Below the pieces are notes generated by a model. It did no database searches. It saw only the letters and a list, made by a program, of their open reading frames with translations, and was not told the DNA's origin. Of a DNA stretch of 64,000 nucleotides, positions 1-64,000 are shown piece after piece (the first letter of the stretch is position 1; each line of letters starts with the position of its first letter). A program made the position numbers and the translations under genes. Origin of the DNA: Kroppenstedtia eburnea (GTDB lineage Bacteria > Bacillota > Bacilli > Thermoactinomycetales > DSM-45169). Location of the stretch: NCBI RefSeq assembly GCF_013282215.1, contig NZ_CP048103.1:1860001-1924000 (forward strand), in the 5' to 3' direction.

Positions 1-247
1 TCAACGCCTCCACTTCTGCATCCCGGGTATGATCACAACGGACCGCCACACCCGTCCCCCCGCAGGATTCAATTTGTGAAAGGGTTTCATCCAGAGTGCC
101 GGGCCAATCCTGGGTTGACTTCCCTCGCACACTTCTTCCCGTAATATAAACGGTTGCCCCCGCTTTCCCCAACTCCACCGCGATTCCTCGCCCCGCTCCC
201 CGGCTCGCACCGGCAACCAAAGCGATTTTCCCTTCCAAGGGTCCCAT
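1..247 (-). CDS. SDR-family short-chain dehydrogenase, N-terminal part (runs off left edge)
   Basis: The reading frame starts at an ATG at 247 and stays open to the window edge, so only about 82 residues are visible. The N-terminus reads GKIALVAGASRGAGRGIAVE, the classical Rossmann-fold glycine motif (GASRGxGxGIA) of NAD(P)-dependent short-chain dehydrogenases, followed by the second beta strand (ATVYITGRS). An AGAGG Shine-Dalgarno lies 9 nt upstream; an in-frame ATG at 256 overlaps it and is less likely. Catalytic Tyr/Lys would lie outside the window and the substrate cannot be told. The gene is divergent from the WYL regulator, which may control it. Confidence 0.85.
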   Translation of the reverse strand, partial: MGPLEGKIALVAGASRGAGRGIAVELGKAGATVYITGRSVRGKSTQDWPGTLDETLSQIESCGGTGVAVRCDHTRDAEVEAL

Positions 248-350
248 ATTTCTCATCCTCTCTTCTCTTTGATAAGGTAAGGATACAGAGAGATTCATGA
301 CATCCATTGTCTTGTTTGATAAAAAAGGATTTCACTGAAAGGAGAGCGAT

Positions 351-1328
351 ATGCGGGCCGATCGTTTGGTATCCATTCTTTTATTGTTGCAGATACATGG
401 GCGGATGACGGCAAAATCTCTGTCGGAACGACTGGAGGTCTCGCAACGGACCATCCACAGGGATATGGAAGCACTCAGTGCAGCCGGTGTGCCGGTTGTG
501 GCTGAACGGGGTGCGGGTGGAGGATGGCGTCTGCTGGAGGGTTACCGGACCAATCTGACCGGTCTGAAAGAGTCGGAACTGCGGGCGCTGTTGGTTTCTC
601 CCTCTGATCAATTGTTGAGTGATTTGGGCTTGAACCGTACCGCCGAGGACGCCAGAAATAAATTGTTGGCCGCTCTTCCGGCAGTGGATCGCGACGGTGC
701 AAAAGAGGTCCGGCAACGTATCCATATCGACACAAGTACTTGGAGACAGTCCAAAGAAAAGATGGCTTCCTTTGAGACCTTGCAAGCGGCCATCTGGAAC
801 GAGAACAAGATTCAGATCCGATATGAACGGGCGGATGGTCAATCTGTGGATCGTTTGATCGAACCCCTTGGCTTGGTGGCAAAGGGAAGCGTCTGGTATC
901 TGGTTGCCGTGGCGGAGGGCGAGCCTCGAAGTTACAGAGTTTCACGGATTCGATCCGCCGAACTGACAGAGGAAAGATTCAACCGGCCGGATTCATTTGA
1001 TCTGGCCCGGTATTGGAAAATGTCAACCCAAACGTTTCTGGAACGCTTGCCGAATGTGGAAGTTCGGGTGAAGGGACACCCGTCGATACTGTCCCGCCTG
1101 AAGTTCACCTCTCGCTTCCTTCGCATCCTGGAGATCGGTTCACCGGCCTCCGACGGATGGATCCCGATCACTCTCTCCTTCGACACAGAACAAGAAGCAG
1201 CCGAAACGATTCTTGGATTTGGTGACCGGGTGATCGTGACGGAACCTGAATCCCTTCAACACCGGGTGATTGCAATGGCCAAGGCCGTCGTACAACGATA
1301 CGATCAACCGTCAGATTCACCGGATTGA
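351..1328 (+). CDS. YafY-type transcriptional regulator (HTH + WYL domain)
   Basis: A 325-residue protein. Residues 1-60 form a DeoR/HTH_11-like winged helix (RLVSILLLLQIHGRMTAKSL ... VSQRTIHRDMEALSAAGVPV). The middle and C-terminal part fit a WYL effector-binding domain (VWYLVAVAEGEPRSYRVSRI). Family members are repressors or activators responding to ligands or nucleic acids bound by the WYL fold. The start is supported by AAAGGAG 7 nt before the ATG. It is divergent from the SDR gene and likely regulates it and itself; this is inferred from layout only. Confidence 0.9.
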   Translation: MRADRLVSILLLLQIHGRMTAKSLSERLEVSQRTIHRDMEALSAAGVPVVAERGAGGGWRLLEGYRTNLTGLKESELRALLVSPSDQLLSDLGLNRTAEDARNKLLAALPAVDRDGAKEVRQRIHIDTSTWRQSKEKMASFETLQAAIWNENKIQIRYERADGQSVDRLIEPLGLVAKGSVWYLVAVAEGEPRSYRVSRIRSAELTEERFNRPDSFDLARYWKMSTQTFLERLPNVEVRVKGHPSILSRLKFTSRFLRILEIGSPASDGWIPITLSFDTEQEAAETILGFGDRVIVTEPESLQHRVIAMAKAVVQRYDQPSDSPD

Positions 1329-1350
1329 AGGGCTGCCCTTGCTTTCAGAT

Positions 1351-1386
1351 GAAAAGGGGGCTGCAGTATGTCGCAGCCCCCTTTTC
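1351..1386. terminator. Bidirectional intrinsic terminator
   Basis: Perfect 14-bp inverted repeat (GAAAAGGGGGCTGC) with an 8-nt loop and a T-rich right arm, between convergent WYL-regulator and MerR genes. Confidence 0.85.
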
Positions 1387-1394
1387 ATCCCATC

Positions 1395-2159
1395 TTATTT
1401 TTCAACGCCTGTATAAATATGGATCGCATCTCTCAGGAATTCCGCCATGCCCGGCTGCTGTTGATCGTAGTACGCTTTGAACCGCTCATCATCCACATAC
1501 ATCCGGGCCAGGCCTGCATGGGCTTCTTTACTGTACTCGCTCCAGTAACAGGTGAGCCACTGCTTGTGCAAATCTGCCGCTTTTTGGGCGAGTTCGCCGG
1601 CGGGATCACCGATTTTGAAGGCTTCGGCCAGAGTGGTCATCACTTGTTTTTCCAATCGTGTGACCTCTTCATATTCCGCTTGGGTCATGTTTTTCAGCTT
1701 TTCATTGGACTTGTTGACCAGATCCTCACCATACTTCTCGCGAATTTCCTTCCCGTACTTTTTCTCATTCTCATCGATCATCCTTTGCTTAAATCCTTCA
1801 AACTTTTCCTGATCGGCCATGGTCATTCTCCCTTCTGTGGAGGCGATGGTTTTTTCCACATTGGCGATCAATGTATCCAATCGCCTTCTTTTGTCGAGGA
1901 GTTGTTCACGATGTTCTTGCAGGGCTTCGTCTCTGTTAAAGGAAGGATCAGTCACGATTTTTTTGATCCGGTCCAGTCTGAGCCCCAGCTCTCTGTAGAA
2001 CAGAATTTGCTGCAACATATCCACTTCCGCCCGACCGTAGATCCGGTAGCCGGATGAGTTGATTCTTGCCGGCTTCAGAATGTCAATCTCATCGTAATAC
2101 CGAAGCGTGCGGGTGCTGACTCCCGCCAACCGGGCCAGTTTTTGCACTGTATATTCCAT
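1395..2159 (-). CDS. MerR-family regulator with TipAS drug-binding domain
   Basis: A 254-residue protein starting MEYTVQKLARLAGVSTRTLR, a MerR winged helix, followed by a coiled-coil dimerisation helix (about 75-115) and a C-terminal TipAS-like domain (about 120-250, with LHKQWLTCYW and AHAGLARMYVDDERF). The family (TipAL, Mta, SkgA) binds hydrophobic antibiotics such as thiopeptides and activates efflux or its own promoter. The ATG at 2159 is preferred over an upstream GTG because GGGAGG lies 8 nt before it and would overlap the GTG. The promoter upstream has the MerR architecture. Convergent with the WYL regulator gene. Confidence 0.92.
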   Translation of the reverse strand: MEYTVQKLARLAGVSTRTLRYYDEIDILKPARINSSGYRIYGRAEVDMLQQILFYRELGLRLDRIKKIVTDPSFNRDEALQEHREQLLDKRRRLDTLIANVEKTIASTEGRMTMADQEKFEGFKQRMIDENEKKYGKEIREKYGEDLVNKSNEKLKNMTQAEYEEVTRLEKQVMTTLAEAFKIGDPAGELAQKAADLHKQWLTCYWSEYSKEAHAGLARMYVDDERFKAYYDQQQPGMAEFLRDAIHIYTGVEK

Positions 2160-2182
2160 CTGAATCACCTCCCGACAACCTC

Positions 2183-2213
2183 AGGGTAAGCCTTTACGTA
2201 ACGTCAAAGTCAA
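2183..2213 (-). promoter_or_regulatory. MerR-type promoter with 19-bp spacer (autoregulation)
   Basis: On the minus strand, -35 TTGACT (2208-2213) and -10 TACCCT (2183-2188) are separated by exactly 19 bp. The spacer holds an imperfect dyad, CTTTGACGT/TACGTAAAG. Over-long spacers with a dyad between the boxes are the hallmark of MerR-activated promoters, so autoactivation of the gene starting at 2159 is likely. Confidence 0.75.
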
Positions 2214-2398
2214 ACCCTTTTTTCCGAAGATCCTGTCGATCGGATAAAGTCTGCTGTACAGGATAATAATATCCCCATCAACTTCTTGCTTGGCGGCTTT
2301 TTGATCGGAATCAGGGGTTCCACCGACATAGTAAAATCAGTCATGGGGGAGGTGGACAGACATGCTCTTTGTCCCTGAGGATGAAGTACCGCCGATAT

Positions 2399-2429
2399 CA
2401 AAACAACCGCGCCAGGCGCGGTTGTTTTG
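2399..2429 (-). terminator. Inverted repeat, likely terminator of the LPMO gene
   Basis: Perfect 14-bp arms CAAAACAACCGCGC with a 3-nt loop, 57 nt beyond the stop codon of the LPMO gene. The only T-rich stretch is within the arm. The rest of 2214-2485 holds no convincing gene. Confidence 0.65.
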
Positions 2430-2485
2430 ATTCCATCAACTTTCCGGAAAATCTCGGGACACCCTTCCATATCCCTGGGATATGC

Positions 2486-3226
2486 CTATTGGTTTGATAT
2501 CTTTACCACCTTCCCATCGTACCCGTCAATCAATCGGGAGAGGAGACTCTCGTCCCTGATCGCCTCAACAGGGTCCCCACCCGTCTTCATATCGATCTCT
2601 GAATTTGATCCGTTATTCACCAAATTCACATCAATCGCCTGATAAAACGCATTCCCTGTATCGGCAATTTCCCAGACACCCAAAATCAGATGGTATCCGC
2701 TGCGATCTGTCGGCACATTACATTCATGAACAACGGTGGAAGGCGGCCTTGCCCCTCCATCATTGTAATAGCAGAATACAGGGTCCAGATCCGCACGAGT
2801 CAGTGGTTGGTTCGGGTTCCAACCCTTCTTGGTGATATAATATTTCCACTCTTTCGTACTGTGAGGTGCGGTCAAATACCACTTAAAGGTATTTTTGCCT
2901 CCATGGAGTGTGACTTTCTTCCACCGATCCACTTTTTGTTCATCCAGATCCGGAAATACACCACCACCTGCGATATGCCCATCCGGGGGACCGGACTGCG
3001 GGAAAGATCCGCGTCCTTCCACACTCTGTGGCTCATACATCACCGGACCACAATTGATATTCTCCCCCTGCTTGCATAAATAAGCACGACTGGCAGGTGA
3101 TTCGATATATCCGTGCGCAAAGACACTTGGAGCAAAGCCCACCGTACCCAATAAAACAAGTACCATCATCCCGCCATAGGCAAGCAACCGACTCCATCTG
3201 ATCTTTCCGGTGTGTTCACGAGTCAT
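2486..3226 (-). CDS. Secreted lytic polysaccharide monooxygenase, AA10 (chitin/cellulose-active)
   Basis: A 246-residue preprotein. A basic N-terminus and hydrophobic stretch (about 17-34) end in SVFA, and mature residue 1 is His (HGYIESPASRAYLC), as required for the copper histidine brace. The second brace histidine is in LTAPHSTKEW, and NAFYQAIDVNL carries the axial aromatic residue. Paired cysteines suggest disulfides. It oxidatively cleaves crystalline chitin or cellulose outside the cell. There is no carbohydrate-binding module, only a short acidic tail. The ATG at 3226 is chosen for GGGAGG 6 nt upstream; a longer frame to 3301 lacks this. Confidence 0.93.
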   Translation of the reverse strand: MTREHTGKIRWSRLLAYGGMMVLVLLGTVGFAPSVFAHGYIESPASRAYLCKQGENINCGPVMYEPQSVEGRGSFPQSGPPDGHIAGGGVFPDLDEQKVDRWKKVTLHGGKNTFKWYLTAPHSTKEWKYYITKKGWNPNQPLTRADLDPVFCYYNDGGARPPSTVVHECNVPTDRSGYHLILGVWEIADTGNAFYQAIDVNLVNNGSNSEIDMKTGGDPVEAIRDESLLSRLIDGYDGKVVKISNQ

Positions 3227-3732
3227 GTTAAGCCTCCCTGTTGGTTTTGAATCCCTGCTCGATCGGGATTCCATTTTGGAGAGTATTCTAACTGTTGCCA
3301 CTCTGGATTTATTATAAATTAAATTTTTTCAGAATTCAAGTATAAATATTCTTCGTCTTCTAAGCGACTTCCCGATCTGGGGTGAATCATTTCAAACCAT
3401 CGCCTCTTTCAAATGGTGACGATAACGGGACGAGGTAAGAAACAGCAAAGTCGAAGAAGGAAGAATGCTCCGATGGTGATGAGCGTCGATTCCAACATCG
3501 ATGGAAAAATAACACGGGCCGTGTTTAAGGCGACGCCTCTACACCACCGGCAAATGCAAATTCTTTCCGTCATTTGACGGTTAATCATCGGTAGCTTGTC
3601 AGGGCTGTCGTTTAAATTTGAAATGTGAGTCTTCTCCTGGATTCCTCTTTTACCCATCCAACAATTCCCCTGTTTTCCGGGAGGGGTTCTTCCGGTAGGA
3701 TCAAAGGGAATACACAAAAAGGAGGGGAAGAT
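3227..3732. other. Intergenic region, no convincing gene
   Basis: About 500 bp between the divergent LPMO and CAP genes, with an AT-rich stretch near 3300-3350 that probably holds the LPMO promoter. A minus-strand frame ending near 3411 could encode a 29-residue hydrophobic peptide (MLESTLITIG...), but it has no Shine-Dalgarno and I do not call it. Confidence 0.5.
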
Positions 3733-4374
3733 ATGAAAAGCACGAAATTCGTTGCAATCACAGCATGTCTGATGATGATACTCTCCGTGTTCGCATGGGG
3801 AAACACCCATGCTGCCCAGGCTGGCAAATACGTGGTGAAATCCGGTGAAACCCTGTCCGGGATTGCTGAAAAATTGGGTATAACCCGCGATGCTCTGGCG
3901 CAAGCAAATCCACAAGTTCAAAACCCGGACCGGATCCAGGTCGGACAAGTGCTGCATACCCCCTCCACTCAACCGAAACAAGAAACACTCACCGCATTTG
4001 AGCAGGAAGTGGTCCGCCTGACCAATGCGGAGCGGCAGAAAAAGGGCTTGAGCCCCCTGCAGGTCGATGCCGGGCTGTCAAAGGTGGCCCGTCTGAAATC
4101 TGAAGACATGCGGGATAAAAACTATTTTTCACACCAATCCCCCACGTATGGATCTCCCTTTGATATGATGCAGAAATTCAACATCCAGTTCAGCCAGGCC
4201 GGAGAAAACATCGCCGCCGGCTACCCCACCCCCGAAAAGGTGGTGCAGGGTTGGATGAACAGCGAGGGACACCGCGCCAACATCCTGAACCCCGATTTCA
4301 CCCACATCGGCGTCGGTGTGGCAAAGGGCGGATCCTACGGCGAATACGAAACGCAAATGTTTATAAAGAAATGA
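3733..4374 (+). CDS. Secreted LysM + CAP/SCP-domain protein (YkwD/SafA-like)
   Basis: 213 residues: signal peptide (1-29, ending THAAQA), one LysM peptidoglycan-binding repeat (YVVKSGETLSGIAEKLG ... IQVGQVLHTP, about 33-78), and a CAP domain (about 90-213) with the typical HRANILNPDFTHIGVGVAKG and AGENIAAGYPTPEKVVQGW stretches. CAP proteins of Bacilli are cell-wall or spore-associated; their activity is poorly known. The ATG at 3733 follows GGAGGGGAAGAT; the frame is open upstream but without another start signal. Confidence 0.92.
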   Translation: MKSTKFVAITACLMMILSVFAWGNTHAAQAGKYVVKSGETLSGIAEKLGITRDALAQANPQVQNPDRIQVGQVLHTPSTQPKQETLTAFEQEVVRLTNAERQKKGLSPLQVDAGLSKVARLKSEDMRDKNYFSHQSPTYGSPFDMMQKFNIQFSQAGENIAAGYPTPEKVVQGWMNSEGHRANILNPDFTHIGVGVAKGGSYGEYETQMFIKK

Positions 4375-4377
4375 TCC

Positions 4378-4415
4378 ACAACCCAACCCGCGCTGTGTGG
4401 CGCGGGTTGGGTTGT
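4378..4415. terminator. Intrinsic terminator of the LysM-CAP gene
   Basis: 15-bp arms ACAACCCAACCCGCG with an 8-nt loop directly after the stop codon; a weak T stretch follows. It lies between convergent genes. Confidence 0.75.
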
Positions 4416-4453
4416 TCCGGGAGAAGGGAGCTGACACCGCTTCCATCCTGACT

Positions 4454-6049
4454 TTACCCCGAGATACGAAGGGGAGGGTTTCCGTCCTGGCCACCTGTCT
4501 CCACAAAAATATAATCCAACAGAGCCTGTTGCAATGTGCCTTTGGTCTCAGCTCTCCGTTCAAAGGAGAGTCCCATATGGATCATCCCTTTCACAACTTC
4601 CGGCCGCATCCCGGTGATCACCGTTTTACAGCCCATCATCGAGATCCCGTCCAGGATCTTCAGCATATGCTGAATCACATCGATTTCCATATGGGCAATT
4701 CCGGAGAGGTCGATGATCAATGTTTGAATATGGGATTTTCCCACTTCCGCCATCACCTGATCTTCGATGGTACACATCCGATAAAGATCCATTTGTCCGA
4801 TCAGGGGCAAAATCGATGTGGAGGGTGTGATCGGAATGATGGGAACGGATAATCTCTCCACCATTTCCCTCTGGGACGCGATCAATTCATCTTTGAACTT
4901 GGAATAATTGATAAAGAAGTGATGCAAAAATTGGTCGAATGATTCGTTTATTTTCTTCTCCAGTTTATAAAATTCCTCCCTCTCATTGAATGACGCACTG
5001 AGACGATCAAAGTTGAACAGAAAATCCCAGACAGTCCTTCGGATCGCTTGAATCCATTCCAGTTTAAATGCCAGCGTCAGGGAATGTTTTGCCCAGGCCA
5101 CACCTTCCCGCTGAGCAAACCGGATCAACTCATGCTCCCGTTCCTCCACGATAAAAACAACCAGCTTATAAGCGTTTTCCAATAAATTGATATTCCCCGT
5201 TTCGTTTATTTCCTCAATCTTGTCCCTCACATTGACCGCTTCGTTTAAAAGCCGTTTCTCAAAAGCTTGTCTGTTTTCCAGAAAGAAGTCTTTAATACCC
5301 AACCCCTCGTTGTAATCCAATGCCAAATGAATCACCCCGCGTTTTTTGTTCACTTTGTTGTTTGGCATGACGATGGTGAAGGTAGTCCCCACATTCTCTT
5401 CGCTCTCCACTTGGATATAACCCCCGTGCTCATGGATCACCGAATAAACCCAGGCCATGCCCATTCCTGTTCCTTCTGTTTTAGTCGAAAAAAACGGGGT
5501 TCCCAGTAAAGAGAGCTGATCTTTCGGGATTCCCACACCGGTATCTTCAATGGAAACCACTACATAATTCTCATTGGAATCATGACGCAGAGTGATCGTT
5601 CCTTCCCCTTCAATCGATTCAAATGCGTTTTTGACCAGATTGAACAGCGCTTTTTTTATATGATTTTTCTGTCCGTAGATCGTGGCGTCTGTATCATTAA
5701 ACACTTTTTTCACATCGATACTGTAAGATTGGTTTTGAAAAAGGGACAGCACATTTTCGAGCTCAACGGATAAGCTTACAGACTGTCTTGTCTCACCTTC
5801 CGGATCCGGTTTGGCCACTTGCAACAAGCTGTCCAAGGTAGCCAATGCATCGTTGAGTTCCGTTTTGGCAATATAGATGTAATCAGGATTTGCCTGTTCC
5901 TCGAGTAATTGCAAAAACCCTTTGACCGCCGTAAGCGGATTCCGAACTTCATGTGCGATTCCCGCGGCGATTTGACCCAAATACGCCAGATGATTCAGGT
6001 GTACTTGATCGGTTTCCTTCACGGTGTGAACTTCTTTGGTGAAGTGCAT
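4454..6049 (-). CDS. Histidine-kinase/STAS fusion protein (soluble HK joined to RsbR-like module)
   Basis: 531 residues in four parts. (1) HisKA helix pair, H-box GIAHEVRNPLTAVKGF with the predicted phospho-His at 33. (2) HATPase domain with N-box NLVKNAFESI (about 137-146), DTGVGIP (169-175) and GTGMGMAW (193-200). (3) About 160 helical residues resembling the N-terminal globin-like part of RsbR co-antagonists. (4) A C-terminal STAS domain (about 410-525; STSILPLIGQMDLYR, TLIIDLSGIAHMEIDVIQHM). There is no transmembrane or PAS sensor. In RsbR the DLSG segment is followed by a phosphorylatable Thr; here Ile (HMEI) seems to occupy that place. No response regulator lies next to it. The start follows AGGAGTGAGACC. 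Confidence 0.88.
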   Translation of the reverse strand: MHFTKEVHTVKETDQVHLNHLAYLGQIAAGIAHEVRNPLTAVKGFLQLLEEQANPDYIYIAKTELNDALATLDSLLQVAKPDPEGETRQSVSLSVELENVLSLFQNQSYSIDVKKVFNDTDATIYGQKNHIKKALFNLVKNAFESIEGEGTITLRHDSNENYVVVSIEDTGVGIPKDQLSLLGTPFFSTKTEGTGMGMAWVYSVIHEHGGYIQVESEENVGTTFTIVMPNNKVNKKRGVIHLALDYNEGLGIKDFFLENRQAFEKRLLNEAVNVRDKIEEINETGNINLLENAYKLVVFIVEEREHELIRFAQREGVAWAKHSLTLAFKLEWIQAIRRTVWDFLFNFDRLSASFNEREEFYKLEKKINESFDQFLHHFFINYSKFKDELIASQREMVERLSVPIIPITPSTSILPLIGQMDLYRMCTIEDQVMAEVGKSHIQTLIIDLSGIAHMEIDVIQHMLKILDGISMMGCKTVITGMRPEVVKGMIHMGLSFERRAETKGTLQQALLDYIFVETGGQDGNPPLRISG

Positions 6050-6367
6050 GGTCTCACTCCTATGAATGATAAGATCTGAAAATCAAAAACAGTAGAAAGA
6101 ATGTTCTGTTTATTGCAGGCGCACAGAGCCAATGTGCAATCTGTTTTTGGAAATAAACTGATAAGGGGTGAAAAACCATATTACAATATTCTTCAACATC
6201 TGCCCCAATACCTTCCGATTGCAGACTGGTTTTATGAAAGGAACAAAATTAACAGACAGGTGAAGCCATACACTCCTGTTCGGTCCCTCCCGGGATCAAG
6301 CAAGAGATTGGCATCTGTACATCAAATGCCAACCCCTTGAAGGATCTGTTTATTTTTTTGATTCCAC
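6050..6367. other. Intergenic region, nothing recognised
   Basis: About 318 bp between the ABC permease and the kinase-STAS gene (both on the minus strand). The left part is AT-rich and may hold the kinase promoter. No gene, repeat or clear hairpin was seen. Confidence 0.4.
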
Positions 6368-7150
6368 TCAGATCGATATATCTCTTTTCACGAAGGAGAG
6401 CCAGGAAATCAGATGAAACAGCAGAAAATAGACTGAAAGAATCCCGATGGAGAAACCCGGAGTCATCCCGGAAAAAGCCGGGATCGCCCCTTCCAGGTAT
6501 TGTGTGAGATCCAGATTGGCAAAGAGGAGGTACTTCCCCAGACTGATCCCGATCATCTTCAAGCCCTCCACCAGCATCATCCCGGCAAAAACCAGGAAGA
6601 TGGAGAGCCCCACCCCCAGGGAGGAGCTGCGGGACAGAGTGGAAAGCATGAACGCCATCGTGGCCACCATCACGATCTCCACCCACCGCAATCCATACAC
6701 CACTCCCGTCTCCCGGAGAAGAACCATCCCCTCCGGGGAGTACACCCGGAACAATACCGCACCGAACAACATCGAACTCAGGAACAACACCGCCATACAG
6801 AGCAAAGAAAAGCATAAGACCACCATATATTTGGAATACAGGACCTTCGTTCGGTTTACCGGACGGATCAGCAACAGCTTCACCGTACCCCATGCAAATT
6901 CGCTGGACACGATCTCCCCTGCGATCACAACCGTCAATAACTGCACGACAAACAGGAGGGAGGAACTGTCCAGAACAAATCCCCCCATATTTTCCTCCCA
7001 ACCGGTGGTGTTTTCCATCCACTTCCGGCCCATGGCAAAGAGAAAGGACAACAGGACCAGGAGCATCAGAAACACCCAGGTGCGGGTCCGATCCAACACT
7101 TTCATCCCCTCGGTTTTCACCAGCCGCAACAGATCAGTCAATCCGATCAC
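6368..7150 (-). CDS. ABC-2 type transporter permease
   Basis: About 260 residues with six hydrophobic segments (first at about 25-40, WVFLMLLVLLSFLFAMG) and the ABC-2 fold feature of an amphipathic SEFAWGTVKLLLIRPVNR loop. It is likely the membrane half of a lantibiotic/bacitracin-type (BcrB-like) exporter, paired with the ATPase upstream. The gene begins inside the end of the ATPase frame, showing translational coupling. The reported start is GTG at 7150; a TTG at 7141, eight bases from GGAGAG, is an equally good choice. Confidence 0.87.
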   Translation of the reverse strand: MIGLTDLLRLVKTEGMKVLDRTRTWVFLMLLVLLSFLFAMGRKWMENTTGWEENMGGFVLDSSSLLFVVQLLTVVIAGEIVSSEFAWGTVKLLLIRPVNRTKVLYSKYMVVLCFSLLCMAVLFLSSMLFGAVLFRVYSPEGMVLLRETGVVYGLRWVEIVMVATMAFMLSTLSRSSSLGVGLSIFLVFAGMMLVEGLKMIGISLGKYLLFANLDLTQYLEGAIPAFSGMTPGFSIGILSVYFLLFHLISWLSFVKRDISI

Positions 7151-8050
7151 TCTCCGTCATCTCCAGAAAACGCTCTTCCAGTGTTTTTTCGATGGTGCGG
7201 ATCCCGTATACATGGACTCCCTTGTTGGCCAACCGGGTGTTCAGTCGGGCGATCTCCTCCCGGGCCAGCCATCGGAGAATATCTCGGTTTCCCTTTCGCT
7301 CCATCCCAACTCCTGCAGGATGGAACTCAGATCGTGGGTCTGATTCACTTCAAATTGAACCATCCTCTCCAGCTCCCCCCGTCCCTTCTCCCCGATGGAT
7401 CTCACATCGACCAGACGGCCCTTCTGCAGGATCGCCACCCGGTCACACATCAGTTCCATCTCCGATAACAGATGGCTGGAAACCAGTACCGCCACTCCTT
7501 TTTCCCGCGCCAGATAGCGAAGATATTGACGCAACTCCCGAATCCCCGCCGGATCGAGACCGTTTGTCGGTTCATCGAGCACCAGCAGGGTGGGCTCATG
7601 CAGGAGCGCCTGAGCCACTCCCAATCGTTGCCGCATGCCCAGAGAGTAGGTTTTTACCGGTTGATGGATACTTGGTTTCAGCTTTACCAAGGATACCACT
7701 TCATCGATCCGCTCCCTGTCAACCCCCGGAACCATACCGGCAAAATGGAGCAGGTTTTTGTAGCCCGTAAGAAAGGGGTAAAATTCAGGGTTCTCCACGA
7801 TCGCCCCCACTTGCCGGGCCGCCTCTTCAAACTGCTTGCGGATCCGGGCACCCCGGATCCATACTTCCCCCTCCGTAATCGACATCAAGCCCACGATCAT
7901 CCGGATCAACGTCGTCTTCCCCGCACCGTTGGGTCCCAGCAGACCAAACACCTCCCCCGGAAAGACAGCAAAGGAGAGATCCTCCACCAGCACTTGATCC
8001 CCGATTTTTTTGCTCACATGTTCGACTTTAAGGATCGGCTCCCCGTCCAT
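7134..8050 (-). pseudogene. ABC transporter ATP-binding protein (BcrA-like), frameshifted near the C-terminus
   Basis: The main frame (ATG 8050, GAGAGGTGA upstream) gives a complete ABC ATPase core: Walker A GPNGAGKTTLIRM, signature YSLGMRQRLGVAQALL, Walker B LLVLDEPTNGLDP and switch HLLSEME. It stops at 7241 with a nonsense tail. The expected C-terminal end (ILRWLAREEIARLNTRLA ... VYGIRTIEKTLEERFLEMTE) continues in the -1 frame to a stop at 7134, so one base is missing around 7270-7300. No slippery heptamer fits the frame. This is a single-base lesion or an assembly error. The catalytic core is intact, so the truncated product might still work with the permease. Confidence 0.82.
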
Positions 8051-8267
8051 ACTTTTCACCTCTCCGCATCCAATACGGATATTGTAACAAAAGGCCGGAA
8101 CAAAAAGGGGACAAGTCCCCCCCAAACTCGTCCCCCAGTTGTTCATCTTCTCCCGGAACGGCCACGAAGTGTTCACCGATCGGGATGGAAAACATTTGCT
8201 TCCCTTCGGTTTTGAAAGGTAAACTGAATGAGGTTCCACCATTTAAGTTCTGAAAGGACGTTGCAGG

Positions 8268-8612
8268 ATGAAAGGGTACCACTTCAGCAAACGCAAACTT
8301 CTCCTTACTCTGTTGCCACTCGGTTTGCTCTTCACCGGCTGCACCGGCGAAGACACCCATCCTCCCTCTCAACCCAAGAAAGAGCCTGCCTCCGCTCAAA
8401 TCCCTGACGCCTATTACACCAGTTGCGTCAACTGCCACGGCGACAACCTCCAGGGCGGATACGGTCCGTCGCTGGAGAAGACCGGGAGCAAATATTCCAA
8501 AAAAGAGTTGGAATCCATCCTTGATAAAGGAATCGGCAAGATGCCCGCACAGCGTCAGATTCCGAAAGAAGACCGGGAAAAGTTGGCGGAATGGTTATCC
8601 CAACTTCGATAG
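8268..8612 (+). CDS. Membrane-anchored (lipoprotein) c-type cytochrome
   Basis: 114 residues. The N-terminus has a lipoprotein signal (KLLLTLLPLGLLFTGC, lipobox LFTGC, Cys about 25), then a flexible Pro/Lys linker and one CVNCH haem-binding motif (about 55). A distal Met ligand is likely in GIGKMPAQR. Small c551-like cytochromes of this kind (CccB family) carry electrons on the outer face of the membrane. The start follows GAAAGGA. Monocistronic, with a terminator after it. Confidence 0.92.
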   Translation: MKGYHFSKRKLLLTLLPLGLLFTGCTGEDTHPPSQPKKEPASAQIPDAYYTSCVNCHGDNLQGGYGPSLEKTGSKYSKKELESILDKGIGKMPAQRQIPKEDREKLAEWLSQLR

Positions 8613-8623
8613 AGAAATGAAGG

Positions 8624-8655
8624 GTCGCCCCTCTTTGTTGCCAAAGGGGGGCGAC
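8624..8655. terminator. Terminator between convergent cytochrome and HTH-YkvA genes
   Basis: 14-bp arms GTCGCCCCTCTTTG / CAAAGGGGGGCGAC (one mismatch) with a TTGC loop, just after the cytochrome stop codon. Confidence 0.7.
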
Positions 8656-8665
8656 TGTGGATCGC

Positions 8666-9337
8666 TCAGTTTTGGACCGATTCCGTTTCATCCCGGGATT
8701 TATTCATATTGGATACACGGTTTAAAACCAACTTCACCGCGATCGCGTCATCCAGATAACCGATCGGAAAGATATAGTCGGGGATAATATCCGTGGACAG
8801 AATAAAGTACAACAAAGCACTCCCCAGAACGGCACGTTCCGAAGAGGAAAGATCACCCCCGGAGTACTGTGCATGGATTTGCTTCAACTGCTCAATAAAC
8901 GGACCTGCCCCACCCACTTGCCGGACTTTGGGGTGAAATTTTTTCTTAATCATCTGCTCGCCCTCTTCGGTCAGGGCGTATTGTTCATAAACCACCAATT
9001 CTTGCTTGACGCGATCGATCGTGTATTGCAGATCATGCCCTTTGGAAGCCCCGATAAATTCCTGAATCATATCCACAGAGGCATGCAGATCCGACTGTTG
9101 CTCCACCTTCACCGTGTCTATTTTGTAACCGGCCGCTCGGTATAAGGTGTTCAAAGGTACATCCAGACATTTGGCAAACAACTTCAGGTGCTTCGGCTTC
9201 GCTTGTTGCTTCCCGTTTGCGATTCTGGAGATCGTTGCCGTATCAATCCCCGTCAGCCTGCTCAGCCTGCGCATCGAGATCGAACGTTCCTGCAACAAAC
9301 TCCTCAAGAGCTTCCCGATCTGATTTCCCTCATCCAT
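8666..9337 (-). CDS. XRE-type HTH fused to YkvA-like (DUF1232) membrane domain
   Basis: 223 residues. Residues 5-70 form a Cro/C1 HTH (ISMRRLSRLTGIDTATISRIANGKQ). A helical linker follows, and the C-terminal 75 residues contain a DUF1232/YkvA segment (LGSALLYFILSTDIIPDYIFPIGYLDDAIA) with the characteristic DxIPD and GYLDDA motifs. DUF1232 alone is a small membrane protein of unknown role, so the fusion would place a DNA-binding or phage-repressor-like domain at the membrane. The ATG at 9337 is preferred for GAGGG 5 nt upstream over GTG codons at 9352 and 9349. Confidence 0.87.
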   Translation of the reverse strand: MDEGNQIGKLLRSLLQERSISMRRLSRLTGIDTATISRIANGKQQAKPKHLKLFAKCLDVPLNTLYRAAGYKIDTVKVEQQSDLHASVDMIQEFIGASKGHDLQYTIDRVKQELVVYEQYALTEEGEQMIKKKFHPKVRQVGGAGPFIEQLKQIHAQYSGGDLSSSERAVLGSALLYFILSTDIIPDYIFPIGYLDDAIAVKLVLNRVSNMNKSRDETESVQN

Positions 9338-9475
9338 ACTCTCCCTCACCACTTCCGTTTCAACTGAGTGTTACATTCTATTTCTTTTTTCCACACCAGG
9401 TGTGGAACGGATCCCCACTAAAAGCATTGTGAAAAAGCCGTCATACCCACATGCCCAGGGTCGCTTCCCTCCCTG

Positions 9476-9539
9476 GTCACGCTATGCACTCACCAGTACA
9501 AGTCTCGCCAGGTCACTTCGTTCCCGGTCTCGCTATGCA
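9476..9539. repeat. Interspersed repeat, copy 1 of 2 (GGTCtCGCTATGCACTCACCAG type)
   Basis: This stretch, GGTCACGCTATGCACTCACC on to TCCCGGTCTCGCTATGCA, recurs at 49070-49136 with few changes. Within each copy, GGTC(A/T)CGCTATG occurs twice, about 50 bp apart. It abuts the MITE-like core at 9541. No coding potential was seen. Confidence 0.65.
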
Positions 9540-9540
9540 G

Positions 9541-9622
9541 GGAGGGGTGGGTTTCACATGGAGTGATTTTGGATCGTCAGAACAACGAAAACGACATGTG
9601 AAACCCAATCCCGACCGACCCA
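9541..9622 (+). mobile_element. MITE-like repeat, truncated copy
   Basis: Core with inverted ends TTTCACATGG ... CCATGTGAAA-like (TTTCACATG/CATGTGAAA) around GATTTTGGATCGTCAGAA, followed by CCCAATCCCGACCG. It is about 95 percent identical to the reverse complement of 49277-49355 and clearly related to 33511-33590. The terminal GGGTGTGTCTG repeats of the other copies are missing here, so this copy is truncated. The flanking 9338-9475 holds nothing else recognisable. Confidence 0.65.
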
Positions 9623-9645
9623 GCCAGAACCAAATCACAACGCTT

Positions 9646-10332
9646 CTAAGGAGTAAACAGTGGATTGGCTTCAGGAAATTGCAACAGGCGGTTGAGCGGG
9701 ATCTCCCCGGAAAATAAGGATTGGTCCACCGCGATCAACAGAACCAACCCGACGAGCAAACTGTATGTCCATGGCTTCCGCAACAACCACGGGATCGGCT
9801 GGGGTGTTTTTTGCACCCGCCTCCGCTGTCTCCTCACTTCCTCATGTATGAGTCGGATGATCATGATCAGGGTGAACACGTAGATGAGATTCATCAAGCC
9901 GATCATATATATGGGTGCCTCCCGATGAACCATCACGCCCAGCATCGCCCCCATCATCCCACCCATGATTCCCGCCAACATGCCGTCCAGAGAGGCCATC
10001 AGGTGTACAGGCCTGCCGGCGGAATATCCCACCGCCATACCTGCCAAGACCGCGTAGACTGTCGGGGCAAACATTTCATTAAACAACACCCCGAGAACGG
10101 TTCCGACCAGGAGACTCCCCATCATGGCCACTCCCATGGCCAGCATCATCGTCACCATACAAGTCAGATCCTCCCGGTGGCGATGAATCAACAGCAATGA
10201 ATAACCGGTGAGAAGGGTGACGGACAACATGGCGCTCGCGGCGACAAGCACATGGATTCCCCCTTTTCGAAAAAAGCGGTTCCTCATTTTAATCCATGAA
10301 CCGGGGCGTGCGGTTATGTCTGGATTCATCAT
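9646..10332 (-). CDS. Multi-pass membrane protein of unknown function, Met/Gly-rich
   Basis: 228 residues, about six hydrophobic helices. One helical hairpin is unusually rich in Met and Gly (LDGMLAGIMGGMMGAMLGVM, about 128-147), with GxxxG-like packing; another is MVTMMLAMGVAMMGSLLVG. Such Met-rich helices occur in copper or other soft-metal proteins, but there is no Cys/His cluster that proves it. Start ATG at 10332, GGGGGAA upstream. It lies just after the terminator of the DUF58 operon and is probably its own unit. Function not recognised. Confidence 0.75.
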   Translation of the reverse strand: MMNPDITARPGSWIKMRNRFFRKGGIHVLVAASAMLSVTLLTGYSLLLIHRHREDLTCMVTMMLAMGVAMMGSLLVGTVLGVLFNEMFAPTVYAVLAGMAVGYSAGRPVHLMASLDGMLAGIMGGMMGAMLGVMVHREAPIYMIGLMNLIYVFTLIMIIRLIHEEVRRQRRRVQKTPQPIPWLLRKPWTYSLLVGLVLLIAVDQSLFSGEIPLNRLLQFPEANPLFTP

Positions 10333-10351
10333 TTTCAGTTCCCCCTCACAA

Positions 10352-10388
10352 CAACCAAAGAGACCCGCCATCCGGGTCTCTTTGGTTG
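10352..10388 (-). terminator. Terminator of the DUF58/MoxR operon
   Basis: Strong inverted repeat (CAACCAAAGAGACCCG and its complement) immediately after the DUF58 stop codon. Confidence 0.8.
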
Positions 10389-10393
10389 CCTTC

Positions 10394-11755
10394 CTATAGC
10401 AGGGCACGGTTTTTGATCTCGATGTATTGGTGGATTACAGAGGTGGCCAGCTGGCCGGGACGGACATCCAGCACCACCGTTCCCCGTCGTTTCAGGAGGT
10501 TCATGCGATCGGTTCGCTCTTCCTTCACCTCCTCCGCCACCGACTTCCGGTAGACCTCCCCCGTTTCCCGGGGCAACAGATTTCTTTCCCGGTCCAAAAG
10601 CGGATCCCGGATGGTCACCGTCATCACCAGATGCCGCCGCCGCAGCACCGCCAACTGCGACCTCAGTTCATCGGCAAAAGTCAGATTGCCCGCATCGGTG
10701 AACAGCGCGACCAAAGCCCGCCGTTTCTGACGAAAGCCCAAGGTCTCCACCGCCATTCTGTAACCCGACTCCACAAACTCCGGCTCCAAATCGAAACAGG
10801 CTTCCACCAACCGTTGCAGTTGGGAATGTCCCTTTCCGGGGGGAACCCAGCGCAGGAGCCGGTTGGAAAAGGCCAACAAGCTGACCCGGTCCCCCCGCTC
10901 CAACGCGATGGCGGCAAAAGCGAGCGCCGCTTCCACCGCCCGATCCAGACGGGTCAACTCCCCGTCCTTCACTCCCATCACCCGGCCGCAATCGATCAGA
11001 ATGGCCACATGCTGCCCTTGCTCAGGTTGATATACATTGGTGGCCAATTTTCCCCGGCGGGCGGTGGCCGTCCAGTTGATCAGCCGGGGTTCGTCATCAG
11101 GGACATAATCCCGGATGTGGGAGAAATCCGAGCCCCTCCCCGGGCCTTGTCGGACATGGGGCCCTTCCGTGGACAGTTGTTTCTTGTAAATCCCGCCCCG
11201 AACCCGCCTCACTTCTTTCAAACGGGGGTAAACCCGGATCTCCTCCCCCCCATCCGCAGATTGTTGTCGCATCCACAGACCCAGACGACCGCTGACCCGG
11301 GCGTGGATTCGTTCAAATCGGTGGATCCCCCGGCGGTGGGGGCGGATCGTATACTCCGTCCCGGCGCTCTCCCCCGGCGACAGCGTGAGTTCCATCTCCC
11401 GCCGGCTCACTTGAAACCCCTGGGGAAAATCGTCCCGCAGGATGCACCGGACAGGATGGGGTGCCTGATGGCGGACAGTCAGCTCCACCCGATTCTCCTC
11501 TCCGATTTCAAAAAAAGCGGGATGGGAACGTTTCAACTCCACCTTCCCGTATCGATGAAGCGAGAGCAGATCGACAATGGAGAGAATCAGTCCGGTCAGC
11601 AAGCAGAGCAAAGGCGTCCAGCCCCTGGGATCCCACGGAAAAGCCGCCAGGGTGACCATCGCCCCGGCCGCCGTCAAGCCCAACAACCGGGGCGTCGGTA
11701 CCCATGCATTATCGCGGAACCACAACCGTACTCGTGATCTCTTCGATGAGGTCAT
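10394..11755 (-). CDS. DUF58 domain protein (MoxR partner, vWA-like)
   Basis: About 453 residues: two N-terminal transmembrane helices (about 24-65), a beta-rich middle, and the conserved DUF58 core GRGSDFSHIRDYVPDDEPR followed by INWTATARRGKLATNVY and a vWA-like AILIDCGRVMG stretch. The family is encoded with MoxR ATPases, thought to form a chaperone/ATPase pair acting on protein complexes or the cell envelope. The frame overlaps the end of moxR by about 45 nt, so translation is coupled. Start ATG 11755 (GGAGGGG upstream); a TTG sits one codon earlier. Last gene of the operon. Confidence 0.9.
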   Translation of the reverse strand: MTSSKRSRVRLWFRDNAWVPTPRLLGLTAAGAMVTLAAFPWDPRGWTPLLCLLTGLILSIVDLLSLHRYGKVELKRSHPAFFEIGEENRVELTVRHQAPHPVRCILRDDFPQGFQVSRREMELTLSPGESAGTEYTIRPHRRGIHRFERIHARVSGRLGLWMRQQSADGGEEIRVYPRLKEVRRVRGGIYKKQLSTEGPHVRQGPGRGSDFSHIRDYVPDDEPRLINWTATARRGKLATNVYQPEQGQHVAILIDCGRVMGVKDGELTRLDRAVEAALAFAAIALERGDRVSLLAFSNRLLRWVPPGKGHSQLQRLVEACFDLEPEFVESGYRMAVETLGFRQKRRALVALFTDAGNLTFADELRSQLAVLRRRHLVMTVTIRDPLLDRERNLLPRETGEVYRKSVAEEVKEERTDRMNLLKRRGTVVLDVRPGQLATSVIHQYIEIKNRALL

Positions 11756-12671
11756 CAATATTCAACCCCTCCAGTTCCACATCCGGGTTGGGTACCACGC
11801 GGTGACGAAGTACCGGTTTCATGACGGTTTTCACATCATCGGGGGTTACATAATCCCGCCCTTCCGCCGCGGCCATCGCCTTTCCCAGACTGAGGAGATT
11901 GAGTCCCGCCCGGGGGCTGGCTCCCAGCATCACCCGCGGATGATGGCGGGTGGCCCGGACGATGCCGGCGATATATTGAAGGACCGACTCTTCCACCTGC
12001 ACACCCTCCAGCATCTTCCGACAATCGAGAATCTCATCCACGCCCACCTGGGGGCTCAGACGGGATTCCCGCCGCTCCGTCATCCGATGCTCCCGGAGTA
12101 CGGCAATCTCTTCTTCCTCCCCGGGGTAGTCCACTGTCAGCTTGATCGAAAACCGGTCCAACTGCGCCTCGGGCAGGGGGTAAGTCCCTTCGTATTCGAT
12201 CGGGTTCTGCGTCGCCACCACGAAGAAAGGTTGCGGCAACCGCTTCCCCTCGCCATCCACTGTGACCTGCCCCTCCTCCATCGCCTCCAGGAGGGCGGCC
12301 TGGGTTTTGGGAGGCGTCCGGTTGATTTCATCCGCCAGGATGAGATGATGAAACAGGGGGCCTTGTTTAAAGGTAAACCGGCCCGACTGGAGATCAAACA
12401 CCTTGGTTCCCGTCACGTCTGCCGGCATCAGATCGGGAGTGAACTGGATCCGGGCGAATGAAGCATCCACCACCTGCCCCAATGCCCGGACCATCAAGGT
12501 CTTCCCCAAGCCCGGCACCCCTTCCACCAGGACATGCCCTCCCGTCAACAGGGAGCTCCAGAGAAGTCGGAGCGGCTCACGCTGGCCGACGACCACTTTT
12601 TCCAGGTGATGGATCACTTTTTCGGAGATGTCCCCGATCCGTCGCGTGTCGATCCTCCCTTGGTTCTCCAT
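11709..12671 (-). CDS. MoxR-family AAA+ ATPase
   Basis: 320 residues with Walker A GVPGLGKTLMVRAL, Walker B LILADEINRTPPKTQAALLE, sensor ATQNPIEYEGTYPLPEAQLD and an arginine-rich C-terminal lid (SPRAGLNLLSLGKAMAA). MoxR proteins remodel or insert cofactors into partner complexes; here the partners are the DUF58 and DUF4350 proteins of the same operon. Start ATG 12671 with GAGAGGAG 8 nt upstream. It overlaps DUF4350 at the front and DUF58 at the back. Confidence 0.95.
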   Translation of the reverse strand: MENQGRIDTRRIGDISEKVIHHLEKVVVGQREPLRLLWSSLLTGGHVLVEGVPGLGKTLMVRALGQVVDASFARIQFTPDLMPADVTGTKVFDLQSGRFTFKQGPLFHHLILADEINRTPPKTQAALLEAMEEGQVTVDGEGKRLPQPFFVVATQNPIEYEGTYPLPEAQLDRFSIKLTVDYPGEEEEIAVLREHRMTERRESRLSPQVGVDEILDCRKMLEGVQVEESVLQYIAGIVRATRHHPRVMLGASPRAGLNLLSLGKAMAAAEGRDYVTPDDVKTVMKPVLRHRVVPNPDVELEGLNIDDLIEEITSTVVVPR

Positions 12672-13834
12672 GCTTCCATCTCCTCTCTCAATTTTTGCAC
12701 CTCCCGGCTCCACCGGATCAAGGTGCGCCCTTTCGGCGATTCGGGAAGGTGATTCACCCCGTTGACCAGAGTTTGCAGACGCCGGGTGAGCTCCGTGCCC
12801 ATCAGCTGTTCAGCCCGCTCGTACACCACTTCCTCCGCGGCTTGCAGGGGCAGACCCAGGCGGGTTTTCGTCTCCTTCATCAGGGCATTCAACTGGATAT
12901 TCAGAGCTTCCCGTCCCAGACCGGCCCGTTCATAAAGAGAGGCCATGGCCTGGATATATTCATCCCCGGTGCGTGTCACACGCACGTTTTCCCATCTGGG
13001 AGAGGCAAATCGCTTTCCTCCGCGATACAACCACAGGATCAACAACAAGAAAAGCTGCAGAACAAACCACCACATCATGGGAGTCAACAGATCCGTCAGG
13101 CCTGGTGAGCCCTCTTCCATCTCAGGGGGCACATGTCCCTCCCGGTGCACCGTCTCGTCAAACCAGAGCTTCCCCTGCCCATTCGTCAGTGAAGCCAAGT
13201 ACAGGGCCAACGCCACATTATCCCCTTGATCGATGCCCCTGTTGGTGATCGGCTCCGCCTCCGGTATGTAAAAGATCGCTCCGTTCCCCAGGTTTCGCAT
13301 ACCCACCCTGGCAATTCCCTCCCGATCCATCCATGCGTCGTCCAGATCAGAGTCGGAGTCCAGCCTGCCGTCATAAACAAAATGGAGAGTTCGGATTTCC
13401 CTTCGCCAGCCATCGGAAACCCGGGACATTTGAATATCCTGTTCCCCCTGATGCCCCCCATGGGCTTGCAACCCCAACCGGCCGGAGAGAATATCCCCCG
13501 GTTTTGACCAGATCACCACCGTGTTTCCCTTCTGAATCCATCTTCGCAAACTCTCAAAAGCAGTTTCTGTCAACATCATCCCCCTCGGCTCCGCGATCCA
13601 GAGAACGTGTCCTTCGGAATCCGGCAGCCGATTCCAGCCCGCCTCCCAGCGGTCCACCGGGACTCCCCGGTCATCCAACAACCGGTAGATCCCTCTCAAT
13701 CCCTCTTCCGCCGAACTGCGGCTGGAATAAGGCGGATGGGAAGTATCCAGCCAAGCGGAGAGGAACCAGCCCACCCCGATCACGATCAGCAGGATCATCA
13801 AGCCGAGTGTCCAAACCTTGACCCTTCCCTTCAT
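12614..13834 (-). CDS. DUF4350 membrane protein
   Basis: 406 residues. N-terminal transmembrane helix (8-28), an extracytoplasmic GATase-like alpha/beta region (RGIYRLLDDRGVPVDRW ... GHVLWIAEPRGMMLTETAFE) typical of DUF4350, and a second transmembrane segment (about 244-262, MMWWFVLQLFLLLILWLY) before a cytoplasmic tail. Its start overlaps the stop of DUF4129 (ATGA). The family is always linked to MoxR/DUF58/DUF4129 and its biochemical role is unknown; ligand binding outside the membrane is an inference. Confidence 0.88.
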   Translation of the reverse strand: MKGRVKVWTLGLMILLIVIGVGWFLSAWLDTSHPPYSSRSSAEEGLRGIYRLLDDRGVPVDRWEAGWNRLPDSEGHVLWIAEPRGMMLTETAFESLRRWIQKGNTVVIWSKPGDILSGRLGLQAHGGHQGEQDIQMSRVSDGWRREIRTLHFVYDGRLDSDSDLDDAWMDREGIARVGMRNLGNGAIFYIPEAEPITNRGIDQGDNVALALYLASLTNGQGKLWFDETVHREGHVPPEMEEGSPGLTDLLTPMMWWFVLQLFLLLILWLYRGGKRFASPRWENVRVTRTGDEYIQAMASLYERAGLGREALNIQLNALMKETKTRLGLPLQAAEEVVYERAEQLMGTELTRRLQTLVNGVNHLPESPKGRTLIRWSREVQKLREEMEAWRTKGGSTRDGSGTSPKK

Positions 13835-14454
13835 TCACGGTCACCCCCTTCCACCAAGGGAGCGGACAACCGGCGAAACTCCCGGTAGTCTCCTTCACCT
13901 GCTTGAAGTCGTCCATACCGAACCAAGTCAAAGCGAAGTGTCAAAGCGGAAAAGAGGGACAACAGCCCTGAGCCGTTTTGCTCCACTTCCTGCCGATATT
14001 CCCGGTTCGTTTTATGATCTCCGCGGATCAATACCTTCCGTTCTTCCAATGCCGCGAGTACAGCCCGGAACAAACACCGGATCCCTTCCCTGTAATCTCC
14101 CTGCTCTGCTTTCATCTCCCCTTCCCTCCACCAACGGTGGACCTCTTCACCTGCAGGCATCGAAGCCGAACCGGCGTCTCCTTCTCTGTGACGGGTATAG
14201 TGAACCCCGCGCCGGATCCAGAAGAAGGTGAAAAGGAGGATCAGAATGATCAGTACGGGAAGCAGCCATCCCCATCCCACTGGAATCGGGATTCCAAACA
14301 GATTGACCAACCACTCCCGGAACATACCATCCCATTTATCGAACCATGTAACCAGTTGGTTCTGCAGATCGACCAACCAGCCTCCGCGGGCACTCTCCTC
14401 GTCTTTCAGGATCTCGGCAAGTTGTCGTCGCACCTCCCGGTATTCCGATGACAT
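13831..14454 (-). CDS. DUF4129 membrane protein
   Basis: 207 residues with one central transmembrane helix (about 60-80, GWLLPVLIILILLFTFFW) and a C-terminal helical DUF4129 domain (AEQGDYREGIRCLFRAVLAALEE ... KTNREYRQEV). In this family the domain often carries transglutaminase neighbours; here it stands alone in the MoxR operon. Start ATG 14454 with AGGAGGG 10 nt upstream. Confidence 0.85.
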   Translation of the reverse strand: MSSEYREVRRQLAEILKDEESARGGWLVDLQNQLVTWFDKWDGMFREWLVNLFGIPIPVGWGWLLPVLIILILLFTFFWIRRGVHYTRHREGDAGSASMPAGEEVHRWWREGEMKAEQGDYREGIRCLFRAVLAALEERKVLIRGDHKTNREYRQEVEQNGSGLLSLFSALTLRFDLVRYGRLQAGEGDYREFRRLSAPLVEGGDRE

Positions 14455-14485
14455 AGGCGGAAAACCCTCCTCCTGTCCGTTCTTT

Positions 14486-15433
14486 CTACAAGGCGGACTC
14501 TTCCAACCGGCCGGTTTCCCGGATCAAATCCAGCCCTTCTTTTCGCACACGGCGTTCAAAATACACCAGAGTGGCCACAATCCAGGTCGGTGCAGCCAGA
14601 AGCGCCGTCAACACCGCCATGAGAAAAGCCTGGATCAGATTGGCCACCCAGAACCACTCCGGCGGCAAGAACATCTCCGCGGGAATCATCAACAAGAGCT
14701 GAGCCAGGGAAGGTAGCATATTGAATACATACAGGATCAGGGTGAGCATGAACAGCAAACCAAAAGTTCGCCAAAAAGACCACCGGGTCAACCGCCAACT
14801 TCTCTTCAATGCTCCCCAATAAGCAGTGTTTTCCTCCAGGATCACAGGTACGGCCAGAAAAAAACGAATATAAAAGAAGGTCAACAGCCCGAAGGATACC
14901 AGACCACCGGGAAGCAGGAACACAGGCGCCACCTGCCACCATCCGGCCAGTCCGACCAACAGGCCGGGGGTCAGGGGAACGAGCGCCGCCCCCATGATCA
15001 GGAGCCATTTGATCAGCATCGTCACCAGGGTCCGTCCGCCGAACCTGACGGCCAGTCGGAAAGCATGTTTTAACGGGAGGGCGGCCTCACCCCGGACGAA
15101 TCCCCGGGTGATTCCGGTCACTGAAGCACCGGCCAGTGGCCCCAGGAACAAGTAGGACAGAATATACACCATACCGGAGATCACGAGCAGCATCCAATCC
15201 GCCGGATGAGAAGAACTTAAGGGAGCCTCGTATGGGTCGAAATAGAGCCCTCCCCGACCGGATTCCAGCTGGTAGATGGAAAAATACAAAAAAAAGGTAC
15301 CCAAACCGATAAACGTTCCACACACCATCCAAACAGATCGGAGGTTGGTTCGGAGGGTGCGAAAAACTCCGTCCAGGACTTCGGTGAACCTCCAGGGCCG
15401 GAGGGTTCCAATCGGCGATGATTCCTCCGTCAA
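14486..15433 (-). CDS. Multi-pass membrane protein (glycerophosphodiesterase-membrane-domain-like)
   Basis: 315 residues, about six membrane helices. The N-terminal LRPWRFTEVLDGVFRTLRTN and the central FLAVPVILEENTAYWGALKR ... SWRLTRWSFWRTFG segments resemble the membrane domain found N-terminal to some GlpQ-like phosphodiesterases, without the enzyme. First gene of the DUF4129/MoxR operon (31-bp gap to the next). The start appears to be TTG at 15433 with GGGGGAG 5 nt upstream; there is no nearby ATG. Confidence 0.82.
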   Translation of the reverse strand: MTEESSPIGTLRPWRFTEVLDGVFRTLRTNLRSVWMVCGTFIGLGTFFLYFSIYQLESGRGGLYFDPYEAPLSSSHPADWMLLVISGMVYILSYLFLGPLAGASVTGITRGFVRGEAALPLKHAFRLAVRFGGRTLVTMLIKWLLIMGAALVPLTPGLLVGLAGWWQVAPVFLLPGGLVSFGLLTFFYIRFFLAVPVILEENTAYWGALKRSWRLTRWSFWRTFGLLFMLTLILYVFNMLPSLAQLLLMIPAEMFLPPEWFWVANLIQAFLMAVLTALLAAPTWIVATLVYFERRVRKEGLDLIRETGRLEESAL

Positions 15434-15459
15434 GTCATCTCCCCCTTGTATTGATTTAC

Positions 15460-15481
15460 AGCCCGGAAACCTTTCCGGGCT
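15460..15481 (-). terminator. Intrinsic terminator of the M42 peptidase gene
   Basis: AGCCCGGAAA CC TTTCCGGGCT hairpin, 22 nt after the peptidase stop codon. Confidence 0.65.
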
Positions 15482-15503
15482 GGGTGCAGGGCTTGGAGTC
15501 GGA

Positions 15504-16568
15504 TCACTCCCCGCGGATCCGACTCAGCTGTTTTTCATCGAGGCGGCGGACCACCGCAGTCAGAAATCGTTTCGCCTGAACAATGTCCTCCCGATCGACG
15601 ACAGCGGCATGGGAATGAATGTAACGGGCACAGATCCCCACTGCGGCGGAAGGAACCCCCGTCCCGGTTTTATGGACGGCACCGGCATCGGTTCCACCCT
15701 GAGAGACAAAGAATTGATAGGGAATCCCCTCTTCTTCCGCCGTCTCCACCAAAAAACGGCGCATCCCGGAAAGAGGTACCATCGAACGATCAACCAACCG
15801 GATGACCACCCCTTTTCCCACCTCCCCGAAACCGTCTTTCACCCCGGGAGTATCCCCCGCCGGTCCCACGTCCACCGCAAAGAAAACATCGGGGTTCACC
15901 CTTTGGGCCGCCGTCACCGCTCCCCTGAGACCCACTTCTTCCTGGACGGTCGCCCCGGCATACACCGTATTGGGATGGGCGTGATCTTTCAAATCTTCCA
16001 GGAGCTCCAGAGACAGGGCACAACCGAAACGGTTATCCACCGCTTTGGTCATGAGTCGGTTGCCACCTTCCATCTCCACCACCGGGCAGACCGGTACGAT
16101 CGCATCCCCCGGTTGAATCCCCCATTTTTCCACTTCTTCCCGGTGGTCCGCTCCGACATCGATAAACATCTCCGTCACCTCAACCGGCTTCTTCCTTCTC
16201 TCATCATTTAACAGATGCGGTGGCATCGAGCCGATCACTCCCGGGATCCGTTTCCGATCTTCGGTGATCACTTCCACCCGCTGGGCCAGCATCACCTGAC
16301 CCCACCAACCGCCCAGGGTCTGAAATTTGATAAATCCCTGGTCTGTGATTCGGGTCACCATAAACCCCACCTCATCCATGTGACCCGCCACCATCACCCG
16401 GGGACTCTCCGACTCTCCCCGTTGAACCCCGAACAGGCTGCCCAGACGATCTTGAACCTTCTCATCAGTGGATTTGCCGATCTCCCGTTGCAGGTATTCC
16501 CGCACTTCTCCTTCGGCTCCCGGCACCCCGGGCAGTTGTGTCAACTCTCCGAACCGATTCCAATCCAT
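15504..16568 (-). CDS. M42-family metallo-aminopeptidase (tetrahedral, YsdC/FrvX-like)
   Basis: 354 residues with all ligands of the dinuclear metal site: His in VAGHMDEVGFM (about 62), Asp in MTKAVDNRFGCA, catalytic Glu pair in GATVQEEVGLRGA, Asp in VDVGPAGDTPG and His in CARYIHSHAAVVDRED. Family members are cytosolic dodecamers that trim peptides, some preferring acidic N-termini; the specificity is not visible here. Start ATG 16568. It lies in a row with yneB but with its own terminator. Confidence 0.93.
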   Translation of the reverse strand: MDWNRFGELTQLPGVPGAEGEVREYLQREIGKSTDEKVQDRLGSLFGVQRGESESPRVMVAGHMDEVGFMVTRITDQGFIKFQTLGGWWGQVMLAQRVEVITEDRKRIPGVIGSMPPHLLNDERRKKPVEVTEMFIDVGADHREEVEKWGIQPGDAIVPVCPVVEMEGGNRLMTKAVDNRFGCALSLELLEDLKDHAHPNTVYAGATVQEEVGLRGAVTAAQRVNPDVFFAVDVGPAGDTPGVKDGFGEVGKGVVIRLVDRSMVPLSGMRRFLVETAEEEGIPYQFFVSQGGTDAGAVHKTGTGVPSAAVGICARYIHSHAAVVDREDIVQAKRFLTAVVRRLDEKQLSRIRGE

Positions 16569-16583
16569 TCCGCAACAGCTCCA

Positions 16584-17954
<1,371 letters not shown>

Positions 17955-17964
17955 TGCAAACCGG

Positions 17965-17993
17965 TTGATAAAAATAAGTCGGTATATTATTGT
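17965..17993 (+). promoter_or_regulatory. Sigma-A-like promoter for the winged-helix gene
   Basis: TTGATA (17965-17970), 17-bp spacer, TATTGT (17988-17993), about 40 bp before the GTG start. Confidence 0.5.
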
Positions 17994-18034
17994 AAAATAA
18001 ACAGACAAAAGATTCCCATTGGGGGGATTCTTAC

Positions 18035-18442
18035 GTGTTGCCGTACAAGGAGCTGGCCCGCGTGGACAAACTGGTTCACGAACCGGCCCGGCTTGCCATT
18101 CTGAGCGCGCTGTCTGCATGCACCTTGGCCGAGTTTCTGTTTCTGCAGGAATTGACCGGATTGACCAAGGGGAACCTCTCCAGTCACCTGACCAAATTGG
18201 AAAATGCCAACCTGGTGGCCATCGACAAACATTTTGTCAGAAAAAAGATCCCACAGACCACCATTCGAATCACGGAAGAAGGACGTGCCGCAGTCAAAAA
18301 CCACTGGAAACACCTGGAGTCCATCCGGCGGGCGATTCTTCAACAGGGAGCCCTTGGAGACCGCACTTCCCTGAATCAACTGTCCCTCTCCACTCCCAAT
18401 CTCTCTTTTGAACAAAACCGGGTAAAAGAAGACTTGACTTAA
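18035..18442 (+). CDS. Winged-helix DNA-binding regulator (MarR/ArsR-like, HTH_27)
   Basis: 135 residues. The core EPARLAILSALSACTLAEFL ... LTGLTKGNLSSHLTKLENANLV ... KIPQTTIRITEEGRAAVKNH is the winged helix seen in small transcriptional regulators of the HTH_27 group. A C-terminal tail of 30 residues is not conserved. Start GTG 18035 with GGGGGG 8 nt upstream. It lies just before the manganese riboswitch and terC-type gene, but the spacing (over 200 nt) suggests separate transcription. Ligand unknown. Confidence 0.88.
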   Translation: MLPYKELARVDKLVHEPARLAILSALSACTLAEFLFLQELTGLTKGNLSSHLTKLENANLVAIDKHFVRKKIPQTTIRITEEGRAAVKNHWKHLESIRRAILQQGALGDRTSLNQLSLSTPNLSFEQNRVKEDLT

Positions 18443-18494
18443 TCCTGTTTTTTTCGTACGATGTTTTTGTTCAATTACATATCGTCTTTTCCTG

Positions 18495-18618
18495 ATAAAG
18501 GGGAGTAGCTTTAACAACAAAGTCGTCATTACGGGATGGACGGTCCCCGGCTTTGTTGGCGGCGCCCGGCGTTGTTGGTGAGACCTTTACCACTTATTTG
18601 TGGTGAAGGTCTTTTTAT
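18495..18618 (+). promoter_or_regulatory. yybP-ykoY (manganese) riboswitch with terminator
   Basis: AAAGGGGAGTAGC (18498-18510) is the signature start of the yybP-ykoY aptamer, followed by the paired AACAAAGTCG / CGGCTTTGTT segments and a GGCGCC-rich arm. An expression-platform terminator follows: AGACCTTTACCAC (18581-18593) pairs with GTGGTGAAGGTCT (18600-18612) and is followed by TTTTTA. The class senses Mn2+ and in Bacillus controls ykoY, a TerC-family gene like the one starting at 18645. Confidence 0.88.
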
Positions 18619-18644
18619 ATTCCAAAAAAGTGAGGTTGGATCAC

Positions 18645-19319
18645 ATGAACGACATCTTTTCATTGGATTTTTTGCAAGCACTGATCTCCATCGTCATCAT
18701 CGACTTGGTCCTGGCCGGGGACAATGCCATTGTGATCGGGTTGGCCGCCCGGAACCTCCGGAAAGAACATCAGAAGAAAGTGATTATAGGCGGAACCGTC
18801 GGAGCCATCATCATCCGGGCCGCAGCCACATTGGCAGTGGTTTGGTTGTTGAAGATTCCCGGCCTGCTGTTGGTTGGCGGGCTGATCCTGATCTGGATCG
18901 CCTTTAAACTTCTGATCGAAGAAAAAGGGCAGGAAGATGTGAAAGCCAGCAACCATGTATGGGGTGCCATCGGAACCATCATCGTGGCAGATGCCGTCAT
19001 GGGCTTGGATAACGTGCTGGCCGTTGCCGGCGCCGCCCACAGCAATCCGCTTCTCGTCATTCTCGGCCTGGTGATCAGCATTCCGATCGTCGTATGGGGC
19101 AGCACCATCATCTTGAAATGGATTGAGCGTTACCCTTTCATCATCTATATCGGCTCCGGTGTATTGGCCTGGACCGCCTCCAAAATGATCGTGGATGAGC
19201 CCTTCTTGAAGGACTTTTTCGCAGAACAACCCTTTTTGAAATGGGCCCTGATTGCAGTCATCGTCGTTGGGGTGATCACTCTCGGACGCTTCGCCAAAAA
19301 GAAAGCGGCCCACCATTGA
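18645..19319 (+). CDS. TerC-family integral membrane protein (YkoY/YjbE-like, manganese handling)
   Basis: 224 residues with about seven membrane helices and the family's two acidic metal motifs: DLVLAGDNAIVIGLA (about 20-34) and VADAVMGLDNVLAVAGAA (about 118-135). TerC proteins, including YkoY and YceF of Bacillus, export Mn2+ or help metalate secreted enzymes. The riboswitch in the leader supports the manganese link. Start ATG 18645 after GAGGTTGGATCAC. Confidence 0.93.
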   Translation: MNDIFSLDFLQALISIVIIDLVLAGDNAIVIGLAARNLRKEHQKKVIIGGTVGAIIIRAAATLAVVWLLKIPGLLLVGGLILIWIAFKLLIEEKGQEDVKASNHVWGAIGTIIVADAVMGLDNVLAVAGAAHSNPLLVILGLVISIPIVVWGSTIILKWIERYPFIIYIGSGVLAWTASKMIVDEPFLKDFFAEQPFLKWALIAVIVVGVITLGRFAKKKAAHH

Positions 19320-19426
19320 CTGTAGCAGGAATCTTCGACCTTATCGGAAGATGGCTTGACAGTTTCATCTCTTCATGTAATCCTTTGATTATTGATCCGG
19401 AAGCTTAATACTGGATTCAGACACTG

Positions 19427-19460
19427 GGCACTTTCACATACTATGTGAAGTGCCTTTCTT
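19427..19460 (+). terminator. Intrinsic terminator downstream of the terC-family gene
   Basis: GGCACTTTCACATA / TATGTGAAGTGCC hairpin followed by TTTCTT. The remainder of 19320-19507 holds no gene. Confidence 0.8.
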
Positions 19461-19507
19461 ATGAGTGATGAACACCGTCAAAAACCATCCCCGAAGGAGA
19501 GATTCCT

Positions 19508-19975
19508 GTGAATCCCGTGCCAACGGAACGTTCTCGCACCATTAAAACCTCCCTGGTGTTGCCTCCGGATACCAACCACCTGGGTACGATCTTCGGAGGG
19601 ACCGTTTTGGCCTATCTCGATGAAGTGGCCGCGATCGCAGCCATGCGCCACTCCGGAGAGGCAGTGGTGACCGCTTCCTTTGATTCCGTCGATTTTCTGA
19701 CTCCGGTGAAGGAAGGGGATATTATGATTGTGGAAGCTTTTGTCACCTGGACCGGGCGCACTTCGATGGAGGTGTATGCCAAAGTGAGTTCAGAGAAATT
19801 CCCCAAAGGAGAAAAGAGATTGACAGCCACCTCTTTTATCACCATGGTGGCCGTGGATGAACACGGAAAGCCGAAGCCGGTCCCTCCGGTCCAACCCCAA
19901 ACGGAAGAGGAAAAACACCTCTACGAAACCGCCCCTCACAGGCAGCAACTGCGAAAGCAGGGAAAACAACCATAA
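19508..19975 (+). CDS. Acyl-CoA thioesterase, hotdog fold (YkhA-like)
   Basis: 155 residues. The hotdog motif HLGTIFGGTVLAYLDEVAAI with the catalytic Asp/Glu pair, and AVVTASFDSVDFLTPVKEGD, identify a YkhA/YciA-type hexameric thioesterase that hydrolyses acyl-CoAs in the cytosol. Start GTG 19508 with AAGGAGA 8 nt upstream. Single-gene unit, with a terminator directly after it. Confidence 0.93.
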   Translation: MNPVPTERSRTIKTSLVLPPDTNHLGTIFGGTVLAYLDEVAAIAAMRHSGEAVVTASFDSVDFLTPVKEGDIMIVEAFVTWTGRTSMEVYAKVSSEKFPKGEKRLTATSFITMVAVDEHGKPKPVPPVQPQTEEEKHLYETAPHRQQLRKQGKQP

Positions 19976-19982
19976 CAAGGAA

Positions 19983-20014
19983 TGAGAGCCGGCCTGCCCC
20001 GGCTCTCATTTTAA
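19983..20014 (+). terminator. Intrinsic terminator of the thioesterase gene
   Basis: TGAGAGCCGG / CCGGCTCTCA hairpin followed by TTTTAA. Confidence 0.88.
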
Positions 20015-20085
20015 TATAGGCATCCTGTCCGTGCCGCATGACCCCGCTCCCGAATAGGATGTTTACGAGCATCCCATCCCTTGTG

Positions 20086-21498
20086 ATGGTGAAAGAGGAG
20101 GCGGTACTAACGAAATCCGTCACCCTGAATCAATGTATCCAAATTATAGGCGGAACCTTGATGCGCGGGGATGGAAGTCGGATCCTCCGCGGGGCCAATC
20201 TGGGCAAGCCCCGCAGACTGGCAAAAAATCAGATCTACTTTTACTCCAAATCCCGTTCATGGGATAAACAGCTGGCCGGCCTGCAATCGACTCCCCCTGC
20301 CGCAGCGGTTCTTCCAGAAGGAATCTCCTGGTCTTCCATCCCGAAATCCGTAGCCATCGTACGGGTTTCTGATGTGAATCAAGCCATCTGGCGTTTGGCC
20401 AACTGGAACTGGAGACAAGTCCGCCCCCAGGTGGCAGCTGTCACCGGGAGCGCCGGCAAATCCACCACCACCTCCATGGTCACCTCCATCCTCAAACGTT
20501 CCAGGCGAGTGGTTCACACGCAGGGAAATCTGAATACCTTTACCTATCTTCCCTCGTACCTGTTGAGGTTGTCCCCCGGCGATGAATTTCTCATGCTGGA
20601 GATGGGGATGAAGTCCTTTAACAATATTGCCCGTCAATGCCGGGTCGTTCGTCCGGAAGTGGGGGCCGTGACCAATGTGGGGGAAGCACATGCCGGCCAA
20701 CTCGGGGGCGTCCATCGGGTGGTGAAGGCAAAACAGGAACTGATCGACGGCCTCCGCCCCGGTGCAACCCTGTACCTCAATGCCGACTGTCTTCGTTCCA
20801 AACAGCTCTCCACGCGCCGATTCCGGGGATCAGTCTATACCTTCGGAATTCGAAACCCCGCCGACATCCAGGGAAGTAATATTCAATACTCCACAAACGG
20901 GGTATCCTTCGACGTGATGACCGAGGGAAAAAGGGGCAGATTTTTCATTCCGACCTGGGGAGACCACAATGTCTTGAACGCCTTGGCCGCCATCGGCATC
21001 GCCAGAGCTTTGGGCATCGGTTTTCACCAGATCCGGGACGGCCTCGCCAAGGTGAAACTCCCTCGAATGCGCCTGCAAAGAATCCGGGGCAGCCACGGCC
21101 GCACACTGATCAATGATGCATGGAACGCCAATCCCTCCGCCATGAAAGCGGGACTCTCCGTTTTGAGATATCTGTCCTCCAAACGCCCCGGCATCGCCGT
21201 CTTGGGGGATATGATGGAGTTGGGGGGATATACCCGGGCCGGACACCGCGAAGTGGGCCGGTTTGCTGCCCGAATGAACCTGCACCAACTGATCACATAC
21301 GGACAAAATGCCCGGGAGATCGGGCGAACAGCCCTCGCCGCCGGTATGGACCCCCACCGCGTCCACCATTTTTCCAACAGAGGTGCTCTGCTTCGACACT
21401 TGCTCAGCACACCCGCCGGTTCTGTGATCTATTTCAAAGCCTCCCGAAAACAAAAATTTGAGAAAATCGTCAATTCCCTCGCACATGGGTCAAGGTGA
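20086..21498 (+). CDS. MurF-like Mur ligase (UDP-MurNAc-tripeptide:D-Ala-D-Ala ligase family), stand-alone
   Basis: About 470 residues with the Mur ligase layout: N-terminal MurF-type domain, ATP loop VTGSAGKSTTTSMV, acidic LMLEMGMKSFN, TNVGEAHAGQLG, central LPRMRLQRIRG and C-terminal NDAWNANPSAMKAGL and VLGDMMELGGYTRAGHR. These are MurF-type motifs, but the gene is far from a division/cell-wall cluster, so it may be a second MurF or act on another peptide precursor. The start is uncertain: the best Shine-Dalgarno, AGGAGG at 20096-20101, precedes an ACG (20110), not a normal start; ATG 20086 and ATG 20038 have poor signals. Confidence 0.87.
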   Translation: MVKEEAVLTKSVTLNQCIQIIGGTLMRGDGSRILRGANLGKPRRLAKNQIYFYSKSRSWDKQLAGLQSTPPAAAVLPEGISWSSIPKSVAIVRVSDVNQAIWRLANWNWRQVRPQVAAVTGSAGKSTTTSMVTSILKRSRRVVHTQGNLNTFTYLPSYLLRLSPGDEFLMLEMGMKSFNNIARQCRVVRPEVGAVTNVGEAHAGQLGGVHRVVKAKQELIDGLRPGATLYLNADCLRSKQLSTRRFRGSVYTFGIRNPADIQGSNIQYSTNGVSFDVMTEGKRGRFFIPTWGDHNVLNALAAIGIARALGIGFHQIRDGLAKVKLPRMRLQRIRGSHGRTLINDAWNANPSAMKAGLSVLRYLSSKRPGIAVLGDMMELGGYTRAGHREVGRFAARMNLHQLITYGQNAREIGRTALAAGMDPHRVHHFSNRGALLRHLLSTPAGSVIYFKASRKQKFEKIVNSLAHGSR

Positions 21499-21512
21499 CC
21501 CATGTGCATTTA
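21481..21512 (+). terminator. Terminator overlapping the MurF-like stop codon
   Basis: Perfect 12-bp arms GCACATGGGTCA / TGACCCATGTGC, loop AGG, then ATTTATT. The TGA stop codon forms the first bases of the right arm. Confidence 0.75.
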
Positions 21513-21560
21513 TTATCCGGGGAACTCCGGAATACAATAACGAAGGCCGCGGGGCCTCCG

Positions 21561-22295
21561 TCAAGATCCTTGTTTCACCCAGTTGTACAATGAAAATTCC
21601 TCTGCTTTCTCCCCTTCTCTCCGGGTGGGATCCGACTGATACAAGATGCCGGATTGCCGGAACTTGCGGGAGTATTCCACCGCCTCTTCAGGCGTCTGAA
21701 TCCCGTTTCGTTGCCATTCAAGCAGGATCCGGTCGATATAGCGGCAACTCAGTTTCCCACAGAACACCGCCTCCCTGAGAGCAGCGACAATCAGGGATTC
21801 CGGATGACCATCCTCATCCAACCATTGGGTCAGTGTCTCACATTCCATCGGAGAGAGGGGGCGGCCGAATTCCCGTTCAAAAAGCTGGAACAAGTTATCA
21901 TAAGCCTCTTCCACTGTATCATCCGGTTGGATCGACTCCCGATCCAGATAGGAAGCCGCCAGCTGTTGCAACAGGGGAGCGCTGGAGTATTGTTCTGAAC
22001 GGAGCCCTCCGTCATCCACCGTTTCCTCGATGGAAAGAAACCCTTTTCTCACCAGGACCTGTAACCACTGCACAATTCGATCCCCTTTGACACTCATCCG
22101 CTCCTCCAGCTGACTGACCGTGGGAAAAGTAATACCTTCCTTTTCATTGAACAGGAGAATATGTAATAGGAGCATCACTTGCCCTTCATTCAGCCCCAAA
22201 CGTTTGTACTCTGTGAACAGCAAGACCGGAAAGGAGATGGATCCCTGCTGCAGGACATCAACCAAAGCGGAGTGTGGCGAGATCTTTCGGTCCAT
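21561..22295 (-). CDS. dnaD: DnaD-family replication initiation protein
   Basis: 244 residues: N-terminal winged helix (about 15-100, LNEGQVMLLLHILLFNEKEG ... ERMSVKGDRIVQWLQVLVRKG) and C-terminal DnaD/DnaB-2 domain (NLFQLFEREFGRPLSPMECE ... KLSCRYIDRILLEWQRNGI), including the YIDRIL...W motif that binds DNA. DnaD helps load the DnaC helicase at oriC and at PriA forks. As in Bacillus it follows asnS on the same strand. Start ATG 22295; the longer open frame upstream has no signal and resembles non-coding sequence. Confidence 0.93.
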   Translation of the reverse strand: MDRKISPHSALVDVLQQGSISFPVLLFTEYKRLGLNEGQVMLLLHILLFNEKEGITFPTVSQLEERMSVKGDRIVQWLQVLVRKGFLSIEETVDDGGLRSEQYSSAPLLQQLAASYLDRESIQPDDTVEEAYDNLFQLFEREFGRPLSPMECETLTQWLDEDGHPESLIVAALREAVFCGKLSCRYIDRILLEWQRNGIQTPEEAVEYSRKFRQSGILYQSDPTRREGEKAEEFSLYNWVKQGS

Positions 22296-22354
22296 CCTCT
22301 TCACCTCACCCTCTACTATAGCAATTGAAAAAAAGGAAAAACAGACTTGAAAAC

Positions 22355-22388
22355 AAAAAGAGCACCGGTTATGTACCGATGCTCTTTT
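22355..22388 (-). terminator. Intrinsic terminator of asnS
   Basis: AAAAAGAGCACCGG / CCGATGCTCTTTT hairpin (one bulge). It separates asnS from dnaD, which must then have its own promoter or readthrough. Confidence 0.75.
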
Positions 22389-22408
22389 CAGGGAGTACCG
22401 CCTGTACT

Positions 22409-23698
22409 TTACGGATACAGTCGATTCAGCATCCGGGGGAAGGGGATCGTCTCCCGGACGTGATCCAGACCGCAAATCCAGGCCACCGTCCGTTCCAGAC
22501 CCAATCCGAATCCCGAATGAGGCACCGTCCCGTACTTCCTGAGATCCATATACCAGGCATAGTCTTCCCGGGACAATTGATGTTGTTGGAACCGCTCATC
22601 CAAGAGAGCCGGATCATCGATCCGCTGGCTCCCGCCGATGATCTCTCCGTAACCTTCCGGAGCGATCAGATCCGCACAGAGGGCCACCTCAGGGCGGGAA
22701 GGGTCCGGTTTCATATAGAAAGCTTTGATCTCTGTCGGATAGTGTGTGATAAAGACCGGTCGGTCAAAGCTCTCCGCAATCTTCGTCTCATGGGGGGCAC
22801 CAAAATCCTCTCCCCAGGTGAATTCCATCCCCTCGCGGTTCAAAAGCTCCACCGCTTCATCATAGGTGATGCGGGGGAAAGGTCCCTGCACCTTCTCCAG
22901 GGATGCCGGATCCCTGCCGAGGATCTCCAACTCCTCCCGGCAATTTTCCAAGACATACCGAACCAGATGGGTCAGCATGTTTTCCTGAATCACCAGATTC
23001 TCCTCATGATCCACAAAAGCCATCTCCGGTTCGATCATCCAGAACTCGATCAGATGGCGCCGGGTTTTCGACTTTTCCGCGCGGAAAGCGGGCCCGAAGG
23101 AATAGACCCTGCCCAGGGCCATCGCCGCAGCCTCCATATACAGCTGTCCGCTCTGGGTAAGGTAAGCATCTTCATCAAAATATTTGGTGTGAAAGAGATT
23201 GGTCGTTCCTTCGCAGGAAGACGGAGTCAGCACCGGCGGATCCACCAGGGTGAAGCCTTGTCCGTCCAGCCAGCCCCGAACCGCCTGAACGATCTTGGAC
23301 CGGATGCGAAGAATCGCCCGCTGGCGCGGCGAACGGATCCACAGATGACGATGATCCATTAAAAATTCCACTCCATGCTCCTTCAGCGCGATCGGATACT
23401 CCTGTGCCTGCTGGATCACCTCAATGGAGGTCACATCCATTTCATAGCCGCTGGGGGCCCGCTTATCGGCACGGATCGTCCCTTCCACATAAAGTGAGCT
23501 CTCTTGAGTCAGCTCCACCGCCGCTTCCCAGACCTCAGGAGAGACTTTGCTTTTAACCAATACACCCTGAATGAACCCGGTTCCATCCCGCAGTTGCAGA
23601 AATTGGATTTTACCACTGGATCGTTTATTGTAAAGCCATGCGCCCAGGCGGACTTGTTCCCCGACATGGGCGGAAACATTACCTATGGTGGTAAGCAC
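22409..23698 (-). CDS. asnS: Asparaginyl-tRNA synthetase
   Basis: 429 residues: N-terminal OB anticodon-binding domain (1-110, [20 protein letters not shown]) and class II catalytic core with motif 1 ([20 protein letters not shown]), motif 2 ([20 protein letters not shown]) and motif 3 ([20 protein letters not shown]). The ending [16 protein letters not shown] is typical of AsnRS. Charges tRNA-Asn. The start is GTG 23698 (GGAGG 7 nt upstream); the TTG at 23704 is only 2 nt from the same signal. Promoter at 23732-23761; no T-box leader is present. Confidence 0.97.
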
Positions 23699-23731
23699 GT
23701 TCAAACCTCCATCCCGATTTTGACCTGTCCA

Positions 23732-23761
23732 TTATACCCTTGGCCCCAAATAGGAGTCAAC
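23732..23761 (-). promoter_or_regulatory. Sigma-A promoter of asnS
   Basis: Minus strand TTGACT (23756-23761), 18-bp spacer, perfect TATAAT (23732-23737). A further TATAAT at 23785-23790 on the plus strand may serve the capA-like gene, with no clear -35. Confidence 0.8.
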
Positions 23762-23816
23762 GCGTCGGGAAAAGCCCATTCAGGTATAATAAAGAGACCA
23801 ATCCAAAGAGAAATGG

Positions 23817-25028
23817 ATGTGTTCCTCCATGACACGACGGTTTCCCCTCCCGACCCTCTTTCTTCTCTTGGCGGTCTGCCTCGGCTGTACAGCGGAAGCC
23901 CCTCCGCCCATCACCCCAAAAACCGAAGCGGCAACGGCCCAACCTTCCCCGGACCCGTCCTCCTCTCTGCGATTGGCCGTTGTCGGGGATATCATGATGC
24001 ATGACACCCAGATCCGCTCCGGGAAAACCGCCTCCGGCACTTACAATTACGATGCATTTTTTCAGGAGATTCAGCCCTGGTTGGCCCAGGCCGATCTGGC
24101 GGTGGGCAACCTGGAGACCACCTTGCCGGGCAATGGGAAACCCTGGTCCGGTTATCCCATGTTCCGCTCCCCGGACGCCCTCGGTGACTCCTTGAAAAAG
24201 GCGGGTTTTGATCTCCTGTCCACCGCCAATAATCACACGATGGACGCCGGTGAGTCAGGAGTGGTTCGCACCCACCGGAAACTGACGGAACTGGGGATCC
24301 AACCGATTGGAACCTCTCCGGGACCCGAGCCACAGAAGCCCCTTCTCATCGAAAAAAACGGGATCACCCTCTCTTTTTCCGCCTACACCTACGGAACCAA
24401 CGGAATTCCCCTCCCTGCCGGGAAGGATTACTTGGTGAATCTGATCGATGAAAACCGGATCCTGAAAGAGATTCGCGAAAGCCGGGAACGGGGTGCCGAC
24501 ATTGTCGTGGTCATGCTCCATTTTGGGCAGGAATACCAGCGGCAGCCCAATGGGGAGCAGAAACGGCTCGTCAAGAAGCTGTTGACGGGAGGAGCCGATG
24601 TCGTCCTGGGAGGACACCCCCATGTGTTGCAACCCATGGAACGCCGAAAAGCAGAGGGGAAAGAAAAATTTGTGATCTATTCCCTCGGCAACTTTGTCTC
24701 CGATCAACTGAAGACCTACACCAATGACGGGATCATTCTCTACTTGGATCTGCACCGGACAAGTCCTGACCACCCTGTTCAACTGCAACAAGTCTCCTAC
24801 CTGCCCACCTACGTTCACAAATACAGGCAGGGCGGCGTGAGGAAATTCACCGTCATCCCCATCGAAGGAAAGGGAAAATGGACAGGCCCCACCTACCCTG
24901 GACTGTCGGAACAGACCTTGAAACGCACATGGAGGGACACCACCACCCTGATGGAATCCCTTGACAGTTTCCCGGTCTTCTCCCCGCCCTCCGAGAAAAC
25001 AACGAGTCAAATTCCTCCGTCATCCTGA
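23817..25028 (+). CDS. CapA/PgsA-family lipoprotein (poly-gamma-glutamate synthesis-type metallophosphatase fold)
   Basis: 403 residues. Lipoprotein signal (LLLAVCLGC, lipobox CLGC), a Pro-rich linker, then the CapA domain with AVVGDIMMHD, AVGNLETTLPG, STANNHTMDAG, MLHFGQEYQRQPN and VLGGHPHVLQPME, the metal-binding motifs of calcineurin-like CapA proteins. In capsule producers CapA/PgsA helps polyglutamate export; here no pgsBC genes are near, so the role is open. Start ATG 23817; an ATG four codons later is possible and neither has a strong signal. Confidence 0.9.
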   Translation: MCSSMTRRFPLPTLFLLLAVCLGCTAEAPPPITPKTEAATAQPSPDPSSSLRLAVVGDIMMHDTQIRSGKTASGTYNYDAFFQEIQPWLAQADLAVGNLETTLPGNGKPWSGYPMFRSPDALGDSLKKAGFDLLSTANNHTMDAGESGVVRTHRKLTELGIQPIGTSPGPEPQKPLLIEKNGITLSFSAYTYGTNGIPLPAGKDYLVNLIDENRILKEIRESRERGADIVVVMLHFGQEYQRQPNGEQKRLVKKLLTGGADVVLGGHPHVLQPMERRKAEGKEKFVIYSLGNFVSDQLKTYTNDGIILYLDLHRTSPDHPVQLQQVSYLPTYVHKYRQGGVRKFTVIPIEGKGKWTGPTYPGLSEQTLKRTWRDTTTLMESLDSFPVFSPPSEKTTSQIPPSS

Positions 25029-25035
25029 CTTTTCG

Positions 25036-25062
25036 CCCGGCTCCGAAAGCCGGGTGTTTTTC
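25036..25062 (+). terminator. Intrinsic terminator of the CapA-family gene
   Basis: CCCGGCT / AGCCGGG hairpin followed by TGTTTTT. Confidence 0.8.
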
Positions 25063-25071
25063 CTCACTTAG

Positions 25072-25096
25072 TTTGTGTTACAAACTGATCTGCGGT
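25072..25096. repeat. Short repeat GTTTG-n-CAAACTGATCTGCGG, copy 1
   Basis: A small hairpin (GTTTG/CAAAC) followed by TGATCTGCGG; the same arrangement occurs at 26300-26325, on the other side of the acetyltransferase gene. Confidence 0.4.
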
Positions 25097-25149
25097 GATC
25101 CGGTTCAACGAAACCTCAAATTTACCACCGGCAACCTCATCCCTAAATC

Positions 25150-25183
25150 CAAAAAAAGCCACTTCGCTTCATGCGAAGTGGCT
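25150..25183 (-). terminator. Intrinsic terminator of the tandem GNAT gene
   Basis: AGCCACTTCGC / GCGAAGTGGCT hairpin followed on the minus strand by seven T. Confidence 0.9.
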
Positions 25184-25190
25184 GACCCCT

Positions 25191-26138
25191 TTATCGCAGA
25201 ACCAGGCTGTACTCGTACCTTTTTGCAAATCGGATATAACCTGCCCGCCTGAAAGCCCGGGCCATGGGTGAATTCTCCACATCGGTGTCCGCCCGAATCG
25301 CATCGGCTCCGCCTCGATGGAGAATGACCGTCCCCTGATTGAGAAGGGTATCGATATAGCCGCGGCCTCGTTGTTCCGGTACAACTCCGATATAGCCGAT
25401 CACCGGGTACGTTGGATTTTGGGCGGGCATCACCAGTCCGATCAGCTCGCCGTCTTTCCCATAGGCCAGTTGCCACCAGGATGGATCATAAGTCATGTGT
25501 TGCATGTCCGTATACATGAGGCGTGCTTGTGTCCAGGCTCCCTCTTGTTGCCGTTCATCCCGAATACGGCGATCCAGCGTTTGTTCGGAAACCCGCATGA
25601 TCGCCTCGATGAAGGCGGCTTCGCCCACCTCGGGCAAGGGACGGAAATGTAATTTTACCGTACCGGGCAACCCACTTTTTTCACCCTGCCACTCAAACCG
25701 ATCCGTCACCCGTTCCACTCTGAAACCAATATGATCCAGCAACTTCATCCGCTCTTGTGGAAATCGCTGCCATTGGGGAGACATGGGGGGAGTATCCACC
25801 ACATACCCGATCTGATCGGCACCAAGTTCCCTCATCAAAGGCAATGTTTCCTGCAACAGTTGTGCACCGATGGAAAGATACTGTTCCTGTTCCCAAGGTA
25901 AATCCAACAGGACCGGTGCATGAGGCTTGCCCGATTTGGGAAGCGTCCAGTAGGCGATGCGCCCCACCCATCGATTCCCCTGGACGGCCACAAAGCACCA
26001 CTCCCGATGGATCGAACCCTGTTTCATCATCTGTTCCACATACTGCGTTACATCATCGATTCGCTTTGGATCCGTCCCTGTGGCTGCAAATTCGCCGATT
26101 TCATCCCGTCGGATGGGGCGAACCGAGATCTTCGTCAT
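25191..26138 (-). CDS. GNAT-family N-acetyltransferase (tandem GNAT)
   Basis: 315 residues, twice the size of a single GNAT. The C-terminal half has the acetyl-CoA loop VIGYIGVVPEQRGRGYIDTL and the late strand AIRADTDVENSPMARAFRRAGYIR, an active GNAT signature. The N-terminal half (RPIRRDEIGEFAATG ... WCFVAVQGNRWVGRIAYW) looks like a second, degenerate GNAT copy. Substrate unknown. Start ATG 26138 after AGGGAGATGG. Confidence 0.85.
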   Translation of the reverse strand: MTKISVRPIRRDEIGEFAATGTDPKRIDDVTQYVEQMMKQGSIHREWCFVAVQGNRWVGRIAYWTLPKSGKPHAPVLLDLPWEQEQYLSIGAQLLQETLPLMRELGADQIGYVVDTPPMSPQWQRFPQERMKLLDHIGFRVERVTDRFEWQGEKSGLPGTVKLHFRPLPEVGEAAFIEAIMRVSEQTLDRRIRDERQQEGAWTQARLMYTDMQHMTYDPSWWQLAYGKDGELIGLVMPAQNPTYPVIGYIGVVPEQRGRGYIDTLLNQGTVILHRGGADAIRADTDVENSPMARAFRRAGYIRFAKRYEYSLVLR

Positions 26139-26299
26139 CCATCTCCCTCTCTCTTTTGCATAGTTGTCGAGCCGGAATCACAAACAACATCACGGTTCAC
26201 CCCCTTCCCCTTTTCGATAAACAAAAAATAGTTCAAAATGAGTGGAGAGTCAACAGGGAAAGCGGTTCTCAGCCGAAAAGAGGCGATGATTTCAGATCG

Positions 26300-26325
26300 G
26301 GTTTGCAAAGCAAACTGATCTGCGG
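26300..26325. repeat. Short repeat GTTTG-n-CAAACTGATCTGCGG, copy 2
   Basis: GTTTGCAAAGCAAACTGATC then TGCGG; shares CAAACTGATCTGCGG with 25082-25096. Confidence 0.4.
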
Positions 26326-26337
26326 ATATAAGGACAC

Positions 26338-26363
26338 AAAAAAGCCCGGTCCATTGCCGGGCT
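26338..26363 (-). terminator. Intrinsic terminator (minus strand)
   Basis: AGCCCGG / CCGGGCT hairpin followed by a T-run on the minus strand. It ends the region downstream of the azoreductase gene and isolates the GNAT gene. Confidence 0.8.
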
Positions 26364-26369
26364 ACGAGC

Positions 26370-26600
26370 TATTTCCAGTCGGTGAACCGGAACTGTGTCA
26401 TATGGGACAATCCCTCAAATCCCCGTTCAAATTTGCCGCGCCCAGATCATCTTCCACTCAAGCCTCCCATTGTTCATCGCAGGCACCACTGCGATCGGGG
26501 TTCCCGTTTTTGCCTGAGAGATGATCGGCGGCTGGGGTCATCCAACAAACAACTGATGAAAAGAGCGGGGACTCTGGAGGCTCAAATCAAGTCAAATCAA
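26370..26600 (-). pseudogene. Relic region: glycine-riboswitch-like fragment and gene tail
   Basis: On the minus strand, CGCCGATC followed by ATCTCTCAGGCAAAA (26507-26521) matches the most conserved part of glycine riboswitch aptamers, but the stems between CGCCGA and CTCTCAGG appear deleted. Further down, a frame ending FERGFEGLSHMTQFRFTDWK then stop (about 26383) looks like the C-terminus of a lost protein, and the terminator at 26338-26363 follows. Together they suggest an internally deleted riboswitch-controlled gene. The rest of 26139-26616 has no intact gene. Confidence 0.3.
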
Positions 26601-26616
26601 GACCTTTGCCTGGTGA

Positions 26617-27243
26617 TCAAAACCTTCTTGCCGCCTGAACCGCTTGTTGGATCCCGTCCTCAATGAGCTTCTCCCGCTGGTCGGGAAATTGGTTGTGTCC
26701 CTCCACAATCACCGTTGTGATATCGGTGATCCCGAACAGCTGCAAATTTTTCAGGACAAAGTTGACCGCCATTTCAGAGGAAGCGGCCTCCCCTTCGGAA
26801 TAGATGCCGCCTCTGGCATTTAACAAGGCCACTTTTTTATCGGGCACCAGGCCGACGGAGCCTTCCGGCGTATAACGGAAGGTCTTGCCTGCACGATTCA
26901 GATAATCGATGTAGGTGTGAAGTACAGCGGGCACAGTCAGATTCCAAAGGGGAAATGCCATCACCACTTTGTCCGCCGCCAAAAACTGTTCCAAATGTTG
27001 ATCCACAATATCGATGACTTCCTTTTCTTGGGGAGTCAGCTCCATTCCCTGGCGGGATTTGAATATTCCATTGATCATGCCGGCATCCATATAGGGCAAC
27101 GGTACTCCATACAAATCCAACTCCACCACCTGATCTTCAGGGTGGGATTCTTGATAACTTTGCAAGAAGGCCTCATACAACCGTACAGTCACCGATTGAT
27201 CCGTGGGACGATTGTTTGCTTTGACAAATAATGTTGTGGTCAT
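26617..27243 (-). CDS. azoR: FMN-dependent NADH-azoreductase (AzoR-type)
   Basis: 208 residues, flavodoxin-like fold: [20 protein letters not shown] at the start, FMN-binding [30 protein letters not shown] in the middle, and [13 protein letters not shown] near 140. These are the flavin and dimer motifs of the AzoR/AcpD family, which reduce quinones and azo compounds and protect against thiol stress. Start ATG 27243 after GGAGGG with a 9-nt gap. 27244-27481 upstream holds no gene. Confidence 0.93.
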
Positions 27244-27481
27244 TTATCCATTCCCTCCAATGAAGTTGCCGAAGTGGATCCTTCTCTCATGACTCTACCG
27301 GAAAAGCTGCGTTTTCACATCAGCAACGGGTCCAACCTTCCCTATGGAAATCGTCCCGGTCCGGTCTGAGACTAAAGTCCCGGGGGATGAGAGCAGATTC
27401 AATTTGCTGTGAAAGGATCAGCATTTATGATGATACCAAAAACCCGGTTTCGGTGGCAAAGAGAGTTCTGAGGGATTTCAC

Positions 27482-27973
27482 GTGGAGTGGAATACAAAAC
27501 CTTTGCCACCCAGCTACCGGTTAAGGACGAGCTTTCCCTTTTTGCCGAATCCCTTCTATATCGGGGTGACGGAGGGGGACGGCTACGATCTGGGAAGATT
27601 GGAGAAGGATTGGGAAAGTGCCCGTCAAACTGAGGGAAGGGAGATGGCGGGAATCTGGTTTTCCGATTCCGGCACCCCGGTGGGAGTGCTGGACTGGTTG
27701 GAGGAGAACCCCAACGGCGAGCATCCGTGGCTGGGCCTGTTAATGATCCATGGTGAGCATCAGGGAAAAGGACTGGGCCGGGAGGCATTTCAGGGATTTC
27801 TCCGTTTCCTCCGGGAGCAAGAAGAAACCCGACCCTTGCGGATCGGAGTCATCAAGGAGAACAAACCTGCCCTCGCCTTTTGGAAGGATGTCGGCTTCCG
27901 TCCCTTTGACACCATCGAGATGCAATTCCCCCCCGGTCTTCGACAGGTGGTCAAGATGGAGATTTCGCTGTGA
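27482..27973 (+). CDS. GNAT-family N-acetyltransferase
   Basis: 163 residues. Acetyl-CoA loop IHGEHQGKGLGREAFQGFLR (Q/R-x-x-G-x-G/A) and the late motif GVIKENKPALAFWKDVGFRP define a single-domain GNAT. Substrate unknown. Start GTG 27482 with GAGGG 7 nt upstream. Convergent with glnA, sharing the terminator. Confidence 0.88.
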   Translation: MEWNTKPLPPSYRLRTSFPFLPNPFYIGVTEGDGYDLGRLEKDWESARQTEGREMAGIWFSDSGTPVGVLDWLEENPNGEHPWLGLLMIHGEHQGKGLGREAFQGFLRFLREQEETRPLRIGVIKENKPALAFWKDVGFRPFDTIEMQFPPGLRQVVKMEISL

Positions 27974-27977
27974 ACCA

Positions 27978-28010
27978 AACGCCCTCTGCTACATCCCGCA
28001 GAGGGCGTTT
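27978..28010. terminator. Bidirectional terminator between GNAT gene and glnA
   Basis: Perfect 13-bp arms AAACGCCCTCTGC / GCAGAGGGCGTTT. Confidence 0.85.
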
Positions 28011-28020
28011 GTGTCAGCTT

Positions 28021-29361
28021 TCAATACAACGAAAGGTATTGCTCCCGCTCCCAGGGATGCACCTGGGTCCGGAACATGTCCCATTCGATCTCTTTGGCTT
28101 CGATGAAGTTGCGGAGAGCATGCTCTCCCAACGCCTCACAGATCACCGGATCTTTCTTCAGTTCCTCCAGGGCTTCCTTCAGTGTGGCCGGCAGGCTTTC
28201 GATGCCTGCTCTCTCCAATTCTGCCTCATCCATCACATAAATGTTGCGGTCTGTCTCCCCGGGCAACTCCAGCTGATTCTTAATCCCGTCCAGTCCCGCT
28301 TTCAGCATGACCGCCAGAGCCAGATACGGGTTGGCTGAGGGATCGGGACTGCGCACCTCCAGTCGGGTGGACAAACCCCGGGAAGCCGGGATCCGGACCA
28401 AGGGACTGCGGTTGGTCGGGGACCAGGCCACATAGCAGGGAGCCTCATACCCCGGAACCAGGCGCTTGTATGAGTTGACCAGCGGATTGGTGATCGCCGT
28501 GAACCCTTTGGCATGTTTCAGGATCCCGGCCAGAAACCAACGGGCGGTTTGGGAGAGTCCCAGCTCATCGGATGCGTCATAGAAGGTATTCTCCCCACCC
28601 CGGAAGAGGGACAGGTGGGTATGCATCCCCGATCCGCTCACCCCATACAGCGGCTTCGGCATAAAGGTGGCGTGGAGTCCGTAACGGCGGGCGATGTTTT
28701 TCACCACCAACTCAAAGACCTGGATATTGTCCGCCGCGGTGACCGCATCGGTGTATTTAAAATCGATCTCGTGCTGACCGGGAGCCACTTCGTGGTGGGA
28801 AGCTTCAATTTCAAAACCCAGCTTGTCCAGGGTGATCACGATGTCCCGGCGGCAGTTTTCCCCCAGATCCATGGGGGCCAGGTCAAAATAGCCTCCCTTG
28901 TCGTTCAAGTCCATCGTCGGTTCTCCCTTGGCATCTGTTTTAAACAGGAAAAATTCCGGCTCCGGACCGACGTTCAATGCGCTGAAACCCATCGCTTCCG
29001 CTTCTTTCAGCACCTTCTTCAGAATGCCCCGGGGATCCCCCGCAAAGGGTTTGCCATCGGGAGTATACACATCACAGATCAATCCGGCCACCCGGGAGTC
29101 CTCCGTCCCACCCCAGGGGTAGATCACCCAGGAGTTCACATCCGGGTACAGATACATATCCGACTCCTCAATCCGCACAAATCCCTCGATGGTGGAACCG
29201 TCGAACATCATCTTGTTGTCCAACGCTTTTCCCAACTGGGACTTGGGGATCTCCACATTTTTGATCGTGCCCAAGAGATCGGTGAATTGGAGACGGATAA
29301 ACTCCACATTGTTTTCTTCGACGGATCGCAGAATATCTTCTCTGGTGAAACGTTTCGGCAT
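28021..29361 (-). CDS. glnA: Glutamine synthetase type I (GSI-alpha)
   Basis: 446 residues, the length of the Gram-positive alpha form. Key motifs: [23 protein letters not shown]/glutamate site [20 protein letters not shown], and [20 protein letters not shown] then [13 protein letters not shown]. The adenylylation loop of the beta form is absent. Makes glutamine from glutamate, ammonia and ATP; in Bacillus the feedback-inhibited enzyme binds and activates GlnR and restrains TnrA. Second gene of glnRA, 26 bp after glnR. Confidence 0.97.
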
Positions 29362-29387
29362 GGAGGCAGCTCCCTTCGGATTTTAAA

Positions 29388-29786
29388 TCAATGGAAGAAA
29401 CGGGCCAACTCGCCCCGGATCAGGTGACTCTGATTCGGACGGGGACTCAGTTCATGGAGCTGGCGCTTCATCAGTTTATACACTTCCGCCTTGGAAAGGT
29501 CAGCCTTTACCGGCCCCGGCGGTCCCTCCGGCTGAAGGGCTTGTGTCTGCTCCCGCAGCACTTCCTTCACACCGGCGATGTTGATCCCTTTTTCCATCAG
29601 AGACTTGATTCGCAACAGGAGATCCACATCATTGAACGAGAACAACCGTTGCTTCCCCCGGGTCCGGGCCGGATGGATCAGTCCCTGCTGTTCATAATAG
29701 CGAATCTGCCGGGGAGTCAGCTCCGTCAGCTGCGTCACCGTCCCCATCGGGAACAAGGGCAGGTTCCGACGAAAATCATCGCACAT
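29388..29786 (-). CDS. glnR: MerR-family nitrogen repressor GlnR
   Basis: 132 residues. MerR winged helix with PLFPMGTVTQLTELTPRQIR and LFSFNDVDLLLRIKSLMEKG, closely matching Bacillus GlnR, and a C-terminal GELARFFH that corresponds to the GlnR tail needed for sensing feedback-inhibited glutamine synthetase. Represses glnRA when glutamine is plentiful. ATG 29786 fits AGGAGG 8 nt upstream. Confidence 0.95.
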   Translation of the reverse strand: MCDDFRRNLPLFPMGTVTQLTELTPRQIRYYEQQGLIHPARTRGKQRLFSFNDVDLLLRIKSLMEKGINIAGVKEVLREQTQALQPEGPPGPVKADLSKAEVYKLMKRQLHELSPRPNQSHLIRGELARFFH

Positions 29787-29818
29787 CCACAGCACCTCCT
29801 CAGCAAAATCATCCTTCC

Positions 29819-29847
29819 ATTTTAAGGGTGGACCATAAAGCTGTCAA
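29819..29847 (-). promoter_or_regulatory. Sigma-A promoter of glnRA
   Basis: TTGACA (29842-29847), 17-bp spacer, TAAAAT (29819-29824) on the minus strand, 33 bp before the glnR start. Confidence 0.85.
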
Positions 29848-30040
29848 GGGATGTAGGGTTATCTGACATGAGATTTTGTTGATATTGCAAATAACCCCCG
29901 TTCTCTTGAAAGAGCGGAGGAATCCCATCGTTGATCATGTTCTGAATATCACCTGCAAGCTCATCCAGAGACTCCGCGTTGGCCGGACTTCTTTCGATCC
30001 ATTCATGGTTCCTCGGGTACAGACAAATGCCTTGCTTTGA
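29822..30040 (-). pseudogene. Open-frame relic, C-terminal part of a lost protein
   Basis: A 72-codon frame without a start codon, bounded by a stop at 30041 and ending at 29822, encodes a protein-like sequence (LYPRNHEWIERSPANAESLD, then IQNMINDGIPPLFQENGGYL). Composition and helix pattern look genuine, but I do not recognise the family. It overlaps the glnRA promoter and GlnR box, so it is probably a fossil upstream of glnR. 30041-30254 holds no further gene, only the AT-rich leader of the ATP-grasp gene. Confidence 0.35.
29852..29868. promoter_or_regulatory. GlnR/TnrA operator
   Basis: TGTAGGGTTATCTGACA fits TGTNA-N7-TNACA at all but one defined position (fifth base G instead of A) and lies just upstream of the -35, the place of the glnRA operator in Bacillus. 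Confidence 0.75.
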
Positions 30041-30254
30041 TCATCTTTTTATGTATTTCCCCCTGGAAGTTGAAAATCACAGACCTCATCCCCTAACAAA
30101 TCCACTAAAATCACTATGAATCAGCCCTTCCCTGTCGGGTTTGGAAGAATAAAATAACCCTATCGAAACTGAGGAACACCCTCGAAATTGACCAAACCCG
30201 ATCGCTACATCATGTCATATTCCCCTATTACTAAAGCTAAAGGGAGGCGGTATA

Positions 30255-30998
30255 ATGAAGCATACTGTCATCCGCAGCAAAATGAAAAAGACAAAACCCC
30301 TCATGAATGATCCGATCGTTTCACGTCATGTACCGAAAACGGACTGGTTTCGTGCTTCGACACTTCGAAGGATGCTCAGATCTTATTCAACCGTATATAT
30401 AAAACCGGATATAGGCAGAAAGGGAAATGGTGTGATCCGGGTCAAAAGGCTGAATTCCTCGAAATATGAAATTTCCTATAAACGAACGATTAAAAAGATC
30501 CCCACGAAAAAGTTGGTGTCGGAAGTAAAAAAGAGGTTACATCCCCGGAAAAAATACCTCGTTCAGCAGGGAATTGAATTCGCCACCTATCGCCGTCGTC
30601 CCTTTGATGTGCGTCTGGTTCTGCAAAAACCGTTGAACCGATGGTTAGTGACCTTGATGACTGCTAAAGTGGCACCCCGGAAAAATTCCCTTGTCACCAA
30701 TATCGCCAAAGGCGGTAAGGATCATCATGTACTCAAGACGTTACGAGGAATTGATCAACGCTTAAACACCTTGGAAACACTGAGGGAGTTAGTAGATGTC
30801 TCCCACCAGATTGTTCAGGTGCTGAATTCACGTTTTCCCCTCCAAATCGTCGGTTTGGATATGGGAATTGATAAAAGGGGAAAAATTTGGTTCATTGAGG
30901 CGAACACCAAACCGGACTGCCAAGGTTTAGAAAATTTGGATCGAAAGCTGTATAAAAAATACCGGGAAGCAAAAAAATTGATTCGTAAAAGGCGATAA
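30255..30998 (+). CDS. Short YheC/YheD-family ATP-grasp protein
   Basis: 247 residues, basic, covering only the C-terminal ATP-grasp part of the longer spore-coat-associated YheC/YheD proteins (363-450 aa). Features: VYIKPDIGRKGNGVIRVKR (nucleotide-binding lysine and glycine loop), FDVRLVLQKP, and the metal site GLDMGIDKRGKIWFIEANTK. It should form an amide or ester from a carboxylate using ATP, but no substrate is known for the family. Strong Shine-Dalgarno AAGGGAGGCGGT before ATG 30255. The AT-richer composition differs from the neighbours. Homologous to the gene at 32510-33262. Confidence 0.88.
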   Translation: MKHTVIRSKMKKTKPLMNDPIVSRHVPKTDWFRASTLRRMLRSYSTVYIKPDIGRKGNGVIRVKRLNSSKYEISYKRTIKKIPTKKLVSEVKKRLHPRKKYLVQQGIEFATYRRRPFDVRLVLQKPLNRWLVTLMTAKVAPRKNSLVTNIAKGGKDHHVLKTLRGIDQRLNTLETLRELVDVSHQIVQVLNSRFPLQIVGLDMGIDKRGKIWFIEANTKPDCQGLENLDRKLYKKYREAKKLIRKRR

Positions 30999-31231
30999 GA
31001 TGTCGCGATTGCTCACGCTCATTCACTACATTCCCGAAACAGAGCTACTCAGTGAGAGTTCCGGAAAGTGAAGAAAGTCCGGATGAGGACCTTTTAAAAA
31101 TGGCGAAAAAACATAAGCCCAGTGATATGATCCCCTTACGGTAGACCGGAGGGGATTTCTCATGGATAAAAAGGGACAACCATCCAAGCAGTAGGTCTGT
31201 ATTCACAGGCATGTCCTGAAAACATTGTGGT
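30999..31231. other. Intergenic, probably degenerate sequence
   Basis: Contains a plus-strand frame tail (VPESEESPDEDLLKMAKKHK, then PSDMIPLR and stop at about 31136) without a credible start, and a CCCCT/AGGGG hairpin near 31125. No intact gene. Confidence 0.35.
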
Positions 31232-32394
31232 TCAGAGTGAACACTCCCCACAACAATTCCAACCATTGATCGTCTTCACCCGGATCGCGGAATTACCGAA
31301 AAAAACAAGCGACCTTTCCCCTGCGGAGCTTCGAGGAAAGTCGCCGTTCGAAAAATGGACGTCTTTAGTGAACTCCACATTCAATGGTGAACAGACATGT
31401 TTTCCATGTCCCCTGCTGAAACCGGATCGATGAAAATCAACCACCGTAAACATGCGTTGAAGCCAGCGATCCTTTCCGTCATAACGGGGCCGGAAAGGGG
31501 TTCGTGCATGGGCGACCAACCGATTGTCCATGATCAAAAGATCTCCGGGTAACAATTTGAAAGCAACGGATACTTTCAGCAAAGCTTTCCGCAACTTATT
31601 TAACGCCCATTCAGCTTCTTCATTTTCCGCTACCATGGAGCTGTAGTGAATGCACATTTGCGGATTGGATAAATTCCCCGTCAAAACCGGTAAGCGAACG
31701 GAATAATCTTCGTGTTGATTCAATTTGAAAGAGGAGGAAGGGTGCAGACGGTAAAGAGGTTGCCTCAGCAGCATCACGGCGGTGCCGGGAAGGGTATCGA
31801 CCACATTTCGTACCGATGCCGTTATCGTTTCGGCGATTTTCTCATGATCTGAACGCAGCCCCAACAGGGCAAGATGATCGGGTGGATAGGGATGAAAGCC
31901 GTCTTCGGTGTGAAAATTCAAGTAGTTGGACCCGGTGTTTTCCTGCTTTTTTTCCTGTCCTTTCACCGGACAGATATTTTGAATAAGTAACCCTTCCTTT
32001 TCGTCTTCATAGGCGATCGGCTCCCCTAAAAACATCATGAACAGAAGCAAACTGTATTCACTGACGAAGGAGTGTTTCTCCTGTGAAAAGCGACCGTCTT
32101 TCGGAGTGGGGGAAGCTCCGGATCAGTGGGAAGATTTCGGAACAGAAGCGTCCCGTAAGGATTGGGATTTCGACGAAACCTGATGAGTGAATCCACCACG
32201 CGGGACGGCAGATCCAGACTGGCCAATTGAACCTCGGTCAAGATTTCATCATCCACATCCAGGATATTCAGTGACGGGAATTGTTGAATGATCTGTTTCA
32301 CTTTTTCTTTTTCATGATCGGTTAAAACCGTGATATACGGTTGCAGTTCTTTTACATTCTCCGCGGTTGTTGACGGAGAAGACTGCATGGTCAT
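31232..32394 (-). pseudogene. Clavaminate-synthase/asparagine-oxygenase-like Fe(II)/2-oxoglutarate dioxygenase, frameshifted
   Basis: The N-terminal part begins at ATG 32394 (GGAGG 10 nt upstream, MTMQSSPSTTAENVKE) and covers LPSRVVDSLIRFRRNPNPYG then LLFRNLPTDPELPP. The frame is lost in a run of five C (about 32110) and ends at 32035. In the other frame the protein continues KDGRFSQEKHSFVSEYSLLL, then the iron site HTEDGFHPYPPDH (HxD/E) and the distal His and Arg in MDNRLVAHARTPFRPRYDG. One base is missing from the C run. The C-terminal 60 residues after DFHRSGFSRGHG look unrelated, so the end may also be changed. Such enzymes hydroxylate Asn, Arg or similar residues for peptide antibiotics. 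Confidence 0.8.
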
Positions 32395-32509
32395 CTGAAA
32401 AAAACCTCCTTTGGAGAATGAAACCCTTGACATTATAAGTTTCTGGAAATATAGCAGTAATGGGTAAGAAATGTCTTCGAATCGCATATGATCTCCTGGT
32501 TTGTTTTAA

Positions 32510-33262
32510 TTAAGAATAGACACGTTTGATATATTTATGATTCCTTCGAATCCTCTTGTACATGCTCTTGTCCTTAAGTTCCTTGAACAAGAAATAAGCA
32601 GGACCGGTATTGGCTTCCAGAATCCAAAGCAGACCGGAGCGGTCCAGTGCGATATCCAATCCCAATTCGCGGATCCCCGGAAAACGACGGTCCAGCACCT
32701 CAGCCATCGTACGGGAAAGACGATCGAGTTGGCGATCGATGCGGGAGATCTTCGACTTCCGATCCAACACACGTTTTAGAACTTTTTCAACGGTGGCTGC
32801 ATGCCCACCTTTATGCCAGTTTGTCAAAAACCGACCCGAAGCGGCCACCCGGACCACCCTCCCTGAAATCTCCCAATGCTTCCGTGGCTTCTGCATCAAA
32901 ATGCGAAAATCGATGGGTCGTCCTTTGTAGCGGGCGAGATCGATTCCCCGTTGGATTAAGTAGGAGGAAGAGGATCTCATCTTTTTGCGAATGGCGGGCA
33001 AAAGGTCTTCCTGTTGTATTTTTCTGCAGTTCCGGTCGATGCATATTTGGAACCTCTTTTTCGAGATCCTCTTGACACGAATGATTCCGTTACCTTGGCA
33101 TCCTGTATCCGGTTTGATAAAAACAGTGGAATATCGATTTAACATCTCAGAGAGGTTTTTGGCATTGAACCAACGGGATTCGGGCACGTATTTGCGAAGG
33201 GAAGAGTGAGAAGTCAGCGCTTCTGTAATTACAATTTTCCTGCGCAGGACTCGGATGGACAT
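32510..33262 (-). CDS. Short YheC/YheD-family ATP-grasp protein, second copy
   Basis: 250 residues, paralogous to the protein at 30255-30998: KYVPESRWFNAKNLSEMLNR, VFIKPDTGCQGNGIIRVKR, IDFRILMQKP and GLDIALDRSGLLWILEANTG match it part by part. The ATP-grasp metal ligands (Asp, Glu, Asn in ILEANTG) are present. Same strand as and 115 bp before the oxygenase gene, so the two were probably co-transcribed. Start ATG 33262 after GGAGGAG. Confidence 0.88.
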   Translation of the reverse strand: MSIRVLRRKIVITEALTSHSSLRKYVPESRWFNAKNLSEMLNRYSTVFIKPDTGCQGNGIIRVKRISKKRFQICIDRNCRKIQQEDLLPAIRKKMRSSSSYLIQRGIDLARYKGRPIDFRILMQKPRKHWEISGRVVRVAASGRFLTNWHKGGHAATVEKVLKRVLDRKSKISRIDRQLDRLSRTMAEVLDRRFPGIRELGLDIALDRSGLLWILEANTGPAYFLFKELKDKSMYKRIRRNHKYIKRVYS

Positions 33263-33432
33263 GTTGGTTTCTCCTCCATCAATTATTGTCTAACCTACAT
33301 TATGTTTATATTTGGAGTTTTGATTGAGACAGATAACTGAGAAAGAAAAAATAGTTGAATTCACAACTGATCGTCCCTCTCCCTATAGACCTTTGCCCGA
33401 AATTCAAAGACTTTTCAATCGAGTTACTAGAC

Positions 33433-33622
33433 TAGGGTGTGTCTGGCCATTCAAGTGCTGAAGGAAAGATGGTACCGCAAGCCACGCTCTGGAAGAGTGG
33501 TTCATCGGAGGGAGGGTTGGGTTTCACATGGAGTGACTTTGGCTCGAAGAACAACGGAACGCAATGTGAAACCCAATCCCGACCGGCCCGGCCGCAGCTA
33601 TGGATTTATCAGACACACCCTA
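33433..33622 (+). mobile_element. MITE-like element, full copy with perfect 13-bp terminal inverted repeats
   Basis: Ends are TAGGGTGTGTCTG (33433-33445) and CAGACACACCCTA (33610-33622). The outermost TA may be a duplicated target, as for IS630/Tc1-like insertions. The interior holds the GTTTCACATG...CAATGTGAAAC core shared with 9541-9622 and, inverted, with 49246-49414. No reading frame. The remainder of 33263-33782 has no recognisable gene. Confidence 0.7.
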
Positions 33623-33782
33623 ACCCCCCGTTCTCTCACACCAGTACGTAGCCCTTCGGTATACGGCGGTTCCACGCGGGATCCCTTCCCGTCCCGGACC
33701 ACCCACCACGCTTATATATTTTTTTCCTTGTTTCCCTTCTCCGCCGGTGTTTTTGGGGATTACAGGTTTCTCTTAACTCCCA

Positions 33783-33840
33783 TAAAAAATCCCCTCCAAG
33801 TTAACGATCAGTGGCTTGCTTCTCTTAACTTGGAGGGGAT
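33783..33840 (-). terminator. Terminator of the DUF456 gene
   Basis: Perfect 16-bp arms ATCCCCTCCAAGTTAA / TTAACTTGGAGGGGAT with a 20-nt loop, followed on the minus strand by TTTTTATG. Confidence 0.8.
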
Positions 33841-33869
33841 CATATCAAATTGTAATGGGTAAACACGTC

Positions 33870-34349
33870 TTACAACACCAAAATCAAAAACCAGATCAAC
33901 AGTCCTCCCATCAACAATCCCTTGACAAACAATCCTCCGAGGAAGCCCACCAGGGTCCCGTAACCGACCCGGAGGGCCTGTTGCCAATCCTTTTTCAGGA
34001 TCAGTTCCAGCAGGAAGACCGCCACCAAGGGACCGACCAGGATGCCGAGGGGACCGAAGGCGATTCCGACCAAGGCGCCGAGGATGGCGGCGGGGATGGA
34101 CCATTTGGAGCCACCGTAGGTTCGGGCCGCGATGCCCCCTGCCACATAGTCGACCACCACCACCACCAGGGTGATCAGAACCGCACCCACCCAGAAAGAG
34201 GTGGGGAGTGTATCGGAGTTGATCAGAAAATGATAAACCAAAAAACCGGCCAGCAGAAGAGGCGCGTCGGGCAAAACGGGAAGAATCAGTCCGACAAAGC
34301 CCAGAATGAACAACAACACCGTCAGGATCCACCAAATGATCTCCATCAT
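33870..34349 (-). CDS. DUF456 membrane protein
   Basis: 159 residues, four to five hydrophobic helices with glycine-rich turns: LLFILGFVGLILPVLPDAPL at the N-terminus and the family core VVVDYVAGGIAARTYGGSKW then AFGPLGILVGPLVAVFLLEL. Small membrane protein of unknown role. Its start overlaps the stop of ynbB (ATGATGGAG), with GGAGGG upstream, so the two are co-translated. Confidence 0.87.
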   Translation of the reverse strand: MMEIIWWILTVLLFILGFVGLILPVLPDAPLLLAGFLVYHFLINSDTLPTSFWVGAVLITLVVVVVDYVAGGIAARTYGGSKWSIPAAILGALVGIAFGPLGILVGPLVAVFLLELILKKDWQQALRVGYGTLVGFLGGLFVKGLLMGGLLIWFLILVL

Positions 34350-35656
34350 CCTTCTCCCTCCGGTGGTTCCGTGGATCCGGAGGGGAAGAGATGGCTGTGG
34401 TCCAGCATCCGATCCAGTGCCGTCAAGATCCCGATCTTCACATGAGAATAGGTGAGTCCCCCTTGCATATAAGCCAGATAAGGCGGCCGCAGGGGACCGT
34501 CCGCCGACAGTTCGATACTGGCTCCCTGGACAAAGGTTCCCGCCGCCATGATCACCGGATCTTCATATCCCGGCATCGGGGAAGGCTCCGGCCGTACATG
34601 GGCATCCACCGGAGAAGCGGCCTGGATCCCTTGGCAGAAAGCGATCAACAGATCCGGGTCCTCCAGACGGATCTGTTGGATAATATCCGTGCGGGGCTCC
34701 TCCCAACGGGGCGTCGATTCAAAGCCGGCGGCCTCCAATATCGCCGAGGCGAAGAGAGCCCCTTTCAAGGCTTCCCCCACCACATGGGGAGCCAGGAAAA
34801 AACCTTGATAAAGATCCCGGGTATAGCCATGGGTGGCTCCCCCTTCCGCGAGAATTCCCGGTGCCACCAACCGTGCGGCGGCACGATCCACCCATTTGCG
34901 GCCGCCGGCGATGTAGCCGCCGGACTTGGCCAAGCCCCCGCCCGGATTTTTAATGAGGGAACCGGCAATCAAATCGGCACCTACATGGGTGGGTTCCCGC
35001 TCCTCCACAAACTCTCCGTAACAATTATCCACGAAGACGACGGCATGGGGACATAGCTTCCGGACCTTCCGGATCATCTCTCCGATCTCCGCCACCGTGA
35101 ATGATGCCCGGGGAGAATAGCCCCGGGAGCGTTGAATTCCGATGCAACGGGTTCGGGGTCCGACGGCGGCTGTCACCGCCGGCCAATCGACCTTGTCGTC
35201 AGGGGTGAGGGGAATCGCCCGGTAGCTGATCCCGTGGTCGGCCAGGGAGCCGGAGCCGTCCTTCTCCTTTCCGATCACCTGTTCCAGAGTGTCGTAAGGG
35301 GACCCGGTGATATAGATGAGCTCCTCCCCCGGACGGAGCACCCCGAACAGACAGGCGGCGATGGCATGGGTACCGGAGACGATCTGGGGACGGAACAGAG
35401 CCGTCTCCGCTCCGAAAATCCCTGCCACAATCCTCTCCAGGCTCTCCCGTCCTATGTCATCATAGCCGTAACCCGTGGAGGAAGCCAGGTGAACATCGCT
35501 CACCCCTTCCTCCCGGTAGGCGTTTAAGAGACGCCACTGATGGTGGTCCACCCGCTCTTCAATCTCCTTCAACTTCGGGGCGATCCGGAGTTCCGCCTCT
35601 TCTTTCCACAGTTTGAGCTTGCTTTCATGTTTAAGATTCTTGTACAACGTCCACAC
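34346..35656 (-). CDS. ynbB: YnbB, methionine gamma-lyase/aluminium-resistance family PLP enzyme
   Basis: 436 residues, fold type I PLP enzyme. STGYGYDDIGRESLERIVAG at the N-terminus, cofactor region YSPRASFTVAEIGEMI and VFVDNCYGEFVEE, and the Schiff-base lysine in AGSLIKNPGGGLAKSGGYIA. Related to cystathionine lyases and to a protein linked with aluminium resistance; the real substrate is unknown. Gene order hflX-ynbB matches Bacillus. The start is unclear: GTG 35656 and TTG 35647 both lack a strong Shine-Dalgarno and lie only 25 bp after hflX. Confidence 0.9.
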   Translation of the reverse strand: MWTLYKNLKHESKLKLWKEEAELRIAPKLKEIEERVDHHQWRLLNAYREEGVSDVHLASSTGYGYDDIGRESLERIVAGIFGAETALFRPQIVSGTHAIAACLFGVLRPGEELIYITGSPYDTLEQVIGKEKDGSGSLADHGISYRAIPLTPDDKVDWPAVTAAVGPRTRCIGIQRSRGYSPRASFTVAEIGEMIRKVRKLCPHAVVFVDNCYGEFVEEREPTHVGADLIAGSLIKNPGGGLAKSGGYIAGGRKWVDRAAARLVAPGILAEGGATHGYTRDLYQGFFLAPHVVGEALKGALFASAILEAAGFESTPRWEEPRTDIIQQIRLEDPDLLIAFCQGIQAASPVDAHVRPEPSPMPGYEDPVIMAAGTFVQGASIELSADGPLRPPYLAYMQGGLTYSHVKIGILTALDRMLDHSHLFPSGSTEPPEGEG

Positions 35657-35680
35657 ACCATTTCTGTATTCTGATCCACA

Positions 35681-36910
35681 TCAAATATCCTTCCGGATCA
35701 AACTCTTCATCTCCGGTGACATCCGTTCATAACGACGGAGCGGCAACCGGAACTCCACTCTCAGCGTCAGATCGGTCACCTCGGAATGGACGATCTCCGC
35801 CACCCGGTAAAGCCGGGAAATCATCTCCCCCCGGGACACCGGAATCTCCGCCGATCCGTGTATCTGAGCCGCATTCAACACCCGGTCGATCTTCTCCTTC
35901 AATCGTTCCCGGTCGTCGGCATCATAAGCGGAGATTCGGATCGTTTCACCCTCTGCGGACAGAATGGCTCCGCCCTCCCGATCCGCTTTGTTGAAGACCG
36001 TCAACACGGGAACCTCACCGGCACCCAAATCTTCCAGAACCCGCTCCACCGACTTCATTTGTTCCATCGCTTCGGGGTGGCTCGCATCCACCACATGGAG
36101 CAGGAGATCCGCCTCCCCCACTTGCTCCAACGTGGAACGAAAGGCGGCCACCAGATGGTGCGGAAGATTGCGGATGAAGCCGACAGTATCCGTCAACAGC
36201 ACCTTCTCCCCCGAGGGCAGATCCAAAAAACGGGAGGTCGGATCCAGCGTGGCAAACAACCGATCTTCCTCCATCACCCCGGCACCCGTCAAGCGGTTGA
36301 GAAGCGTCGACTTTCCCGCATTGGTGTATCCGACGAGGGCCACTTGGATCATGTCCATCTTCCGGCGGCGATTTTGGTGAAGCCGGCGGTGTTTGCGGAC
36401 CCCCTCCAACTCCCTCTTCAGGTCCCGAATGCGCCGCCGGATATGACGTCGGTCCGTCTCCAGCTTCTTCTCCCCGGGACCACGGGTTCCAATCCCCCCT
36501 CCCAACCGGGACATCTCCTTTCCTCTGCCGATCAGCCGGGGCAAAGAATACTCCAGCTGGGCCAACTCCACCTGGAGACTCCCTTCCTTCGTTCGCGCGC
36601 GCATGGCGAAGATATCCAGAATCAGCTGGGTTCGGTCCAACACCTTGCAGGGAATCCGACGTTCCAGGTTGACCAACTGAACCGGGGACAACTCCCGATC
36701 AAAGAGGATCAGGTCAATCTTTTCCTCTTCAACGGTTTGAGCCAGCTCCTCCACCTTCCCCCGGCCGATCAACCATCCGGGATCCGGTGCATCCCGGTGC
36801 TGGATCACGGTGTCCACCACGATCGCGCCGGCCGTATGAGCCAGCCGCTCCAACTCTGTCAGGGAAGAGTGGATGGAAGCCGTCTCCCTCCCGCTGCCGC
36901 AACCCACCAA
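35681..36910 (-). CDS. hflX: Ribosome-associated GTPase HflX
   Basis: About 409 residues: N-terminal HflX domain (DPGWLIGRGKVEELAQ), glycine-rich GGGIGTRGPGEKKLETDRRH, and G domain with GYTNAGKSTLLNRL, DTVGFIRNLPH and FNKAD. HflX splits stalled ribosomes under stress. Start problem: the family begins upstream of ERAILVG, but in frame there is no ATG or GTG. AGGAGG at 36954-36959 is followed 10 nt later by ATC (36943), in frame. The reported TTG (36910) removes the first conserved residues. Either ATC is used or a base is lost just after the ATG that abuts the Shine-Dalgarno. Confidence 0.9.
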   Translation of the reverse strand: MVGCGSGRETASIHSSLTELERLAHTAGAIVVDTVIQHRDAPDPGWLIGRGKVEELAQTVEEEKIDLILFDRELSPVQLVNLERRIPCKVLDRTQLILDIFAMRARTKEGSLQVELAQLEYSLPRLIGRGKEMSRLGGGIGTRGPGEKKLETDRRHIRRRIRDLKRELEGVRKHRRLHQNRRRKMDMIQVALVGYTNAGKSTLLNRLTGAGVMEEDRLFATLDPTSRFLDLPSGEKVLLTDTVGFIRNLPHHLVAAFRSTLEQVGEADLLLHVVDASHPEAMEQMKSVERVLEDLGAGEVPVLTVFNKADREGGAILSAEGETIRISAYDADDRERLKEKIDRVLNAAQIHGSAEIPVSRGEMISRLYRVAEIVHSEVTDLTLRVEFRLPLRRYERMSPEMKSLIRKDI

Positions 36911-37002
36911 TATCGCCCGCTCACTGCCATTCTCCGTCTCGATCTTCGCTCATCCTCCTTGGAACGTGTAAGCATCCTGTAAGTCGATTATACCATGACC
37001 GG

Positions 37003-37034
37003 AAAAAAGAAGCCCGGCACCTCCTGCGGCCGGG
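37003..37034 (-). terminator. Terminator of spoVK
   Basis: CCCGGC / GCCGGG stem with CTTCTTTTTT following on the minus strand, just after the spoVK stop. Confidence 0.75.
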
Positions 37035-37037
37035 AAA

Positions 37038-38009
37038 TCAAGGAGCGAACCGAAAGGGAAGCTCCGTCTCTTTTTTTTTCGGAAAGGAAAGATCCTCCGA
37101 CTGAAGCATCATCAGTTCATCCCGGGACACATACCGGCTGTCCAACAGTCGCACCGCCTGATTGCGGATCGCTTGCTCCACCAGATTCCGCACATAACGT
37201 CCATTTCCAAAGGATTCACCCGGAATCGCCACCCCCTTCGCCAGATGGCGCCGCAACTTCTCCAACGCCGGTCCGGAAAAACGATACTGTCGCTCCTCCA
37301 CCATCCCCCGGGCGATCCGGACCAGTTCATCCACACTGAAATCGGGGAAACGAAGATGAATCGGAAAACGGGAGGGAAGACCCGGATTGGACCGCAAAAA
37401 CCGTTTCATCTCACCGGGATAACCGGCCAGGATCAACACAAAATCGTTTTTGTGATCTTCCATCGACTTGACCAGGGTATCAATCGCCTCTTTGCCGAAA
37501 TCCTTTTCCCCACCCCGGGAAAGTGAGTACGCTTCATCGATGAACAAAATTCCGCCCAGAGCTTGCTTGACATGTTCCCTGGTTTTTTGTGCCGTGTGCC
37601 CGATATATTCCCCCACCAGATCCGCCCGCTCCACTTCCAACAGGTGACCTTTGCTCAGGATGTCCATCTCTTTGAGCAGATGGCCCATGATCCGGGCCAC
37701 CGTGGTTTTCCCTGTTCCCGGATTCCCTTCAAAAACCATGTGCAAAACCTGATTTTCCGTCATCAGACCTGCCGCCGAGCGTCGCTTGCCCACCGTCAGC
37801 CAGGCATAGATTTCATGGATGAAACTCTTGATCCCTGAAAGACCCACCAGACGGTCCAATTCCTCCATGCATCGTCTCAAGGGAAGATGTTCATCCCCTT
37901 CCCGACTGAGGCCCGGCAGATCCCGGGATTGGAAAGAGGTGTTCCTCTTGCCGTGGTCCAATACCACATGGAAGCGATGGGGTTCCTTTGTGATCACGCG
38001 GCTTGCCAT
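37038..38009 (-). CDS. spoVK: Stage V sporulation AAA+ ATPase SpoVK
   Basis: 323 residues, CbxX/CfxQ-type AAA+. Walker [17 protein letters not shown], Walker [21 protein letters not shown], sensor [15 protein letters not shown] and arginine finger region [18 protein letters not shown]. Needed for spore maturation in Bacillus (SpoVJ/SpoVK). Between hfq and hflX as in Bacillus. Start ATG 38009 with GAGGTGA upstream. Confidence 0.94.
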
Positions 38010-38090
38010 ATCCGGTCACCTCTTTGCTGGAATCGGCTCATCTATATATACGCATCCGCCCAGCTGTTGGTGAGTGGCCGGAAATATGGA

Positions 38091-38116
38091 AAAAACCAAG
38101 TGTGACCACTTGGTTT
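38091..38116 (-). terminator. Terminator of hfq
   Basis: AAACCAAGTG / CACTTGGTTT with a TGAC-containing loop, followed by TTTTTCC on the minus strand; the right arm touches the hfq stop codon. Confidence 0.85.
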
Positions 38117-38361
38117 CAGCTTTGCTTATTGCTTTCATCATTGGACATCAAGGACACCGACCGCGCCGGGGTGAACGTGGAGATCGCATGTTTGTACACC
38201 ATCTGCTGTTTGCCGTCCGAGTCGATCACGATGGTGAAATTGTCAAATCCCCGCACCACTCCCCGCAACTGAAAACCGTTGATCAGATAGATGGTGACCG
38301 GCACCGATTCTTTACGGATCTGGTTCAGAAAAGTGTCCTGGATGTTGATCGATTGCTTCAA
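38116..38361 (-). CDS. hfq: RNA chaperone Hfq
   Basis: 81 residues. Sm1 ([20 protein letters not shown] and [18 protein letters not shown]) and Sm2 with YKHAIST, the RNA-binding KH motif. Forms a hexamer binding small RNAs and A-rich tails. It follows miaA as in most bacteria. Start TTG 38361, with AGGAGGT 7 nt upstream; no ATG fits. Confidence 0.97.
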
Positions 38362-38400
38362 GGTTTGTACCTCCTATGTACATTTTGGCATTAGTTTACT

Positions 38401-39354
38401 CTATTCTTTGTACTGAGGGAAGTTTCCTGCTACAAGAGCGCGAATTTCTTCCCCTGAATTTTCCCTGGTGACATCAAACCAGTGGATCTCGGCCAGTCTG
38501 CGAAACCAGGAAAGCTGACGTTTGGCAAACTTCCGGGTCCGCTGCTTGATCTGATCCACCGCCTCCTCCAGGGGGATCTCCCCTTCCAGGTGGCTCATCA
38601 ATTCTTTGTAGCCGAGGGCCTGCATCGAAACGAGATCCCGGTGACAGCCCCGCTCCCGGAGCGCCTCCACCTCCTGTAACAATCCCGCCGCCATCATCTG
38701 ATCCACCCGGAGGTTGACCCGTTCATACAGGCGATCCCGGGGCATCGTCAGACCGATCCACAGGATCCGGTAAGGGGGAGGGGTTTGGGTCTGCACCTCG
38801 GTGAGCGGCTTCCCGGTCACCCGGTGAATCTCCAGGGCCCGGATCACGCGGCGTCGATCGTTGGGATGAAGGCGGGCCGCCCCTTCCGGATCCACCGACT
38901 GCAACCGTTGATGGAGAACTTCGTTTCCCTCCCGGTCTGCCAATTGATGCAACGCCTCGCGGAACCGGGGATCCTCTCCCACCCCGGGCAATCGATAACC
39001 ATGGGTGACCGCCTGGATATAAAGGCCGGTTCCTCCCACCAGCATCGGAAGATGGCCGCGGGCCTGGATCTCTTCAATTTTCTCCCGGGCCCGCTGCTGA
39101 AACTCCTCCACGGAAAAGGGGACATCCGGCTCCACCTGATCGATCAGATGATGCGGAACCACCGCCCGCTCTTCCCGGGATGCCTTGGCTGTACCGATGT
39201 CCATATGGCGATATACCTGCATGGAATCCCCCGAGATCACCTCCCCCTGAAATTCCCGGGCCAGAGAGAGGCTGAGTGCGGTTTTCCCCACGGCAGTGGG
39301 CCCCACAATCACCAACAGATCTTTTTCTTCAGGGTTCGAGGATTCCGAACGCAT
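38401..39354 (-). CDS. miaA: tRNA dimethylallyltransferase MiaA
   Basis: 317 residues. P-loop VIVGPTAVGKTALSLSLA, DSMQVYRHMDIGTAK (tRNA A37 pocket), HHLIDQVEPDVPFSVEEFQ and MLVGGTGLYIQAVTHGY. Adds the isopentenyl group to A37 of tRNAs reading U-codons; MiaB, encoded at 47325-48797, later methylthiolates it. Starts inside the methyltransferase gene; ATG 39354 has GGAGG 9 nt upstream. Confidence 0.97.
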   Translation of the reverse strand: MRSESSNPEEKDLLVIVGPTAVGKTALSLSLAREFQGEVISGDSMQVYRHMDIGTAKASREERAVVPHHLIDQVEPDVPFSVEEFQQRAREKIEEIQARGHLPMLVGGTGLYIQAVTHGYRLPGVGEDPRFREALHQLADREGNEVLHQRLQSVDPEGAARLHPNDRRRVIRALEIHRVTGKPLTEVQTQTPPPYRILWIGLTMPRDRLYERVNLRVDQMMAAGLLQEVEALRERGCHRDLVSMQALGYKELMSHLEGEIPLEEAVDQIKQRTRKFAKRQLSWFRRLAEIHWFDVTRENSGEEIRALVAGNFPQYKE

Positions 39355-40102
39355 AGTTGGAAGCCTCCTTTACCACACGGAATCCGAGTCGTTCAAATTC
39401 TCCGCTCATCAGCCGCTCCTTCAGCACCACCCGTTTCCGTGCCACCCGGAGCGCCTCCCGGACCGACTCCGGATCCAAGGGTTCGGGATTGGCCAGCATT
39501 TTCAAGGCCTGGAGGGCGGAGGAACGGGTGACGGTCTGCCGGAACATCGGATCAAACAGAACCACGTCGAAAGAGTCATCCCCCATGCGCCGGAGATACT
39601 CCCGGTAATCGGCACACACCACCCGGACCCCCTGCATCGCCTGCACCAGCCGGGGGGATGCTGCCGGATAATGCCGCAGGCCGTAATCCACCAGCGCTGC
39701 GATCACCGGCTGACTTTCCAGTCCCACCACTTCCCCCGCCTCTCCTGTCACATGGGCTGCAACAATGGCATCGGCTCCCAGTCCCAACGTACAGTCCAGG
39801 ACCCGGTCCCCCGGTTGGAAACCTGCCGCGGTCACGAGGGCGTCCGCCCCCCCGGCCGCCAGTTCCTTCACACGCAGAGCCGCCAGATTGGGGTGAAAGC
39901 GGAAGGTGTTCCCCTCCCGGTCCTCCCAGTGTGCTCCATCGCTGCCCACCACCACCGCGGCCTCTGCGGCGGTTTCTTCCATCATCCGGATCAGGGAGCG
40001 GTTCTCGCGGGGCTGACAATCCACTCCCATCCTGCTGGCGATCCGTTCGGCCCAGATCCGCTCTTCTTCCCGGGGCCGCCGGGATGTTGTCACGATCACC
40101 AC
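39329..40102 (-). CDS. Class I SAM-dependent methyltransferase (RsmJ-like)
   Basis: 257 residues. Motif I VLDCTLGLGADAIVAAHVTG, acidic loop VGLESQPVIAA, and motif IV FDVVLFDPMFRQTV, whose DPMF resembles the DPMF/Y of RsmJ 16S rRNA methyltransferases (DUF548). Position between mutL and miaA is a common Firmicutes neighbour of unknown target. Begins next to the mutL stop (GTG 40102 or GTG 40093, the latter 5 nt after AGGTGG). Overlaps miaA at its end. Confidence 0.85.
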   Translation of the reverse strand: MVIVTTSRRPREEERIWAERIASRMGVDCQPRENRSLIRMMEETAAEAAVVVGSDGAHWEDREGNTFRFHPNLAALRVKELAAGGADALVTAAGFQPGDRVLDCTLGLGADAIVAAHVTGEAGEVVGLESQPVIAALVDYGLRHYPAASPRLVQAMQGVRVVCADYREYLRRMGDDSFDVVLFDPMFRQTVTRSSALQALKMLANPEPLDPESVREALRVARKRVVLKERLMSGEFERLGFRVVKEASNYAFGILEP

Positions 40103-41968
40103 CTACATCACCCGTTTAAACATCTTTTCAATTTCATAAGTGGAGAAATGAATCAGAATCGGTCGGCCGTGAGGGCAGGTGTAGGGCGTAATACATGCCC
40201 GCAATTGTTGAATCAGGCTTTCCATCTCTTCCCGACGGAGGTGACGATTCGCCTTGATCGCCGCTTTGCAGGCCATCAGCTTGGCCCCGTCATCCTGCAG
40301 CCGGGCCGGGTCCACCCGCTCTCCTCTTTTCACCCAGTCGAGGACCTCCCACAACAACTCTTCCTCGCTCCCTTTGGGAAACCAGACAGGATGGGAACGA
40401 ACCAAAAAGGCGGTGTTTCCGAAGGGCTCCATCTCCATCCCCAACTCCGAAAGATGGGGAACCCATTGTCGAATCACCTCCGCTTCCGCCGGAGTGCATT
40501 CCACTGTCAACGGCATGAGCAGGGCTTGTAATCTGCCATCCCCCTCCTGCATCCGACTGTAAAATCGTTCGTAATAAATCCGTTCATGTGCCGCATGCTG
40601 GTCCATCAGATAGAACCCATCCTCAGCCTGAGCGATGATGTAAGTTCCGTGAATCTGGGTCAAGGGGGTCAGATCGGGCAACTCACCGCCGGATGCGCTC
40701 TCCTCCGCTCCCGGCTCCTCGATGGGACCGGTTTTTTTCTCATCACCGGGGGGAGCCGGAAACCTCCCGGGATCGGCCGGTTCAGGAGCCGGGGGAGCCG
40801 CAGGTGCGGGCGGGGAGACCGGCTCCGGCTCCGATCGAAGTGTCGCCCCCGTTTCCCGGACCTTCCAGGTCTCCTCTTTCCGCCGGCGGAGGGAAGCGTC
40901 ATCATTCCACTGCAACCGCTGCTGCACCGGGTGAGGTTCCGGGTGGTGTTCACGTCGGGGGGAGGCCGCTTGGGGGATCAGGACATGTTCGCGGAACAAA
41001 GCCTTCAATCCCCCCTCGATCAGACGGCAGAGCTCCTGCTCTTTACTCAGCCGCACCTCCAACTTGGCCGGATGGACATTCACATCCACCAACTTGGGAT
41101 CCATACTCAGAGAGAGGACGACAATGGGGTAACGGCCGATGGGCAACAAGGTGTCATAACCCCGGAGAACCGCCTGCGACACGGGAATGTTCCGGATGTA
41201 ACGTCCATTGACCACGATCGAGATATAGGAACGGTTGGACCGGGTCACCTCCGGCTTCGCCGCCAGCCCCTCCACCTTAAAGTCCATATCCTCCGCATCC
41301 ACCGGCAACATCTTGCGTGCCACCTGTTTCCCGTACAAGGCATGGGCCACATGGAGCAACTTTCCGTCTCCCGGAGTCCGGAACAATTCCTTTCCGTTAT
41401 GCATCAGGACAAAGGAGATCCCCGGATGTGCCAACGCTTGCCTTCCCACATGATCCGCCACATGGCTAACTTCAGTGTTGACGGTTTTTAAATATTTCAA
41501 ACGGGCCGGAGTATTGAAGAACAACTCCTCCACTGACACCTCGGTTCCGGGGGAACGGGCCGCATCCTCCGTGGACAGCAGCTTCCCACCTTCCAGCACC
41601 AGCCGCGTCCCGATCCCTTCCGCCCGGGCCGTCGTCAAGGTGAGTTTGGAGACGGAGGCGATACTGGGCAACGCCTCCCCCCTGAATCCCAGAGAGCGGA
41701 TGGAAAACAGATCCCGTTCCCGACGGATTTTACTGGTGGCATGCCGTTCAAATGCGAGGAGAGCATCTTCCCGATCCATCCCCTTCCCATTGTCGGAAAC
41801 ACGGATCGAGCGGATGCCTCCCTCGATGATCTCGATGTGAATCCGGTCCGCTCCCGCATCGAGTGCATTTTCCACCAACTCCTTCACCACTGAGGCCGGC
41901 CGTTCCACCACCTCCCCCGCAGCGATCCGGTTGGCCAATTGATCATCCAGCAGCCGGATCTCACCCAT
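40103..41968 (-). CDS. mutL: DNA mismatch repair protein MutL
   Basis: 621 residues. GHKL ATPase: KELVENALDAGADRIHIEI, DNGKGMDREDAL, SLGFRGEALPSIASVSK. A Pro/Glu-rich linker (about 330-420), then the C-terminal endonuclease domain with DQHAAHERIYYERF, ACKAAIKANRHL and CPHGRPILIHFST. The endonuclease motif is expected in bacteria lacking MutH. The start overlaps the end of mutS by 8 nt, giving tight coupling. Confidence 0.97.
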   Translation of the reverse strand: MGEIRLLDDQLANRIAAGEVVERPASVVKELVENALDAGADRIHIEIIEGGIRSIRVSDNGKGMDREDALLAFERHATSKIRRERDLFSIRSLGFRGEALPSIASVSKLTLTTARAEGIGTRLVLEGGKLLSTEDAARSPGTEVSVEELFFNTPARLKYLKTVNTEVSHVADHVGRQALAHPGISFVLMHNGKELFRTPGDGKLLHVAHALYGKQVARKMLPVDAEDMDFKVEGLAAKPEVTRSNRSYISIVVNGRYIRNIPVSQAVLRGYDTLLPIGRYPIVVLSLSMDPKLVDVNVHPAKLEVRLSKEQELCRLIEGGLKALFREHVLIPQAASPRREHHPEPHPVQQRLQWNDDASLRRRKEETWKVRETGATLRSEPEPVSPPAPAAPPAPEPADPGRFPAPPGDEKKTGPIEEPGAEESASGGELPDLTPLTQIHGTYIIAQAEDGFYLMDQHAAHERIYYERFYSRMQEGDGRLQALLMPLTVECTPAEAEVIRQWVPHLSELGMEMEPFGNTAFLVRSHPVWFPKGSEEELLWEVLDWVKRGERVDPARLQDDGAKLMACKAAIKANRHLRREEMESLIQQLRACITPYTCPHGRPILIHFSTYEIEKMFKRVM

Positions 41969-44573
41969 CGACCCCCGCCCCCTTCGACTTCAGTTTCCGC
42001 TGCAGGTCAAAGATGAACTGGATCGTTTCCATGGGAGTCCGATTGAGAAGATCCCACTCCTTGAGAGCCTTCAAGGCTTCCTCTTCCTCCGGGGACCCAG
42101 CCGGTTGCGCCGTGGACTCCACGAAGGAGAAAAGATCCGGCTGACGGGTTCCCGCCGTTTCCAAGCGACCTTCCAGGGTTTCCAGCAGGCTCCGCGCCCG
42201 GCGGATCACCTCGGCGGGCATTCCGGCCAGCTGGGCCACATGGATCCCGTAACTGCGATCGGCTCCCCCCGGCTCCATCCGGTGCAAGAAGACCACCTCA
42301 CCCTCTTTTTCCACACAGCGGGCGTGAAGATTCACCACACGGGGCAAATCCGCCTCCAAGTGCGTCAACTCATGATAATGGGTGGAAAACAGGGTCTTCG
42401 CTCCCACGTGATCGTGAATGTATTCCACGATGGCGTGAGCCAGGGCCATGCCATCATAGGTGGAAGTTCCACGTCCCACCTCATCCAACAGGATCAGACT
42501 GCGGGAAGTCGCCTGGGCCAGAGCCAAGCGGGTCTCATCCATCTCCACCATAAAAGTGCTGCGACCGCCGACCAAATCATCCGCAGCACCGATCCGGGTG
42601 AAAATGCGATCGACAATCCCGATCTCCGCCCGTTGTGCCGGTACAAAGCAGCCGATCTGCGCCATCAGCGTGATCAGGGCCACTTGACGCATATATGTAC
42701 TCTTGCCGGCCATGTTGGGGCCGGTGATCAGCAACAGCTGATGTTCCTCTTGATCCATCCGGGTGTCATTGGGGACAAACTCTCCTTCCCTCGTCGCCGC
42801 TTCCACCACCGGATGACGCCCCCCCGTGATCCGGATCCGCCCTTCCCGGTTGACGTCGGGGCGGACATATCCGTATTTTCCGGACACCGCTGCCAAGGAA
42901 TGAAGTGCATCCAGACGGGCCACCCGATCCGCCAGCATCTGAATCCGCGGGATCTCCTCCGCCACCCGTTCCCTGACCCGGGTAAACAGTTGATACTCCA
43001 GCTCCACTGATTTTTCTTCCGCCTCCAGAATCAACCGCTCCCGCTCCTTCAACTCGGGAGTGACAAAGCGTTCCGCATTGGCCAGGGTTTGCTTGCGCTG
43101 GTATCGTCCTTCGGGAAGGTGGCGCAGATTGGCTTTGGTCACCTCGATATAATAGCCAAACACCTTATTGAAGCCCACCTTGAGGGAGCGAATCCCGGTC
43201 GCTTCCCGCTCCCGCTGTTCCAGGCGGGTGATCCAGCCCCTGCCGTCCCGCTGCACTTCACGGAGGCGATCCAGTTCTTCATCGTACCCGTCTTTGATCA
43301 GGTTCCCCTCCCGGACCGATACCGGAGCCTCATCCGCAATGGATTTCGCGGTAAGCTCCACCACCTCCCGCAAAGGATCCAACCCTTCAGCGACAGAGAC
43401 CAGGGCACTGGCATTTGTTTCGGACAAACAACGCTTCAGATCAGGGATTTTTTCCAGAGAACGCCGCAGGGAGATGAGATCCCGTCCGTTGGCCGATCCA
43501 TAGGCAATCCGGGCACACAGCCGTTCCAGATCATAAACCCCTTTGAGTTGCTCACGGATCTCCTCCAACAGGATCAAGTGGTCCGTCAACGCCTGAATCT
43601 CTTCCTGACGCCGTCTGATCTCATTCAAATCCAACAAAGGCTTGTCCAGCCATTTTTTTAACAACCGGCTTCCCATCGCCGTCGCAGTCCGGTCCAACAA
43701 GCCGTACAGAGTCCCCTCTTTTCTGCCTTCCCGCAAAGATCGGGTCAACTCCAGCGTCTGGCGCGCAGAAACATCCAGCACCATAAACTGCTCGGCATCA
43801 TAACGGCGGATCCGGTTCATATGGGAAAGTCCCCGCTTCTGGGTCCGCTGCAAATAGGAAAGGAGCAGGCAGGCCACCTCCTCTTGGATCGGGGTGGTGA
43901 GCTGCTCCCGATCCTCGGGAAAGTGCTCGCCCAGCATCCTGGACCTCTCCTCCGGGGACTGCAGTTCGTCCTCTCCCGTCACGGTGATCACAGCCCCGAG
44001 GCGGAGGCGCAGTTCTTCCAAAAGAGACGTTTCTTTCCCCAAACAGGGAGCCAGCAGCACTTCCTTCGGTTGATATGCCGCCAGTTCATCGATCACACGG
44101 GCTCCATCGCCGGCAACATCCGTCACATAAAACTCCCCCGTGGACAAATCCGCCGCCGCCAGCGCATAATGCTCGCGCTGACGGGTCAGGGCCGCCAGAA
44201 AGTTGTTCTCCCGCTCAGTGAGCATCTTCTCTTCCATCACTGTGCCCGGGGTGATCACCCGGACCACTTCCCGCCGGACCACTCCCTTGGCCGTGGCGGG
44301 ATCTTCCACCTGCTCACAGATGGCCACTTTGTAACCCTTGCCGATCAAACGGCTGATATAGACATCCACGGAATGAAAAGGAACCCCGCACATGGGAATT
44401 CTCTCGCCTCCGCCGTCCCTGGAGGTGAGGGTGATTTCCAGCTCTTCCGCTGCCTTGCGGGCATCCTCAAAAAACATTTCATAAAAATCGCCTAAACGAA
44501 AAAATAAAAAGGCATCAGGATGATCCGCCTTGATTGAAAGGTATTGTTGAATCATCGGAGTATACTTGGCCAC
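41961..44573 (-). CDS. mutS: DNA mismatch repair protein MutS
   Basis: 870 residues. Mismatch-binding F-x-E in RLGDFYEMFFEDA (about 30-42), core/clamp domains, then ATPase with GPNMAGKSTYMRQVAL, SRSLILLDEVGRGTSTYDG and FSTHYHELTHLE. Recognises mismatches and recruits MutL. Start GTG 44573 (GGAGGG 9 nt upstream, V/M-AKYTPMIQQYLSIK), matching Bacillus MutS; a 52-codon open extension upstream lacks a signal. Confidence 0.97.
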   Translation of the reverse strand: MAKYTPMIQQYLSIKADHPDAFLFFRLGDFYEMFFEDARKAAEELEITLTSRDGGGERIPMCGVPFHSVDVYISRLIGKGYKVAICEQVEDPATAKGVVRREVVRVITPGTVMEEKMLTERENNFLAALTRQREHYALAAADLSTGEFYVTDVAGDGARVIDELAAYQPKEVLLAPCLGKETSLLEELRLRLGAVITVTGEDELQSPEERSRMLGEHFPEDREQLTTPIQEEVACLLLSYLQRTQKRGLSHMNRIRRYDAEQFMVLDVSARQTLELTRSLREGRKEGTLYGLLDRTATAMGSRLLKKWLDKPLLDLNEIRRRQEEIQALTDHLILLEEIREQLKGVYDLERLCARIAYGSANGRDLISLRRSLEKIPDLKRCLSETNASALVSVAEGLDPLREVVELTAKSIADEAPVSVREGNLIKDGYDEELDRLREVQRDGRGWITRLEQREREATGIRSLKVGFNKVFGYYIEVTKANLRHLPEGRYQRKQTLANAERFVTPELKERERLILEAEEKSVELEYQLFTRVRERVAEEIPRIQMLADRVARLDALHSLAAVSGKYGYVRPDVNREGRIRITGGRHPVVEAATREGEFVPNDTRMDQEEHQLLLITGPNMAGKSTYMRQVALITLMAQIGCFVPAQRAEIGIVDRIFTRIGAADDLVGGRSTFMVEMDETRLALAQATSRSLILLDEVGRGTSTYDGMALAHAIVEYIHDHVGAKTLFSTHYHELTHLEADLPRVVNLHARCVEKEGEVVFLHRMEPGGADRSYGIHVAQLAGMPAEVIRRARSLLETLEGRLETAGTRQPDLFSFVESTAQPAGSPEEEEALKALKEWDLLNRTPMETIQFIFDLQRKLKSKGAGVDG

Positions 44574-44671
44574 TTGGACAGACCCTCCGAATTTTGTGTA
44601 GTATGGATGATTCGTGAACTGCATGAATTTCATTGTACCATGCCCCCTCTGCGGGAACAAGCGACAGCCCT

Positions 44672-46051
44672 TCAGGACTTGTGAATGGGCAGCTTCCACA
44701 GCGGCCGGATATCTTTCTCCTCGTTCCATCTCTTTCCTGATTCGATCATTTGGTAAAAGGGGTCCAGATAGCGGCTGTAACGATGGTATCCATCCACACT
44801 GCGCAATTCATCCCAAAGATTGCGGACGATTTCCCGCAGTTCATCCTTATCCCCCCGGTAGTACGCTTTTTGAACGACATAACTGTTCAGATCATCGGCC
44901 CGCAACAGCGGATAACGGGCAGCCACCAGTTTGGCCGCAGAGATGACCCCTTTGGTCAGAGTGGGGGAAACCAGCCAACTGGGCAGGGTTCGGTACTCAA
45001 AGCCGCCATGGAATTGGGGGCGAAAATCCCCCAGGTATCCGTATTTGGGACGGCGACGGGCTCCCTTCGGATCCTCCGCCAGCATCAAGGGCAGCGCCAG
45101 ATAATGATCCAAGGCACGCAACAGTTTAAAGTTGAGATTCACTCCACTGAAATGTATATGACCTCCCAAGGGGAAACCTGGATGGGGAAGAGCCCCTGCC
45201 AGCCACTGGATGCGGCCATCCTTGATCCGCCGGGCCGCCTGAATCAACCCCCTGTAAATCCGAATCACCAACTCCCGCGGTTCCGGAGTGGGTCGGGGAC
45301 GAACCTCCACCAAGGGCTTCGCGGACCGATCCTCCCCATGCCAGATCGCATCACAGCCCACCCGGCCATAACGGGGAAAATAGTCGGAGGCCATCGCCAG
45401 GTCCCCACCCGGTTTGCGCAGGATAAATTCCGGATCCGCTCCAAGAACCACCTGATCCAGCTTAGTCACCATCCCGGGAAGTTTTCGGCTGTATTGAAGG
45501 ATGGCATCGGTAAAAGATCGCGTCATCTCTTGATTCAGCTGAGGGCTGGGGTTTATATCCAAAACCGTCACCATGTTTCCCGGCAAGATGCCGATCTTAA
45601 CGACGCCATAGTCCAACCCCATGGCATACAAGGCCCGAACAGACAGATTTTTTACGCGCCGGACTTCCCGTGAGTTCTCCTGTGGATTCACCCTGCGAAA
45701 TGTCTCCTTCTTTTTCGACCGCCCTCCCGCAAGCCATGCCATCGGCCCGTTGGAACAATACATCACCAACACTTGGGTCTGAAAAACAGCCACGATATAT
45801 CGTTTGAGCAGTCGGGTCCTTCCTTTCACCGTTCTGATCCCGTGCAACTGCAAAAAAGCAACTCGATAATCGGAGTCACCGGCACGTTCCACCGCATTGA
45901 CATCATTCAAAATAATCATCTGTTCCGTATAAGCACCGCGCAAAGACGAGTGTAAGTAGAGCGAAGGAGCAAGAGTGTTTTCCTGGGTGACCAGCCGGTT
46001 CCGGAATCCCCCTTCGTCCGTCTGGTTGATCGGGAGCAAGTGCGGTTCCAT
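44672..46051 (-). CDS. Amidoligase (phiEco32-like COOH-NH2 ligase type 2) with N-terminal ATP-grasp-like half
   Basis: 459 residues. Residues about 200-440 match the stand-alone COOH-NH2 ligase family: LGADPEFILRKPGG, RVGCDAIWH, PLVEVRPRPTPEP, GGHIHFSG and a late FEYRTLPSWL. Residues about 130-180 (SVRALYAMGLDYGVVKIGIL then TVLDINPSPQL) look like the metal-binding end of a RimK/YheD ATP-grasp domain, without its full N-terminal half. These ligases join amines to carboxylates using ATP. Located between mutS and cotE, so a spore-coat or envelope peptide modification is possible (inferred). Start ATG 46051 with AAAGGGGA. Confidence 0.85.
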   Translation of the reverse strand: MEPHLLPINQTDEGGFRNRLVTQENTLAPSLYLHSSLRGAYTEQMIILNDVNAVERAGDSDYRVAFLQLHGIRTVKGRTRLLKRYIVAVFQTQVLVMYCSNGPMAWLAGGRSKKKETFRRVNPQENSREVRRVKNLSVRALYAMGLDYGVVKIGILPGNMVTVLDINPSPQLNQEMTRSFTDAILQYSRKLPGMVTKLDQVVLGADPEFILRKPGGDLAMASDYFPRYGRVGCDAIWHGEDRSAKPLVEVRPRPTPEPRELVIRIYRGLIQAARRIKDGRIQWLAGALPHPGFPLGGHIHFSGVNLNFKLLRALDHYLALPLMLAEDPKGARRRPKYGYLGDFRPQFHGGFEYRTLPSWLVSPTLTKGVISAAKLVAARYPLLRADDLNSYVVQKAYYRGDKDELREIVRNLWDELRSVDGYHRYSRYLDPFYQMIESGKRWNEEKDIRPLWKLPIHKS

Positions 46052-46126
46052 ATCTCTTCCCCTTTCGCGTTTCCTAAAACCGGTCTGCTGATATGTTATG
46101 TGGAGAACTCCCCTGTGGTTAGTGCA

Positions 46127-46156
46127 TAAAAAGAAAAAGGAGGCATCCTTGCCTCC
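46127..46156 (-). terminator. Terminator of cotE
   Basis: GGAGGCA TCCT TGCCTCC hairpin followed by TTTTTCTTTTT on the minus strand. Confidence 0.88.
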
Positions 46157-46180
46157 CCCTGCCGCGATGGAATGTAAAAA

Positions 46181-46759
46181 TCAGTCGCTCAGATCATCGA
46201 TCACCAGATCGGGATCCAGATCCTCAAAACCCTCTGAGATTTCCTCCTCCATCTCCGACCCGTCCATACCTTTCTCATCCCAGTCGTCACAACCACCGGG
46301 GTTAACCAAAACACAAACCTTTGTTTCACCGACCATCTCCACGTAAAATTCCCGTTCCACCCGGACCAGGACCTCTCCATCACCGGCAATGGTGGCTTCG
46401 ATGCAGTTGGGAGGCTGAGTGGCCACTGCGCTGACCTCCATGGTTCCCTCCCGCACATTGCTGTCGTAGTAGCTCAGCGGAACCTGCTCCACATACCGCA
46501 CCGTGTGATTGGCCACTTCCGTCTTGGTGTTCCGGTTGAAGGAAAACCAGAGGTTGATATCATAGCTCCCTGTGACCTCAATGACATCCCCCACCCGGTT
46601 GGCATCATATTTGTGGTTGATGATCCAGGCACCCAAGATGCTGGAAATATGATCGGGGGGCTGGATGGAGTGCGTAGTCTGGGAGAACTTGCTGCCTTTG
46701 CCGGTGACCGCTTTGGTGATGATTTGTCGGCATTGCATTCCGCTGTTTGTATTTGACAC
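46181..46759 (-). CDS. cotE: Outer spore coat morphogenetic protein CotE
   Basis: 192 residues. QIITKAVTGKGSKFSQTTHS, SSILGAWIINHKYDANRVGD, YDINLWFSFNRNTKTEV and ETKVCVLVNP match Bacillus CotE along its length, ending in the typical acidic tail. It assembles the outer coat. Start GTG 46759, AGGAGG 7 nt upstream. Upstream on the minus strand CATACTATT with an AC 17 bp before could be a sigma-E/K-type promoter, weakly supported. Confidence 0.96.
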   Translation of the reverse strand: MSNTNSGMQCRQIITKAVTGKGSKFSQTTHSIQPPDHISSILGAWIINHKYDANRVGDVIEVTGSYDINLWFSFNRNTKTEVANHTVRYVEQVPLSYYDSNVREGTMEVSAVATQPPNCIEATIAGDGEVLVRVEREFYVEMVGETKVCVLVNPGGCDDWDEKGMDGSEMEEEISEGFEDLDPDLVIDDLSD

Positions 46760-46861
46760 GATACTCCCTCCTCCAAACAATCTTTCAGTACAAATAGTAT
46801 GCAGGGCCATAGTCCAGGGTGCCTAAAACCCATGGGAAAGTTCCGCAAAAGCCCTCTGCTG

Positions 46862-46892
46862 ACACAAAAAAAGACCTGCATCCATCGCAGGT
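46862..46892 (-). terminator. Terminator of ricA
   Basis: GACCTGC / GCAGGTC hairpin followed by TTTTTTTGTGT on the minus strand. Confidence 0.87.
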
Positions 46893-46902
46893 CAAAAAGA
46901 GA

Positions 46903-47322
46903 TCACCGGCAGCCGCAGGGCCCCCCGCTGCCGCAACCACCGCCGACATCACCGCCGACATCCACATTCAATTTTTCCGAAACAGCCCCCGCCAAAGCCT
47001 TTGTCAGTGTCTGGAGAAGATCATTCATCTCCACTTGGGATTGCTGATACTCCCTGACGATGGGCAGTTGATCCATCTCCAACTGTAAACGATCCAGTTC
47101 TTGTTCCAACCGCCGGGTGTACTCCGGCTTTTGATAGTGTTTCGCGTGGACCAGCTCTTTTTGCTTCCGCTTGATCTCCTCGATCAGTCCCTGGACCCGG
47201 CTGCTCCGATTGATCTGCTCCTCAGCCAGACGGAAGCGGCGGATCTCCTCTGTCTCCGACAAGCGACGGCCCAGGCTGGATGCATGAACCAGAATCGGGT
47301 GATCCGGATTTGGCTGTTTCAT
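46903..47322 (-). CDS. ricA: RicA (YmcA), RNase Y-complex Fe-S protein
   Basis: 139 residues, an alpha-helical YmcA/YlbF-like domain (SLGRRLSETEEIRRFRLAEE ... RVQGLIEEIKRKQKELVHAK) followed by a Gly/Cys tail GGGCGSGGPCGCR. The tail cysteines are the expected ligands for the [4Fe-4S] clusters of the RicA-RicF-RicT complex, which modulates RNase Y (rny is in this window), competence and sporulation. Between miaB and cotE as in Bacillus. Start ATG 47322 after GGGGAG. Confidence 0.92.
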   Translation of the reverse strand: MKQPNPDHPILVHASSLGRRLSETEEIRRFRLAEEQINRSSRVQGLIEEIKRKQKELVHAKHYQKPEYTRRLEQELDRLQLEMDQLPIVREYQQSQVEMNDLLQTLTKALAGAVSEKLNVDVGGDVGGGCGSGGPCGCR

Positions 47323-47324
47323 TC

Positions 47325-48797
47325 TCAACTCCCCACCTTCCGGACGGAGGGCCCCTCCACCCATTCTCCCTTGAGCGTCCAGGTGCGGGGCTCCGTGATC
47401 CGAACTTGTGCAAATTCGCCGATCAAATGTTTCGGTCCCTGGAAGTTGACCAACTTGTTCGTGCGGGTGCGGCCGGAGAGGACATTGGGATCTTTTTTGC
47501 TCTCTCCTTCCACCAGCACTTCCACCACTTGATCCTTCAAGGCCAGGTTTTTCTTCCGGCTGATCTCATCCTGCAGGTGGTTCAGGCGATACAACCGTTC
47601 CTTTTTCACATTCATCGGAACATCATCCTTCATCTTCGCTGCCGGTGTCCCTTCCCGGGGAGAATAGATAAAGGTGAAAGCAGAATCAAACTCCACTTCC
47701 CTCATCAGGGAAAGTGTATCCTCAAACTGTTCTTCCGTCTCTCCCGGATACCCGACAATGATATCCGTGGTCAACACCACATCGGGAATCGCCGCCTTGA
47801 TCTTGGCCACCAGCTCCAGGAACCGTTCCCGGGTGTATTTCCGGGCCATGATCTTGAGGATCGCATTGTTGCCCGATTGAGCCGGGAGATGGATATGCTC
47901 CACCAGATTGCCCCGCCGGGCCAGCACTTCGATCAGATGATCGTCAAAATCCCGTGGATGGCTCGTGGTGAACCGGACCCGGGGAATCCCGATTTTGCGG
48001 ACATCCTCCATCAAATCGCCGAAGCGGTAATCCCGGTCCTCAAAATCTTTCCCGTAGGCGTTGACATTCTGACCCAACAGGGTGACTTCCCGATACCCTT
48101 TGCGGGCCAGATCCCGGATTTCCGCCAACACGTCCTCGGGACGGCGGCTCCGCTCCTTGCCCCGGGTGTAGGGGACAATGCAATAGGTGCAGAATTTATC
48201 ACAACCGTACATGATGTTGACCCAAGCCTTCAGCCCGTCTTCACGTACCTTGGGCAGGTTCTCCACAATGTCGCCTTCCTTGGACCAAACCTCCACCACC
48301 ATCTCTTTGCTCATCAGCGCTTCCCGGAGCAGATGGGGGAGGCGGTGAATATTGTGGGTACCGAAAATCAGGTCCACATGCTGATGCTTTTGCAGGATCC
48401 GGTTGACAACAGACTCCTCCTGGGACATGCAGCCGCACATTCCCAACACCAGCTCCGGCTTTTCCGTCTTCAGCGTCTTCAGCCGTCCAATCTCTCCAAA
48501 CACCTTGTCCTCCGCGTTTTCCCGGATGGCACAGGTGTTGATCAGGATCACCGCCGCCTCTTCCTCCACTTCCGTCGGACGGTAACCCATCAATTCCAGG
48601 ATGCCGGCGATCGTCTCGGAATCATGGACATTCATCTGACAACCGTAAGTTTTGATCAAGTACTTCTTTCCTTTACCGATTCCCCTCATTTCGTCGGGAA
48701 TCTGATCAAACTCCAACACGGAGATATCTTCTTTTCCCCGTTTCTTGGCCGCCTTCAGATCCGGCGGCGTAAAATACCGACGCATCTCTTCGTTCAT
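47325..48797 (-). CDS. miaB: tRNA methylthiotransferase MiaB (radical SAM)
   Basis: 490 residues. N-terminal cluster site [15 protein letters not shown] with further Cys in [10 protein letters not shown] and [11 protein letters not shown], radical SAM motif [19 protein letters not shown], and a C-terminal TRAM domain ([20 protein letters not shown]). Converts i6A37, made by MiaA, to ms2i6A37. Stop abuts ricA. Start ATG 48797 with GGAGGG 7 nt upstream. Confidence 0.97.
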
Positions 48798-49245
48798 ATC
48801 ATTTCCCTCCAATATGGAAACCCCTTCTCTCGGGAATGGGGAGTGAATGCAGTCTCTATCATTTGGTTTACATGAAAAATTGCCGGCCAAAGCTGGATTT
48901 CACAGGAGCAACCGGTCATTCCAGTTTCCAACAAGGGAGAGGCCGTATGGCCATCTGAAAAAGCCTCACAGGGCGGGTAGGACGTCTCTGCATCCCGGCG
49001 CGGATGTGAAACCCCATCCCGATCGACTCCGCCGACACTGATCTCACAAAGTCACCGGCAGTGCTCCCCGGTCTCGCTATGCACTCACCAGCACAAGTCT
49101 CGCCTTGGGTCGCTGTCGCTCCCCGGTCTCGCTATGACACGTGGCTTTGGGAGGGTGGGAAGCGGACGTACCTCTTCTGTCAATTATATCGAAGGTGGAG
49201 TCCGCCTTCAATGAGAGGAACCCCCTTCCAGTCGGTTCCCCGCTT
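48798..49245. other. Repeat-rich intergenic region upstream of miaB
   Basis: Holds a partial copy of the MITE-like core end (GGATGTGAAACCCCATCCCG at 49002-49021) and the second repeat at 49070-49136. A promoter for miaB is expected near 48800-48900 but is not clear. No gene is supported. Confidence 0.45.
49070..49136. repeat. Interspersed repeat, copy 2 of 2 (GGTCTCGCTATGCACTCACC type)
   Basis: GGTCTCGCTATGCACTCACC on to CCCCGGTCTCGCTATGACA; matches 9476-9539 with few differences. Confidence 0.65.
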
Positions 49246-49414
49246 TAGGGTGTGTCTGATAAATCTCTGGGCCGAGCCGGTCGGGATGGGGTTTCACATG
49301 TCGTTTTCGTTATTCTGACGATCCAAAATCACTCCATGCGAAACCCCACCCTCCCTCTGTTACTCTTACAACGTCTCACATTCCACGGAAATTCGAATTA
49401 CCAGACACGCTTTA
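49246..49414 (-). mobile_element. MITE-like element, inverted copy
   Basis: Begins TAGGGTGTGTCTGATAAAT (49246) and ends CAGACACGCTTTA (49402-49414), a degenerate form of the 13-bp end seen at 33610-33622. Its core (49277-49355) is about 95 percent identical, inverted, to 9541-9622. No reading frame. Confidence 0.65.
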
Positions 49415-49471
49415 CCGGAGAATCTTTTTGGGATTTGTGTTTGTATTGCAAACTTGTTTACTATATTTTTC

Positions 49472-49502
49472 GTTAAAAAAGCAGCCGGTGGTTTCCGGCT
49501 GC
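49472..49502 (-). terminator. Terminator of kbl
   Basis: AGCAGCCGG / CCGGCTGCT hairpin followed by TTTTTTAAC on the minus strand. Confidence 0.9.
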
Positions 49503-49510
49503 TCTCCTTC

Positions 49511-50686
49511 TCAGATGATCCCCAATTTTTTGCCGGCACGCTCAAAGGCTGTCAGCGCCTGCTCCAGATCCTCCTTGGAGTGACCCGCTGTAACGATGGT
49601 GCGGACACGGGCCTGACCCTTGGCCACCGTGGGAAAGACGATTCCCTGGGCGTAAACCCCTTCTTGCAGCAAGGTGTCGGAGAACTTCATCGCCAGTGCA
49701 TCATCTCCCACCATCACCGGTGTGATCGGTGTTTCGCTCTTGCCGGTGTCAAACCCGAGCCGGGTCAAACCTTCCTTGAAAAAGCGGGTGTTTTCCCAAA
49801 GACGGTCCACCAATTGCGGCTCATCGAGCAACACATCGATGGCGGCGGAGCATGCAGCGGTCACTGCCGGCGGATGGGAGGTGCTGAACAGGAAGGGACG
49901 TGCCCGGTGGATCAGATAATCCCGCAAAACAGAGGGACCTGCAACATATCCCCCCAAAACGCCGACCGCCTTGGAGAGTGTTCCCACCTGAATGTGGACC
50001 CGGCCGTTCAGGTCGAAATGATCCACCGTCCCCCGGCCGTTTCTCCCCATCACACCGCTGGCATGTGCGTCGTCCACCATCACCAACGCCCCGTATTTTT
50101 CACACAGTTCCACGATTTCGGGCAGCGGCGCCACATCCCCGTCCATGCTGAACACCCCATCGGTCACCACCAGACGGGTGCGGGCCGTCTGCGTCTCTTT
50201 CAACGCTTTTTCCAGATCCTCCAGGTCCGCGTGGCGATAAATGCGACGGGCTGCCTTGGTGAGGCGGATTCCGTCGATGATGCTGGCGTGGTTGAGAGCA
50301 TCGCTGATCACCACATCCTGCTCCGACAAAATCGACGACAGGACGCCGACGTTGGCCGTAAAACCGGATTGGAAGACCAAGGCCGCCTCGGTGTGTTTGA
50401 AGCGGGCCAGCTTCGCTTCAAACTCCTCATGCATGGAGAAGGTACCCGCAATCGTCCGGACGGACCCGGTTCCCGCACCATACCCCTCCACCGCTTCCAA
50501 GGCGGCCCGTTTCAGACGGGGGTGAGTGGTCAGACCCAGATAGTTGTTGGAGGAGAGTTGAATCACTTCACGTCCGTTGATCCTGACTTTGGAGCCCTGT
50601 TCCGATTCCACTTCCGTCAAAGGCCGGTAAGTCCCCCGGTCTTTCCACTCCTGAATCTCTTTCTCCAGATATTCAAAGCCCTTCAT
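49511..50686 (-). CDS. kbl: 2-amino-3-ketobutyrate CoA ligase (glycine C-acetyltransferase)
   Basis: 391 residues, alpha-oxoamine synthase fold I PLP enzyme. LSSNNYLGLTTHPRLKRAAL, GAGTGSVRTIAGTFSMHEEF, VMVDDAHASGVMGRNGRGTV and Schiff-base lysine in VGTLSKAVGVLGGYVAG. Cleaves 2-amino-3-ketobutyrate with CoA to glycine and acetyl-CoA. Forms the threonine-degradation pair with tdh just upstream. Start ATG 50686, GGGAGG 7 nt upstream. Confidence 0.95.
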   Translation of the reverse strand: MKGFEYLEKEIQEWKDRGTYRPLTEVESEQGSKVRINGREVIQLSSNNYLGLTTHPRLKRAALEAVEGYGAGTGSVRTIAGTFSMHEEFEAKLARFKHTEAALVFQSGFTANVGVLSSILSEQDVVISDALNHASIIDGIRLTKAARRIYRHADLEDLEKALKETQTARTRLVVTDGVFSMDGDVAPLPEIVELCEKYGALVMVDDAHASGVMGRNGRGTVDHFDLNGRVHIQVGTLSKAVGVLGGYVAGPSVLRDYLIHRARPFLFSTSHPPAVTAACSAAIDVLLDEPQLVDRLWENTRFFKEGLTRLGFDTGKSETPITPVMVGDDALAMKFSDTLLQEGVYAQGIVFPTVAKGQARVRTIVTAGHSKEDLEQALTAFERAGKKLGII

Positions 50687-50718
50687 GTATTTCCCTCCCA
50701 AAAGTCCTGTTCATGGTT

Positions 50719-51759
50719 TCAAGGATACAGAACCACTTTGCCGGAGTGCCCGCTCATCATCTGCTCAAAACCTTTCTCAAACTCTTCCAGGGAGAAGCGG
50801 TGGGTGATCATCGGTTCCAGATCCACCTGTCCCGATTCCAGGAAAGCGGCGGTTTGCTGCCAGGTCTCATACATCCGGCGCCCCACGATCCCATGGACCT
50901 GGATGCCCTTCATCACAATCTCATTGCTCACATCCAGCTCCACCGGCCCGGTGGGAAGGCCCAGCATCGAGATCCGGCCGCCGGCTGTCAACATGGAAAA
51001 ACCTTGTCGAATGGCAGTGGCATTTCCCGACATCTCCAGCACCACATCGACTCCCCGACCCTCCGTCCATTTCTCCGTCTCCCGGACAGGATCCTGCTTT
51101 CCGGAGTGGATCTGCACATCCGCCCCCATCTTCCGGGCCAGATCGAGCCGATACTCGTTGAGATCCAAGGCGATGACCCGGGAGGCACCCGCCGCTTTGG
51201 CCACCGCCACCGCCATCACCCCGATGGGGCCACAGCCGATGACTGCAACGGACTTTCCGGCGATGGGACCGGACAGAGCCGTGTGAACGGCGTTTCCCAT
51301 CGGTTCCATCGCCGATGCCACCTCCGGCGGCAACTCTTTTTTGTTTTTCCACAGGTTATCCGCGGGCATTACCGCGTATTCGGCAAAACATCCCGTGCGG
51401 TGCACTCCGATGATCTCCGTGTTGGCGCAGACATGGGCTTCCCCCCGCCGACACTGAGGACAATGACCGCATACGATGTGGGTTTCCGCGGAGACGTGAT
51501 CACCGACGGACAAATGTTTCACCCCGGCCCCCACTTCCACCACTTCCCCGGAAAATTCATGGCCGAACACCATCGGCGGCTTCACCCGGGCAGAGGCCCA
51601 ATCATCCCAACGGTATATATGAACATCCGTTCCGCAAATCGTTGTTGCCCGAACCTTGATCAACACCTCGTCCGGTCCGGGCACTGGGATGGGAACTTCC
51701 CGCAGTTCCGCACCAAAACCGGCATGGTGTTTCACCAGCGCGCGCATACTTCCACTCAC
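50719..51759 (-). CDS. tdh: L-threonine 3-dehydrogenase
   Basis: About 346 residues, zinc-dependent MDR. Catalytic zinc site ATTICGTDVHIYRWDDW and GHEFSGEVVEVG, structural zinc loop CGHCPQCRRGEAHVC, and NAD fold GCGPIGVMAVAVAKAAG. Oxidises threonine to 2-amino-3-ketobutyrate for Kbl. Possible starts are GTG 51759 (GAGGT 7 nt upstream) and ATG 51747 (MRALVKHHAG). Confidence 0.95.
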   Translation of the reverse strand: MSGSMRALVKHHAGFGAELREVPIPVPGPDEVLIKVRATTICGTDVHIYRWDDWASARVKPPMVFGHEFSGEVVEVGAGVKHLSVGDHVSAETHIVCGHCPQCRRGEAHVCANTEIIGVHRTGCFAEYAVMPADNLWKNKKELPPEVASAMEPMGNAVHTALSGPIAGKSVAVIGCGPIGVMAVAVAKAAGASRVIALDLNEYRLDLARKMGADVQIHSGKQDPVRETEKWTEGRGVDVVLEMSGNATAIRQGFSMLTAGGRISMLGLPTGPVELDVSNEIVMKGIQVHGIVGRRMYETWQQTAAFLESGQVDLEPMITHRFSLEEFEKGFEQMMSGHSGKVVLYP

Positions 51760-51980
51760 AGCGGACACCTCATTTCACCTGAAATCCGAACACTCCTTGA
51801 TACAACTACATTATAACACGATTTTTCCAACATCGGAATTGTCCTTTTACAACGGACACCCTCAGCATCTTTGCCTGTTTGTGCGGAAAATTTGACAAAA
51901 ACGGTTGACTGAAGATACGATCTCGTTAGACAAAACCTGTCGATTTTTGTCCAAAGAATTGCCAGAAGGAGGTCGGTGGA

Positions 51981-52676
51981 GTGTTCGGAAAGTTGCTGAC
52001 CCGGGCCCGTTCGCTGTTTAAATCTTCCCCGTCCCCTGCACCGGAGCCGGTGGAACCTTCCCAGAAGTCCAACCCGTCCACGACTGTGGCTGTGAACTCC
52101 ACAGCCCCTGAACCGCCCGTTGAACCGTCTGAGGAAACAGAAAGGGAAACCGACGGGACAAAGGAAAAAACCCTCCGGTACGAGGAGGGGGATTTCACCT
52201 TCACCATGCCCTTGGAAGAAGAAGAGCGTCTCGTCCTCCAGGAGGCCAGAAAAAAATATGAAGAGGCGAAACTTCAAATGAAGGACGACGACTCCCCCTG
52301 GGAAATGAACCAGCTGAAACACCTGAAAGCGATGCAGTATTGGTGCTTGCAAATTTATTACCGTGACCGGGCCCAACATTTCTACAAGCGACGTGAGGAA
52401 GATCCGGAAGCCCTGGAGATGGCCGTCCGATATTGTGAAAAACAGATCGCATACGCTCCCATGGCGATCCGCGCCAACCGGATGAACCCCCAAACCAAGG
52501 GACTTCCGCAACATTACGGATACAAACAACTCGCCATCATCCATGAAAAACAAGGCCGTTTCAATGATGCGATCGGCTTGTGCAAACAAGCCCTGGAGGA
52601 AGGCTGGAAAGGGGATTGGGAAACCCGGATCCGGCGGCTTCAGCAAAAAAGGGACCGGGCTTCATCCGGAAACTAA
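51981..52676 (+). CDS. Conserved protein of unknown function, TPR-like (paralogue of 52705-53358)
   Basis: 231 residues. The N-terminal 65 residues are a low-complexity Pro/Glu/Ser/Thr linker; the rest is helical: GDFTFTMPLEEEERLVLQEA, QIYYRDRAQHFYKRREEDPE, RYCEKQIAYAPMAIRANRMN, YGYKQLAIIHEKQGRFNDAI and WKGDWETRIRRLQQK. The YKQLAIIHEKQGRFNDAIGLCKQAL part looks like a TPR unit. Shares its whole C-terminal domain with the convergent gene next door. Start GTG 51981 after AAGGAGG. Divergent from tdh. Family not recognised. Confidence 0.8.
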   Translation: MFGKLLTRARSLFKSSPSPAPEPVEPSQKSNPSTTVAVNSTAPEPPVEPSEETERETDGTKEKTLRYEEGDFTFTMPLEEEERLVLQEARKKYEEAKLQMKDDDSPWEMNQLKHLKAMQYWCLQIYYRDRAQHFYKRREEDPEALEMAVRYCEKQIAYAPMAIRANRMNPQTKGLPQHYGYKQLAIIHEKQGRFNDAIGLCKQALEEGWKGDWETRIRRLQQKRDRASSGN

Positions 52677-52706
52677 AAGACAGCCGCCTTTGTGCGGCTG
52701 TCTTTT
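52675..52706. terminator. Bidirectional terminator between the two paralogues
   Basis: Perfect 13-bp arms AAAAGACAGCCGC / GCGGCTGTCTTTT. Confidence 0.92.
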
Positions 52707-53358
52707 ATGATGTTCCCACCCGATCTTCCAACTCACGAATCCGGGCATCCCAGTCCCCTTCCCAGCCTTGTTTTTTCGCCTTTCGGGCCAGACGGAGTGC
52801 TTCATGCCACTCCCCCACCTCTTCATACAGGGAGATCAGCGTCTCATACCCGGGATGTTCGGGAAGATTGAAATTGTACGGATCCATGCGATAAGCCCGC
52901 ACCGCCACAGGGGCATACTCGATCTGCCGTTCACAGAAACGGATGGTGCGGTGGAGCGCCACCGGGTCCTCGTTTCTCCGCTGGTAGTAATGTTGAATCC
53001 TTTCGGTGAAATAATCATGCAGGGTCAGATACTTCTTGGACTCCCATTGGTGGTGAATCCGGGGGTCGGAATGAACCAGTTTCACTTCTTTCAACTTCCT
53101 TCTGGCCCGTTCATACAGGCGGGCTTCTTCAGCGGAGATCAGCATCCGAAAATCCATATCCCCTTCCCGAAAACGGAATTCCGCCTCATAATCCTCCTCG
53201 TAGGCTTTGTCCCGCTCCCGGCGTGCCCGTTCTTCCCGGTATTCCTCCCATGCCTTCTGGACCCCGACTTTCCCTTTCTCAAACCCCTTTTCCAGAAACC
53301 GCCTGGTCTTCTCAATCATCATCTTCCGCTTCTCTTCATCATTGAACAGGCCCAGCAT
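52705..53358 (-). CDS. Conserved protein of unknown function, TPR-like (paralogue of 51981-52676)
   Basis: 217 residues: a charged N-terminal helix (FNDEEKRKMMIEKTRRFLEK ... EEYREERARRERD), then the shared domain: EGDMDFRMLISAEEARLYER, QHYYQRRNEDPVALHRTIRF, ERQIEYAPVAVRAYRMDPYN, YETLISLYEEVGEWHEALRL and WEGDWDARIRELED. The match to the convergent gene is clear along 150 residues. Start ATG 53358, GGGAGG 8 nt upstream; the longer open frame to 53679 lies opposite the MBL gene and is not used. Confidence 0.82.
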   Translation of the reverse strand: MLGLFNDEEKRKMMIEKTRRFLEKGFEKGKVGVQKAWEEYREERARRERDKAYEEDYEAEFRFREGDMDFRMLISAEEARLYERARRKLKEVKLVHSDPRIHHQWESKKYLTLHDYFTERIQHYYQRRNEDPVALHRTIRFCERQIEYAPVAVRAYRMDPYNFNLPEHPGYETLISLYEEVGEWHEALRLARKAKKQGWEGDWDARIRELEDRVGTS

Positions 53359-53423
53359 CGGTTGAACCTCCCGTTCGGACTGATCCTTTTGACCCTTTAT
53401 TATATCATGACGAACGGGAAAGA

Positions 53424-54161
53424 TTACAGTTCCACCACCATTCCCGGCTGTGCCAACAGGAGCTCCCCGTCGTAAGAGTCGGCCGCTTCCCGGCGCAGGG
53501 ATTCCAGCGGGATTTCCGGATAGAGGTGAGTCAACAGCAGCCGACGGGCTCCGATTTCCCGGGCCGCCTGACCGGCCTGACGTACAGAGTGGTGGCCGAC
53601 GGGGAGATCCGGAGTATCCCGATGGAGATAGCTCCCTTCGCAAACAAAGAGATCCGGCTCCCGGCACATGGAAATCCACCGGGTTCCGGGGCCGGCATCA
53701 GCACCGTAGAGGAGCACCCGCTCTCCGGAACGGATGACCATGGCGTAACAGGGGATCCCATGCTCTGTCCGATGCAAGGTAATGCTCCACCCATCAAAGG
53801 AATAACTCTCTCCTTCCCGGATCGGGTGATGGCGGACCACTTGTGAATAGTTCAGCTTATCCGCCCAGGAAGCCGGTTGCGAGGGAGCGTACACCGTCAG
53901 GGGTTCCTTCCTCTTTCCCTGTCGGAAGGCGATCAGCATCGCATACTGCAGCACAAAGAAATCCGCGATATGGTCGTGATGCAGATGGGAGAGCCAGACA
54001 GCGTCCAACTCGTGGAACGCGAGATGATGCCCCAACCGGGAGAGAACTCCACTCCCGCAATCCACCAGGACCTTTTTTCCCTGCACCTCCAGCAGGTAAC
54101 CCGGAGTCCCTCCTCCGGGACCGGGAAACGGACTTTGGCAGCCGAGTACAGTCCATTTCAT
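53424..54161 (-). CDS. MBL-fold metallohydrolase (YhfI-like)
   Basis: 245 residues. Metallo-beta-lactamase motifs: VDCGSGVLSRLG, WLSHLHHDHIADFF (HxHxDH), GHHSVRQAGQAARE region and final LLLTHLYPE. Close in layout to YhfI/RNase Z-like hydrolases; likely acts on a phosphodiester or cyclic nucleotide, but the substrate is unknown. Start ATG 54161 after AAGGAGGTGA. Confidence 0.9.
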   Translation of the reverse strand: MKWTVLGCQSPFPGPGGGTPGYLLEVQGKKVLVDCGSGVLSRLGHHLAFHELDAVWLSHLHHDHIADFFVLQYAMLIAFRQGKRKEPLTVYAPSQPASWADKLNYSQVVRHHPIREGESYSFDGWSITLHRTEHGIPCYAMVIRSGERVLLYGADAGPGTRWISMCREPDLFVCEGSYLHRDTPDLPVGHHSVRQAGQAAREIGARRLLLTHLYPEIPLESLRREAADSYDGELLLAQPGMVVEL

Positions 54162-54183
54162 CGGAACTCACCTCCTTTTTGAA

Positions 54184-54219
54184 TGAAAGGCCGCTTTCCC
54201 ATGGGAAAGCGGCCTTTCA
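54184..54219 (-). terminator. Inverted repeat, terminator of korB
   Basis: 17-bp arms TGAAAGGCCGCTTTCCC / GGGAAAGCGGCCTTTCA directly after the korB stop. Confidence 0.75.
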
Positions 54220-54225
54220 CAAGTG

Positions 54226-55092
54226 TCACGAAAACTCCGCGACCAACTGGTCAAACTTTTCCCGTTCCAGCCTCAGATCTTGTTTGGCAAGTCCGGACTC
54301 CCGGAATCCCGGAATCAGCTCTTCATAGCTTGGCCGTTCCTTGTTCTGATAGATCAAACCCGTCACGAGCCCCTCTGTCTCCATCAGCTTCTGCATGGCC
54401 ATCATCCGGTTGGAAGGGTCATAGCTCTCCTCCTGATCCAGATTGACCAAATGTTCCTTGAACCAGTCATAGGTGTTGATTTTATTGTAAGTGACACAGG
54501 GACTGTAAACATTGATCAGAGAGAACCCCTTGTGTTTCAGCCCCTCTTCGATCAGTCGGGTCAACTGTTTCAAATCGCTGGAGAAACCCTGGGCCACAAA
54601 CCCCGCTCCCGCGGAAATTGCCATCTCCAAGGGGGCAAGGGCGGATTCGATGGAACCTTTGGGGGTGCTGTTGGTTTTAAAGCCCATTTCACTCCGGGGG
54701 GAAGTCTGCCCCTTGGTCAGCCCGTAGACCTGATTATCCATGACGATGTAGGTGATGTCCACATTTCGCCGGATGGCATGAATCGTATGATTCATTCCGA
54801 TGGCAAACCCGTCGCCGTCCCCTCCGGCCGCCACCACCGTCAGATCGCGATTGGCCAGTTTCAACCCCTGGGCGATCGGCAGTGCCCGTCCGTGGATTCC
54901 ATGAAAGCCGTACGCGTTCATGTAACCGGAAATCCGGCCGGAGCAACCGATCCCGGAGACGAGAACCACATCTTCCGGTTCCAGTCCCTGACTGGCAAAA
55001 GCCCGCTGCATCGCGGCCAGCACGGAGAAATCGCCACAACCCGGACACCAGTTGGGCTTTACCTTATTGCGGAAATCCTTAAACGTGGCCAT
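54226..55092 (-). CDS. korB: 2-oxoacid:ferredoxin oxidoreductase, beta subunit (KorB-like)
   Basis: 288 residues. KPNWCPGCGDFSVLAAMQRA (cluster Cys), thiamine diphosphate motif AAGGDGDGFAIGMNHTIHA and YIVMDNQVYGLTKGQTSPR. The partner subunit is encoded just upstream with a 14-nt overlap. With 2-oxoglutarate, pyruvate or other 2-oxoacids it makes acyl-CoA and reduced ferredoxin. Start ATG 55092; a longer frame to 55191 lies within the alpha gene. Confidence 0.93.
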   Translation of the reverse strand: MATFKDFRNKVKPNWCPGCGDFSVLAAMQRAFASQGLEPEDVVLVSGIGCSGRISGYMNAYGFHGIHGRALPIAQGLKLANRDLTVVAAGGDGDGFAIGMNHTIHAIRRNVDITYIVMDNQVYGLTKGQTSPRSEMGFKTNSTPKGSIESALAPLEMAISAGAGFVAQGFSSDLKQLTRLIEEGLKHKGFSLINVYSPCVTYNKINTYDWFKEHLVNLDQEESYDPSNRMMAMQKLMETEGLVTGLIYQNKERPSYEELIPGFRESGLAKQDLRLEREKFDQLVAEFS

Positions 55093-56839
55093 GGACCAAC
55101 ATCTCCTTACATTGATTGTAGATTTCCGAAGGAAGGAAGGGATTTCCGTCATATTTGAGAATATGGGAAATCTTTTCGCCCATCCCCACATGAAGCTTGA
55201 TCAGATTGGCAAGCTGCCCGGTGGCATTATTCTCCACCACCACCACCTTTTTTGCCCGATCCACCAGGGGTTTGACCTGATCCGTCGGGAAGGGAAGCAA
55301 TTGGCGGATGTGCAGATGGTTGACTTTGACCCCGTTCTCCTCCAACCGCTCCATCCCTTCCTGGATCACGCCGCGGGTGGAGTTGATGCCCACGATCAAC
55401 AGATCCGGCTCAGCATGCCTGGCGTGGATATGCACCGGATCCTGGAACTCAATTCCCTGACCCAGCTTTCGCAATCTCTTCTCCATCATCTTTTTCCTGT
55501 TCAGTGCTTGCTCCGATGGGCGACCGGTTTCATCATGCTCCACCCCGGTGACGTGATGAAGACCATTTTTCACTCCGGGCAACACCCGCGGGGAAACCCC
55601 TTCTTCCGTCACTTCATACCGCTTGAACAGCTCAGAGTTCTCCAGTTCCTTCAACCCTTCCCCATCGGTCACCAGTTTCCCGCGATCGATGTGGATCCGG
55701 TTGTAATCGAGGGGTTCCACGGTCTGCTTGCCGAGGGAAAGGGCCAAATCGGAGAGGAGGATCACCGGGCACTGATATCGATCCGCCAGATTGAAAGCCT
55801 GAATCGTATCATAGAAGCATTCCTCCACCGTGCTGGGAGCGATCACAATTTTGGGAATTTCCCCATGGGTGCTGTAAATCATGGCGTTGATATCGCTCTG
55901 TTCCTGTTTGGTGGGAAGCCCTGTGCTGGGCCCGCCCCGTTGGGTATCCACAATCACGGCGGGGGTTTCGGTCATTCCGGAAAGACCGATCGCCTCGGTC
56001 ATCAGCGACAGTCCCGGGCCGGCGGATGCCGTTAAAGCGCGGACACCGCCAAAGTTGGCACCGATCACCATGGAAATCGCCGCAATTTCGTCCTCGGTCT
56101 GCACCACGGTGCCCCCGAATTCAGGCAATCGCTTAATTAAGTATTCCATAATTTCCGACGATGGCGTAATCGGATAGGCGGCCATCAGTCGGGCTCCCGC
56201 AGCAATCGCTCCAAGGGCGATCGCATCGTTGCCGATCATATAAAGTCGTTTTTTCCTGTCAGATTCCTCCAACAGAAGCCTTTCCAGCGGACCTCCGCAC
56301 TCCTGTTGGATTCGATCCGCCCCTTCGCGAATCGCTTGCATGTTTTTCTCCACCACTTGTTCGCCTTTGCGGGCAAATTTCCCTTCAATCACACTATGGA
56401 ACGCTTCCAAAGGCAAACCCAGCAAAGCGCTGGAAGCACCGACGGCAACCATATTCTTCATCTGAGCCAGTCCCACATCCTGGGCGATCCCGGTGAAAGG
56501 AATGGAAAAAAGGCGGGCTTGGATCCCCTCCGGAAGCACGGGGTTAAATTTGGAATCCGCCAACACGACCCCGTCGGCGTGCAGTTCATGGGCATTCAAG
56601 TCGATGGTTTCCTGATCAAAGGCGACCAAAATATCCAAATCATCGGAAACGGACCGGATCGGACGGGTGCTGATCCGAATCTTGGTGTTGGAATGTCCCC
56701 CCTTGATGCGGGAAGAAAAGTGGCGATAACCGTACAGATAATACCCCAGGCGGTTCAGTGCGGTGGAGAAGATCTCACCGGTACTGTCGATCCCTTCCCC
56801 TTGCTGGCCGCCCACTTTCCACGAGAGTTGCTTGATCAA
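55079..56839 (-). CDS. korA: 2-oxoacid:ferredoxin oxidoreductase, gamma-alpha fusion subunit (KorA-like)
   Basis: 586 residues. Residues 1-190 are the gamma domain (WKVGGQQGEGIDSTGEIFST, FSSRIKGGHSNTKIRIS); residues from about 200 are the alpha domain (GARLMAAYPITPSSEIMEYL, ETPAVIVDTQRGGPSTGLPT, FPTDQVKPLVDRAKKVVVVE). Sits between miaB-kbl-tdh and spoVS-ymdB-rny, as in Bacillus (yugL-like order). Start TTG 56839, with AAGGAG 10 nt upstream. Confidence 0.93.
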   Translation of the reverse strand: MIKQLSWKVGGQQGEGIDSTGEIFSTALNRLGYYLYGYRHFSSRIKGGHSNTKIRISTRPIRSVSDDLDILVAFDQETIDLNAHELHADGVVLADSKFNPVLPEGIQARLFSIPFTGIAQDVGLAQMKNMVAVGASSALLGLPLEAFHSVIEGKFARKGEQVVEKNMQAIREGADRIQQECGGPLERLLLEESDRKKRLYMIGNDAIALGAIAAGARLMAAYPITPSSEIMEYLIKRLPEFGGTVVQTEDEIAAISMVIGANFGGVRALTASAGPGLSLMTEAIGLSGMTETPAVIVDTQRGGPSTGLPTKQEQSDINAMIYSTHGEIPKIVIAPSTVEECFYDTIQAFNLADRYQCPVILLSDLALSLGKQTVEPLDYNRIHIDRGKLVTDGEGLKELENSELFKRYEVTEEGVSPRVLPGVKNGLHHVTGVEHDETGRPSEQALNRKKMMEKRLRKLGQGIEFQDPVHIHARHAEPDLLIVGINSTRGVIQEGMERLEENGVKVNHLHIRQLLPFPTDQVKPLVDRAKKVVVVENNATGQLANLIKLHVGMGEKISHILKYDGNPFLPSEIYNQCKEMLVHGHV

Positions 56840-57103
56840 ATGATCTCATCTCCTTTGGTTCTACCCTGCAACTGTCGCACCATCATCATCACAGTTTCCG
56901 TGAACCGGCTGACTGTATCTCTTCCTAACCATGGCCGTCTTCCTGAAGAACGGATGCCTGCCGGCCCGTTTTCCCCGGGAAGGGATAAACGGGAGCCCGC
57001 CGGCCGGAAATCTGCGGCTTGCGGGTTCTCTCACCCGTTGTTCAGTTATTCATTCTAGACCCCTTGCCTTCAAAAAGCAACCACTGGAAACCATCGAAAC
57101 TGC
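56840..57103. other. Intergenic region between dipeptidase and korA
   Basis: About 260 bp, GC-rich with several CCGGC/GCCGG and CCCGTT/AACGGG stretches near 56955-57010 that can pair; no clear terminator and no gene. Confidence 0.4.
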
Positions 57104-58045
57104 TTACAATTGACCGGCATAAAACTCATACCAGTTTGTCCAAGTCCACCGTTTCACCAGGTGCTCCGGGTAGCGCTTCAACAGTTCCTCACCCAGCAAA
57201 CTCAGCTTGCCGATGTGTTCCAACCCCGGGATCTTCTGTTCGATCCCGTCAAAATCAGACCCAAAAGCGATCCTCTCTTCTCCCCCCAGGCTGCAGATAT
57301 GTTCAATATGTTTCAAAAGGTCGTCCACCGTGGCTGCATCGGGATCATCATGGACGAACTTGGGAACAAAAGTGATCCCGATCAATCCCTTTCTGTCCAC
57401 CAAGGCCCGGATCTGATCATCCATCAGGTTCCGCCGGTGGGAACAGATGGCGCGGGCATTGGAATGGGAGGCGATCACCGGCAGGTTTTCCTCCATCACA
57501 TCCCAAAATCCCCGGACCGACAGGTGGGAGACGTCCAGTACCATCCGAAGACGCTGCATTTCCCGGACCAACTCTCTGCCGAAACGGGTCAGGCCGCCCC
57601 CCCTTTCTTCTTCGATCCCGTCGGCCGCTTCATTGGCGTAATTCCAGGTCAAACCCACCTGGCGGACCCCCAGTCGGGACAAGATTCGCAGATGGCGAAG
57701 ACTTCCCTGCAGCGCATCGGCCCCCTCCAGGGACAAAAGTCCGCCCATGCGATTCTCCCGGGTCAGGGTGTTCAACTCCTCCGGAGTTCTGACCGGTTGC
57801 AACCCCCCCTTTCGGACCACCTCTTCATAGAACCGGTCCACCTGTTCCAGTGCCACTTGCCAGGCTTGGCTGCGGGGAACATCCTCCGGAACAAAGATCG
57901 CAAACACCTGCATCCCCACTCCCGCTCGTCGGGCTGCAGGGTAGGTTACGTCCAGGCCGTGCCCCTTCCCGTAGAAGTCAAGCCCCCCCTCCGGATATTT
58001 CCACAGTTTATACAATACATCACAATGGCCGTCCATCCATTTCAT
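57104..58045 (-). CDS. Membrane dipeptidase family protein (peptidase M19)
   Basis: 313 residues. Zinc site motifs MDGHCDVLYKLW (HxD), LLSLEGADALQG (bridging Glu), MVLDVSHLSVRGFWDV, IASHSNARAICSHRRNLMDD and IAFGSDFDGIEQKIPG. Hydrolyses dipeptides, often with a D-residue. No signal peptide is seen, so it is cytosolic. Start ATG 58045 with AGGAGG 7 nt upstream. Confidence 0.93.
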   Translation of the reverse strand: MKWMDGHCDVLYKLWKYPEGGLDFYGKGHGLDVTYPAARRAGVGMQVFAIFVPEDVPRSQAWQVALEQVDRFYEEVVRKGGLQPVRTPEELNTLTRENRMGGLLSLEGADALQGSLRHLRILSRLGVRQVGLTWNYANEAADGIEEERGGGLTRFGRELVREMQRLRMVLDVSHLSVRGFWDVMEENLPVIASHSNARAICSHRRNLMDDQIRALVDRKGLIGITFVPKFVHDDPDAATVDDLLKHIEHICSLGGEERIAFGSDFDGIEQKIPGLEHIGKLSLLGEELLKRYPEHLVKRWTWTNWYEFYAGQL

Positions 58046-58073
58046 TTTGTAACCTCCTGTTGTAAACACAAAA

Positions 58074-58104
58074 GAAAACCTGTTTATGGTTCATAAACAG
58101 GTTT
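58074..58104 (-). terminator. Terminator of spoVS
   Basis: Perfect 13-bp arms AAACCTGTTTATG / CATAAACAGGTTT with a 3-nt loop, then TCTTTTG on the minus strand. Confidence 0.82.
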
Positions 58105-58126
58105 AAGTGTTCGGTTGTCATTCCTC

Positions 58127-58387
58127 TCAGCGAGGCTCCACGATCAGCTTGATTGCCGTCCGTTCCTCACCATCGATGACAATATCGGTGAAAGCGGGAA
58201 TGCAGATCAGATCGATTCCACTGGGCGCAACAAATCCTCGTGCAATCGCAACCGCTTTGACGGATTGATTGAGTGCACCTGCTCCAATGGCTTGGATTTC
58301 GGCGTTGCCCCGTTCCCGCAGGACACCTGCAAGCGCACCAGCGACGGAGTTCGGGTTGGACTTTGCTGAAACTTTTAATACTTCCAT
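58127..58387 (-). CDS. spoVS: Stage V sporulation protein S
   Basis: 86 residues, MEVLKVSAKSNPNSVAGALA through QSVKAVAIARGFVAPSGIDL, a near-exact SpoVS. It is an Alba-like small protein needed for coat assembly and dehydration. Start ATG 58387 with GAGGAGG 8 nt upstream; the longer frame upstream is leader. A sigma-H-like promoter lies at 58433-58459. Confidence 0.97.
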   Translation of the reverse strand: MEVLKVSAKSNPNSVAGALAGVLRERGNAEIQAIGAGALNQSVKAVAIARGFVAPSGIDLICIPAFTDIVIDGEERTAIKLIVEPR

Positions 58388-58432
58388 GTCAGCTACCTCC
58401 TCGATGGTTTGGAGTGACTCCACTGTTAATAT

Positions 58433-58459
58433 ATTCGGCAATCTTTTATAAATTCCTTC
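58433..58459 (-). promoter_or_regulatory. Sigma-H-like promoter of spoVS
   Basis: GAAGGAATT (58451-58459), 11-bp spacer, GCCGAAT (58433-58439) on the minus strand fit RnAGGAWWW and RnnGAAT. Bacillus spoVS is transcribed by sigma-H. Confidence 0.65.
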
Positions 58460-58517
58460 TATTCGTTGCTGTCACCCTTTATTTTCCGCACCCTCCCGGA
58501 TCTGTGCATCACCATCT

Positions 58518-59309
58518 TTATTCAAGCCATGGTTTGTCATCATCAAATCGAAGCCGGCCGATTCCCGTTGCCTTTCCTGTCACGGGGTCCAAATCGATCA
58601 GGACCGCATTGAATTGAGTTCTGCCCGTGCTCACTTCAAAACGGACCGGTAACTGGGTCAAAAACCTCTTGATGACCAATTCTTTGTCCATCCCCAGTAC
58701 ACTGTCATAGGGACCCACCATTCCCACATCGGTCAAATACGCGGTTCCTTTGGGCAGGATCCGCTCATCGGCGGTTTGAACATGGGTATGGGTCCCCACC
58801 ACCGCAGATACACGTCCATCCAGATACCAGGCGAGAGCCAGCTTCTCTGAGGTCGTTTCTGCATGGAAATCCACCAGCACCGGCGGATTTCCCTTCAATT
58901 TTTTCAGTATGGCATCCGCCTCTCTGAAGGGGCAATCCAGATTGGAGAGGAAGGAACGTCCCATCAGATTGATCACCACCAACTCTCCGCCGTGAAACTT
59001 CAAGCGGGTATACCCCTGTCCCGGAGTTCCTTCCGGGTAGTTGGCCGGGCGAACCATCCGTTCCTCGTCATCGATAAAATCGAAAATCTCCCGCTTGTCC
59101 CATGTGTGATTGCCCAAAGTGATGCAATCGACTCCGGCACCGAAAAATTCCCGGGCGATAGATCGCGTGATCCCCCGCCCGTCAGCGGCGTTCTCCCCAT
59201 TCACAACAATCAGGTCGGGATGATGGGAACGTTTCAGCCGGGGAAGGTATTCCAAGAGGGCTTTTCGGCCCGGCGAACCGACTACATCGCCGATCATCAA
59301 TATTCTCAT
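58518..59309 (-). CDS. ymdB: YmdB, metallophosphoesterase (2',3'-cyclic nucleotide phosphodiesterase)
   Basis: 263 residues. Di-metal motifs MIGDVVGSPGRKALL, VVNGENAADGRG, GNHTWDKREIFD, VDFHAETTSEKLA and GTHTHVQTADERIL. In Bacillus YmdB affects biofilm/motility choice and works near RNase Y. Directly after rny on the same strand. Start ATG 59309; GAGGAG is 11 nt upstream. Confidence 0.96.
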   Translation of the reverse strand: MRILMIGDVVGSPGRKALLEYLPRLKRSHHPDLIVVNGENAADGRGITRSIAREFFGAGVDCITLGNHTWDKREIFDFIDDEERMVRPANYPEGTPGQGYTRLKFHGGELVVINLMGRSFLSNLDCPFREADAILKKLKGNPPVLVDFHAETTSEKLALAWYLDGRVSAVVGTHTHVQTADERILPKGTAYLTDVGMVGPYDSVLGMDKELVIKRFLTQLPVRFEVSTGRTQFNAVLIDLDPVTGKATGIGRLRFDDDKPWLE

Positions 59310-59332
59310 GGTTTAACCAGCTCCTCATCAGG

Positions 59333-59366
59333 GAAAAAAATAAAGCGGCGTAATGCCGCTTTATTT
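59333..59366 (-). terminator. Terminator overlapping the rny stop codon
   Basis: AAATAAAGCGGC / GCCGCTTTATTT hairpin followed by T-rich sequence on the minus strand; the TAA stop of rny lies within the arm. Confidence 0.85.
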
Positions 59367-60890
59367 AGCGTATTCGACAGCCCGTGTCTCGCGGATCACC
59401 GTAACTTTGATATGCCCCGGATAGTCCAGCTTATTCTCAATCTCTTTTTTAATCTCCCGGGCCAGCCGGGTGGACTCCCCATCATTGATCTCATCCGGAC
59501 GAACCATGATCCGGACTTCACGGCCGGCTTGGATGGCATAAGATTTTTCAACCCCGTCGAAGGATTCACAGATCTCCTCCAACTTCTCCAACCGCTTGAT
59601 ATACGCCTCCAGGGTCTCACGTCGCGCGCCCGGCCGTGCCGCCGACAAGGCATCCGCCGCACCGACCAGAACCGCGATCACACTGGTGGCCTCCACATCG
59701 CCGTGATGGGATGCAATTCCGTTGATGACAGCCGGGTGCTCATTATATTTTTTACCCAGTTCAATCCCGATCTCCACATGAGAACCTTCCACTTCATGGT
59801 CAATCGCTTTCCCGATATCATGCAGGAGACCGGCCCGTTTCGCCAGGTGGACATCCTCACCCAGCTCGGCCGCCAGCAGACCTGCCAAATGCGCCACTTC
59901 CATCGAGTGTTGCAACACGTTTTGTCCATAGCTCGTCCGGAATTTCAACCGGCCCAGAATTTTGATCAGATCAGGATGGAGACCGTGAACACCAGTCTCA
60001 AAGGTGGCCTGTTCTCCATACTCCCGGATCCGCTCATCCACTTCTTTGCGGGACTTTTCCACCATCTCCTCGATCCGGGCCGGATGAATCCTGCCATCGG
60101 CCACAAGCTTTTCCAGTGCCACACGGGCCACTTCTCTTCGAATCGGATCAAATCCGGAAAGAATCACGGCCTCCGGTGTGTCATCGATAATCAGATCGAT
60201 TCCGGTCAATGTTTCCAATGCACGGATGTTGCGACCTTCACGTCCGATGATTCTCCCCTTCATCTCATCGTTGGGGAGAGTCACCACGGATACAGTCGTC
60301 TCTGCCACATGATCCGCAGCACACCGCTGGATGGCCAGAGAGAGAATGCTCCGGGCCCGCTTGTCGGCTTCTTCCTGAGCCTGTTGCTCCATCTCCTTGA
60401 TCATTTGCGTGGTCTCATGCTTCATCTCATTTTCCACTTTGGACAGAATCAGTTGCTTCGCTTCATCCGTGGACAATCCGGACAAGCGTTCCAATTCCGC
60501 CACCTGGTCCCGGTAAAGCCTGTCGATCTTCTCTTCCCGGTCCCGGATGGCATCTTCCCTTTCGCTGAGAGTTTCCTCCCGCTTTTCCTGGCTTTCCTGT
60601 TTCCTGTCCAAGGTCTCTTCCTTCTGCATCAGACGACGTTCCAGCCTGGCCAGGTCGTTGCGCTGTTCGCGAATTTCCCGTTCCGCTTCCGTGCGCAGAC
60701 GGTGTACCTCATCTTTGGCTTCCAGAATATTTTCCCGCTTCAACGCTTCCGCATCGCTTCTCGCTTTATCGATGATCTGTTCCGCCTCTTTTTCGGCACT
60801 GCCGATCCGGGCTTCCGCTGTCAATCTCCGCATCCGGTACCCGATGGCCGTACCCAGACCGATTACGAGGAGGAACAGGAGTAACCACAC
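59361..60890 (-). CDS. rny: Ribonuclease Y
   Basis: 509 residues from GTG 60890, 516 from an in-frame ATC at 60911. N-terminal membrane helix ([19 protein letters not shown]), long coiled coil (about 25-200), KH domain with [17 protein letters not shown], and HD domain [20 protein letters not shown]. Main mRNA-decay endonuclease of Bacilli; RicA in this window is its regulator. AGGAGG at 60921-60926 is 9 nt before ATC 60911, but 30 nt from GTG, so ATC could be the true start. The frame further upstream is leader. Confidence 0.94.
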
Positions 60891-60911
60891 GAGAAAATCA
60901 GTCGCCTCGAT

Positions 60912-61220
60912 CGCTACCCACCTCCTCCCTTCCCCAAGTATAAAACAAGACCGATCCGCTTCGGTCTGTTGCATCACATGCTTACACGAGACTCCACAGG
61001 CAGCCCGTGTTTGTTTGGCAAGAGACGGGATGTCCGTATCCGCATCTCTCTTCCGGATCAGGTCAAAGCCGGGGTGTGCACCATTCCACATCTGAAAGCA
61101 CGGGAATTCCCGCTCCTATGATAAAGCTCCCGCCCGGTATCAAGTGGGCACTTACACATCCCTGAGTAAGCATCTTCCAAGCCAATTTAAGGATTTTTAG
61201 ATGCACTCCAATTGTATTAT
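60912..61220. other. rny leader and promoter region
   Basis: Contains the Shine-Dalgarno at 60921-60926, a TATACT (60937-60942) on the minus strand, and a GACCGA/TCGGTC palindrome at 60950-60967. No -35 is clear and no gene is present. Confidence 0.4.
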
Positions 61221-61898
61221 TTACCCGGCCCCATTGTCAAGAAGACCGGGGGTTTGAACCAGAGTTTCCCCGCCTCTCATCCGGACCTGAAAGACTCGAT
61301 CAGCCCCTTCCGTCAGATGGGAATTGTGACTGACCAGAATCACCTGTCGACCAAACATCTCCGCGGTGGCTTTGAGAAATTCCAGCATGGGAATCACATA
61401 CTCCGCACTGACATGCTTTCCCGGCTCGTCCAGGATCAAAGGGCCTTCCGGTCGGGGTCGGAAGGTTTCCACCATCGCCACCCTCAGTGCCAGAGAGATG
61501 ATATCCACCACTCCCCCTCCACGGGCATCCTGGGGCTTGGTCTTCACCGGGGTCCCTTCCCAGTCGGTGATCACATAAAACTCAGCCGCCGATTTGCCAC
61601 CGTGCTCCGAGAGCTCGATTTCAAAGCGAAACTGTGGCCCGAAAACATACTGGAGGGCATTGGTGACCAATGTCTCCATCTGCTCCTTCGCCTGCAGACG
61701 GGCATGTTCCGCCGAGCCCTGCAGGAGAACTCTCACCTTCTCAAAAAGGTCCCGCTCTTTTTCCGCCTCCCGCCGCCGTTTTTCCGTATCATCCAGGAGC
61801 TCCTGCAACCCGTTTCTCTCCGTCTCCCTGATCAGTGCTTCCTTCTTGGCTGAAGCCAAGGCCCGGCTTAGGGCATCCAGTTCACTTTCTCGATCCAT
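61221..61898 (-). CDS. Rad50/SbcC-like half-ATPase, signature and Walker-B subunit
   Basis: 225 residues: N-terminal coiled coil (1-80, LSRALASAKKEALIRETERN ... RRREAEKERDLF), then the C-terminal lobe of an SMC/Rad50 head: signature-like RGGGVVDIISLALRVA (127-141), Walker B PLILDEP (153-159), H-loop VSHNSH (189-194). It has no Walker A, so it must pair with the Walker-A protein at 62096-63586. Starts within the end of the 87-residue coil gene (17-nt overlap; AAGGG just upstream). Last of the overlapping run. Confidence 0.85.
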   Translation of the reverse strand: MDRESELDALSRALASAKKEALIRETERNGLQELLDDTEKRRREAEKERDLFEKVRVLLQGSAEHARLQAKEQMETLVTNALQYVFGPQFRFEIELSEHGGKSAAEFYVITDWEGTPVKTKPQDARGGGVVDIISLALRVAMVETFRPRPEGPLILDEPGKHVSAEYVIPMLEFLKATAEMFGRQVILVSHNSHLTEGADRVFQVRMRGGETLVQTPGLLDNGAG

Positions 61899-62145
61899 GG
61901 CCCTTATTCAGCTCCTCCGGCAGCAGCTTCCATGCCTCCCGAATCCGGCTTTCAATCTCCTCTTCCAGCCTTTTGATCTCCTCTTCCAGCCGGTCGGGTT
62001 CCACTCCCAGCTCCTCCAGCTCTTTGAGCAGCTTTTTTTCCTCCTGCTCCAGACTCTCCAACCTCGCTTCAGCTCTGTAGCGCTGATCCTTGGCTTCATT
62101 CAATGCCTGTTTGAGTTGTTTGATCCTCTCTTCCTGCTGCTGCAC
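61882..62145 (-). CDS. Small coiled-coil protein of the split Rad50-like module
   Basis: 87 residues, almost wholly coiled coil (RIKQLKQALNEAKDQRYRAE ... LGVEPDRLEEEIKRLEEEIE), ending KLLPEELNKGHGSRK. Start GTG 62145 has AGGAGG exactly 8 nt upstream (62154-62159), inside the end of the zinc-hook gene (50-nt overlap in another frame). It overlaps the next gene by 17 nt. The good signal shows it is a separate gene, not a frameshifted part. It could supply a returning arm or link the two half-ATPases. Confidence 0.75.
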   Translation of the reverse strand: MQQQEERIKQLKQALNEAKDQRYRAEARLESLEQEEKKLLKELEELGVEPDRLEEEIKRLEEEIESRIREAWKLLPEELNKGHGSRK

Positions 62146-63586
62146 CGGCCATTCCTCCTCCGTATTCTTCCATGATATGTTCCAGGACGGAATCATCGAT
62201 CGGGGAACTGCAAGTGGGGCACCGGCCCAGTTCACGGAGAAGGGCGGCCAGCTGATTGGTGCATCTCGCGATTTCATCCCCGTTGTCCGCCATAAACCGG
62301 CGACCCCGGGACAGACGTTCCCGGCAGTCCCTCCATCCCTGTTCCAGCTTGAGGAGACGTCCCCGTTTCTCCACCAGATCACTCAACTTTTCCACTTGTT
62401 CTTCCGGCAGATGGACCAGCTGCCGGAGCCGGTTTTGCAGCCGTTCCTTTTCCCGTCCCAATGCCCGAACCTTCGGAAACAGCCCCGCCAGAACCTGATA
62501 ACGCCTGCCCAGGCGCTCCAGTTGATCCGGATCCATCTGATCGATGCCGGCGGTTGCCGAACAAATCCTCCGCTGCCGGGCGGCTTCCCTTTGCACCCGT
62601 TTCAGATTTTCCCGGAGCGGGGTGAGCAGCCTGAGCCGCTCCTGTACCTTTATCAGTTGGGACAGGTGCTCCTCCACTTCCATCGTCCGTCCGGTTTCGA
62701 CCCAGATTCTTTTCCAGCCCTCCCGTTCCGTCCGGATCCTCGAACAGGCCGAGGAGAGCCGCTTCATGTGACTCTGTTTAAAAAGGGTCCCTTCCGCTTC
62801 CGTCAGGATCCGGCTTGCTTCATCGATACCGGACAACCGCCCCAGCCGGTCCCGGATCTCCTCTTTCTCCCGGTTCATCAGATCCAGGCGTTCCTTCAGA
62901 CGACGAATGGTTTCCAAGCGCTCATGCATGGCCCCCGCTTCCTTATACCGGGCTTCAGCCTGTTCCAACCGTTCCTGGAGATTTGGCAAATCTTCATAGG
63001 GCTCCAGGCGCTTCTTCAGGTCCTCCGATTGCTCCGCCACATGTTTCAGTCTGGAGTTGACCCCGCTCAAATCCCGGGCTGTCCCCTGCAAAGCGATGTC
63101 GATGATGTGTGCTCCGCTGGCCCTGCCGATGGACTTCGCCTTCACGCTACCTGTTTCCGCCAGCAGGAACGGCGGCTCCAGTTGAGTGCCGAACTGGGCG
63201 GGCAGTTTCCAGTCGGAATCCAGCTTCAATGCATGCATTCCATGGGCATCCAGCACTTCCTGCGGGACGGAAGATCCAAACCCTTCATACACTTGTTCCT
63301 CCTGCTCCGAAGTCTTCAGTATGTACCGGTTGACGGAAGAGGAGCGCATCCGGGTGATCTCCGTTCCGTCGGACAGAGTCAGGCTGACCCGGCACCGCTT
63401 TTTTCCCGCCCGGATGAAGTCGGTTCCTTTGGGTTCATTGTAGAGAACCCATCGGAGTGCCCGCAAAATCGCGCTTTTGCCGCTGTCCGACGGACCGACG
63501 AACACGTTGAGCCCTTCGGTGAAGAACACCTCTGTCTGTTCATGGGACTGGAAGTTTTCAATCAGCAACCGTTCAAAACGTTTCAA
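62096..63586 (-). CDS. Rad50/SbcC-like half-ATPase, Walker-A and zinc-hook subunit
   Basis: 496 residues: head lobe with LNVFVGPSDSGKSAILRALR (Walker A at 31-38) and a loop QLEPPFLLAETGS (about 135-147) like that of phage SbcC-type ATPases, a coiled coil (about 165-450), and a CPTC zinc-hook (456-459, RCPTCSSPIDDSVLEHIMEE) 37 residues from the C-terminus. No Walker B or signature. TTG start at 63586 overlaps the phosphoesterase stop (ATTGA), with GGAGG 8 nt upstream. Complements the protein at 61221-61898. Confidence 0.87.
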   Translation of the reverse strand: MKRFERLLIENFQSHEQTEVFFTEGLNVFVGPSDSGKSAILRALRWVLYNEPKGTDFIRAGKKRCRVSLTLSDGTEITRMRSSSVNRYILKTSEQEEQVYEGFGSSVPQEVLDAHGMHALKLDSDWKLPAQFGTQLEPPFLLAETGSVKAKSIGRASGAHIIDIALQGTARDLSGVNSRLKHVAEQSEDLKKRLEPYEDLPNLQERLEQAEARYKEAGAMHERLETIRRLKERLDLMNREKEEIRDRLGRLSGIDEASRILTEAEGTLFKQSHMKRLSSACSRIRTEREGWKRIWVETGRTMEVEEHLSQLIKVQERLRLLTPLRENLKRVQREAARQRRICSATAGIDQMDPDQLERLGRRYQVLAGLFPKVRALGREKERLQNRLRQLVHLPEEQVEKLSDLVEKRGRLLKLEQGWRDCRERLSRGRRFMADNGDEIARCTNQLAALLRELGRCPTCSSPIDDSVLEHIMEEYGGGMAGAAAGREDQTTQTGIE

Positions 63587-64000
63587 TCCTCGTCCCTCCC
63601 GGTTCCCAAGTGTTCCTGCACCACCGCAATCCGTCGCAGTGCTTCATGGCGGACCTCATCCTCCACATTCTTCGATCCGGCGATCTCCTCCACAATTCCC
63701 TGCACATGGAGACTGCGAAAATCATGATCCCGGATCTCCCGTTCAAAGGCGGCGATCCTCTCTTCCCGGTAAGCCGCCTGTTCCACCCAGGTCCGGTCCA
63801 GAACCGCTTCCCCCGGCGCGGCGCATTTCAGGGGAAGCAGTTTGACGGTGATTTCACTTCCGAAATCGAGCACTGCCACCTGAGGGTGACGGCTGATCTC
63901 CGAGGGGTGGTTGTTGATTCGGGCCAAGGCTCCCGGATTGATGATATACCGGCCTTCCTTTTGCTTGACGGGAAAACCGGCGTGGTAATGTCCTGTCAGC
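63583..64000 (-). CDS. Mre11/SbcD-like metallophosphoesterase, C-terminal part (runs off right edge)
   Basis: The frame is open to the window edge (GHYHAGFPVKQKEGR, IINPGALARINN), so about 138 residues are visible. GHYHAG is the last metal-binding motif of calcineurin-type nucleases, and INPGAL...R follows it in the SbcD/YfcE-like branch. A helical tail (YREERIAAFEREIRDHDFRS) could contact the ATPase. Translationally coupled to the Walker-A subunit: stop TGA and start TTG overlap. The N-terminal catalytic motifs are outside the window. Confidence 0.85.
   Translation of the reverse strand, partial: LTGHYHAGFPVKQKEGRYIINPGALARINNHPSEISRHPQVAVLDFGSEITVKLLPLKCAAPGEAVLDRTWVEQAAYREERIAAFEREIRDHDFRSLHVQGIVEEIAGSKNVEDEVRHEALRRIAVVQEHLGTGRDED

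Follow-up and report, generated by a model that had tools for sequence, protein, structure and literature searches.

A probable Mre11–Rad50-like complex with its ATPase divided over three overlapping genes between recA–recX and rny in Kroppenstedtia eburnea

Rad50 and SMC proteins are, to our knowledge, regarded as made of one chain, the two ends of which have to meet again, and a locus of Kroppenstedtia eburnea raises the question of whether such a protein may also be made in separate parts, or whether the parts are those of a broken gene. The locus lies at one end of the window (the whole 64,000 nt stretch that was analysed; contig NZ_CP048103.1, positions 1,860,001 to 1,924,000, forward strand), where an earlier note on this DNA had read an Mre11–Rad50-like complex spread over four genes. 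The profile searches, models, synteny and a natural head fusion described below support that reading. We think it probable that the four genes, here called M, A, B and C, encode a chromosomal Mre11–Rad50 (SbcCD-like) complex whose Rad50 is naturally split next to the zinc hook, and which acts as a stand-in for SbcCD.

Gene layout and the nuclease

Reading of the open reading frames in the window and in L002 places M, A, B and C as consecutive, overlapping genes between recA–recX and rny, all on the minus strand, as are all features whose positions are given below. M (63583–64000) contributes only the C-terminal part of an Mre11/SbcD-type nuclease to the window; the gene runs past the window edge, and the full frame (L002:8583–9572) encodes 329 aa, completing what had been described as a metallophosphoesterase cut by the edge. 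A (62096–63586; 496 aa) starts with TTG, B (61882–62145; 87 aa) with GTG and C (61221–61898; 225 aa) with ATG, and the overlaps, stop codons included, measure 4 nt (M/A), 50 nt (A/B) and 17 nt (B/C). The earlier note had credited these genes with Shine–Dalgarno sequences of their own, and stretches of that kind are found ahead of A (GGGAGG, 63595–63600, within M), of B (GGAGGAGG, 62154–62161, within A, with a GGAGG-like run in most relatives) and of C (GGAGGAG, 61912–61918, within B). Just beyond the window, on the side opposite rny, lie recX and recA, such that the neighbours of the cassette are recA, recX, rny and ymdB; an Rfam search of 59000–64000 gave no match.

M matches Pfam Metallophos (2.5e-16), and its best PDB profile match is Mre11 (9e-6). 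All five nuclease (phosphodiesterase) motif patterns are present in 71 of 74 M proteins and one pattern is missing in three, a count that leaves out L095 (partial) and L149 (DAH for DTH), while D9, H11, D52, N84, H85, H160, H195 and H197 are invariant in an alignment of 24 rows. The AF2 model of the Kroppenstedtia guangzhouensis ortholog (pLDDT 90.0, pTM 0.80) has the Mre11 core fold: ranks 1–39 of its fold search are all Mre11/SbcD (best Z 25.5, rmsd 2.7, 239 aligned), with other phosphatases starting at Z 18.5. In this model, helices 290–299 and 305–321 follow the nuclease core.

The divided ATPase

The motifs of a Rad50-type head are distributed between A and C, with Walker A and Walker B on separate proteins as had been claimed. 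For A, the best PDB profile matches are Rad50 N halves (3qkr_A, 1.4e-11; 1ii8_A, 2e-11), and Pfam AAA_23 matches at 3.7e-15. Its Walker A, GPSDSGKS (residues 31–38; 63473–63496), has G31 and S33–S38 invariant and P32 nearly invariant in 27 aligned rows; Q135 (63182–63184), in a GTQLEPPFLL stretch that we take to be the Q-loop, is likewise invariant. Judged by its sequence, A also appears to bear a CxxC hook at the coil tip, close to its C-terminus: C456, P457 and C459 of the CPTC (residues 456–459; 62210–62221) are invariant in the 27 rows and 37 residues follow it, with Pfam Rad50_zn_hook giving E 0.039 only, under that model's cut-off. C consists of a short coil and a C-lobe whose best PDB profile matches are Rad50 C halves (3qkr_B, 3.1e-7; 1ii8_B, 5.5e-7). 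Here the same 27 rows hold invariant R126, G127–G129, V131 and D132 of ARGGGVVD (residues 125–132; 61503–61526), presumably the signature, L156–H162 of the Walker B and D-loop LILDEPGKH (residues 154–162; 61413–61439), and V189 and H191 of VSHN (residues 189–192; 61323–61334), which we take to be the H-loop. The signature core is thus RGGG, as against LSGG(E) in canonical SbcC rows, and the two lobes are not joined in one polypeptide. Between them, B gave only weak Pfam and NCBIfam matches, mostly to coil proteins.

From unequal coil lengths the earlier note had concluded that the assembly could not be a simple cut Rad50. Its residue counts were about right (about 295 residues of coil precede the hook of A, and fewer follow it), but the excess is located in the arm of A, and viral A proteins are often shorter: 34 of 56 distinct phage/viral A frames, measured stop to stop, have 320–422 aa with the hook still at the end. 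The CxxC begins 6–26 residues from the A end in 55 of these 56 frames, the exception being L170. In phage Magritte, A is without a CxxC.

Whether the two halves could form a joint head was addressed by modelling the A–B–C read-through of Thermoflavimicrobium dichotomicum as one chain, each stop being read as Q. Its alignment (A5, 39 rows) misplaces the last 6–14 residues of many A rows at the very end; a larger one (A4, 83 rows) had been dropped for it, as A-only rows were placed wrongly. The model (pLDDT 75.8, a modest pTM of 0.48; coil of middling confidence) matches Rad50 5dac_B (Z 18.6, rmsd 6.0, 361 aligned of 432) and 3av0_B (Z 17.9, rmsd 6.4, 335 aligned of 365), a single alignment covering both head parts of Rad50, and SMC heads match as well as Rad50 does (6qj1, Z 18.6). 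In this model, then, A and C form one Rad50/SMC-type head, though the halves were one chain there, with helices either side of the hook and arms of unequal length. A natural counterpart exists in three genomes of one family (f56) that matched C, where M, the A head and the C head are fused into a coil-less protein of 686–702 aa.

Among solved structures, archaeal and eukaryotic Mre11–Rad50 come closest to A, C and M in sequence, and to M in fold as well. Archaeal and eukaryotic Rad50 is one polypeptide, with the hook between two covalently joined arms. In the P. furiosus Rad50 crystals 1f2t, 1ii8 and 3qkr the N half and C half are separate chains, like A and C; as such entries list the halves separately, two-chain heads are known from crystals. 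The P. furiosus halves are reportedly constructs, made by co-expression, whereas A and C are encoded as such in nature, together with a coil, a hook and B. Mre11–Rad50 fusion proteins in Mimivirus and some bacteria, described in the available portion of PMC3175470, are also rearranged genes, but with two joined instead of one cut. Within the accessible portions of the literature searched (including PMC3175470, PMC5105663, PMC7824862 and PMC6375668), no Rad50/SbcC split into separate genes is described; the ABC ATPase review of Krishnan and colleagues (2020) lay outside this search.

The breaks between A, B and C

The breaks are genuine. All 30 loci read from the host's order have A, B and C as separate open reading frames, as do 76 of 80 named Bacillota loci. 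Moreover, M–A–B and C lie on different contigs in three clostridial assemblies, about 107 kb separates A from C in phage Tunturi_5, and none of 59 phage/viral loci holding both halves has them fused. The earlier reading would have failed had relatives carried one continuous gene, but no coil-bearing single Rad50 gene of this clade occurs among the loci examined; the sole fused form, without coil or hook, branches within the split clade in the tree. Small as it is, B is more than a chance frame, because it is conserved in 26 relatives (46–89% identity), its start keeps its position while the stop of A drifts, a Shine–Dalgarno-like run precedes it in most relatives, and selection acts in its own frame (dN/dS beyond the first 60 nt of 0.15, versus 1.7 and 1.2 in the other two frames). 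Across whole genes, comparison with K. guangzhouensis gives dN/dS of 0.24 (A), 0.14 (B) and 0.11 (C).

Sequencing errors, frameshifts or decay into a pseudogene might produce such breaks, and errors do happen in these drafts, given that A is in two pieces in four of 76 named loci (L087, L096, L119, L149) and that the canonical SbcC of genome G372 is spread over two overlapping frames. Against this, the cuts are identical throughout the order and across Bacillota, all three genes are under purifying selection, and the frame relations vary by species, A and B sharing a frame in 19 of 76 loci and B and C in 11 of 76. Since unlinked halves exist, we regard this explanation as in effect refuted, with a negligible probability. 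That one long Rad50 is still produced, via programmed frameshifting or stop read-through, is very improbable: in four loci (L081, L088, L128, L150) A, B and C do share one frame with only stop codons between them, but the frame relation is not conserved across the 76 loci, the halves are unlinked in the phage and clostridial cases above, and most B and C genes have ribosome-binding-like sites of their own (by a loose pattern, ahead of B in 72 of 76 loci and of C in 65 of 76). Neither frameshifting, a pseudogene nor read-through was therefore retained as an explanation.

Distribution, role and phage relatives

SbcCD (SbcC, TIGR00618; SbcD, TIGR00619) resembles the cassette in setting an Mre11-type nuclease beside an ATPase with ABC head, coil and hook, and in its expected work at DNA ends. 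SbcC, however, is one chain, mostly of some 820–1330 codons in the TIGR00618 list (of five shorter frames examined, three are truncated by the end of a contig, one is a partial copy additional to a full one and one, in G372, is apparently frameshifted), whereas here three proteins total about 800 aa, carry RGGG for LSGG and have no TIGR00618 match at 1e-10.

The two versions hardly ever meet. C occurs in 65 of 398 Bacillota genomes, and all 64 of these other than the window's own genome also have A, in three cases as the head fusion; SbcC (TIGR00618, E up to 1e-20) occurs in 166 of the 398. Both were found together in two genomes versus 27 expected (one-sided p = 1.5e-14, by a Fisher test that counts genomes as independent and ignores kinship); by family, 27 carry C, 68 carry SbcC and four carry both. 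Split C and canonical SbcC are thus almost mutually exclusive in Bacillota. In the host's order, A is present in 39 of 41 genomes, and SbcC (E up to 1e-10) in one of the 41, which is without A; in G010, also without A, there is no TIGR00618 match and the only PF13558 protein has 1403 aa. Searches of the window's genome found no match to TIGR00618 (1e-10) or PF13558 (SbcC Walker B; 1e-3), and its congener has no PF13558 match. Neither C nor SbcC was found by these searches in 169 of the 398 genomes, suggesting that SbcCD function is not always kept or that the searches miss forms. The order recA–M–A–B–C–rny is widespread, and the adjacency to rny noted in the window proves general: in every one of the 76 loci that contain A, B and C, M adjoins A, while 74 have recA upstream and 73 have rny downstream.

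On bacterial chromosomes, then, the split complex appears to stand in for the ordinary SbcC version. The earlier note had left defence and repair side by side; we favour repair, because of the conserved recA/rny neighbourhood and because canonical SbcC is nearly always missing alongside. In such a complex the Walker-A lobe, ascending coil and hook would all come from A, B would be a small coil protein of the descending arm, and C would contribute the final stretch of coil together with the signature/Walker-B lobe. A and C would assemble as separate chains into one ABC ATPase head with no covalent link, two A–C heads would clamp DNA upon ATP binding, an M dimer would dock at the coil base and cut DNA, and the hooks may pair via zinc at the tip. 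The chromosomal cassette would then fill the role of SbcCD and trim DNA ends that are blocked or form hairpins, beside RecA-dependent repair. SOS control of the cassette is unsupported, because one-mismatch LexA boxes in L002 are not above chance (eight observed, 9.2 expected) and exact boxes are rare: two of 74 loci have them near the recA start, and none of the 74 has one between recA and M.

An anti-phage defence ATPase–nuclease like Lamassu or Gabija, in place of a repair complex, appears quite unlikely. A does match the LmuB (9.1e-14) and GajA profiles, among the best 25 of 57 families for A, C matches LmuB weakly (1e-4), and Lamassu chains appear in the fold search. Even the best matches of A to LmuB and GajA nevertheless cover little past the P-loop lobe (in the 611-position LmuB profile A matches 5–105 and C 428–585), and LmuB is a single SMC-like chain of full length, accompanied by genes for effector partners, an arrangement that the cassette lacks. 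Core synteny with recA and rny, presence in nearly the whole order, complementarity to SbcC and carriage by phages also speak against defence.

Phages do carry the same three-part cut, as the phage link suggested in the earlier note would have it. A (phrog_16465, 8e-72, residues 6–464), C (phrog_15167, 1e-60, residues 6–215) and B (phrog_18563, 1.5e-5, residues 6–76) match PHROG profiles over nearly full length, these families being labelled exonuclease, ATPase and unknown, and listed without a tie into one Rad50. A occurs on 59 viral contigs, and candidate small frames are seen ahead of C in viral loci. Phage T4 gp46/gp47 is by annotation another phage-borne Rad50–Mre11 pair, but gp46 is a single 560-aa product and, on a branch flagged as long, groups outside the split clade together with canonical SbcC. 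We give even chances to the idea, compatible with the SbcCD-like reading, that chromosomes took over a phage recombination nuclease, which now substitutes for SbcCD. Chromosomal copies nest among phage lineages in the tree; the tree, though, is midpoint-rooted, omits archaeal Rad50 rows and L243 (canonical, with its reading frame cut off), and has several long phage branches flagged as unsure, and passage from Bacillota to phages may instead be the direction. A more tentative, rather unlikely extension is that the break next to the hook has a function of its own in a phage-derived complex that displaced SbcCD: a rod of three exchangeable chains would part near its tip, where A meets B/C, with B as a separate tip-side subunit, and DNA could enter or leave, or a tether be released, with head and zinc hook left intact.

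If the SbcCD-like reading is true, a two-gene head with a hook-ended arm across much of Bacillota and many phages would make the covalent loop dispensable, this split Rad50 design being common to both, and would offer ready-made separable parts for testing communication between clamp, coil and hook. It would also fill the SbcCD gap in bacteria where the genes are named 'AAA family ATPase', 'hypothetical protein' or 'ParA'. The last of these annotations is attached to a split-complex gene on one plasmid.

Separate genes for the parts of Rad50

The window (1,860,001-1,924,000) belongs to a single 3.565-Mb contig of a Thermoactinomycetaceae genome, and near its right edge four overlapping genes lie on the minus strand: M, an Mre11/SbcD-type nuclease gene (329 aa) mostly beyond the window edge; A (63586-62096; 496 aa), with a Rad50 N-lobe, coil and zinc hook; B (62145-61882; 87 aa), a small coil protein; and C (61898-61221; 225 aa), with a short coil and the Rad50 C-lobe. 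Upstream are recX and recA and downstream rny and ymdB, names which were read from the sequences and are backed by synteny. The end of C holds a TTGACA-18-TACAAT sequence (11/12 match; window 61240-61211, minus strand), possibly the rny promoter and one of three promoter-like sites observed in the searched stretch versus 2.0 expected.

Within the order Thermoactinomycetales, A is present in 39 of 41 genomes, and A, B and C are separate in all 30 loci supplied from these 39 (29 relatives plus the window's own), as well as in two further loci of the order (L164 and L165). The closest named relative in the locus set is Kroppenstedtia guangzhouensis (93% identity in C). Of 80 named Bacillota loci retained from 156 found, 76 carry A, B and C as separate ORFs (medians 479, 83 and 221 aa), with M adjoining in every one, recA upstream in 74 and rny downstream in 73. 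The dN/dS values of A, B and C (0.24, 0.14 and 0.11) indicate that each of the three frames is under selection, and the breaks between these genes are genuine. A is itself in two pieces in four of the 76 loci (L087, L096, L119 and L149), which are probably draft errors, the other reading being a further split; in Caloramator australicus (L149:4147-5627) the hook part forms its own 59-aa ORF.

A and B are absent near C in the other four named loci. For three of these, all clostridial, the genome has a full-length A of 484-512 codons (E 1e-122 or better) on another contig, where M and B accompany it ahead of rimO-like and pgsA-like genes (M-A-B contigs L263, L264 and L265 pairing with C contigs L144, L143 and L147). 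In L143 and L144 the clostridial C lies between a folD-like gene and rny; in L147 it likewise follows a folD-like gene, and rny was not seen on that short contig. A wrong bin may be conceivable for one of these draft or metagenome assemblies; three agree. The remaining genome, G440 (1.6 Mb), yielded only short P-loop matches in the search for A.

A and C as proposed parts of one head

Profile searches of solved structures match A to the N-terminal half of Rad50, C to its C-terminal half and M to Mre11, and several of the matched Rad50 entries hold the N and C halves as two separate chains. A model of M from K. guangzhouensis (pLDDT 90.0) had, on a second look, exclusively Mre11/SbcD among its top 39 structural matches. 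The motifs of A are GPSDSGKS, a Q-loop-like glutamine and a CPTC hook followed by 37 residues; those of C are RGGGVVD, LILDEPGKH and VSHN. Most residues of these motifs are invariant across 27 rows. B (78-92 aa) is conserved in 76 loci, includes an ELGVEP stretch and matches phrog_18563, a phage protein family.

Three genomes of family f56 encode M, the A head and the C head as a single ORF of 686-702 aa (L151:4758-6818 in G404; minus-strand ORFs in L152 of G084 and L153 of G340), lacking coil and hook (Pfam run on L151). Judged by its sequence, this fusion would be a minimal Mre11-Rad50 head protein; it falls inside the split clade of our tree, beside Desulfovirgula (support 99/92), and is a natural joining of exactly those parts proposed to meet. 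The ORFs flanking it in L151 and L153 resemble AddB and AddA in their motifs. In Thermoflavimicrobium dichotomicum (L088), the shared frame of A, B and C allowed all three to be modelled as a single chain in which Q replaced each stop (pLDDT 75.8, pTM 0.48). Foldseek ranked Rad50 first for this model, and VIA-align gave Rad50 Z scores of 18.6 and 17.9, each from a single alignment covering both head parts, with SMC heads tying with Rad50.

Relation to canonical SbcC

Among 398 evenly drawn Bacillota genomes, C occurs in 65, canonical SbcC (TIGR00618 match, E up to 1e-20) in 166 and neither in 169; the two were observed together in 2 genomes versus 27 expected (one-sided p = 1.5e-14, kinship ignored). 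Families f26 and f28 have C in some genomes and SbcC in others, none having both. Of the 41 genomes of the order, the two without A are G015, the sole one in which SbcC was detected, and G010, where just a PF13558 protein of 1403 aa turned up. Besides the window's own genome, all 64 C-positive genomes tested have A, three of them as f56 fusions and one (G196) with A and C on different contigs. We infer that the split system stands in for SbcCD. The two genomes with both (G137 and G426) have the gene order A-B-C-M and rows that group with phage rows, that of G426 being identical to a viral contig's, which suggests that their split systems are mobile copies.

G148, G335 and G110 each carry the split system twice (second copies L162, L161 and L163, respectively); in L162, gaps of ~0.8-1 kb part B, C and M. 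The canonical SbcC of G372 occupies two overlapping frames, L269:2884-4419 and L269:4206-6617, the latter containing the CxxC; a frameshift is a likelier cause than a split.

Phage relatives, origin and mode of action

In 75 phage/viral loci, a few contigs counted twice, A was found in 72, C in 61 and both in 59, none of these 59 having an A-C fusion; L040 had neither above threshold. Narrow patterns applied to IMG/VR gave A from 59 loci and C from 8. The parts may lie far apart: in the 133-kb record of Microbacterium phage Magritte, whose A showed no CxxC, A sits at 93.8 kb and C at 0.3 kb, and in Tunturi_5 (circular record of 309 kb) the two are on opposite strands, A at 127-128 kb and C at 19 kb. 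M is fused to A in ten loci (eight contigs), as ORFs of 712-809 aa with C separate (L166, L167, L168, L170, L177, L179, L182, L183). By raw count, the best-ranked ORF directly before C has 75-123 aa in 46 of 56 cases, so B may be general in viral systems, but many of these small ORFs have little or no B-profile score. Eleven plasmid records carry C, one with the order A-B-C-x-M. Phage vB_BboS-125 has A, an AP2-domain gene (L033:6392-6964), B and C consecutively, the AP2-domain gene being perhaps a homing-type insert.

A midpoint-rooted tree of 70 rows of joined head halves divides into a group of 57 rows, split or derived, and a canonical group of 13, made up of T4 gp46 and 12 SbcC (support 100/99). 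Phage rows occupy several deep branches with chromosomal rows among them. A phage origin of the chromosomal split system is favoured, but not shown given the midpoint rooting and the flagging of several phage branches and the T4 branch as long.

Unlike SbcC, the split system has no one continuous chain and is not matched by either SbcC model tested, and so we do not class it as SbcC; by analogy it would work like Rad50/SbcC, of which we consider it a split variant. The literature searched, with most subscription papers outside its scope, yielded no description of Rad50/SbcC split into separate genes. In the SbcCD family, ATP shuts two heads on DNA, the nuclease sits at the coil base, hydrolysis permits cutting and hooks tether. 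By the same scheme, ATP would close two A-C heads on DNA, hydrolysis would let M cut from the coil base, and the hooks would tether. Peculiar to the split system, each rod would be held by chain contacts alone, which might simply make assembly or control of dosage easier; alternatively, the arm might be able to open.

The earlier note's claim of unequal coil lengths holds in the window, where ~295 residues lead up to the hook and ~190 lead down (A tail, B and the start of C, by our own count). Among 56 distinct phage/viral A ORFs, 55 (all but L170) have their last CxxC starting 6-26 residues from the end. A length of 320-422 aa, with the hook again terminal, is seen in 34 of the 56, which places the excess length in the A arm; a fold-back within this arm, as a guess, would balance the two.
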